Assembly: GCF_001650635.1 (NCBI RefSeq)
Contig: NZ_LWQU01000136.1
Span: forward strand, 1 to 38,685
Length of the DNA: 38,685 nucleotides
Direction of reading: 5' to 3'
Source of the DNA: Magnetospirillum moscoviense
Lineage (GTDB): Bacteria; Pseudomonadota; Alphaproteobacteria; Rhodospirillales; Magnetospirillaceae
Shown: positions 1 through 38,685 of the stretch, piece after piece
Numbering within the stretch: the stretch's first letter is position 1
Layout of the letters: every line of letters starts with the position of its first letter
Notes under the pieces: generated by a model
The model's database searches: none
Seen by the model: the letters and a program-made list of their open reading frames with translations, nothing else
What the model was told of the DNA's origin: nothing
Position numbers and translations under genes: made by a program

Positions 1-1
1 G

Positions 2-46
2 GACCCGACCGCGCGATATTGCCTCGCCGCCGCCATGGGGGCGTGA
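2..46 (+). CDS. Possible C-terminal tail of an upstream phage gene
   Basis: An open frame from the window edge ends in TGA at 44-46 and encodes 14 residues ending in LAAAMGA. It could be the end of a gene that lies mostly outside the window. A second frame is also open up to TAG at 67-69. Nothing in such a short piece allows a function to be named. Confidence 0.25.
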   Translation, partial: DPTARYCLAAAMGA

Positions 47-81
47 CCGTCAATACGATTCACGAATAGAGCCTTTTCTAT

Positions 82-1902
82 ATGGACCGCATCGGTCAGC
101 TGCGCCGCGTCTCGGCCGAAAAGCATGGCCAGAACACCCTGAAATCGCTGTTCGGGGATACCGCCTATCTGCTGTTGAACTGGCCGCGCGCCAAGCAGAC
201 CGAAGATGGCACCTGGGAAGCGACCGGCTGGCGGCCCGAGGAATGCGGATCGGCACTGATGGATGCGTGCGTGCGCAAGGGGGTGTTTGATCCCGATACC
301 AAGGTGCGCTGCGCCGGGGCCTGGAAGGGCGACGATGGCGAGCTGATCGTGCATTTCGGCTCGGCCATCGGGGTGTGGCCAGCGGACGGTGGACGGCCGG
401 CATCATACGATCCATGCGAATTGGGCGGATGGATTTATCCGACCCGGCCGGTCCTGCCCCATCCCGCCAAGCCTGCCAGCGCCATCGGCGCCGCCGAAGA
501 GGTGCTGGCCTATTTCCGGTCATGGAACTGGGCCAGGCCCGACGTTGACCCGTGGCTGTTGCTGGGATTTGTCGTCGCCAGCTTCCTGGGGGCCAGCGTG
601 CAATGGCATCCGCTGTTCTGGGCGGTCGGCGACCGGGGCACCGGCAAATCGACGATGCTGATGATGATTTACTGCCTGCTGGGCAACTTCATGCTGAAGA
701 TCGAGAACGCCACCAGCGCGTACATCTATCAGAAGGTCGGCCGCGACAGCCGTGCCGTCGGCATCGACGAAGCCGAGCCCGACGAGGAAAGCACCAAGCT
801 GAAGCAGCAGATGGAGTTGGCCCGTGCCGCCGCCTCGGGGTCGGTGATCGGCCGGGGCGGCGCCGACGGCACGCCGGTCGAGTTCTTCCAGAACGCGCCC
901 TATCTGTTCTGTTCCATCAACATGCCGGGGCTGAACGGCGCCGATCTGTCGCGCATCGCCGTCGGCGTGCTGGGGCCGCTGGAAGGCCATGCCTTGCCGG
1001 ACGACGCCAAGGTGCCGCCGGAAGAAGACAAGGTGATCATGCGCCGGGTGATGGAGCCGCTGGGCCGCCGCCTGCTGCGGCGCGTGGTCGATAACTGGCA
1101 TCGGTTTCCGGCGGTGCTGAAGGCGTTTCGCGGCGCCATGAAGGCCGCCGGTCACAGCGGACGTGGCGCCGATCTGTTCGGCACCCAGCTGGCCTGCGCC
1201 CACCTGGTGCTGTCGGACGCCATGCCGACCGAGGTCGAGCTGGCCGCCTGGGGCGAACGAATGAAGGCCAGCGAGCTGGCCGAGCTGTCCACCGACTTGG
1301 CCGCCAACAAGACCTGCCTGCTGCACCTGCTGACCAGCATGCTGGACGTCAAGCAGGGCGGTCAGTCCTTTACCGTCGGCCATTGGGTCGAGAAGCTGGC
1401 CACCAACAGGCAGATCAGCGAGGGCGAGCAATCGGGCGCCAAGGACGTGCGCGAGGTGCTGCGGACCTTCGGCCTGGACGTGCGGCCGCACCCGAAGGAC
1501 AAGGGCAATCCCAGGGCCGAACTGTACCTGTGGGTGGCCTATCGTCACCAGCAGGTGGCCAAGCTGTTCCAGGGCAGCACCTGGGAGTCCCGGCGCGGCG
1601 CCGGCTCGTGGGTCGGCAAGCTGGCCAGCCTGGACGGCGCCTGCGCCAACGTCTCGTTCCATTGCGGCGGGGCGGACAAGGCCGTGCTGGTACCCATTCA
1701 TTATTGCCAGGAAGGCCCGCCGGACGGCGGGCAGCAGGGGGAGCGCAGCGACCCGTCGGCCGCAGGGCGCTCGCCCGTCCAGGCGGCTGCCGTCTGTGAC
1801 CCTGACCCTTATGCGAGCGACCGGAGCGCGGCCGACACCGCATCCGCCGACCATCGTCAGGCCCCTGACCCCTTCGCCCTCTCTGAAGGTTTCCATTCAT
1901 GA
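82..1902 (+). CDS. Phage primase/helicase-like P-loop ATPase
   Basis: A 606-aa protein with a clear Walker A motif, GDRGTGKST, at residues 183-191 and a Walker B-like AVGIDEAE around 225-232, followed by a conserved ATPase stretch (LFCSINMPGL) near 275. This arrangement fits phage and mobile-element primase/helicase ATPases that unwind DNA for phage replication. The N-terminal 100 residues (FYMDRIGQLRR onward) resemble the region linking a primase-type domain to the helicase in such proteins. The ATG at 82 has no convincing Shine-Dalgarno site, and an in-frame TAG sits at 67-69, so the N terminus may be shortened or the primase part may be a separate upstream gene. The C-terminal 60 residues are low complexity. 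The repeat array directly downstream supports a replication role. Confidence 0.7.
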   Translation: MDRIGQLRRVSAEKHGQNTLKSLFGDTAYLLLNWPRAKQTEDGTWEATGWRPEECGSALMDACVRKGVFDPDTKVRCAGAWKGDDGELIVHFGSAIGVWPADGGRPASYDPCELGGWIYPTRPVLPHPAKPASAIGAAEEVLAYFRSWNWARPDVDPWLLLGFVVASFLGASVQWHPLFWAVGDRGTGKSTMLMMIYCLLGNFMLKIENATSAYIYQKVGRDSRAVGIDEAEPDEESTKLKQQMELARAAASGSVIGRGGADGTPVEFFQNAPYLFCSINMPGLNGADLSRIAVGVLGPLEGHALPDDAKVPPEEDKVIMRRVMEPLGRRLLRRVVDNWHRFPAVLKAFRGAMKAAGHSGRGADLFGTQLACAHLVLSDAMPTEVELAAWGERMKASELAELSTDLAANKTCLLHLLTSMLDVKQGGQSFTVGHWVEKLATNRQISEGEQSGAKDVREVLRTFGLDVRPHPKDKGNPRAELYLWVAYRHQQVAKLFQGSTWESRRGAGSWVGKLASLDGACANVSFHCGGADKAVLVPIHYCQEGPPDGGQQGERSDPSAAGRSPVQAAAVCDPDPYASDRSAADTASADHRQAPDPFALSEGFHS

Positions 1903-1961
1903 CCCTGACCCCGACCCTGTTTTTCCGAGAAAAAATCGAGGCGAGGCGCCTGGATGCGGGG

Positions 1962-2238
1962 GCGGTTTGGTTTGTGGGTTTGGGGGGCGGTTTGGTCTTT
2001 ATTGTTGTAAATCAGTGTATTAGCGGCAACCAAACCGCCAAACCGACCAAACCGCGAAACAGGACACACATGCATGTGCATATGCGCAGGCGGGGGTGCG
2101 CGCATGTGTAGCGTTCGGAAATGGCGGTTTGGTGGTTTGGTTTGGATATGAATAGGTAATTTATCCTTATGTTTCACAGACTTAGACACCAAACCGCAGA
2201 CCAAACCGCGACCAAACCGCTGGGCAAACCGGTTTGGT
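1962..2238. repeat. Cluster of ACCAAACCGC repeats in both orientations
   Basis: Eight exact copies of a 10-bp motif lie in a 370-bp gene-free gap. ACCAAACCGC starts at 2029, 2046, 2188, 2200 and 2211; its complement GCGGTTTGGT starts at 1962, 1987 and 2124. Near copies are at 2037 and 2133, and a perfect 12-bp palindrome CAAACCGGTTTG is at 2225-2236. Three copies at 2188-2220 are spaced 12 and 11 bp, about one helical turn. Two AT-rich stretches (about 1997-2024 and 2143-2186) interrupt otherwise GC-rich DNA, and a hairpin has arms ACACATGC (from 2066) and GCATGTGT (ending 2109). The layout resembles iterons or multiple operator sites; the position beside the helicase-like gene favours a replication origin or packaging site. 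Confidence 0.85.
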
Positions 2239-2272
2239 CGGCTGGGGTGGGTAAAATACCGGAGGATATGCT

Positions 2273-2818
2273 ATGAGCGACCCGAGGGCAGGTGTGACGC
2301 AGGTTTTGGCGCAGGCGGCGGATGACCGCGAGCCCGAGTTAGAGCCCATGCAGGCATCGCTGCCGCTGCTGGACCCCGAGGCGCTGGCCGACCTGCCGAG
2401 CGGCGACCTGACCAAGCGGGCGGCGGCCATCATGCAGGCGGTGGCCAAGGGCGGGCGGCCGAAGGGCTCGCGCAACCGTCGCACCAAGGAAATGGTCGAG
2501 TACCTGCAGCACCGCTACCGCGATCCGCTGGAAGGTGCCTTCGCCACGTTCTCGCGGTCGGCCGCCGACCTGGCTGCCGAGCTGGGCTGCACCAAGCTGG
2601 AAGCCTTCGACCGGCAGGCGCACTGCATGGCGCTGGCTCTGCCGTACGTGCACTCCAAAATGCCGGTGGCGGTCAACGTCCAGGGCGACCTGCCGATGCT
2701 GGTGCTGGCCGATGTCGGTCAAGCGCTGGCCAGCATGGCGCCGGCCGGCCAGGTCATCGACCATGGGCCGCTGGCCGACGTGGTCGCCGTTGACATCGGA
2801 GGCGACTGCGATGCGTGA
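2273..2818 (+). CDS. Terminase small subunit-like protein
   Basis: A 181-aa protein directly upstream of the terminase large subunit, which is the usual place of the DNA-recognition subunit of the packaging motor. It carries a basic, AT-hook-like GRPKGSRNRRT segment at about residues 61-71, common in small terminase-like proteins and suited to DNA contact, followed by a mostly helical region. The start has a strong site, GGAGGA, at 2261-2266. The call rests on position and the basic motif, since small terminases diverge widely. The stop overlaps the next possible start. Confidence 0.65.
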   Translation: MSDPRAGVTQVLAQAADDREPELEPMQASLPLLDPEALADLPSGDLTKRAAAIMQAVAKGGRPKGSRNRRTKEMVEYLQHRYRDPLEGAFATFSRSAADLAAELGCTKLEAFDRQAHCMALALPYVHSKMPVAVNVQGDLPMLVLADVGQALASMAPAGQVIDHGPLADVVAVDIGGDCDA

Positions 2819-3152
2819 ACGCGACGTGAACAGCAGCGGAACAGGCGCATGCGATGGCGCACGGATGGCGCACGGTCCTGTCAAGGCGGCGGTTTCGCTG
2901 GCATCGCGCATGATCCGAACTCACGGTGTCATCCGATCCGCCTCCGACCGTCCGGCCGACCAGCCGTCAGAGGCGGAAAAAATCAAGGCCGACGCCCCCC
3001 CCAATCACCCAGTCATTTCCTGCACGGGTGGCACAAAAATGCTCCGACCTTTGGCCAGCCCAGCCGAACCGAACCGGAGCCGGGCGTGGGTGCGGGCTGG
3101 GGATGGGCTGGGGTCTGGGTTCAAGGTTTCTTTGTGCGAGGTATGGAGATGA
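2811..3152 (+). CDS. Possible small phage gene between the terminase genes
   Basis: A 113-aa frame starts at ATG 2811, eight bases inside the end of the small terminase gene, with GGAGG at 2798-2802 as a well placed ribosome site. It stops at TGA 3150-3152, overlapping the ATG of the large terminase as ATGA. This double coupling is the pattern of the neighbouring genes and argues that the frame is translated. The protein itself is not recognised, is rich in Ser/Arg/Pro/Ala and has no clear domain, so it may act mainly as a coupling leader. It contains a tandem 11-bp repeat (ATGGCGCACGG twice, 2854-2875). Confidence 0.45.
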   Translation: MRERDVNSSGTGACDGARMAHGPVKAAVSLASRMIRTHGVIRSASDRPADQPSEAEKIKADAPPNHPVISCTGGTKMLRPLASPAEPNRSRAWVRAGDGLGSGFKVSLCEVWR

Positions 3153-4609
3153 GCTTATCCCGCCCCTTCATCCCCGCTGGGCCGGTCTCGGCGTCGTTCA
3201 TCAGCCATCGCGCCATGATTACGGCCATCATGGGGCCGATCGGCGGTGGCAAGACATCGGCGGCGCTGATGAAGGCGATCTACATCGCCCGAGAGCAAAA
3301 TCCCGACCCCGACGGCGTCAGGCGCACCCGGTTCGCCTTCATCCGCAAGACGTATCGCGATCTGGAACGCACGCTGATCAAGTCGTGGTTCGATTGGGTG
3401 CCCCAGTCGCTGGGGGACTGGAAGGGCGGCACCGGCGGCCAGCCGGCCCAGCACATCCTGCGCTTTCGGCCGCAATCTCCCGATGGCACCACGGTGGAAT
3501 GCGAGGTGCTGTTCCTGGCCATCGGCGAGAATTCGGCGGAAGAGGCTTTGCGCGGCCTGGAAGTCACCGGCTTCTTTCTGGACGAAGCCGACACCCTGGA
3601 CGAAGAGGTTTTGATCTACGCCATCAGCCGCGCCGGTCGTTATCCCAAGACCGACCCGGCCAACGGCTTCCCCGGCCCCACCTGGTCCGGCGTGTGGATG
3701 GCGTTCAACGCCCCCGACACCGACAACTGGGTTTATCGCCGCTTCGTCGACGAACAGTTCGAGGGACACCATTTTTTCCGCCAGCCCGGCGGCCTGGAAG
3801 CCGGCGCCGAGAATTTGGCCAACCTGCCGGAAAGCTACTACCAGCGCGCCATGATGGGCCAGCCGGACTGGTGGATGCGCCGCATGATCCACAATCAGTT
3901 CGGCTATTCGCGCGACGGCAAGCCGGTCTACCCGGAATTTTCCGAGCGGCGACACCTGGCGCCGACCATCCTGCGGCCGACCAAGGGCCTTCCCATCCTG
4001 ATCGGGCTAGACGGCGGGCGCACCCCGGCGGCGGTGCTGGAACAAATTTCCCCCGAAGGCCAGCGCCGCACGATCGCCGAACTTGTCACCGACGGCATGG
4101 GCGCCACCCGCTTCGGCCGCGCCTTGCGTGATTTCCTGGACCGTGATTTTGCCGGCCTCGCCTTCAAAGGCTGGGGTGATCCGGCCGCCAGCTGGGCGGC
4201 GCGCGACGACGAGCAGGAACGGTCATGGCTGGAAATCGTTTCGAACGAGGCGCGCATTACGTTCCTGCCGGCCCCCAGCAACGACCCGACCATCCGGCTA
4301 GAGGCGGTGCGCCGCGATCTGCTGGAAAGCATCGACGGCGATACCCCGGCCTATCTGTGTTCGCCGGCCTGCAGGGTGCTGGTCAAGGGCTTCCTGTCGC
4401 ATTATCGCTATCGTCGCATGGCGGTGGCCGGCGGCGCGCGCTTCGACGATCGGCCGGAAAAGAACGACTGGTCGCATGTGCACGACGCCAAACAGTACGT
4501 CACCATCGGCGATGGCGGCCATGTCCACGCCCTGGGCCGCGCCAAGTCGCGCTTCTCCGCCCCCATCCAGGCCGACACCGGCTTTTCCGTGTTCGGAGGT
4601 CGCCGATGA
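3149..4609 (+). CDS. Terminase large subunit
   Basis: A 486-aa packaging motor protein: an N-terminal ATPase powers DNA entry into the capsid and a C-terminal nuclease cuts the concatemer. Walker A is GPIGGGKT at residues 29-36; the Walker B-like FFLDEAD has D145 and E146. ILIGLDGGRTPA around D288 starts the RNase H-like nuclease domain. The start at 3149 was chosen because GAGG at 3138-3141 is well spaced and the ATG overlaps the preceding stop. A longer frame from 2849 exists, but its first 100 residues do not look like protein. The end overlaps the next gene as ATGA, with GGAGG as its ribosome site. Confidence 0.9.
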   Translation: MSLSRPFIPAGPVSASFISHRAMITAIMGPIGGGKTSAALMKAIYIAREQNPDPDGVRRTRFAFIRKTYRDLERTLIKSWFDWVPQSLGDWKGGTGGQPAQHILRFRPQSPDGTTVECEVLFLAIGENSAEEALRGLEVTGFFLDEADTLDEEVLIYAISRAGRYPKTDPANGFPGPTWSGVWMAFNAPDTDNWVYRRFVDEQFEGHHFFRQPGGLEAGAENLANLPESYYQRAMMGQPDWWMRRMIHNQFGYSRDGKPVYPEFSERRHLAPTILRPTKGLPILIGLDGGRTPAAVLEQISPEGQRRTIAELVTDGMGATRFGRALRDFLDRDFAGLAFKGWGDPAASWAARDDEQERSWLEIVSNEARITFLPAPSNDPTIRLEAVRRDLLESIDGDTPAYLCSPACRVLVKGFLSHYRYRRMAVAGGARFDDRPEKNDWSHVHDAKQYVTIGDGGHVHALGRAKSRFSAPIQADTGFSVFGGRR

Positions 4610-5265
4610 CCGCCGCCCCCCTCCCCCACCTGGTGGTGTTCTGCGATCCGGCCCCGCTCCCGCCCGGTCTGGCCCTGCCGCTGCACGAACGCCTGATCGA
4701 CTGGGCGCTGCGCACCTTCCTGCGGCCGGGCTTTCGCCATTGCCATGTCCTGGTCCCGGTGTTGTCGCCGGCCTTTCAGGGCTGGGTCCAGATCGACCCA
4801 TTGTCGCACGCCGTCAACGTCGCCCTGGCCGCCCCCGAGGCGCGAACCTGGGTCGAGGCGCAAGCGGCGGCCGGCCTCTGTTCGTTCGTTTGGGCGCACC
4901 CAGTGCGCCTGCCCCGAACGTTGTTTCCCGGGCCGCGCACCTGCGTCTCGGTGGTCAAGGCGGTGCTGGGGCTGTCGTGCCCGGCCCTGACGCCGCATCA
5001 GCTTTATCGGCACCTGAAGCGAAAGGAATGCGACATGGGTGGATTATTCGGCGGGGGCGGCAAAGCACCAGAACCCGACAACAGCGCGATGGAAGCCCAA
5101 CTGGCCCAGCAAAAGGAAGATCGCCTGCGGCTAGAACGCGAGAACCAAGCAAAACGCCTGGCCATGCGTGGCGCCCGGCGCGGCATGTCGGGGGTGCGCT
5201 TCACCGCCGCCCCGGCGCCGACGCCGGCCGCCGCCGCGGCCCCATCAGACACCATCGGGGGCTAG
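4606..5265 (+). CDS. Phage protein with possible His/Cys peptidase-like region, fused to a small Gly-rich tail
   Basis: A 219-aa protein starting in an ATGA overlap with the large terminase. Residues 1-143 include FRHCHVLV (H45, H47), W60-DP65, and TCVSVVKAVLG with C113, followed by LTPHQLYRHL. Proteins of this type occur next to podovirus portal genes; the His and Cys placement recalls permuted papain-like (NlpC/P60-type) enzymes, but that is a guess. Residues 144-219 (MGGLFGGGGK onward, a charged helix, then an Ala/Pro tail) match the kind of separate small protein usually found before the portal. There is no stop between the two parts, so they are either fused or made from two in-frame starts. 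Confidence 0.6.
   Translation: MTAAPLPHLVVFCDPAPLPPGLALPLHERLIDWALRTFLRPGFRHCHVLVPVLSPAFQGWVQIDPLSHAVNVALAAPEARTWVEAQAAAGLCSFVWAHPVRLPRTLFPGPRTCVSVVKAVLGLSCPALTPHQLYRHLKRKECDMGGLFGGGGKAPEPDNSAMEAQLAQQKEDRLRLERENQAKRLAMRGARRGMSGVRFTAAPAPTPAAAAAPSDTIGG
5035..5265 (+). CDS. In-frame internal start: small Gly-rich phage protein
   Basis: ATG at 5035 lies in the frame of the 4606 gene and is preceded by AAAGGA at about 5023-5028 at good spacing. It would give a 76-aa protein starting MGGLFGGGG, with a charged helical centre (QQKEDRLRLERENQ) and an Ala/Pro-rich end. Separate small proteins with such an MGGLFG start are common before portal genes in similar phages. Whether it is made alone, only as a fusion, or both cannot be decided from sequence. 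Confidence 0.4.
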   Translation: MGGLFGGGGKAPEPDNSAMEAQLAQQKEDRLRLERENQAKRLAMRGARRGMSGVRFTAAPAPTPAAAAAPSDTIGG

Positions 5266-5268
5266 ACC

Positions 5269-6939
5269 ATGGCGAACGGCAAATCCAAGCCGGCCGGCCA
5301 GCGGGCGAAAGCCCGCGATCCGGTCATCCAGCGGGCGGACACCGCCTTTTCACGGCGCCGGAAATGGGATGCGGTGTTGTCGGAAACCTACGCCCTGTGT
5401 CTGCCCGGCGGCGATCCCGACGGCGTGCGCGGCGAAGGCGACAAAACCGACACCCACACCTATGACGACACCGGCGTGCGGGCGCTGCGCGAACGGGCGC
5501 AACGCATGCACGGCTCGCTTTATTCGCCGTTCGCGGTGGTGTGGGATTTCGAATATTCCGGCCTGCCGCTGGAAGACATCCCCCCCGACCAGCGCGACGC
5601 GGCCCGCGCCGTCCTGCACCGCAATGCGCTTCGGGTCTACCAGGCGGTGACCAATTCCAACTTCCACCTGGAAATGGCTCAGGCCATGCGCGATTGCCTG
5701 GTATCGACCGGCTGCATCAGCGTCAATCCCGGCGACCCGTCCGGCCGGCCGCTGGTGTTCGAGGCCCTGCCGGTCAGCCAGTGGGCCGGGCTGGAAAGCC
5801 CGGTTACCGGCGTGCTGGAAGACGTGTTCCGCAAGCGATCGGTCACCCGTCCCGATGCCGAGCTGATCTGGGCGCAGGGCAAATTCGACACCGTGCCCAA
5901 TTGGGCGACCAAGCGCGCCGACGATCCCGACGAAGAGGTGGAAATCCTGGAATGCCAGCTGTTCCGATCGGACACCGGCAGGTGGGAATACCGCGTCTAT
6001 GTCGCCGATGGCGAACATTTGGTGCACCAGGTCAGCTTCGCCTCGAAACCGATCATCCCGTTCCGCATGGACAAATATACCGGCGAAACCATGGGTCGCG
6101 GCCCGGCGATGAGCTGCCGGGCCGACATGAAAACCGCCGACAAGGTGGTGGAACTGGTGCTGAAAAACGCCACCATCGCGGTGACCGGCATCTGGCAGGC
6201 CGACGATGACGGCGTGCTGAACCCGGCCAACATCAAGCTGGTGCCCGGCACCATCATCCCCAAGGCGGTGGGGTCGGCCGGCCTGCAGCCGCTGACGTCG
6301 CCGGGCAATTTCGACGTGTCGCAACTGGTGCTGGTCGATCTGCGCGGCAACATCAACGAGGCGATCAAGGGTAAGGAACTGCCCGGCTTCGATCAGGACC
6401 GGCCGGTGGCCTATGCCTTCCTGTCGGCCGAACGCGACCGCGCCGCGATCGAGGTGCCGGAACACCAGCGCATCTATTTCGAATGCGACTGGTACCTGGT
6501 GCGCCGTATCGTCGATATCTTGTCGCAGCCGGCCTTCATCGGCACCCCCTACGGGCTGGAAACCTTCACCGCCGACGGTTCAGAACTCAAGCCGGTTCCG
6601 GCCAATCCGCTGGTCGCCTTGCAAACCCAGGCCGAAGCCAAACAACGCCTGCAGGCCCTGGCCGAAGTGGCGATGGTCGCCCCCAACCACGTCCAGCAGG
6701 AAGTCAAGCTGGGCGATCTGGTGCGCGAGCATCTGCAAAATGCCGGCTTCCCCGACCACCTGCTGTATTCGGTCCAGGAAAAGCAGGCGATGGCCCAAGC
6801 CGCTCAACGCGACCAAGCCCTGCGAATGGAAGGCCTGCGCCAAGGGGTTGCCGCCTCGGCCAAGCTGGCCTCGACCGATGCCGGCGGTCAGTTGCTGGGC
6901 CAGGCCGGCCAACTGGCCGACGGGATGGCCCCGTCATGA
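5269..6939 (+). CDS. Portal (head-to-tail connector) protein
   Basis: A 556-aa protein of the T7-like head-tail connector type, which forms the dodecameric ring where DNA enters and to which the tail is attached. Recognisable segments include the helical N terminus, MHGSLYSPFAVVWDFEY near residue 80, the wing region with LPVSQWAG, and a C-terminal Gln/Ala-rich helical end. Length is close to the usual 510-560 residues of this family. It starts three bases after the preceding stop with only a weak ribosome site, so coupling is likely, and ends in an ATGA overlap. Confidence 0.87.
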   Translation: MANGKSKPAGQRAKARDPVIQRADTAFSRRRKWDAVLSETYALCLPGGDPDGVRGEGDKTDTHTYDDTGVRALRERAQRMHGSLYSPFAVVWDFEYSGLPLEDIPPDQRDAARAVLHRNALRVYQAVTNSNFHLEMAQAMRDCLVSTGCISVNPGDPSGRPLVFEALPVSQWAGLESPVTGVLEDVFRKRSVTRPDAELIWAQGKFDTVPNWATKRADDPDEEVEILECQLFRSDTGRWEYRVYVADGEHLVHQVSFASKPIIPFRMDKYTGETMGRGPAMSCRADMKTADKVVELVLKNATIAVTGIWQADDDGVLNPANIKLVPGTIIPKAVGSAGLQPLTSPGNFDVSQLVLVDLRGNINEAIKGKELPGFDQDRPVAYAFLSAERDRAAIEVPEHQRIYFECDWYLVRRIVDILSQPAFIGTPYGLETFTADGSELKPVPANPLVALQTQAEAKQRLQALAEVAMVAPNHVQQEVKLGDLVREHLQNAGFPDHLLYSVQEKQAMAQAAQRDQALRMEGLRQGVAASAKLASTDAGGQLLGQAGQLADGMAPS

Positions 6940-7148
6940 GCCCGCGTCCCGATCAGCGCACGGTCGATAGCGCCTTTGCCCGGCTGTTCGCCACCGCCGA
7001 CGGCCGCGTCGTCCTGGCCGAACTGGAACGGCTGACCCTGCGCACCATCCTGGCCGACGCCTCGGACCAAACCTTAAGGGCGCAGGAAGGCAAGCGCGCT
7101 TTGTTCAACCACATCACCACCACCATCGAACGAGGAAAACATGGCTGA
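6936..7148 (+). CDS. Bbp19-like small phage protein
   Basis: A 70-aa protein with the pattern FARLFATADGRVVLAEL, then TLR, then a D-ASD element, R-EG-RAL and a final IERG. This pattern is shared by the Bbp19 family of small proteins found between portal and scaffold genes of Bordetella phage BPP-1-type podoviruses. Its molecular role is not established. It begins in an ATGA overlap with the portal gene and overlaps the scaffold gene by eight bases. Confidence 0.7.
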   Translation: MSPRPDQRTVDSAFARLFATADGRVVLAELERLTLRTILADASDQTLRAQEGKRALFNHITTTIERGKHG

Positions 7149-7953
7149 TATCGCTATCACCGCCCCTGAAGCCCCGGCCGCCCCGCCCGCCGCCGAAGCC
7201 CCGCCCCCCGCCGCCCCTGCGACACCGCCGCAGACCCCGGCCGCCCCGCCCCCGGCGCCGGCCGGCCGTGTCGTCCGCTATGGCGACAAGGATCTGGATG
7301 TGCCCGAACAATTCTGGGATGGCCAGGGCCTGAACACCGAAGCGGTGCTGAAGGCCAACGCCGACATGCGGGCCAAGCTGTCGGCCATCCCTAAGGTGCC
7401 CGACGCCTATGACCTGGCCGCCGCCCTGCCGGCCGAGGCCAAGGACAGCTTCGCCGATCTGCTGGACGAAAAGGCCCCGTTGCGCGGCGAATTCCTGGAT
7501 GGCCTGAAGGCCAACGGCTTCAGCGAAGCCCAGGTCAAGTTCATGCTGGGAATGGCCGCCAAGCGCGACGCCATGTTGGGTGAAGAACTGAAGCGCCTGG
7601 AAGCCGAGGCGACCAGCCAAGCCGTCGCCGAAGCCGTCAAGGTGCTGGGCTCGGAAGACAAGGTGCGCGAGCTGCAGGCGTGGTTCGGCCAGGTGCTGGG
7701 CCTGTCCGCCAACGAAACCGCCATCATCCCCGCCACCGCCCTGCCCAAGCTTAACGCCCTGCGCCTGTCCCTGGCCGGCGGCGCCGTCGCGCCGGGCGGC
7801 AATACCGCCCTGCCGCCAAGCATCACTCGCGACGACGTGCGGAAGATGATGGCCGACAAGGATTATCTGACCAACCCGGCCAAGCAGAAACAGGTGCGCG
7901 ATTTCTACAGCCGGACCTATGGCGATGACGGCGACATGAAGGGGGTTGGCTGA
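7141..7953 (+). CDS. Capsid assembly scaffolding protein
   Basis: A 270-aa acidic, mostly helical protein immediately upstream of the capsid gene. Residues 1-40 are almost only Ala and Pro; VVRYGDKDLDVPEQFWD begins the ordered part, followed by a helical region (GLKANGFSEAQVKFML) and a charged C terminus ending near KQKQVRDFYSRTYG, as in scaffold proteins that bind capsid subunits through a basic helical end. The ribosome site GAGGAAAAC precedes ATG 7141 and lies in the end of the previous gene. Confidence 0.75.
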   Translation: MADIAITAPEAPAAPPAAEAPPPAAPATPPQTPAAPPPAPAGRVVRYGDKDLDVPEQFWDGQGLNTEAVLKANADMRAKLSAIPKVPDAYDLAAALPAEAKDSFADLLDEKAPLRGEFLDGLKANGFSEAQVKFMLGMAAKRDAMLGEELKRLEAEATSQAVAEAVKVLGSEDKVRELQAWFGQVLGLSANETAIIPATALPKLNALRLSLAGGAVAPGGNTALPPSITRDDVRKMMADKDYLTNPAKQKQVRDFYSRTYGDDGDMKGVG

Positions 7954-8022
7954 GCAGGAAAACGTTCCTGACGCATCCGACGTGCTTGTGGGCGTAGCGT
8001 CCCTTTCAGCGGCTCTATCCCT

Positions 8023-8061
8023 CCACCGGACCCGCCGGCCTTGGCCGACAGGTGGTTTTTT
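8023..8061 (+). terminator. Terminator-like hairpin with T6 run between scaffold and capsid genes
   Basis: CCACC at 8023-8027 pairs with GGTGG at 8051-8055, enclosing an inner near-perfect stem (GCCGGCC with GGCCGAC), followed at once by six T at 8056-8061. This has the form of an intrinsic terminator. Inside a late operon it would act as a partial terminator or processing site that sets the ratio of capsid to scaffold. A second small hairpin, GGGC-GAAA-GCCC, follows at 8062-8073. Confidence 0.4.
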
Positions 8062-8090
8062 GGGCGAAAGCCCCTGCGGCATATCGAGGC

Positions 8091-8163
8091 ATGCGACCCG
8101 CAGTACCTGCCCGCCGGCCCTGGCGTTACGGGGCAAGCTGGGCTGGTATTGCGGGTTTCGCAT
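8091..8163 (+). other. Structured spacer RNA upstream of the capsid gene
   Basis: The 248-bp gap between scaffold and capsid genes has no convincing reading frame but much pairing potential. ATGCGACCCGCAGTACC (8091-8107) pairs with 8145-8163, which contains GGTAT, TGCGGG and TCGCAT, apart from a two-base bulge; inside, TGCCC (8108-8112) pairs with GGGCA (8131-8135). A short hairpin CAGGAA-AACG-TTCCTG is at 7955-7970. The capsid ribosome site (GGAAGG) lies after the structure. A leader that stabilises capsid mRNA or sets its translation is the simplest reading; no known riboswitch is recognised. Confidence 0.45.
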
Positions 8164-8201
8164 TTCCGGCCCTGGGACCAACAGGAACGGAAGGCCGAAA
8201 T

Positions 8202-9020
8202 ATGAGCACCTCCATTATCAATGCCTATTCCAAGGAATATGGCGACAAGGTCCATGTCGCGTATCAGCGACAGGGCTCGAAGCTGCGCAATACCGTGCGT
8301 GCCCGCAACAACGTCAATGGCGCCATCGCGGTATTCCAGAAGGTCGGCAAGGGGTCGGCCAGCACCAAGGGCCGTCACGGCAAGGTGCCGGTGATGAATA
8401 TCGATCACGAAGCGGTCGAATGCCAGCTGTACGACTATTATGCCGGTGACTGGAATGACAAGCTCGACCAGCTGAAGGCCGACGTCAACGAGGAACAGGT
8501 GCTGGTCAATGCCGGCGCCTACGCGCTGGGCCGCAAGACCGACGAACTGATCATCACCGAACTGGACAAGTCCACCAACTACGCCCTGGACGGCACCACC
8601 GCCTTGACCAAGGCCAAGGTCCTGCTTGGGTTGGAAATGCTGGGCAACGCCGACATTCCCGACGACGGCGAACGCACCGCCGTGGTCGGCTGGAAGCAAT
8701 GGTCGGACCTTTTGCAGATCCAGGAATTCGCCGACGCCGATTATGTCGGTTCCGACGATCTGCCGTGGAAGGGCGCCCAGGCCAAGCATTGGCTGGGAAC
8801 CCTGTGGATGCCCCATTCCGGCCTGACCAAGTCGGGCACCGTGCGCCATTGCTACTGGTATCACAAGACCGCCATCGGCCATGCCTCGGGCTGCGACGTC
8901 AAGTCGGAAATCACCTATCACGGCGACCGTGTCGCCTGGTTCGTCAACAACATGATGAGCCAGGGCGCCGCCCTGATCGACGCCACTGGCGTGGTCAGCC
9001 TGCGCTGCCTGGAAGCCTAG
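8202..9020 (+). CDS. Major capsid protein
   Basis: A 272-aa protein starting MSTSIINAYSKEYGDKVHVAYQRQGSKL, the kind of N terminus seen in major head proteins of many T7-like prophages of Proteobacteria. The rest holds VPVMNIDHEAVECQLYDYYAG, a domain with VGWKQWSDLL, and WFVNNMMSQGAALID near the end, consistent with an HK97-type fold. The start at 8202 was chosen for GGAAGG eight bases upstream and for the family-like N terminus; the frame extends 50 codons further up through the structured spacer, which is not believed coding. A strong hairpin follows the stop. Confidence 0.85.
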   Translation: MSTSIINAYSKEYGDKVHVAYQRQGSKLRNTVRARNNVNGAIAVFQKVGKGSASTKGRHGKVPVMNIDHEAVECQLYDYYAGDWNDKLDQLKADVNEEQVLVNAGAYALGRKTDELIITELDKSTNYALDGTTALTKAKVLLGLEMLGNADIPDDGERTAVVGWKQWSDLLQIQEFADADYVGSDDLPWKGAQAKHWLGTLWMPHSGLTKSGTVRHCYWYHKTAIGHASGCDVKSEITYHGDRVAWFVNNMMSQGAALIDATGVVSLRCLEA

Positions 9021-9029
9021 CGCCCCTCC

Positions 9030-9056
9030 CCTGCCGCTGGCTTCCCCAGCGGCAGG
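9030..9056 (+). other. Strong hairpin after the capsid gene
   Basis: CCTGCCGCTGG (9030-9040) and CCAGCGGCAGG (9046-9056) form a perfect 11-bp stem with a CTTCC loop, ten bases after the capsid stop. No T run follows, so it is not a classic terminator. It would protect the capsid mRNA 3' end or lower read-through into later genes. Confidence 0.6.
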
Positions 9057-9095
9057 ATAAGGAGGCCCGCCAATCTGACTAGAGGGACCCCGAAT

Positions 9096-9365
9096 ATGGC
9101 TTACCTGTCCAAGAACCTGTCGGTGCTGTCCAGCGCCAACGCCTTTACGATGTGGCACTACACCACCACCGACACCGCCGCCACCGTCGATACCGAAGGC
9201 TATTTCAACCAGGCCTCGGGGATGCTGCGGGTCGGCGATTTCATCGTCGCCAACGTCGATACCGACGGCACCCCGGCGCACGGCCTGTTCGTCGTGCTGT
9301 CCAACGCTGCCGGCGTGGTCGATGTCGGCGACATGGTCGCCGTCGGCGGCACGGATACCGACTGA
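9096..9365 (+). CDS. Small phage protein next to capsid, possible decoration protein
   Basis: An 89-aa protein with TMWHYTTTDTAATVDTEGYF, MLRVGDFIVANVD and VVLSNAAGVVDVGD. Small proteins with the same pattern (W-Y-TTD, a Gly-Tyr-Phe turn, RVGD, then a short beta-rich end) are often found just after the capsid gene in podovirus-like prophages. A head-stabilising or decoration role fits size, beta-rich composition and place, but is not shown. The stop overlaps the next start as TGATG. Confidence 0.6.
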   Translation: MAYLSKNLSVLSSANAFTMWHYTTTDTAATVDTEGYFNQASGMLRVGDFIVANVDTDGTPAHGLFVVLSNAAGVVDVGDMVAVGGTDTD

Positions 9366-9559
9366 TGGGCCGCAAGCCCCAGCCCCCGGCGCAAGCCGGG
9401 GGCGTTTCCTCCGATCCGGTGGCGAACGCCCCGGATTTCAAGGAATTCGCCCTGTCCGGCGCCGGCATGGACGCCCCGGTTCCCGAACCCGGTGCGCCTC
9501 ACCGGCCGGTGCCGGTCAAGGTCCGCCATCGCTCCATGACCTTCCTGACCAGGGGGTGA
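9365..9559 (+). CDS. Small hypothetical phage protein
   Basis: A 64-aa Pro-rich protein with no recognised domain. Its start overlaps the previous stop and its stop is one base before the next start, so it is tightly fitted into the late operon, which supports it being translated. No signal peptide or membrane segment is seen. Confidence 0.5.
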   Translation: MGRKPQPPAQAGGVSSDPVANAPDFKEFALSGAGMDAPVPEPGAPHRPVPVKVRHRSMTFLTRG

Positions 9560-9560
9560 C

Positions 9561-10127
9561 ATGGCCCTGTCCGCCATCGCGCTGTGTTCGCGGGCCCTGC
9601 TGAAAATCGGCAGCGGCACCATCGCCAGCTTCGACGAAGGCACCGCCGAAAGCGAGGTGGCGGGCAATCTGTATCCGTCGGTGCGCGACGGCCTGCTGTC
9701 GTCGCATAACTGGACCTTCGCCACCGGCCAGGTGAGTTTGGCCCGGCTGGTGGCCAGCCCGGTGGCGGATTTCGACAACGCCTTCCAGCTGCCGGCCGAT
9801 TTCCTGCGGGCACTGTCGGCCGGGGTCGATCGCGGCCGGGGTCTGACCTATCGCATCCTGGCTGACCGCCTGCACACCAATGCCGACGACGTGGTGATGA
9901 CCTATGTCTACCGCCCCGACGAAATCAACTTCCCGCCTTTCTTCGATCAGGCGCTGATCGCCCGGCTGGCCGCCGAGTTCTGCATCCCGCTGACCGAAAG
10001 CACGTCGCGCGCTCAATTCCTGTTCGGCCAGGCCGAAGATGAATTCCGCCGCGCCAAATCCATCGACGCCCAACAGCACAGCCCGTCGGCCATCGAAAGC
10101 TTCCCGCTGGTCGAGGTGCGGTCATGA
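9561..10127 (+). CDS. Tail tubular protein A (gp11-like adaptor)
   Basis: A 188-aa protein with the family pattern of T7 gp11: ALCSRALLKIGSG at the N terminus, YPSVRDGLLSSHNWTFA, LPADFLRA, then VYRPDEINFPPFFDQALIARLAAEFCIPLTES. This protein forms the ring that joins the portal to the nozzle of the short tail. Length matches T7 gp11 (about 196 aa). The next gene starts in its stop codon (ATGA), as in related phages where the gp12-like gene follows directly. Confidence 0.87.
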   Translation: MALSAIALCSRALLKIGSGTIASFDEGTAESEVAGNLYPSVRDGLLSSHNWTFATGQVSLARLVASPVADFDNAFQLPADFLRALSAGVDRGRGLTYRILADRLHTNADDVVMTYVYRPDEINFPPFFDQALIARLAAEFCIPLTESTSRAQFLFGQAEDEFRRAKSIDAQQHSPSAIESFPLVEVRS

Positions 10128-12049
10128 AGGCGCCGTTCCAGGTTTACGGCTTCCCGTTGGGCCGGCTGGACCCCGACATGGCGGCGCGGGCCGACATGAA
10201 GGCCTATTACCAGGGCGGCGCCGAGGTGCTGAACATGCTGCCGCGCGCCCTGGGTGGGCTGGATCGCCGCCCCGGCTTCACCATGCGGGCCGAAATCCCC
10301 GAGGCCGCCACCGGCTTCCGCCTGGCCCCGTTCGAGGCCGGCACCGCCGCGCGCTATCTGATGGTTTTTCTGCCCGGACTGATCCGCCTGTTCCACGACG
10401 GCGAACAGGTGCACGAAATCAGTCCAACGCCATGGGATGCCGCCAAGCTTGCCGGCCTCGCCTGGACCCAATCGCAAGATACCATGCTGCTGCTGCACAA
10501 ACTGGTGGCCACCCGCAAGCTGTTTCGCCAGGGCAGCCACACCAGCTGGACCTTCGACACCGTTTCGTTCAAGAACCCGCCGTCCTGGCAGTGGGGCGCC
10601 GACACCGCCGGTACCGTCACGCCGTCGGCGAAGACCGGGTCGGCCACCATGACATCGAGTTCGGCCGATTTCGCCGCCCCGGTCGATATTGGCTGGACCG
10701 TCCGCCTGCCCACCGGTCACGGCATCATCACCGCCAAGGCGTCTGACCTGGTGGTGACCGTCGATATCAAGGACGAACTGAAGGACACCAATGCCGTCCA
10801 GCCCGGCGATTGGTCGGTCGAGGAACCGGCCTGGTCCGATGCGCGCGGCTGGCCGTCGGTCGGCACCTTCCGCCAAGGCCGCCTGCATTTGTTCGGAACC
10901 ACGGCGCTGGCGGCCAACGGCTGGTGTTCGCGGGTCAATGCCCCGTTCGATTTTTTCGGATCTGACGAAGCCCTGGCCGACGAAGCAGCCGATTTGTCGT
11001 GTGAAGATGACGGCGTCAACGCGGCGGTCGGCTGCATTTCCGCCTCGCGTCTGATCGTCACCACCACCGGCGGCCCATTCGCCGTTCCGCAAAGCCCGAC
11101 CACCCCGGAAAATTACGATGCCGAACGCATCGCCCGGGTGAAATGTTCGGCCATCCCGCCGGTCGAGGCCGATGGCGTCGTCGCCTTCGTGTCGGCCGGC
11201 GACGACGATCTGCACCAAAGCATCTATGAACTGGTCTACGAGGAAGCCTCGGAAAGCCGCTTCCTGTGTTCCGACCTGGCGCTGTTTTCCGCCACCACCA
11301 TCAACGCGCCGGTGGCGATGTCGGCCCGGCGCGGCTCGGGGTCGAACACCGCGCAATACATGTATGTCGTCAACGGCGACGGCACCATGGCGGTGCTGCA
11401 TTCGCGCCGCGCCGAAAAGGTTACCGCCTGGGCGCTGTGGCGCACCGATGGCGATTTCCTGGATGTCGCGGTGGTCGGCAACACCGTTTATGTGGTGACC
11501 AAGCGCATTATCGCCGGCACCACCCGCTACTTCCTGGAAACGCTGGACGAAGCGGCCCTGGGCGATTGTTCGATCCGCCAGACCGCCGAAATCCCCACCG
11601 CCACCTGGACCGGCCTGGGTCTGTTCGATGGTCATGCCGTCCGCGTCGTTGCCGATGGCGCCGTCGCCGGCACCTTCACCGTCGCCGCCGGCACCATCAC
11701 CCTGGACGCCCCGGCCGCGTCGATCGAGGTGGCGTTGCCGTTCTCGTGGGTGGTCGAGACCATGCCGGTCGAAGCCCAACTGGCCGACGGCACCCTGGTC
11801 GGCACCATGGCTCGGGTGTGGAAATGGGCGGTGCATGTGCAAAATGCCGGCACTTTCCGGGTCAACGGCCGGCTGGTCGAACACCGCCGTCTCGACACTG
11901 CTCGGTTCGACCAGGCCCCGACCCTGAAAGCCGGTGTGATCGAAGGCAAGGATTTGGGCTGGAGCAAGTCCAAGCCGATCCGCGTCGAAGGCGATGATTT
12001 GCAGCCGGCCACCATCTTGAAAGTCGTCGCCTTCCTGTCGGCGGCGTAA
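10124..12049 (+). CDS. Tail tubular protein B (gp12-like nozzle)
   Basis: A 641-aa beta-rich protein starting QVYGFPLGRLDPDMAARADMKAYYQGGAEVLNMLPRALGGLDRRPG, in which the Y-GGAE-NM-P-G-RRPG sequence is typical of the nozzle or stabilisation proteins of T7-like tails. Repeated short beta motifs run through the middle (LRLF, VYVV, YVVNGDG), consistent with a propeller-like body. It forms the distal tail tube through which DNA and internal proteins leave. It starts in an ATGA overlap with the gp11-like gene. Confidence 0.85.
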   Translation: MKAPFQVYGFPLGRLDPDMAARADMKAYYQGGAEVLNMLPRALGGLDRRPGFTMRAEIPEAATGFRLAPFEAGTAARYLMVFLPGLIRLFHDGEQVHEISPTPWDAAKLAGLAWTQSQDTMLLLHKLVATRKLFRQGSHTSWTFDTVSFKNPPSWQWGADTAGTVTPSAKTGSATMTSSSADFAAPVDIGWTVRLPTGHGIITAKASDLVVTVDIKDELKDTNAVQPGDWSVEEPAWSDARGWPSVGTFRQGRLHLFGTTALAANGWCSRVNAPFDFFGSDEALADEAADLSCEDDGVNAAVGCISASRLIVTTTGGPFAVPQSPTTPENYDAERIARVKCSAIPPVEADGVVAFVSAGDDDLHQSIYELVYEEASESRFLCSDLALFSATTINAPVAMSARRGSGSNTAQYMYVVNGDGTMAVLHSRRAEKVTAWALWRTDGDFLDVAVVGNTVYVVTKRIIAGTTRYFLETLDEAALGDCSIRQTAEIPTATWTGLGLFDGHAVRVVADGAVAGTFTVAAGTITLDAPAASIEVALPFSWVVETMPVEAQLADGTLVGTMARVWKWAVHVQNAGTFRVNGRLVEHRRLDTARFDQAPTLKAGVIEGKDLGWSKSKPIRVEGDDLQPATILKVVAFLSAA

Positions 12050-12059
12050 GGAGAAGATC

Positions 12060-13061
12060 ATGGGCAAGAACGCAGGCGCCACCATCCTTCCCCTGCTGGC
12101 CATCGGTGGATTGGCGATCGCCACCGGTGGTTTCGGCCTGGCTGGGGCTGCCGCCGCCGAGGGGATGGCTGGCGGCATGGCCGCCGCAGAAGGCTTGGCG
12201 GGAACCTTGACGGTTGCCGACACCGCACTTCTTGCGACTGAAACCATGACGGTTGCCGACACTGCCCTTCTGGCTGGCGAAACCATGACGGTCGCCGATA
12301 GCGCCGCGCTCGCTGGCCAGACAATGGCCGGCGCTAGCTCTGCCGCCCCCCTCACCGCCGGTATCGGCACCACCGCCCCCGGCGCTTTCGTGTCCGGGTC
12401 GGAACTGGCCGCCTTGGGCGCGCCGCAGGGGATGCTGGCCAGCACCGCGCCGGCCGCCGTCAGCACCGCGCCCGCCGCCATCGGCACCACCGCGCCGACG
12501 GCGACGGTGGCCACCATGGGGCCGACTTCGGCCGCAGCACCTGGCATGATGCCCGTGGTCCCGGCCGCGCCAAGCTCCAGCCTGTTTCCGTCGCTGATCG
12601 GTGGGTCCGGTTCCGGCGCCCTGCTGACCTATGGCGAGGCGGCCGGCCTGGGCGTTTCCGCCGCCTCCAGCGCGATGCAGGCGTCCAATGCCCAGGCCTC
12701 GGCCGAAGCCCAGCAGGCGGCGCTGGAACAGCAGCGCCTGGCGACGGAACTGGACGCCGAAACCCGCGCGCGAGACAACGAGGACAATCTGCGCGGCGTG
12801 CTGGCAGCCCAGTCGGTGATGTTCGGCGCCCGTGGTGCCAGCCAGGGCGGCCAGACGGCGGCCCGCCTGGTGGCCTCGGCGGTCGGCGACGCCAACGACC
12901 AGGGCGACGTCATCGCCGCCGAGGAGCTGGCGATGCGGGCCGATAACGGCCTGCGTCGCGCTGCGCTCCGCCGGTCGGCCAAGGGCGAGCTGTTCGGCTC
13001 GGGCCTGCAATTCGGCCGCGATGCCTGGTCGGTGCTGTCCGGCCGCCGGGCGATCGGGTGA
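12060..13061 (+). CDS. Internal virion protein (gp14-like)
   Basis: A 333-aa protein of very low complexity in its first 170 residues (Ala, Gly, Thr, Met), with a hydrophobic N terminus (ILPLLAIGGLAIATGGFGLAGAA) that could insert into a membrane. The C-terminal part has a helical region (QQAALEQQRLATELDAETRARDNED) and LAAQSVMFGARGASQGG, a pattern seen in the smallest internal core protein of T7-like phages, which forms a pore in the outer membrane during DNA entry. It starts after a strong site (AAGGAGAAG). A 13-residue repeat occurs at 51-89. Confidence 0.7.
   Translation: MGKNAGATILPLLAIGGLAIATGGFGLAGAAAAEGMAGGMAAAEGLAGTLTVADTALLATETMTVADTALLAGETMTVADSAALAGQTMAGASSAAPLTAGIGTTAPGAFVSGSELAALGAPQGMLASTAPAAVSTAPAAIGTTAPTATVATMGPTSAAAPGMMPVVPAAPSSSLFPSLIGGSGSGALLTYGEAAGLGVSAASSAMQASNAQASAEAQQAALEQQRLATELDAETRARDNEDNLRGVLAAQSVMFGARGASQGGQTAARLVASAVGDANDQGDVIAAEELAMRADNGLRRAALRRSAKGELFGSGLQFGRDAWSVLSGRRAIG
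12208..12324 (+). repeat. Three tandem 39-bp coding repeats
   Basis: Three in-frame copies encode TVADTALLATETM, TVADTALLAGETM and TVADSAALAGQTM at residues 51-89 of the gp14-like protein. Copies one and two are closest, the third more diverged. The repeats widen the low-complexity N-terminal region. Confidence 0.85.
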
Positions 13062-13065
13062 CGTC

Positions 13066-15168
13066 ATGAGCTTGCGCGGTCGCACCACCTTCCCGTCATC
13101 CCTGGCCCGGTCCACCCGGCCTCGCCGGTCGCTGGCATCGGCCGGCGCAGCCGGCGGCACCGGCGCCGCCCTGGCCGAATTCCTGTCGCAGACGGCCGGC
13201 GACATGATCCAGGACGCCCAGACCGCAGACGCCGAGCAGGTCGCGATCCAGGCCCGCCAAGAAGGGGCGGCGGCCGGCGTCAAGGCCGGCGCCGATGGCG
13301 GTGTCATCGCCCTTGCCCCCGGCGACACCGTGCGGGCCAAGGCGTTCAATGACGCCATGGTTGGCGGCTACACCGCCAGCCTGGACGTCTACACCCACGC
13401 CAAGGCGACCGAGTGGAAGGCCCAATATGCCGACAATCCCGACGGCTTCAAGGACCAGTGGGCGGCGCTGTCGGCCGGGCTGGTGCGAAACCAGCCGGCC
13501 GAATTGCAGCCCGAGGTGCAAGCCCAGCTACTGAAGCGCGGCGCCCTGATGCACTCGGACCTGGTCGCCGCCAAGGCCACCAAGGATTTGCGTCTGGCCG
13601 AGGACCGTGCCAACGGCGACATGCTGTCGGCGATGCTGAACGCCGACGGCCAGTCGGAACAGGCCTGGCGATCGGGCAACGCCACCGCCGCCGCCGGCCA
13701 TGACGCCACCTGGGCCGATTATCTGACGCGCCGCACCGACCTGCACGAGACGCAAAAGGTGCAACTGGCCGACGGCTTCCGCCGCAATCGCGCCCGCGCC
13801 GCCGTGCTGGGGGAATTCGACCGCGTCAAAGCCAAGGGGCTGGACGCCGCCGAAGCCTTCGTCCGCCGGCTTCCCGCCGCCCACAAGGACCAGGACCCTG
13901 ACGATTTGACCCGCTGGCAGGCGGAAATGGAACGCGGCCTGTCGGATCTGAAGGAACAGCGCCGCGAGGCTTTGTCGGCCCTGCACGACCAGGCGGCCGA
14001 CGCGCTGTTTCGCGCCGAACGGGGCTATGGCGCGCAGCCGCTGGTCGATCTGGCCAACAAGGCCCGCACTCTGGGCGATGACCGCCTGGCCGCCCGCCTG
14101 TCGCAAACGGTTCGCGCCGCCGATCTGGCGGTTGATCTGGCCCATATGCCGCTGCCGGCCCTGGCCGCCAAGGCACAAGATTATGAACAGACGGCCAAGG
14201 CTGGCGGCGATCCGCGCCGCGCCGAAATCGCCCGGTCGGTGCTGGCCGAACAATCCAAGGCCCTGGCCACCGACGCCATCGGCCATACCCGCCGCCAAGG
14301 TTTCGCCGTTCCGGCCATCGACTGGTCCAATCCCGACAGTCTGGCCGAACGCACCCGGTTCGCCGACCGGCTGTCGGGCATTCACAAGATACCGGTGTCT
14401 GCCCTGGACAAGGCCGAGCTGGCCGACCTTCATGCCCGGCTGGACGCCGGCAGCCCCGACGACAAGGCCCGGCTGCTGGGCAGCCTGGCCAAGGGGTTCG
14501 GCACCCGCCGCCTGCCCGAGGTGCTGGACGCCATCGGCGCCAAGGACAACGAAACCGCCCAGGCCGGGGCCATCGCCGCGCGCGGCGGCAATGGCGGCCA
14601 GGTGGCCCGTGACATCTTGTTCGGCCAGGCGCTCAGGAAGTCGCTGTCTTCCGACAAGGCCGGCGGCGGCCGCCAATATCTGCCGCCCAAGGATGAAGCG
14701 TTTCGGCTGTTCTTCGAAACCGCCTTGCCGCCTGCCGCCCTGGCCGCCATGGCCCCCGAAGATCAGGCCGGCATTCAGCAGGCGGTGATTTCCAGCTATG
14801 CCGCCAAATCGCATGCCGCTGGCAAGGCCCATCAGGTGGCGGTCGATCCTGTGCTGTTTCGTGCCGCCGTCACCGATGTCACCGGCGGCGTGGTCGCCTG
14901 GAACGGCAAATCCTTCCCGGCGCCCCGGCCGGGCGTGACCCAGGCCGACATCACCAAGCTGGTCGATGGCCTGACCGACAACGATTTCCTGATGGCCCAG
15001 GACAAGGTGACCCCTGCGCAGGTCCGCCATCACGGCCGGTTCGTGATGAAGGAACCGGGCCGCTATTTCGTCGAGATCGGCGGCGCCTTCGTGCACGACA
15101 AGTTCGGGCGTCCGCTGGAACTGGATTTGGGCTTCAAGGCCCGGCTGAACCGCATGGGGGCCGACTGA
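13066..15168 (+). CDS. Internal virion protein (gp15-like)
   Basis: A 700-aa mostly helical protein between the gp14-like and gp16-like genes, which is the place of the middle internal core protein in T7-like phages. It has long Ala/Lys/Glu-rich helices (such as DLVAAKATKDLRLAEDRANG), repeated helix-turn patterns, and a C terminus with YFVEIGGAFVHDKFGRPLELDLG. No enzyme motif is seen. The start at 13066 lies four bases after the previous stop; a longer frame reaches back to 12832 but only overlaps the previous gene. Known gp15 forms part of the tube that spans the periplasm during injection. Confidence 0.65.
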   Translation: MSLRGRTTFPSSLARSTRPRRSLASAGAAGGTGAALAEFLSQTAGDMIQDAQTADAEQVAIQARQEGAAAGVKAGADGGVIALAPGDTVRAKAFNDAMVGGYTASLDVYTHAKATEWKAQYADNPDGFKDQWAALSAGLVRNQPAELQPEVQAQLLKRGALMHSDLVAAKATKDLRLAEDRANGDMLSAMLNADGQSEQAWRSGNATAAAGHDATWADYLTRRTDLHETQKVQLADGFRRNRARAAVLGEFDRVKAKGLDAAEAFVRRLPAAHKDQDPDDLTRWQAEMERGLSDLKEQRREALSALHDQAADALFRAERGYGAQPLVDLANKARTLGDDRLAARLSQTVRAADLAVDLAHMPLPALAAKAQDYEQTAKAGGDPRRAEIARSVLAEQSKALATDAIGHTRRQGFAVPAIDWSNPDSLAERTRFADRLSGIHKIPVSALDKAELADLHARLDAGSPDDKARLLGSLAKGFGTRRLPEVLDAIGAKDNETAQAGAIAARGGNGGQVARDILFGQALRKSLSSDKAGGGRQYLPPKDEAFRLFFETALPPAALAAMAPEDQAGIQQAVISSYAAKSHAAGKAHQVAVDPVLFRAAVTDVTGGVVAWNGKSFPAPRPGVTQADITKLVDGLTDNDFLMAQDKVTPAQVRHHGRFVMKEPGRYFVEIGGAFVHDKFGRPLELDLGFKARLNRMGAD

Positions 15169-17450
15169 TGTTTGTTTCCGAAGCCTCGATCCGATCCGCC
15201 ACCGACCTGGCCGCCGCCCGCCCGCTGGTCGGCCCGGTGCTGGATTATGACGCCTCGCTGGCCAGGGCGCTGGACGATCAGCGCTATCGGCTGAATTCCA
15301 ATTCCGAAAGCCGGTCGCGGCGCGACCTTTATGACGATTATGCCGACGAAGTCTTCCAGGCCACCGGCCAACGGCTGGAAAATCCCTGGCGAGTGTCGGA
15401 CCAGCACCATAATTACGCCCAAAGCGCGGACGACGTGCGCCGCAATCTGGCCTGGCGTCAAGCCCAGGTCGATGCATTCCATGCCCGGATCGAGGAATTG
15501 GCGCCGGCCCATCCGCAGGTGCCGGTCAAGTCGGCCGCCGACATGCAGCAGCAGGTGTTCGCCCGCGCCCGCCAGGTCAAGGACGATGCCGCCCGCCCCG
15601 GCACCGAAGTCGGCTGGTCCGGCCTGGGCTCGTTCCTGGGCTCGGCGCAGGGCGTGATGGAAGACCCGCTGCAATGGGCCATGCTGGTGTTCGGCGGCGG
15701 CGCTGGGGCCGGCGTCAAGGCGGCTGCCCAGGCGACCCTGGCCGAACGGCTGGCCCTGGCCGGCAGTGCCGTCGCCGGCACCGCTGGCCGCGAGGCGGTG
15801 GTTGGCGCCGCTGGCGAGGCCTTGGTGCAAACCAGGGTCGCCGATTTCAACCAACGGGCCGGGATCGATTATGGCCTGGGGGATGCGGCCGAACAGGTGG
15901 CCTGGGCCGCTGGCGGCGGCGCCGTCCTGGGCGGCGGCCTGCACGCCGTCGGCCTGGGCATGTCGGGCCTGCTTGATCGTTGGCAGGCTGCCAAGGCCGC
16001 CGGCCAGGTGGTCGAAGACGGCGAAACCCGCGCCGCCGAAAACGTCTTGAAGGGCGTGGCGGCGGCGCGGGCCGGCAATCCGTTCCCGGCCGGCGTGGAA
16101 GGTGATGTGGCATTTTCAGACGCCAGCGATACGGTGTTCCGCGCCTTGCGCTCGGGCGATCCGATCCCTGCCGAGGTGGAAGCCCGGTTCCGCGCGCACA
16201 GGATCGACACCCTTGGCGATCTGACGGCCCGCGCCTTGGCTGATCCCAAGGCCGGAGACGTCGTGGTGTACGGCGTCATGCCGCCGCATCAGGTCAGGGC
16301 TGCATTCCAAGACTGGCCCGACAGCAACGATTTCCGCACGCACCCAGTTCGTCGCCTGACCAGCGACACCGTGCGTCACATCGTCAATGGCCACGGCCAG
16401 GATCAAATCCCGTTTCGCCTCGAACACGTCAGCCTGATCCCCGACGTGGTCGAAGGTGGCGAGTTGGTTTCATCGGGCATTGGTAAAGGCGGCCATGAAA
16501 TTAAGTGGCGACGGCTGATCGACGGCAACTGGCTGACCGTGGTGGAAATCGCCAAGAGCGACAAGCGCCCCATGTTTGGCGTCGTTACCGCCTATTGGAA
16601 CAAGGGGCCGAAAGACGGCGGCGGTGGCCCAAAGGGCGCACCGCCGCGTGACGCCCGTTTCACCGGTTCCATGGCCGAAAGCCCCGAAACACACGGCACC
16701 GATGGCAATCCACGGCCCGCAGGTGACAGTCCCGTCACCACCAATATGCGCGCAGCGCGTAATGAGCGCAAGTCCCTGCCGCCAGAACTGGCGCCGCCGT
16801 CTTCCCGCCCGCCCGAGACGCTGTCGGCCTTCCTGCGCCGCAAGGGCGGCCTCAGGGACGATGACGGCTGGCTGGCCCATCTGGGCATCGACAACAAGCT
16901 GCGGCCCGGCCTGATTTCCGCCAAGGGCCAGCATCTGGACGATGCCGCCCTGCGTGCCTGGGAAGATGGCTTCTTTCCCGAATATGCCGAACGCCCCAGC
17001 CCCGACCAGCTGCGCCGCGCCATCGCCGACGATCTGGATATCGAAGGCGCCGACCGGGTGCGCGGTACCGACCTCAACGCCCGGCTGGAATGGGATGCCT
17101 ATCATTCCGGCCTGGCCGAGCTTGACCGTATGGGGGTCGATCCCTACGGCAAGAGCTGGGCTGAAATCCAGGCCGAAGTTGGCGCCTTCCACACCCGCGA
17201 AGCGGCCGACGCCAATGCCTGGCGTCAAGCCCTGGCATTCATCGACCCGGCGGCGGCCAAGGCGCTGGATGACGAAACCGCCTTCATTGCCCGGATATCC
17301 GGCGATCTGCTGGCCGACGACGTCATGGTGCCGTCAAGCCTGGTCGATGACGGCGCGCAAATCCTGCGGTCGGCCCGCGAAGCGCTGGACGAAGCCGACG
17401 ACGATGCCCTGACCTGGGGCTCTGCCATCACCTGCTGGGGGAAAATGTGA
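15168..17450 (+). CDS. Internal virion protein (gp16-like) with a PBECR-type nuclease domain
   Basis: A 760-aa protein in the place of the largest internal core protein. Residues about 1-290 are helical with Ala/Gly-rich hydrophobic stretches (near 175-275), suited to membrane passage. Residues about 390-478 form a separate domain: TVRHIVNGHG (H404, H409), VSLIPDVVEGGELV, KGGHEIKWRR, WLTVVEIAKSDKRP and VVTAYW (T474, Y476, W477). This His, Lys/Arg and Thr pattern matches the PBECR (phage Barnase-EndoU-ColicinE5/D-RelE-like) nucleases known from phage polyvalent proteins and polymorphic toxins. Residues 545-640 (LSAFLRRKGGLRDDDGWLAHLG, RPGLIS) are a segment often seen at the C-terminal side in alphaproteobacterial phage core proteins. 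No lytic transglycosylase motif was found. It probably enters the host with the DNA. Confidence 0.72.
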   Translation: MFVSEASIRSATDLAAARPLVGPVLDYDASLARALDDQRYRLNSNSESRSRRDLYDDYADEVFQATGQRLENPWRVSDQHHNYAQSADDVRRNLAWRQAQVDAFHARIEELAPAHPQVPVKSAADMQQQVFARARQVKDDAARPGTEVGWSGLGSFLGSAQGVMEDPLQWAMLVFGGGAGAGVKAAAQATLAERLALAGSAVAGTAGREAVVGAAGEALVQTRVADFNQRAGIDYGLGDAAEQVAWAAGGGAVLGGGLHAVGLGMSGLLDRWQAAKAAGQVVEDGETRAAENVLKGVAAARAGNPFPAGVEGDVAFSDASDTVFRALRSGDPIPAEVEARFRAHRIDTLGDLTARALADPKAGDVVVYGVMPPHQVRAAFQDWPDSNDFRTHPVRRLTSDTVRHIVNGHGQDQIPFRLEHVSLIPDVVEGGELVSSGIGKGGHEIKWRRLIDGNWLTVVEIAKSDKRPMFGVVTAYWNKGPKDGGGGPKGAPPRDARFTGSMAESPETHGTDGNPRPAGDSPVTTNMRAARNERKSLPPELAPPSSRPPETLSAFLRRKGGLRDDDGWLAHLGIDNKLRPGLISAKGQHLDDAALRAWEDGFFPEYAERPSPDQLRRAIADDLDIEGADRVRGTDLNARLEWDAYHSGLAELDRMGVDPYGKSWAEIQAEVGAFHTREAADANAWRQALAFIDPAAAKALDDETAFIARISGDLLADDVMVPSSLVDDGAQILRSAREALDEADDDALTWGSAITCWGKM

Positions 17451-17491
17451 TGCTGACCTGTTCGTTCAACCCCACCGTCAAGAAGGAGTAA
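17450..17491 (+). other. 13-codon mini-frame between the internal virion and endolysin genes
   Basis: ATG at 17450 overlaps the preceding TGA, and a TAA at 17489-17491 ends the frame after MLTCSFNPTVKKE. The AAGGAG that serves the endolysin start (17495) lies in its last codons. It may couple endolysin translation to the upstream gene, or be a chance frame. Confidence 0.3.
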
Positions 17492-17494
17492 GCG

Positions 17495-18124
17495 ATGCTG
17501 ACCGTGTCCATTCTTCAGGCGGCGGTGCCAGCGGCATCGGCCGCCGCGATCCACCGCCTGGCCGAACCATTGGCCCAGGCCTGCACCGAATTCTCGATCG
17601 ATAGTCCTGCCCGGCTGGCCGCCTTCTTGGCCCAGGTGGCCCATGAAAGCGGGTCGCTCGCCCGCCTGATCGAGAACCTGAATTATTCGGCCCAGGGTTT
17701 GCTGGCCGCCTGGCCGAAGCGGTTCACCCCGGATCTGGCCGCCGTCTATGCTCGCCAGCCGGTCGCGATCGCCAACCGCGTCTATGCCGACCGCATGGGC
17801 AACGGCGACGAGGCCAGCGGCGACGGCTGGCGCTATCGCGGCCGGGGGATGATCCAGTTGACCGGTCGCGCGACATATGCCGCCTGCGGTTCCGACCTGG
17901 GGCTGGCCCTGGTCGACCAGCCCGACCAGTTGATCGAGCCGGCCCCGGCCGCCCGCTCGGCGGCGTGGTTCTGGCACACCCGCGACCTGAACGCCCTGGC
18001 CGATGCCGGCGATTTCGACGCCATCACTCGGCGCATCAACGGCGGACTGACCGGCCAGACCGACCGCCGGAAACACCATGCCCACGCGATGGCCGCGCTG
18101 GGCCTTGAAACCATGGAGGTGTAA
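17495..18124 (+). CDS. Endolysin, glycoside hydrolase family 19 type
   Basis: A 209-aa chitinase-like (GH19) muramidase that cuts the host cell wall at the end of infection. The motif AHESGS gives the probable catalytic acid E51, with E60 as possible second acid; YRGRGMIQLTGRATYAACG (residues 114-132) is the classic GH19 endolysin core, and DAITRRINGGLTG lines the substrate cleft. No signal peptide or membrane anchor is seen, so export depends on the holin that follows directly. Strong ribosome site AAGGAG. Confidence 0.9.
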   Translation: MLTVSILQAAVPAASAAAIHRLAEPLAQACTEFSIDSPARLAAFLAQVAHESGSLARLIENLNYSAQGLLAAWPKRFTPDLAAVYARQPVAIANRVYADRMGNGDEASGDGWRYRGRGMIQLTGRATYAACGSDLGLALVDQPDQLIEPAPAARSAAWFWHTRDLNALADAGDFDAITRRINGGLTGQTDRRKHHAHAMAALGLETMEV

Positions 18125-18724
18125 ATGAACCTGACCACCATCCTGGGCGATGTCGCCGCCATCGCCGCCAATCCAGTGCTGGGCCTGGCCAAGGTCGCCA
18201 TCGACCTCGCGCCCGACATCGCCGACCTGTTCGGCGACGACGACGCCGCCAAGACGGTCGAGAAGATCGCCACCACCGTCAAGGCGCTGACCGGCACCGA
18301 CGATCCGGCGGCAGCGCGCGAGACCCTGTCCGATCCCGTTCTGCTGGCGCAGTTGCGCAGTCAGGCCCAGGCCTTCGCCCATGCCGAGACCATGGCTCGG
18401 ATGAACAACACCTTGGCAGCCTTCCAGGCGACCCTAGGCGACCGTCAGGGTGCTCGCGCTCGCGACATGGAAATCACCAAGGCCGGTAGGACCAACCACC
18501 GGGCGAACGTTCTTCTGGTGGTGGCGATGATTGGTGTTGTTGCCTGCATCTGCGCCATGATCTTCGGCCAGATCGACGGGAACACGGCGCTGGGCGGCAC
18601 CATCCTTTCCATCGCGGTGATGCTCGCCAACAAGTTCGTGACGGCCTTCGATTTCGAATTCGGCGGCTCGGCCGACAGCGCCGAGACCCGCAACCTGCTG
18701 GCCAAGGCGCCGCCGATTGCGTAG
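18125..18724 (+). CDS. Holin-like membrane protein
   Basis: A 199-aa protein starting directly after the endolysin stop. Two membrane segments are clear, ANVLLVVAMIGVVACICAMIFG (about 127-148) and ALGGTILSIAVMLANKFVTAF (about 155-175), and a third weaker hydrophobic stretch lies near residues 8-25. The FDFEFGGSADS end and the charged helical middle (QARARDMEI-like) fit the GTA/prophage 3TM holin family. It would open the inner membrane for the endolysin. No spanin genes are recognised after it. Confidence 0.75.
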   Translation: MNLTTILGDVAAIAANPVLGLAKVAIDLAPDIADLFGDDDAAKTVEKIATTVKALTGTDDPAAARETLSDPVLLAQLRSQAQAFAHAETMARMNNTLAAFQATLGDRQGARARDMEITKAGRTNHRANVLLVVAMIGVVACICAMIFGQIDGNTALGGTILSIAVMLANKFVTAFDFEFGGSADSAETRNLLAKAPPIA

Positions 18725-18844
18725 GAGAACGCGACAGGAACGCAGCAAACTCGCATGCGCCATCCGTGCGCCACAGAACAAAATGTAATCCGTGAAAATG
18801 GCGGTAAACCGCGAAATCTGTGAACACATTTTTCGCACGAGAAC

Positions 18845-18888
18845 AAAAAACGAAAGCCGCAGAACCCTAGGGTTTCTGCGGCTTTCGG
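18845..18888 (-). terminator. Intrinsic terminator of the tRNA-Lys gene
   Basis: Read on the minus strand, CGAAAGCCGCAGAAACCC pairs with GGGTTCTGCGGCTTTCG (one-base bulge) and is followed by six T. It starts two bases after the CCA end of the tRNA. Being so close to the phage junction, it may also stop phage late transcription running the other way. Confidence 0.85.
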
Positions 18889-18889
18889 T

Positions 18890-18965
18890 TGGTGAGCCCG
18901 TCGGGATTCGAACCCGAGACCCCATGATTAAAAGTCACGTGCTCTACCGACTGAGCTACGGGCTC
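18890..18965 (-). tRNA. tRNA-Lys (anticodon TTT)
   Basis: A complete 76-nt tRNA with encoded CCA. The acceptor stem is GAGCCCG with CGGGCTC (18959-18965 and 18894-18900 on the + strand), the D arm has AGCTCAGTCGGTAGAGC, the anticodon loop CTTTTAA gives TTT, and the T arm has GGGTTCGAATCCC. It lies at the right edge of the prophage with its 3' end facing the phage, so it is the likely attachment site. Confidence 0.96.
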
Positions 18966-18982
18966 TCACCGTTTGGGGCGCA

Positions 18983-19012
18983 CACCATAGGGAGATGGCG
19001 CCCGCCGGTCAA
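18983..19012 (-). promoter_or_regulatory. Promoter of tRNA-Lys
   Basis: On the minus strand, TTGACC (19012-19007) and TATGGT (18988-18983) are separated by 17 bp and lie about 18 bp before the mature tRNA 5' end, a good sigma-70-type arrangement. A GC-rich inverted repeat (CGCCGG/CCGGCG, 19003-19020) overlaps the -35 and may be the end of the ppiA transcript. Confidence 0.55.
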
Positions 19013-19021
19013 TGCCGGCGC

Positions 19022-19570
19022 TTACTTTTTCACATCGGCGGCAACCCGCATGCGCACCAGCTTGTCCGGCTTGGCGACCATGCCGTTTTCCGATTCCGGT
19101 CCCTTGGTGATCTTGTCGACATGCTCCATGCCGTCCAGGACCCGGCCCCAGATGGTGTATTTGCCATCCAGCGACGCCGCCGTCGCCAGCATGATGAAGA
19201 ATTGCGAATCGGCCGAATTGGGCGACGACGAGCGGGCCATGCCGACCACGCCGCGGACGAAATGCTCGCCCGAGAACTCGGCCGGCAGCTTGACGCCCGA
19301 GCCGCCGGTGCCGGTGCCGGTGGGATCGCCGCCCTGGGCCATGAAACCGGCCATGACGCGATGGAACGGCGTGCCGTCATAAAAGCCCTTGCGGGTCAGT
19401 TCCTTGATGCGGGCAACGTGCTGCGGCGCCAGATCGGGCCGCATCTCGATGGTCACCTGGCCCCAAGGCAGGTCCATGATCAGGGTGTTCTCGGGGTCGG
19501 CGGCGAACGCCTGCGAGAAAGCCTGGACCGCCAGCAGGGCGGCCAGGGCGATGGCCTTGACGAGCTTCAT
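19022..19570 (-). CDS. ppiA: Periplasmic peptidyl-prolyl cis-trans isomerase, cyclophilin type
   Basis: A 182-aa cyclophilin with an N-terminal signal peptide (MKLVKAIALAALLAVQAFSQAFA, cut near residue 23). The catalytic segment FHRVMAGFMAQGGD and the SQFFIM strand with DGKYTIWGRVLDGM are those of active PPIases. It speeds proline isomerisation in exported proteins. The start at 19570 was chosen for GGAG just upstream and for the signal peptide. It lies two bases after the ppiB stop, so the two are one transcript. Confidence 0.9.
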   Translation of the reverse strand: MKLVKAIALAALLAVQAFSQAFAADPENTLIMDLPWGQVTIEMRPDLAPQHVARIKELTRKGFYDGTPFHRVMAGFMAQGGDPTGTGTGGSGVKLPAEFSGEHFVRGVVGMARSSSPNSADSQFFIMLATAASLDGKYTIWGRVLDGMEHVDKITKGPESENGMVAKPDKLVRMRVAADVKK

Positions 19571-19572
19571 GA

Positions 19573-20052
19573 TCACTCCTTGACGTCGGCGGCGACCTTC
19601 ATCGACACGATGCAGTCGGGGTCCTCGACCGTGCCGTTGTTGAAGGACGATCCCTTCTTGATGGCATCGACATGATCCATGCCGTCCACCACTTTGCCCC
19701 ACACCGAATATTTGCCATCCAGGTGGGCTGAGGTGTCGAACATGATGAAGAACTGCGAATCGGCCGAGTCCGGGCTGGAGGAGCGCGCCATCGAGCAGGT
19801 GCCGCGCACATGCTTCTCGCGCGAGAACTCGGCCTTCAGCTTGGTGCCCGACCCGCCCATGCCGGTGCCATCGGGGCAGCCGGTCTGAGCCATGAAGCCG
19901 GGGATCACCCGATGGAACTTCAGGCCGTCATAATAGCCCTCGCGCGCCAAGCGCTTGATCTGGGCGACGTGGTTGGGAGCCAGGTCGGGGCGCAGCTCGA
20001 TCACCACGCGGCCGTCCTTCAGTTCAAGATACAGCGTATTTTCAAGGTCCAA
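19573..20052 (-). CDS. ppiB: Cytoplasmic peptidyl-prolyl cis-trans isomerase, cyclophilin type
   Basis: A 159-aa cyclophilin without signal peptide, about half identical by eye to the next gene, so the two are likely an old tandem duplicate with one copy sent to the periplasm. FHRVIPGFMAQTG and DSQFFIMFDTSAHLDGKYSVWGKVVDGMDHV hold the catalytic Arg, Phe and His positions. The start is a TTG with GGGAGG eight bases upstream; no better ATG exists in this frame near the N terminus. Confidence 0.9.
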   Translation of the reverse strand: MDLENTLYLELKDGRVVIELRPDLAPNHVAQIKRLAREGYYDGLKFHRVIPGFMAQTGCPDGTGMGGSGTKLKAEFSREKHVRGTCSMARSSSPDSADSQFFIMFDTSAHLDGKYSVWGKVVDGMDHVDAIKKGSSFNNGTVEDPDCIVSMKVAADVKE

Positions 20053-20082
20053 AGGACGGTCCTCCCGAAGTCTTTATAGTGA

Positions 20083-20578
20083 TCACAGAGCAAGGAAGCG
20101 TTCGTCCAGCCTGGCCTTGACGCCCGGGCTAACGAACTGGCTGATGTCGCCGCCCAGGCGGCCGATTTCCTTGACGAAGCGCGACGAAATGAACTGGCAG
20201 CGTTCCGACGCCATCAAGAACAAGGTCTCGATGTCGGGCGACAGGCGCGCATTCATGCCGGCCATCTGGAATTCGTATTCGAAATCCGACACCGCGCGCA
20301 AACCGCGGATGATGATGTTGGCTCCGCATGAATGGGCGAAATCCACCAGAAGCGTGCCGAACGGCAAAACGTCGATGTTGACGTTGTGATTGCGCGCCAC
20401 TATGGCGACCTCGGCCTTGACCATCTCGACCCGTTCATCGACCGAGAACAGCGGCCCCTTGCCGGCATTGACCGCGACGGCGACGATCAGGCGATCAACC
20501 ACCCGTGCCGCGCGGGTAACGATGTCCAAATGGCCGTTGGTAATGGGATCGAACGTCCCAGGATACAGCCCAACCCGC

Positions 20579-20586
<8 letters not shown>
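20083..20586 (-). CDS. coaD: Phosphopantetheine adenylyltransferase
   Basis: A 167-aa enzyme that adds AMP from ATP to 4'-phosphopantetheine, the fourth step of coenzyme A synthesis. [17 protein letters not shown] holds the nucleotidyltransferase TxGH-type motif, [18 protein letters not shown] the substrate-binding part, and [10 protein letters not shown] the ISS-R motif. Length matches the family. The start at 20586 overlaps the last eight bases of gyrA and has GGAGGGGAGA before it, so translation is coupled to gyrA. Confidence 0.97.
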
Positions 20587-23284
<2,698 letters not shown>

Positions 23285-23379
23285 CCTTGGTTACAGAACC
23301 GGAAGAACGGCGCACGCTACCAGATATCGTGCAGTGCGACAACGGCTCCCGGCACATCTATCGCCCCGTGACAGGCCGA

Positions 23380-23408
23380 TTGCCATCGGCTAAAGTCCCG
23401 CGTCAAAT
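23380..23408 (+). promoter_or_regulatory. Possible ssb promoter
   Basis: TTGCCA (23380-23385) and TCAAAT (23403-23408) are 17 bp apart, 20 bp before the ssb start. A short inverted repeat GCCGAT/ATCGGC overlaps the -35. No alphaproteobacterial LexA box (GAAC-N7-GAAC) is seen here. Confidence 0.35.
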
Positions 23409-23428
23409 TTACGTCAGGAGCAAGCGGC

Positions 23429-23983
<555 letters not shown>

Positions 23984-24024
23984 GTTTTGCGTGAAGCGCG
24001 GCCCGTGCCGGGCCCGCTCAAACG

Positions 24025-24063
24025 CCGCGCGGGCTTAAGGCGCGCGAAGCGCGGACCGTTTTT
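24025..24063 (+). terminator. Possible ssb terminator
   Basis: CCGCGC (24025-24030) pairs with GCGCGG (24049-24054), followed by ACCG and five T that run into the stop codon of the convergent gene. The loop is long and itself GC-rich. Confidence 0.4.
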
Positions 24064-25228
24064 AGATATCGCCACCCCATGACGGGGTGGCGATGGCGTT
24101 TCCAAGGTCGGCCTCGACCAGGCGGCGGCGGACTTCCAGCAATTGCTCGACCAAGGCCGGCTCGGCTTGGCCATAGGCTTGTGCGTCGGGCACCCGGTTG
24201 ACCACCACGCCCAGCAGTTCGGTGATGGCGTTGCCGATCGAGTTCTGGCTGATGGTGACGATCAGCTTGCCCTCGTCATTCCTGTAGATCAGCTGCTTGA
24301 AGGCCGGCTGCCAGCGGATGGCGTTGGCATAGCGGGCGTCGCCGATGCAGCGGTCGCGCACCATCTTCGCGGCTTTCAGGAAATCATTGTCGAACTGCAG
24401 CCGACTGCGCACCAGATCGGGAAAGTAAAGATCGGCCGGCAAGGCGGCATTGCGGGTCGAGACCTGGCCGAAGAAGGTGCGATAGAAATCCAGGAAGCCC
24501 TTCAAGATGGTGTCGTATTCGTCCCAGAACTCGACCCGTTTCAACGAATCCCCCCCGCCTTGGATCTCCCAGCTGGGCAGCCCCTGGGGATAGCCGGTCA
24601 GGGCCAGCCGGCACGAGCCGGCCTGGCACGGGCGCAAAATCTTCAGGTCCAGCCCGTCGAAGAACGCCCGGTAGACCGCGCGCATATGGGCCTGGAACAG
24701 CGAATGCTGGCCGCCGTCGGTCAGGTTGGGATTGGCCTGATCGGCCAGCGGCGCCGCCGCCAGATCGGCCTTGTCGAACACGATGAAGTGGTTGTGCAGC
24801 ATGCGGATGCTGGGCACGCCGGGCGAGGTCAAGGGCCAGGTGGCATCCAGGCTGGCCTCGCCGGCCAGCACCAGATGGGCGGCGGGATCGGGGTAACGTT
24901 CCAGCATGAAGGCGATCAGGATCTGGTTCATGCGGTTCCAGACGTGGCGCGCCGCGTCGGGCACCTGGGTCCGGCGCACCGGCCGGCCCAGCGGGTCCAG
25001 GATGGTCTGTGACGTGTCGTAGATGATCGAGCAATCGAACAGATTGCTGTGGCCCAGCGCCTTGCGATACAGCAGCAGACCCTCGGGGTTGCGCAGCAAG
25101 CCGTTATTGTGGGCCAGATCGTTCAGGTTCTCGGTGCTGTTGAAGAACTCGTTGGGCTTCATGCCGTCGGGCACCGACAGCGGAATCGGACGGAACGGCG
25201 TGACGATTTCCCGCGGCCCTGACAGCAT
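24062..25228 (-). CDS. Conserved-looking protein of unknown function with an HNH-F motif
   Basis: A 388-aa soluble protein with no signal peptide or membrane segment. It is not recognised. Visible features are LRNPEGLLLYRKALGHSN near residue 45, HLVLAGEASLDATWP, IRMLHNHFIVFD (H145 and H147), CQAGSCRLALTGYPQG, and LIVTISQNSIGNAITELLGVVVNR near the C terminus. The HxHF segment recalls HIT-like nucleotide-binding proteins, but the usual third His is not seen, so this is only a hint. It converges with ssb and has its own promoter region with a palindrome just before the start (GAGGG precedes ATG 25228). Confidence 0.7.
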   Translation of the reverse strand: MLSGPREIVTPFRPIPLSVPDGMKPNEFFNSTENLNDLAHNNGLLRNPEGLLLYRKALGHSNLFDCSIIYDTSQTILDPLGRPVRRTQVPDAARHVWNRMNQILIAFMLERYPDPAAHLVLAGEASLDATWPLTSPGVPSIRMLHNHFIVFDKADLAAAPLADQANPNLTDGGQHSLFQAHMRAVYRAFFDGLDLKILRPCQAGSCRLALTGYPQGLPSWEIQGGGDSLKRVEFWDEYDTILKGFLDFYRTFFGQVSTRNAALPADLYFPDLVRSRLQFDNDFLKAAKMVRDRCIGDARYANAIRWQPAFKQLIYRNDEGKLIVTISQNSIGNAITELLGVVVNRVPDAQAYGQAEPALVEQLLEVRRRLVEADLGNAIATPSWGGDI

Positions 25229-25246
25229 GGCAATGCCCTCGCATAT

Positions 25247-25261
25247 TTGCTAAATTAGCAA
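25247..25261. promoter_or_regulatory. Palindrome TTGCTAAATTAGCAA, possible operator
   Basis: A perfect 6-bp inverted repeat with a 3-bp centre, 19 bp before the start of the unknown 388-aa gene, in a locally AT-rich spacer. On the minus strand TTGGCA lies about 12 bp upstream of it. A repressor operator at the promoter is plausible. Confidence 0.35.
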
Positions 25262-25443
25262 TACGTCATGCTGCCAATCCGACCTTTAACCGAAGTCAAT
25301 CGGGCGGCGACCGGCCGAAAAAGATGCACCCCATTGACACAATTTGATCCTGGTCTTTTCGGCCAAGTTACAATAGGAACTTTCTCGTGACGGAACGCAG
25401 TCGGTTGGATTCTCCTCCCGGCCTTGATGGGAAGACGCTTGCC

Positions 25444-26250
25444 ATGATGAAAACCGGTTTTATCCGTGCAATCGCCGCCATCGGCCTGCTGACTTCCGGC
25501 CTGGCAGCACCTGCCTGGGCCGAGGATGCGCCGCCGGCGGTTTCCGCCCCCAACATGAAAGTCGATGTCAGCGCCGGCACCCTGGCCGGAGGGGCCGCCG
25601 TTATGACCGGCTTTACCGGCACCGCCCCCCTGGGCCACAGCCTGGGCGTCCAGTTGGACGCCGCGCTGGGCAACGCCGACCAGGACATGCGCGGCGGCTT
25701 CGCCGGACATTTGTTCTATCGTGATCCGCGGTCCTTCCTGTTGGGCGCCACCGCAATGTGGTCCAGCGTCGCTGGGCCGCATCTCGGTTCCCGCTCGGAC
25801 ATTCGCCGCGCCGGCCTGGAGGCCGAAGTATATCTCGGCGATTTCTCGGTGCTGCCGTCCTTCGGCGCTCAGAACGCGAACGGCGACACCACCGGCTACG
25901 CGTCGCTGGCCGGCATCTACTACCCCACCCCCTATCTGGCGCTCGCCACCAGTGTCGGCGGCACGGGAAACCACCGCACCCTCCAGGTTGGCTTCGAGTA
26001 CCAATTGTTCGAGGATACCCCCCTGTCGCTGATCGGCGATTCCGGTATCGATAACAAAAGCACGCCGTTCTTTCTGGCCGGCATCCGCTACTCGTTCGGC
26101 GCACCGTCGAAAACCATCAAGGACCGCGATCGCTTCGACGATCCCGGCAATATCGTCCGCACCATGAATACCTCCGGCGCTTCGTCCGTCACGACGACGA
26201 ACGGTCATACGCCGAAGCCGTCAGCGGCGGCGGAGGCGCCACCGACATAA
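25444..26250 (+). CDS. Outer-membrane beta-barrel-like protein
   Basis: A 268-aa exported protein. The signal peptide MMKTGFIRAIAAIGLLTSGLAAPAWA is cut near AWA-ED. The mature part has alternating amphipathic strands with aromatic residues (GHLFYRDPRSFLLGATAMW, GIYYPTPYLALATSVGG, LQVGFEYQLF, FFLAGIRYSFG), as in small porin-like or YfaZ-type barrels; the last strand is followed by a 45-residue Ser/Thr/Ala-rich tail that is unlike a classic terminal Phe. The start at 25444 (or 25447) was chosen for the signal peptide and GGGAAG upstream. TACAAT at 25369-25374 may be its -10. A strong terminator follows. Confidence 0.65.
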   Translation: MMKTGFIRAIAAIGLLTSGLAAPAWAEDAPPAVSAPNMKVDVSAGTLAGGAAVMTGFTGTAPLGHSLGVQLDAALGNADQDMRGGFAGHLFYRDPRSFLLGATAMWSSVAGPHLGSRSDIRRAGLEAEVYLGDFSVLPSFGAQNANGDTTGYASLAGIYYPTPYLALATSVGGTGNHRTLQVGFEYQLFEDTPLSLIGDSGIDNKSTPFFLAGIRYSFGAPSKTIKDRDRFDDPGNIVRTMNTSGASSVTTTNGHTPKPSAAAEAPPT

Positions 26251-26268
26251 CTCTCCGCCAGACATGAA

Positions 26269-26299
26269 ACGGCCGCCGCTTCAGGCGGCCGTTTTTTTT
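26269..26299 (+). terminator. Intrinsic terminator of the barrel protein gene
   Basis: ACGGCCGCC (26269-26277) and GGCGGCCGT (26284-26292) form a perfect 9-bp stem with a GCTTCA loop, followed by a run of eight T. Confidence 0.93.
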
Positions 26300-26391
26300 G
26301 GCCGGTGGTATACTTCAGACTCAAGGCTGCGCCCTCGAAACTCCCTCAAATCCTGTGTATCGTGCGCTGTCGCCATCCGGAGCGAACCGCC

Positions 26392-26979
26392 ATGAAGCCC
26401 ACCGTCGCAGCCTTTGCCCTTGCCCTGCTGGCCGCCTGGCCCGCTGCAGCCGCCGAGCCGGCGTTGCCGCCTCCGGTTCTGGCCGAGGACGGCTTCTACC
26501 ATCCCGACTGGTTCCTGGTCAGCTTCATGGACCTGAAGGAGGACGCGGAGCAAGCCGCCAAGGCCGGTAAAAGGCTGGCGATGGTGGTGGAACAACGGGG
26601 CTGCGGCGCCTGCAAGCGGGTGCACGAGGTCAATCTGCGCGATCCGCGCGTCACCACCTATCTCAAGGCCCATTACCAGCTTCTGCAGATCGACCTGTAT
26701 GGCAGCCGCGAGATCACCGATATCGACGGCCAGGTACTGTCGGAAAAGGATTACGCCAAGAAGCTGGGCGTGCGCGCCACGCCGACCATCTTGTTCTTCG
26801 ACGAAATCCCCAAGGGCGGCGGTCCGCAGGCCTTGGCCTGGAAGCAGGTCGGCTATCTCGCCCCCGAACCCTTCGTCAACGCCTTCGCCTTCGTGCGCAC
26901 CAAGGGCTATGCCGGCCAGAAGGAACCCGATTTCCTGGCCTGGATGAAGGGACCTGCAGAAAAAGTAAAGCTGCCCTGA
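26392..26979 (+). CDS. Periplasmic thioredoxin-like protein
   Basis: A 195-aa protein with signal peptide (MKPTVAAFALALLAAWPAAAAEP). The active-site pair is C71-G-A-C74 in EQRGCGACKRVHEVNL, and cis-Pro lies in VRATPTILFFDE. FYHPDWFLVSFMDLKEDAEQAAKAGKRL before the active site is as in SoxW/DsbD-gamma-like reductases that serve cytochrome or sulfur oxidation pathways. It stands alone between a terminator and uvrA, so its partner cannot be read from context. GGAG precedes the chosen start. Confidence 0.85.
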   Translation: MKPTVAAFALALLAAWPAAAAEPALPPPVLAEDGFYHPDWFLVSFMDLKEDAEQAAKAGKRLAMVVEQRGCGACKRVHEVNLRDPRVTTYLKAHYQLLQIDLYGSREITDIDGQVLSEKDYAKKLGVRATPTILFFDEIPKGGGPQALAWKQVGYLAPEPFVNAFAFVRTKGYAGQKEPDFLAWMKGPAEKVKLP

Positions 26980-27056
26980 GGCAACGCGGTCTTTCTTTGT
27001 TCCCATAACCTCTCTAAGATCACGCCCCTCTGACGGTGACGAGGGACGTTTGCTCC

Positions 27057-29885
<2,829 letters not shown>

Positions 29886-29919
29886 AGCAGCGGGCCTTAA
29901 TCTAAGGCGCGCTGCTTTA
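29886..29919 (+). terminator. uvrA terminator-like hairpin
   Basis: AGCAGCG (29886-29892) pairs with CGCTGCT (29910-29916), with a further CCTT/AAGG inside, directly after the stop and followed by TTTA. Two more hairpins follow in this 290-bp gap: GCGGCC-GGAT-GGCCGC at 29943-29958 and TGAGCCCCCTG with CAGGGGGCTCA at 29983-30018 (15 pairs with one mismatch), the latter without a T run. Confidence 0.5.
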
Positions 29920-30058
29920 GCGAGCATTGAGCGAGCGGCCAAGCGGCCGGATGGCCGCGCCCGGCGAGGGGCAATCATCAAATGAGCCCCCTGCGCCATT
30001 TTTGGCACAGGGGGCTCAGGTGGATACCCTAGAAGTTCTCGCAGATGCGAAATTTTTG

Positions 30059-30088
30059 TTGCGACGCACCCGGAGGGTTGGGTAATAT
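30059..30088 (+). promoter_or_regulatory. Possible promoter of the 60-aa gene
   Basis: TTGCGA (30059-30064) and TAATAT (30083-30088) are 18 bp apart. The leader to the start at 30178 would be about 85 nt and contains an imperfect hairpin (CGCGAAC with GTTACGCG, near 30111-30133). Confidence 0.4.
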
Positions 30089-30177
30089 TCTGTCCAACGC
30101 TGGGGCTGTTCGCGAACGATTATTGTTACGCGCACAGGAGCCGGCCGAAACCGAAAAGCAAAAAGGACCGAGAGATC

Positions 30178-30360
30178 ATGCTGGGACATGCCGAACTGCG
30201 TGAAATCGACGAAGCCCTGGCGGAAGAGCGCGCCGAAGGCAGCCGCTCGGACAAGAACGGTCCCTACATCATCCCTCATTTCGCTTTCGGCATGGCCGTG
30301 ACCCGCGCCGCCGCCGCCGGCATCAAGCCCCACTTCCCGGCGTCGATCCTGAAGCGCTAA
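30178..30360 (+). CDS. Small conserved-looking protein, function unknown
   Basis: A 60-aa protein with an acidic helical N-terminal half (HAELREIDEALAEERAEG) and a C-terminal half with YIIPHFAFGMAVTRAAAAG and IKPHFP. The hydrophobic stretch is too short and broken for a membrane segment. It has its own probable promoter, a leader and a purine-rich ribosome site (GAGAG), which support a real gene. I do not recognise the family. Confidence 0.55.
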   Translation: MLGHAELREIDEALAEERAEGSRSDKNGPYIIPHFAFGMAVTRAAAAGIKPHFPASILKR

Positions 30361-30384
30361 GGGATCTTTTCAGCCCTCTTGGCA

Positions 30385-30472
30385 TCGTCACCCCCGCGCA
30401 GGCGGGGTCCATGCCGGGGCGGAACAGAATTGAGTGGCGGATGCGTGGATTCCCGCGTGCGCGGGAATGACG
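30385..30472. repeat. REP-like element of two palindromes
   Basis: Two GC-rich palindromes, one with CCCCGC-GCA-GGCGGG near 30390-30408 and one TTCCCGC-GTG-CGCGGGAA near 30450-30466, face each other with GTCA and TGAC at the outer ends and TCCA/TGGA inside. The second half has the widespread form TGGATTCCCGC...GCGGGAATGACG seen as repetitive extragenic palindromes in many Proteobacteria. It separates the 60-aa gene from the convergent pseudouridine synthase gene. Confidence 0.7.
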
Positions 30473-30486
30473 GGTCCTCGAGCCCT

Positions 30487-31062
30487 CTAGACCTCCCGCC
30501 ATTGGCCGGGCGCCAGCCCGGCCAAGGTCCAGTCGCCGACCGCCCAGCGGATCAGGCGCAGCGTCGGAAATCCCACTGCAGCCGTCATCCGCCGGACCTG
30601 GCGGTTGCGGCCCTCGCGCAGGGTCAGCTCGATCCAGCTGGTGGGAATGGCGGCACGGTAACGAATCGGCGGATCGCGCGGCCACAGGCCGTCGGGCTCG
30701 GCCATCAGGCGCGCACCGGCCGGCAAGGTCGGCCCATCCTTCAGCAAAACCCCCGTGCATAATCGCTTCAGCGCCGCCTGATCCGGCACGCCTTCGACCT
30801 GGGCCCAATAGATTTTCGGCATCTTGGCCTTGGGCTGGCTGATCCGGGCGATGGTCGGCCCATGATCGGACAGCACCACCAGCCCTTCGGAATCGCGATC
30901 CAGCCGCCCGGCCGGATAGACGTTCGGGACCGGAACGAAATCGGCCAGGGTCTTTCTTCCGCCCTCGCGGTCGGAAAATTGGCACAACACGTCGTAGGGC
31001 TTGTTCAACAGGATCAGACGGGGCACAAATCGGGTTCCCGAATTGGATGATCCCCCTGACAT
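30487..31062 (-). CDS. Ribosomal large subunit pseudouridine synthase, RluE/RsuA type
   Basis: A 191-aa enzyme that turns a uridine of rRNA into pseudouridine. The catalytic motif is [31 protein letters not shown] and [24 protein letters not shown] are the N- and C-terminal signatures of the RsuA/RluB/E/F group, and the lack of an S4 domain favours RluE-like. The start could be ATG 31062, whose CATG is shared with the divergent gene, or GTG at 31026, which gives a more typical N terminus ([11 protein letters not shown]). Confidence 0.88.
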
Positions 31063-31828
31063 GCCACGACCGCCCCAGCCCCACAAGCCCCCGCGCGAGG
31101 ACACCGAGAAGATCGCCGGCCTGCCGGCGGTGGCGGCCCTGTTCGCCCACGATCCCGCCCTGGTGCTGCGGCTGTTCTTCGACGAGCGCTATAAGGCCCA
31201 GGCCGCCCCCTTCTGCAAGGTCCTGGCGGCAGCCCGCAAACCCTATCGCCAGGTGGCCACCGAGGAACTGACCAAGATCGCCGGCAGCCCCTTGCATGGC
31301 GGCATCATCGCCGTGGTCCGGCCCCGGGCCGTGCCCTTGTTCGACCCGCAGGCCGCCAAGGGCTGGGCGGCGGCCGGCCAGCCGCTGCTGATCCTGGACG
31401 GGGTCGGCAACCCGCATAATCTGGGGGCGATTGCCCGCACCATGGCCTTCTTCGGCCTGAAACATCTGGTGCTGTCCGATCATTCCGGCCAGGCAATGCC
31501 GTCGGAAGCGGCCTGGCGGGTGGCTGAGGGCGGGCTGGAATGGCTGGATGTCAGCCGCGCCAAGGACCTGCCCCGGGTCTTGAAGCTTTTGTCGGCCCAT
31601 TACCGGGTCATCGGCACGGCGCTGGGCGACCACCGCCCCGTAGATGAGGTTTTATCGAAGAAAACCAAGCCGATAGCGCTTGTTCTTGGCAATGAAGAGG
31701 AAGGCCTGCCGGCCGCCACCCAGGCCGCCTGCGGCGAGCTTTTGACCATTCCGGGGGCGGGCCGGGTACAATCCTTGAACGTCGCCGCCACCGCCGCCAT
31801 CCTGATCAGCCGATTGGCATTGATTTGA
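31061..31828 (+). CDS. TrmH/SpoU family RNA methyltransferase
   Basis: A 255-aa SPOUT-class methyltransferase putting a 2'-O-methyl group on tRNA or rRNA. Family motifs are [17 protein letters not shown] (motif 1), [11 protein letters not shown] (motif 2) and [19 protein letters not shown] (motif 3). The N-terminal part ([13 protein letters not shown] through [11 protein letters not shown]) is the L30e-like substrate domain. The start at 31061 is chosen by conservation of the N terminus; the frame is open up to 31001, so a longer form starting MFNRIRRG is possible. Divergent from the pseudouridine synthase. Confidence 0.9.
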
Positions 31829-31889
31829 CCCCGCCTGCCCTGGCATGGTCGGGGCCAACCCTTCCCCCTTCGTTCGAAAGGAACAGCCC

Positions 31890-32210
31890 ATGTCGTCCCA
31901 GGTCCGCGCTTCCCACATCTTGTTGATGTACAAGGGCTCGATGCGCTCGCAGGCCGAACGGTCCAAGGAAGAGGCGCTGGCCGCCATCAAGTCGTTCCAG
32001 GACGATCTGAATGACGGCGCCGATTTCGGCCAGATCGCCCGGCAGTTTTCCGACTGCCCGTCGGGCGAGGAAGGCGGCGATCTGGGCCGTTTCGGTCGCG
32101 GCATGATGGTGCCGGAATTCGAGGAAGCCGCCTTCTCGATGCAGCCCGGCGAAGTGTCGGACGTCATCGAGACGCCGTTCGGCTTCCACCTGATCCAGCG
32201 CACCGAGTAG
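31890..32210 (+). CDS. Parvulin-type peptidyl-prolyl isomerase
   Basis: A 106-aa single-domain rotamase of the parvulin family with ASHILLMYKGS near the N terminus, the F-S-CPS--GGDLG-F-RG-MVPEFE-AAF core and FGFHLIQRTE at the end, as in human Pin1's catalytic domain. No signal peptide, so cytoplasmic. AAGGAA precedes the start. The downstream nucleoside deoxyribosyltransferase gene begins four bases after the stop. Confidence 0.92.
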   Translation: MSSQVRASHILLMYKGSMRSQAERSKEEALAAIKSFQDDLNDGADFGQIARQFSDCPSGEEGGDLGRFGRGMMVPEFEEAAFSMQPGEVSDVIETPFGFHLIQRTE

Positions 32211-32214
32211 TCCG

Positions 32215-32730
32215 ATGGCCGAGCAGCGCCAGCGGTCGGTCTATCTGGCCGGCCCCGCCATCTTCCATCCGGCGGCGACGGTGCTGCTCGACTATCTGAA
32301 GGAAGTGTGCACCAAGCACGGCCTGATCGGCATCTCGCCGGTCGATGGCCTGGCCGAGCTTGGCACCCTGGAGGCCGACAAGCGCGCCGCCTTCATCCGC
32401 CAGTCCAACATCGACAAGATCCGCGCGGCCGACATGGTCATCGTCTGCATCTCGCCGTTTCGCGGCCCCGGGGCCGATGCCGGCTCGGCGTGGGAAATGG
32501 GCTATGCCGAGGCGCTGGGCAAGCCGGTGATCGCCTGGAGCGAGGAAATCCAGCCCTATCTGTCGCGGGTCCCGCACGACCGCGACGAGGACGGCCGCAT
32601 CTTCTGCCTGCAGCACGGCATGCAGGTCGAGGATTTCGGCCTGGTCGACAATCTGATGCTGGCGGCCGGCCCGATCCCGGTGCAGCCCGACTTCGAATCG
32701 GCCGTCCGCCTGGCCGCCCAACAGGCCTGA
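32215..32730 (+). CDS. Nucleoside 2-deoxyribosyltransferase-like protein
   Basis: A 171-aa protein of the NDT fold, which breaks or exchanges the N-glycosidic bond of deoxynucleosides or nucleotides. SVYLAGPAIF is the phosphate/sugar loop, ADMVIVCISPFRGPGADAGSAWEMGYAEALGKPVIAW carries the nucleophile E94, and D-NLMLA near the end contributes to the active site. Substrate cannot be told. It is the last core gene before the island. Confidence 0.88.
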   Translation: MAEQRQRSVYLAGPAIFHPAATVLLDYLKEVCTKHGLIGISPVDGLAELGTLEADKRAAFIRQSNIDKIRAADMVIVCISPFRGPGADAGSAWEMGYAEALGKPVIAWSEEIQPYLSRVPHDRDEDGRIFCLQHGMQVEDFGLVDNLMLAAGPIPVQPDFESAVRLAAQQA

Positions 32731-32762
32731 CCGTGCCGCGCGACGGATGTCAATACTAGGTT

Positions 32763-32930
32763 GACGCCGTCACCACGCCGAAAACCGCGCCGGTCAATTG
32801 GCATTGCGCCCGCTGCGGCGCGCTGATCACCCGCCAGGACTGGGCCATCGTCATGAACGATGCCCACGAGCATGTGGTGTTCAACCCGGCCGGTCTGGTG
32901 TTTCGGATCGTCTGTTTCTCCCAGGCGCCA
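32763..32930 (+). pseudogene. Fragment of a cereblon-like (CULT domain) gene
   Basis: The frame from 32763 reads WHCARCGALITRQDW, then HEHVVFNPAG and VFRIVCFSQA, the first half of a CULT domain: the first CxxC zinc pair and the HEHV-FNPAG strand are as in the small bacterial cereblon homologues known from Magnetospirillum gryphiswaldense. The second half, with the second CxxC and the tri-tryptophan ligand pocket, is absent; at about 32930 the sequence becomes recombinase in another frame. There is no ATG, GTG or TTG start in this frame after the TAG at 32757, and ATG 32746 is in another frame, so the start is broken too. Confidence 0.75.
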
Positions 32931-33976
32931 GCGTCGGCGGTCGCCAGCGACGCATCACTATCGGCAGCTACCCCGACTGGTCGGTGGCCGCCGCCCGCAC
33001 CGAGGCCGGCAACCTGAAGCGGGAAGTGGACCTTGGCAATGACCCCATGGGCGAGCGCCATGCCGACCGCGCCGCCCCCACCATGCGCGACCTGTGGGAC
33101 CGCTACAAGCGCGACCACCTGCCGCGCAAGGCCGCCCGCTCCCAGGCCGACGAAACAATGATGTGGGAAAAGCTGGTGCTGCCCATCCTGGGCAAGCACA
33201 AGGTGACGGACGTCACCCATACCGACATCGAGGCCCTGCACCGCGACATCACCACCCAGCGCGGCACGCCGGTGCGGGCCAACCGCGTCATCGAGGTGGT
33301 GCGCCGCGCCTTCAATCTGGCGACCCGCTGGGAATGGGTGGAGAAGAACCCCGCCTCGGGCCAGCAGCGTAATCCGGAAGAGAAACGCCAGCGCTATCTG
33401 TCGCCCGAGGAACTGTCCCGGCTATCGACGGCGCTCGAAGCCCACCACGAGCCGATCTCGGCCGACGCCATCCGCATGCTGATGCTGACCGGCGCCCGCA
33501 AGAGCGAGGTACTGGAGGCCACCTGGGAGATGTTCGACCTGGATGCCGGGGTGTGGACCAAGCCCAGCGCCCACACCAAGCAGCGGAAGGAACACCGGGT
33601 GCCGGTCTCGGCCAATGCCCTGACGCTGCTGAAGCGGATTAGGGAAACCGCCGACGGGCCATACGTCTTCCCCGGCAAGGGCGGCGACCATCCGCTCACC
33701 GACGTCAAGCGATCTTGGGCGGCAGTGTGCAAGGTGGCAGGCATCACCGGCGCCCGCATCCACGACCTCCGCCATTCCTTTGCCTCACTGCTGGCCAGCG
33801 GCGGTGTCTCACTGCCGATGATCGGCGCCATGCTAGGCCACACCCAGGTGCAGACCACCCAACGTTACGCCCATCTTTACGACGAACCGCTGCGGGCCGC
33901 CGCCGACCATGTCGGCAAGGCCATCGACATGGCGGGAAAGAAGAGCCCGCCCGAGAAAAGCGGAAAATCGGTGTAA
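32798..33976 (+). CDS. Tyrosine recombinase/integrase, N-terminally truncated
   Basis: Recombinase homology begins at VGGRQRRITIGSYPDW (about 32933) and runs to the end; the preceding 45 codons only overlap the CULT fragment in another frame. The core-binding domain (MRDLWDRYKRDHLPRKA onward) and the catalytic domain are intact: R234 in TGARKSE, H322 and R325 in HDLRH, H348 in GHTQVQ and Y357 in QRYAH. What is missing is the first about 70 residues with the arm-binding domain and the normal start, so strand exchange chemistry may be possible but proper attachment is doubtful. ATG 33047 is a possible internal start. Likely the integrase of the island. Confidence 0.8.
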   Translation: MALRPLRRADHPPGLGHRHERCPRACGVQPGRSGVSDRLFLPGASVGGRQRRITIGSYPDWSVAAARTEAGNLKREVDLGNDPMGERHADRAAPTMRDLWDRYKRDHLPRKAARSQADETMMWEKLVLPILGKHKVTDVTHTDIEALHRDITTQRGTPVRANRVIEVVRRAFNLATRWEWVEKNPASGQQRNPEEKRQRYLSPEELSRLSTALEAHHEPISADAIRMLMLTGARKSEVLEATWEMFDLDAGVWTKPSAHTKQRKEHRVPVSANALTLLKRIRETADGPYVFPGKGGDHPLTDVKRSWAAVCKVAGITGARIHDLRHSFASLLASGGVSLPMIGAMLGHTQVQTTQRYAHLYDEPLRAAADHVGKAIDMAGKKSPPEKSGKSV

Positions 33977-34050
33977 TCGGCAGCGGGTGGTTTCAATCCG
34001 CGCCACAGCGCGCTATCGTCTTACCAATCACTGATCGATGGGAACCGGCC

Positions 34051-34269
34051 ATGCCGACAAAGGATATCGCCACCCTCTCAAGCAAATTCCAGATCTCCAT
34101 CCCCAAGGCTGTGCGGACGGCGCGGCACTGGGAAGCTGGACAGGTATTCGCCTTCATCCCCAAGGGCGAGGGAGTGATGCTGGTGCCGGTTCCGAAACCC
34201 GAAGAGCTGTTCGGACTGGCGCGGGGAGCCAATCCGGAAGACTACCGTGATCACACTGACCGGTTCTGA
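34051..34269 (+). CDS. VapB-type antitoxin (AbrB/SpoVT fold)
   Basis: A 72-aa protein with the swapped-hairpin AbrB fold: SSKFQISIPKAVRTARHWEAGQVFAFIPKGEGVMLVPVP. The C-terminal 25 residues (ELFGLARGANPEDYRDHTDRF) would bind and block the toxin. GGGAA precedes the ATG. The stop overlaps the toxin start as TGATG, so the antitoxin is made first and the pair is coupled; such pairs usually repress their own promoter, which would lie in 33977-34050. Confidence 0.88.
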   Translation: MPTKDIATLSSKFQISIPKAVRTARHWEAGQVFAFIPKGEGVMLVPVPKPEELFGLARGANPEDYRDHTDRF

Positions 34270-34664
34270 TGCGGCCCATGATGCGCATCGTCGATACCTC
34301 GGCCTGGATCGAATGCCTGATCGGCTCGCCGGTGGGAACCGCTCTGACCAGCCAGTTGCCGGGTCGTGGCGACTGGCTGGTCCCGACCATCGTGCAATTG
34401 GAACTCGCCAAATGGCTGACGCGAGAAGTGGGCGAGGACAAGGCCGATCAGGTGATCGCGTTCACCGAGACCTGCGTCGTCATCGATCTCGACACCACCA
34501 TCGCCTTGTCGGCGGCGGATTTGTGTGCTCGCCACCGGCTGGCGACGGCAGACGCAATCATCTATGCCTCTGCCCTCGCCCACGGTGCCGACCTGCTCAC
34601 CTGCGACCAGCATTTCGATGGCTTGCCGGGCGTCCGGTACGTATCCAAGATCGCCCCCCGATAA
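34269..34664 (+). CDS. VapC-type PIN domain toxin RNase
   Basis: A 131-aa PIN ribonuclease. The four acidic residues of the metal site are D9 (IVDTSAWIE), E45 (QLELAKW), D95 (ATADAIIYASA) and D113 (LLTCDQHF), all present, so it should be active. VapC toxins cut tRNA or rRNA when released. The start may also be ATG 34278 or 34281, giving the common MRIVDTS start. Genomic islands often use such modules for stability. Confidence 0.9.
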   Translation: MRPMMRIVDTSAWIECLIGSPVGTALTSQLPGRGDWLVPTIVQLELAKWLTREVGEDKADQVIAFTETCVVIDLDTTIALSAADLCARHRLATADAIIYASALAHGADLLTCDQHFDGLPGVRYVSKIAPR

Positions 34665-34739
34665 TCAGGAAGACGACCGCATGGCCAGCCGAGCCCTGCC
34701 CCTCCGATGGCGGACCCTGCAAGACATTGCCGACGTTCT

Positions 34740-34881
34740 GATCTGGCGAACCATCTGGCAATCACGCTGCCAAGCCGACATCGCCATTGGCCGATACATC
34801 GACGGATTCTATAATCCCGTCAGGCGACATTCCGCCCTGGGATTTAAAAGCCCATGCCGCTTCGAGGCCGAAGCCGCATAA
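34740..34881 (+). pseudogene. C-terminal remnant of an IS3-family transposase
   Basis: The frame ends with ADIAIGRYIDGFYNPVRRHS and ALGFKSPCRFEAEAA, the conserved end of OrfB transposases of the IS3 family (YI--FYN--RRHSALG--SP--FE). The catalytic DDE part is gone; upstream residues from about 34681 are only weakly similar. No inverted repeat ends are visible. Confidence 0.85.
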
Positions 34882-34952
34882 ACGGAGAAACGCTCTCCAC
34901 TCTTTCCGGGCAAGTCCAGGGGGAGCGCGACAGACAGTGGAAAGATTGCCCC

Positions 34953-35906
34953 ATGTGCGCCGAGTACATACCAGCCAAACCATCACGCAGCCGACGGAGC
35001 TGGGATGATCTCCGCGCGGTTGAGCGTGACTATTTTCTGATGGCGGCATTCGGCGGACCGTCCGAATGGCAGACAGTCATGGAAAACCTTGATCTTGACC
35101 GGGTAGAGGCTGCTCGCATCGCCAATGCCATGTCTCCCCTAGCCCAGCCACCGAAGTCAATTGAGGAGCGCAGTCAGCGAGAGCAGGACGCGTTGACATT
35201 CCTAGCCAATCGCCCTTTGGGCTCTGCATTGAAGGAAGCCATTGGACGGCGTGACGGAAGTCTGGATATGCCCATAGAGGAGCCTGCGGCGCAGTTCCGG
35301 GCGAGAGGTGGGGCGCCACCTGATGTTCGAACAAGTCCTTTCTATCACCCCACCAATGAGATGCGGCCTCGATACGGCCATGAAGGCCATAGTCTGCGCG
35401 GCGGCGTCATGGCGACCTTGGAAACGGCCCTTAAAGCTGCGCGAAATGCCAGCTACCACATGTTACGCGCCCTTTCCGGGATTTCGAAAAGACATCTCCT
35501 GCCTCGCATTAAAGCTATTGGCGGCGCCATTCGGACGGGCGCTGGGGAGACGTTCAGCACCGTAGCGACCCGCATGGGAATCACGAGGTCGATCCCGCTC
35601 ACGAGTATGGCTGCCGAGAACTGCGATGGCATTACGCCCACTTCAGATCAAGATCTACGGGAAGCATCGGTCGAACGCTGGCGCCAAATGGGAGAAACCA
35701 TTAAGGCCATGACCGTTGCTTCTGCTCTACGCGGCTACCCACCCGCTCTCGAATTCATCCGGATCATCGCACCGGACATGGGGCCTTTCGATGATTCGAA
35801 GATACGGGTTTCTCCGAGACGCTATCGCCATATCCAAGGCGCCCTTAAACGCGGCGATTCTCTATTCTACAGGGCCTATCGATGGGCTTTTCCGCCCGAA
35901 GGCTAG
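34953..35906 (+). CDS. Hypothetical protein of the island
   Basis: A 317-aa protein, not recognised. It starts CAEYIPAKPSRSRRSWDDLRAVERDYFLMAAFGG, has a helical N-terminal third (WQTVMENLDLDRVEAARIANAM), a Pro/Arg-rich loop near residue 150, and a basic C-terminal part ending RRYRHIQGALKRGDSLFYRAYRWAFPPEG. No signal peptide or clear membrane segment. The frame is open up to 34854, but that part overlaps the transposase remnant, so ATG 34953 is preferred. Its GC content is visibly lower than the core genes, a sign of transfer. Confidence 0.6.
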   Translation: MCAEYIPAKPSRSRRSWDDLRAVERDYFLMAAFGGPSEWQTVMENLDLDRVEAARIANAMSPLAQPPKSIEERSQREQDALTFLANRPLGSALKEAIGRRDGSLDMPIEEPAAQFRARGGAPPDVRTSPFYHPTNEMRPRYGHEGHSLRGGVMATLETALKAARNASYHMLRALSGISKRHLLPRIKAIGGAIRTGAGETFSTVATRMGITRSIPLTSMAAENCDGITPTSDQDLREASVERWRQMGETIKAMTVASALRGYPPALEFIRIIAPDMGPFDDSKIRVSPRRYRHIQGALKRGDSLFYRAYRWAFPPEG

Positions 35907-35958
35907 TGATGGAACCAATACGGAAAGTCGCCCCGATGCCGGGGCAGATGCCGACTGA

Positions 35959-36072
35959 CTATCGTTTGCGCAAGACGTGCCTGCGGAGACGCGCATAGGT
36001 CATCCAATGGCAGAAGTTGAGAATCTCGCTCGCGAGCATGCGAAGAAAGTCATCTTTCAGACACAGAGGCAT
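35959..36072 (-). CDS. Candidate 37-aa protein
   Basis: A minus-strand frame encodes a 37-residue peptide with a hydrophobic-basic pattern (LRMLASEILNFCHWMTYARLRRHVLRKR region). The ATG is preceded by a very strong purine run, GGGGAGGGGG, at good distance, and the frame is open 14 codons further up to a second ATG. The 300-bp gap 35907-36205 otherwise holds only hairpins (GCCCCG-ATGC-CGGGGC near 35930-35945 and CCGTCA-TTC-TGACGG at 36164-36178). Function unknown; it may be chance. Confidence 0.3.
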   Translation of the reverse strand: MPLCLKDDFLRMLASEILNFCHWMTYARLRRHVLRKR

Positions 36073-36205
36073 GGAACCCCCTCCCCGATATATGCATTCA
36101 GCCGTAGGTTTCATTGCCACAATAATATCCGACGATACCGCAAGTGAAGGGCCAGTTCCTCCCCCGTCATTCTGACGGACCGGAGTGGCAGGATAGTTGG
36201 ATCAC

Positions 36206-37369
36206 TCAGAAATTTTCCATGATCTTGGCCTTCTGACCGTCGTAGTCGGCCTGGCTGATCAGGCCCTCATCGAGGGCGGCCTTCAGCTTTCTCAGGCGAT
36301 TGATCGGATCGTCGTCTCGGTTGGCAACCACCGGCTTGGAGCGATCAGAAGGAATGGGAACGGCAGGCTTCGGCCGGGCATTGGGAATGATATTTGGCGC
36401 TCCACTGGACACCCGATAGAGAAGCCACCTCAGACCTCCGGTTACCGGGCTCATGTCCAGCCCTGCGGCCGCAGATAAAATCGCCTTGATCGACGGTATG
36501 CGGATGGAATTCGATTCGCATGCCAGTGCAAGCCGTGCCGTCCAATCGCGGACGTAAAGGTCATCGAAGGCTGATAGCCGTTGGAACAGTTCCGAGCCCT
36601 GCGGATTGAGGAAATCCGACCGGGTGAAGATGAGGTTCTCGCCACTGTGGCAATGCTTGAGCAGACCGGGATCGAACACCAAGGCCCGCAGCGACAGTTG
36701 CATCACCAGCATGGAGAAGTGATCCAGCGTCGCATCGAAATGCGTCTCGTTGCGTTCGGGGTGCTGGAAATTGATGCTGCCGAGCAAGGTGCAGGGCAGC
36801 CCGCTCAGTTCAGGAAGATACATGGAATCGTAATCGATCAGCTTCAGCCGACCATCCGGTCCGATCAGAATGTTGTCGTGTTTAAGGTCGCCATGGGCGA
36901 CGCCACGGTTCAGCAGATCCAGGCAAAGCCGCGCCCAGGCCCGGCTCAAGCCTGCGATGCCGCCGCGCTTGTCGCTATCGCACAGGGTCTGGACCAAGGC
37001 GCCGATGGTGCGGCCTGCGATCCACGGCATGCTGATGACGGGGTAATCGCCGTGCTTGGCGATGGACGACGTCACGTAGAGTTCGTCGCGGTGAAACCGG
37101 AGCGGAACCATATAGGGCGAGCCGCTGGCGGCGACGAAGCCGGCGATGGCTTGGTAGCGGCGCTCCAGATCGGGAAGATCACGGATGAAGCACTTGATCG
37201 CCAAGAGCGATCCCTCGGAATCGGTGACCCGAAACACCCCGGCGAAGTTTCCGGCGAGAAACTGCGGGTGGCCTCGGGCATCCTTGAACGGTGTCACCTG
37301 TAGAGTGGCGAACCGGGCCTTGGCGTTGGAGAGTGCCGCCTTGTAGTCCGCCAATACGGGGAACGTCAC
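36206..37369 (-). CDS. Ser/Thr protein kinase-like protein with C-terminal SHOCT-like segment
   Basis: A 387-aa protein. The kinase fold (about 20-300) has K59 in AIKCF, the catalytic loop HGDLKHDNIL (D161, N166) and LIDYDS, where DYD replaces the DFG metal motif (D179). There is no obvious APE motif, as in the atypical kinases of TerY-P/YegI-type modules. After a Pro/Arg linker, residues about 353-387 (DPINRLRKLKAALDEGLISQADYDGQKAKIMENF region) form a SHOCT-like helical hairpin, often an oligomerisation or targeting element. The start is GTG in a GTGA overlap with the vWA gene, so the two are made together. Confidence 0.82.
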   Translation of the reverse strand: MTFPVLADYKAALSNAKARFATLQVTPFKDARGHPQFLAGNFAGVFRVTDSEGSLLAIKCFIRDLPDLERRYQAIAGFVAASGSPYMVPLRFHRDELYVTSSIAKHGDYPVISMPWIAGRTIGALVQTLCDSDKRGGIAGLSRAWARLCLDLLNRGVAHGDLKHDNILIGPDGRLKLIDYDSMYLPELSGLPCTLLGSINFQHPERNETHFDATLDHFSMLVMQLSLRALVFDPGLLKHCHSGENLIFTRSDFLNPQGSELFQRLSAFDDLYVRDWTARLALACESNSIRIPSIKAILSAAAGLDMSPVTGGLRWLLYRVSSGAPNIIPNARPKPAVPIPSDRSKPVVANRDDDPINRLRKLKAALDEGLISQADYDGQKAKIMENF

Positions 37370-38286
37370 TGTTCGAACTCCGTGGTCCGAGCGTGTGACG
37401 AAGCCTCGGCGGCTTGGTTAAAAACGATGGCCGGCCGGGTGCCGATATCGAGCAGTTTGACCAGAGCGATGGCATCGGCATTGAATGCCATGCCGCGCAG
37501 GGTCGGCGTGGTCTTCAGATCGCGCTCGAACAGTTCGCAGATGATGGCACGATGGCGGCCCGACAACTCGCTCGACATCTCGAACAGCAGGCGGGCATAG
37601 GTGTCGTCAGGCAGTTGGCCTGCGCTGGACGGGAACACCACCGGCGCGTCGTCGCCGCCGGATATATGGCAGTTCATCAGCAGGACGTGGCCGTCATTGG
37701 TCTTCAGCCCGGTCAACCGTCGGGCGGTCGCCAGAAGTTCTTCATCGCTGTCCACATCGTTGGCCATGCCGTCAGTAATGTTGATGACGGCCGGGGGGAA
37801 TGACCCGGGGTTTGCGGAAATCCAGGGTTCCAGGATCGACTGCGCCAAGCGCAGCGCCCCGTTCATCGGGGTGCTTTCCACCGCCACCGGCGCCACCCAA
37901 CGGGAAACTGCCACCCTTTCGACCACCGGCTGTCCGCGAACCATGATGGTGGTTTCTTCCTCGATGGTATCGGCGTTCTCCGCCACCTCGGAGATGGGCA
38001 CCAAGCTGCGCCCGGCAAGGTTCCCCAGCCAGCAGAACTCGGCACGGTTGGTGCGCCCATAGCCGATGACGCCGATGTCGAAATAGTCCCGGACACCTTC
38101 ATCACGCATACAGCGGTTGATCAGTTCGTCGAGGGTTCGGTTGAGCGCATCCGCTACCACCTGGGCCCGACTGATCGTCTGGCCGCTATCATCGACACCG
38201 AAGGTGGTGTTCATGGATTTGGATTGATCCACCAGAAAGATAAAGGCGCCGCGCTGGTCGCGGCTGATTTCCTGTGAATAGGCCAC
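37366..38286 (-). CDS. von Willebrand factor A domain protein
   Basis: A 306-aa protein: the vWA fold starts GAFIFLVDQSKSM, with the MIDAS motif D20-x-S22-x-S24, a Thr/Ser in ESTPMNGAL and the second Asp in NITDGMAND, so it can bind a metal and through it a partner. Residues about 60-110 include a long insert (GRTNRAEFCWLG, EETTIMVRG). No signal peptide. The start is GTG with AGGAG eight bases upstream. It comes first in the operon with the kinase, the arrangement of YegL (vWA) and YegI (kinase) or TerY-P-type stress modules; the PP2C phosphatase of those modules is missing here. Confidence 0.85.
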   Translation of the reverse strand: MAYSQEISRDQRGAFIFLVDQSKSMNTTFGVDDSGQTISRAQVVADALNRTLDELINRCMRDEGVRDYFDIGVIGYGRTNRAEFCWLGNLAGRSLVPISEVAENADTIEEETTIMVRGQPVVERVAVSRWVAPVAVESTPMNGALRLAQSILEPWISANPGSFPPAVINITDGMANDVDSDEELLATARRLTGLKTNDGHVLLMNCHISGGDDAPVVFPSSAGQLPDDTYARLLFEMSSELSGRHRAIICELFERDLKTTPTLRGMAFNADAIALVKLLDIGTRPAIVFNQAAEASSHARTTEFEQ

Positions 38287-38613
38287 GGATCACGTCTCCT
38301 GTGGTTGAGCACCGTTACGATTTTCGCTGGAGGGGATATCTGCCGACGAAATCAGTTCACATCCGGAGCCTTGATCATGGAACAACCGGAGGCCCTGAAT
38401 CTCACGCGCTATCACTTTAGCAAAGACTATGGCTCCATCAAATTATTGGACAAAACAGCATGACGCGCTGACGGCAAAAGTGCGAATATGAGAGTGATTA
38501 TTAACTTCTCTTGGTACTGACGTATTGTTATCCGCTTGCAGACTATTGTCGAGCAGGCTCTTTTGTGCAACAAGACATGTATGTATTTATCTCTTTCCCA
38601 GAGGAGTTAGGTT
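38287..38613. other. Intergenic region between divergent genes
   Basis: A 327-bp AT-rich spacer (low GC for the window) between the start of the vWA operon and the start of the edge gene. It must hold both promoters; no near-consensus -35/-10 pair could be assigned with confidence, and no clear repeat or RNA gene was found. Confidence 0.4.
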
Positions 38614-38685
38614 ATGGCAGCACAGATGGCAACAGGTATGGCTGGTGGGACCGCCGCGAACGCCGCAGCTCCCGCGGCTGGCGGC
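38614..38685 (+). CDS. Partial gene for an Ala/Gly-rich protein (N terminus)
   Basis: ATG at 38614 is preceded by GAGGAG at 38601-38606, a strong ribosome site. The 24 residues seen are almost only Ala, Gly, Met and Thr (MAAQMATGMAGG and similar). The rest lies beyond the window. No family can be named. Confidence 0.6.
   Translation, partial: MAAQMATGMAGGTAANAAAPAAGG

Follow-up and report, generated by a model that had tools for sequence, protein, structure and literature searches.

This work points to an ordered array of short iterons, lying just 3' of a helicase gene, as the replication origin of a prophage of Magnetospirillum moscoviense or as a region required in cis for its replication, a reading to which we give a probability of roughly three in four. 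The array fills most of the 370-bp gap between the helicase stop codon (1902) and the next ATG (2273) in the window, i.e. the whole stretch of 38,685 bp that was analysed, which is the complete contig C136 of a 4.16-Mb draft genome. The strongest support for an origin comes from small plasmids of Arsenophonus nasoniae and from the Bdellovibrio phage phi1422, which carry the same layout without an adjoining terminase gene. An earlier note on this DNA had offered a replication origin, a multi-site operator and a packaging initiation site side by side; comparison across the helicase family favours the first and weakens the last, so that the proposal is only partly supported.

The iteron array and its prophage setting

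The 10-mer ACCAAACCGC occurs in eight exact copies between 1962 and 2220, where 0.10 would be expected and where none of 100 shuffles reached eight; a recount gave five forward and three reverse copies, as the earlier note had claimed. The near copies, the 12-bp palindrome and the gene-free gap between the helicase and terminase genes that it had described were likewise found. Two additional sites with one mismatch lie within the gap (2132 and 2229), 13 of the 15 CCAAACC cores of the window fall within 1964-2231, and the palindrome CAAACCGGTTTG, which occurs once in the window, is located at 2225-2236. The copies at 2188-2220, described as phased by about one helical turn, are separated by measured steps of 12 and 11 bp. 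In the draft genome, ACCAAACCGC is present 18 times, eight times in the array and ten times singly on ten other contigs (the backwards-read pattern, used as control, gives 4 matches); outside the gap, the motif is thus limited to single scattered copies. The features of the locus are as follows.

82..1902, + strand: predicted SF3/D5-like helicase and proposed initiator; 606 aa present, 5' end beyond the contig start
1962, 1987, 2124, - strand: exact reverse copies of ACCAAACCGC
2029, 2046, 2188, 2200, 2211, + strand: exact forward copies of ACCAAACCGC
1962..1996, - strand: left outer iteron block; cores at 1964, 1977, 1989; steps of 13 and 12 bp
1997..2028, no strand: left AT-rich arm, candidate unwinding element; GC 0.34 versus 0.67 in the helicase gene
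2029..2055, + strand: left inner iteron block; cores at 2030, 2038, 2047; steps of 8 and 9 bp
2056..2123, no strand: alternating purine-pyrimidine centre
2124..2145, - strand: right inner iteron block; cores at 2126, 2134, 2139; steps of 8 and 5 bp
2146..2187, no strand: right AT-rich arm, candidate unwinding element; GC 0.29; conserved TTATGTTTCACAG...TTAG
2188..2220, + strand: right outer iteron block; cores at 2189, 2201, 2212; steps of 12 and 11 bp
2225..2238, - strand: extra reverse iteron (core at 2231), overlapping the palindrome CAAACCGGTTTG
2273..2818, + strand: gene at the place of a terminase small subunit, competing candidate for reading the array; 181 aa, GRPKG motif
3149..4609, + strand: terminase large subunit (PHROG 2, E 6.7e-19; Pfam Terminase_6N, E 7e-4, below cut-off)

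The regular block order, absent from the earlier note, is apparent from this list: the cores run in blocks of three as reverse, forward, reverse and forward, followed by the single reverse core, with steps of 11-13 bp in the outer blocks and of 8-9 bp in the inner ones, except for a last one of 5 bp. In the centre, purines and pyrimidines alternate without a break over 25 bp (2064-2088), farther than anywhere else in the window, and over 15 bp at 2096-2110, a run that is joint second-longest with 263-277. Regarding the structures said to lie between the groups of copies, the AT-rich stretches are borne out by the two arms and the long hairpin is not. As a DNA fold, 2055-2123 reaches -11.7 kcal/mol versus -11.0 for shuffles (z -0.37), and 64 of 200 shuffles are equally stable; it was consequently rejected as a key feature.

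The array sits in a Magnetospirillum-type prophage. Genes further downstream match head, tail and lysis functions, and the gene order in relatives is primase, helicase, array and terminase-position gene. The protein encoded at 2273..2818 matches no family in Pfam or PHROG. The IMG/VR record of the prophage starts at position 82 of the window and would end at 18724 if its length is applied; just past the last phage-like gene (18125-18724), a tRNA-Lys gene on the minus strand (18890-18965) is a possible attachment site candidate. At the other side, the first ~70 bases of the window break the helicase frame (TAG at 67-69), which relatives continue. One end of contig C167 carries the primase gene together with a fragment that corresponds (72%) to the initial 94 residues of the helicase stretch of the relative L022. 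Since the 5' piece of the helicase ends that contig, the start of the window (1-81) may represent an assembly edge or a rearrangement.

The helicase itself matches PHROG 21086 (E 2.4e-57) and PHROG 35358 (DNA primase, E 7.6e-38), and no Pfam family scores above cut-off. An AF2 model built from 66 sequences has a mean pLDDT of 87.7; a model from 9 sequences was discarded (mean pLDDT 54, meaningless PDB matches). The 50 PDB matches listed for the retained model are all D5/E5 proteins of poxviruses, the C-terminal region of NrS-1 or ASFV PrimPol, with E-values of 2.4e-7 to 1.1e-5 and a probability of 1.00, at TM scores by query of just 0.25-0.32. Because of these matches, the predicted fold places the protein among SF3/D5-type helicases. 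A sequence search of solved structures returned three matches, the best being a phosphate-loop protein at E 0.032. Residues 411-540 of the model form an alpha/beta stretch, mostly well predicted, which we propose as a candidate DNA reader.

Conservation of the layout with exchange of the word

The helicase is present in 3 of the 61 genomes around the host, its own genome counted. Four close relatives were found, in two genomes, a viral contig (L010/L023) and a metagenome contig (L021), with 62-76% identity, and the gap with its array, for which the earlier note had suggested a search of related prophages, is kept in all four. Neither of the two outcomes that this note had named as refuting, a motif common in the genome without clustering or a gap lost from related prophages, was thus observed. 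In an alignment of four sequences, the window and three of these relatives, the iterons hardly vary while most spacer columns have diverged; the left inner block (2029..2055) is nearly unchanged. The exception among spacers is the well-conserved stretch TTATGTTTCACAG...TTAG in the right arm (2146-2187), which may be an additional protein-binding site. The array of L021 displays ATCAAACC alongside some CCAAACC cores. One of the genomes (G002, contigs C331 and C259) holds three weaker helicase matches besides its close relative (L014, L015 and L016), and the CCAAACC core is absent from all three.

More distant helicase relatives carry arrays at the same place with other words. For the family comparison, the best 80 of 94 confirmed loci of a viral-contig scan were kept, and 118 loci were finally retained: 79 of these 80, 9 of 23 phage records, 8 of 14 plasmid records, 13 genome loci, 4 of 6 loci from another search, the window and its 4 close relatives. 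They comprise 99 non-redundant helicases at 95% identity, the window included. At a score of at least 10, arrays were detected in 52 of 98 stretches covering the 700 bp after the helicase stop (one flank was too short) and in 7 of 97 from +700 to +1430. Control stretches gave 0/99 inside the gene, 0/96 on its 5' side (the window and L157, whose genes start near the sequence end, being left aside) and 1/79 far 5'. At a score of at least 9, an array lies within 1.5 kb 3' of the helicase at 60 of the 99 non-redundant loci, i.e. the window, the close relatives (4/4), other viral contigs (41/67), phage records (3/9), genome loci (6/10) and plasmids (5/8). The other 39 have no array within 1.5 kb at this threshold, although some loci have one at a greater distance.

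The spacing rules of the window recur at these 60 loci, whose counts are not independent since the loci share descent. Indeed, 231 of 279 same-strand steps measure 8-9 bp (124) or 11-12 bp (107), strand switches are fewer (214) than after label shuffling (mean 255, minimum 226 of 1000 shuffles), and mirror partners are commoner (287/553) than in shuffles (mean 225, maximum 257 of 300). In gaps of 36-60 bp, GC is 0.416 compared with 0.646 for the gene, and 88 of 98 lie clearly below it. In gaps of 61-110 bp, purine-pyrimidine alternation exceeds the shuffled level in 53 of 68 and GC is below that of the gene in 50 of 68; because gaps were sorted by length alone, calling these classes arms and centres is approximate. 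Among 16 outgroup loci with weak helicase matches, 14 have a usable flank and 2 of these hold 4-5 copies of the same word, ATCCACGC, near the helicase stop. Judging from these sequences, distant relatives retain the repeat layout and carry another word in it, as though a single docking design had repeatedly been given a new key.

This conservation bears on the view that the repeats have no function. Other short repeat clusters do exist in the window, such as the GC-rich one at 23795-23906 (GCCACCGCC seven times in 112 bp), which is unrelated to the array; however, iterons that are kept while most spacers diverge, and a position and a spacing that recur across the helicase family, make functionless repeats hardly credible.

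Origin, packaging or operator

A packaging start site (cos or pac), in which the protein of the next gene would bind the array and guide the large terminase subunit to cut nearby, agrees with the location of the array upstream of the terminase genes. The terminase-position gene or a relative of it follows 45 of the 60 arrays (43 times within 300 bp; the queries included the own genes of 35 of these loci), while no relative is found downstream of the 15 others, for some of which the flank is too short to tell. A scan for this gene gave 39 loci (redundancy kept), 34 of which have more than 1.5 kb upstream: 25 with helicase and array, 7 with a helicase and no array at threshold, and 2 with an array and no helicase in reach. 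One of these two is a 4-kb fragment; in the other, L187, the array precedes the terminase-position gene and lies 4.5 kb after the helicase match. Inserted genes tend to fall between helicase and array, and the array is in several loci linked more tightly to the terminase-position gene than to the helicase. In L187, the inserted genes form cargo where the replication and packaging modules meet; on the minus strand they comprise a gene for an ArdC-like anti-restriction protein (2787-3977) and one that matches PAPS reductase (284-1129).

At 57 of the 60 loci (L038 was left out for its AT-rich repeats, L093 and L034 for internal stops), word similarity follows the identity of the helicase C-terminal part beyond that of the ATPase (partial correlation 0.163, reached by 0/999 permutations), whereas the reverse test of the ATPase beyond the C-terminal part gives 0.014 (348/999); a weaker relation of this kind, again beyond the ATPase, is seen for the N-terminal part (0.091, 11/999). 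At 30 loci that have the terminase-position gene, its protein follows the word more closely (0.180 with the helicase accounted for, 5/999) than does the helicase C-terminal part, which reaches 0.105 (49/999), or 0.073 (127/999) once the rest of the helicase is taken into account as well. Close pairs are mixed: the window and L022 share one word at 60% C-terminal identity, and the window and L021 have different words at 67%. We infer that the helicase binds the iterons, with weak and mixed support from co-variation.

Four distinct plasmids of Arsenophonus nasoniae, 7.9-11.6 kb in size (three are linear according to their records and the fourth is circular, and a protelomerase gene is listed in three), display the layout 3' of a helicase relative ~23% identical to that of the window. 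Each has its own word (GCTAACAA, GGTAACA, GGTTGTAA and CATTACA, one each), and words differ even between plasmids of the same strain (paPv13 and paPv15; paNv_CAN17 and paNv_CAN18). The helicases of paPv13 and paNv_CAN17, whose words differ, are identical at 335 of 341 positions (98%) before the C-terminal part and at 102 of 149 (68%) within it, a contrast that is weaker or missing in other helicase pairs. For paNv_CAN18, five genes are listed, with neither a terminase nor an annotated initiator, in a gene table that is incomplete; in its three sister plasmids, a terminase-small-subunit gene lies at least 3 kb from the array. In phage phi1422, the array (14007-14311) directly follows gp23 and the terminase genes start at 21499, 7.2 kb away. 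As a side observation, the protelomerase plasmid L075 (NZ_CP123541) carries TAACTGTA and ACTGTACA near both ends (reverse strand, ~20-400 and 8107-8213), which are perhaps resolvase or telomere sites.

These plasmids and phi1422 make it unlikely that packaging is the function common to all carriers of the layout, except if the plasmids are satellites in which a packaging site has been retained. The arrays of tailed phages could nevertheless serve packaging, alone or additionally, given the adjacent terminase-position gene and its tracking of the word. Taken as the explanation of the array in the window, packaging is weakened and appears unlikely to us. In the same vein, a multi-site operator for the downstream packaging and head genes would fit an array lying ahead of the gene with which the packaging and structural region begins, and a looping regulator could make use of its paired inverted sites. 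Yet a search of 1850-2350 found no sigma-70-like promoter, a test of little power in an alphaproteobacterium, and the array persists in phi1422 and the Arsenophonus plasmids though other genes lie downstream, which leaves an operator highly improbable. From the small Arsenophonus plasmids, we infer that the array is required in cis for replication.

A proposed doubled rep-ori arrangement

As a replication origin, the array might work in the following way. The SF3/D5-like helicase would bind the iterons, probably via its C-terminal part, and the opposed outer and inner blocks would seat helicase assemblies flanking each AT-rich arm. The arm would then melt, allowing the helicase to load and unwind, and the primase of the phage, whose gene lies upstream on contig C167, would synthesise the primers. 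Because the two halves of the array are rough mirror images about the alternating centre, they seem suited to a bidirectional start with two helicases departing in opposite directions.

By analogy, the array most likely works like the alpha/crr pair of P4 and the rep-ori pair of PICIs in a doubled, roughly mirror-image form, without being a proven member of either. In the satellite phage P4, as annotated in NC_001609, short iterons in both directions also form two modules directly downstream of the gene of a primase-helicase: crr starts 46 bp 3' of alpha, and 43 bp separate its opposed type I repeats. However, alpha is a single primase-helicase protein whereas the prophage has separate primase and helicase genes, the crr modules are direct repeats and not mirror-image halves, and P4 has an additional iteron cluster at its ori. 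In profile comparison, the helicase and alpha align over only 45 columns around Walker A (probability 28%), a comparison that does not join the two families. In PICIs and SaPIs, according to the published description, the origin lies directly 3' of the initiator gene rep and two sets of iterons flank an AT-rich region, an organisation presented there, in 2018, as seen in no other known bacterial replicon (PMC6092414). Unlike a PICI, the element studied here is a prophage that has genes for head, tail and lysis functions, and its two units face each other across the alternating centre. The archaeal plasmid pRN1 offers a further parallel, since the gene of its SF3 helicase replication protein, ORF904, has a putative origin just downstream; this origin is described as a large stem-loop without iterons, unlike the array (PMC4234260). 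Finally, in PLEs, the DNA-binding domain of the initiator RepA and the origin change together, and swaps demonstrated their mutual specificity (PMC8263062). Their origin has three iterons of ~30 bp, and their initiator is of the RepA_N type with no helicase (PMC7145576).

A bolder proposal is that a single origin layout is common to a large family of tailed phages, phage-plasmids and small protelomerase plasmids, in which the word and the C-terminal part of the SF3 helicase that reads it would be re-keyed together to yield many mutually compatible replicons. In the tailed phages of this family, the terminase-position protein would recognise that word as well, and a single array would act both as origin and as packaging start. 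We consider this proposal distinctly unlikely in its complete form.

A search of the open-licence literature, outside which most subscription journals fall, retrieved no title or abstract describing this array. To our knowledge, most temperate phages other than a few models have origins that are yet to be mapped. With a spacing rule that recurs while the words are exchanged, origins could be located by sequence alone in a large number of prophages, viral contigs and phage-plasmids. Besides, matched pairs of helicase and word, including those of plasmids from the same strain, would make initiator specificity and replicon compatibility testable. If the array is indeed an origin, it would extend to full phages the type of origin organisation that the 2018 report describes for PICIs (PMC6092414).
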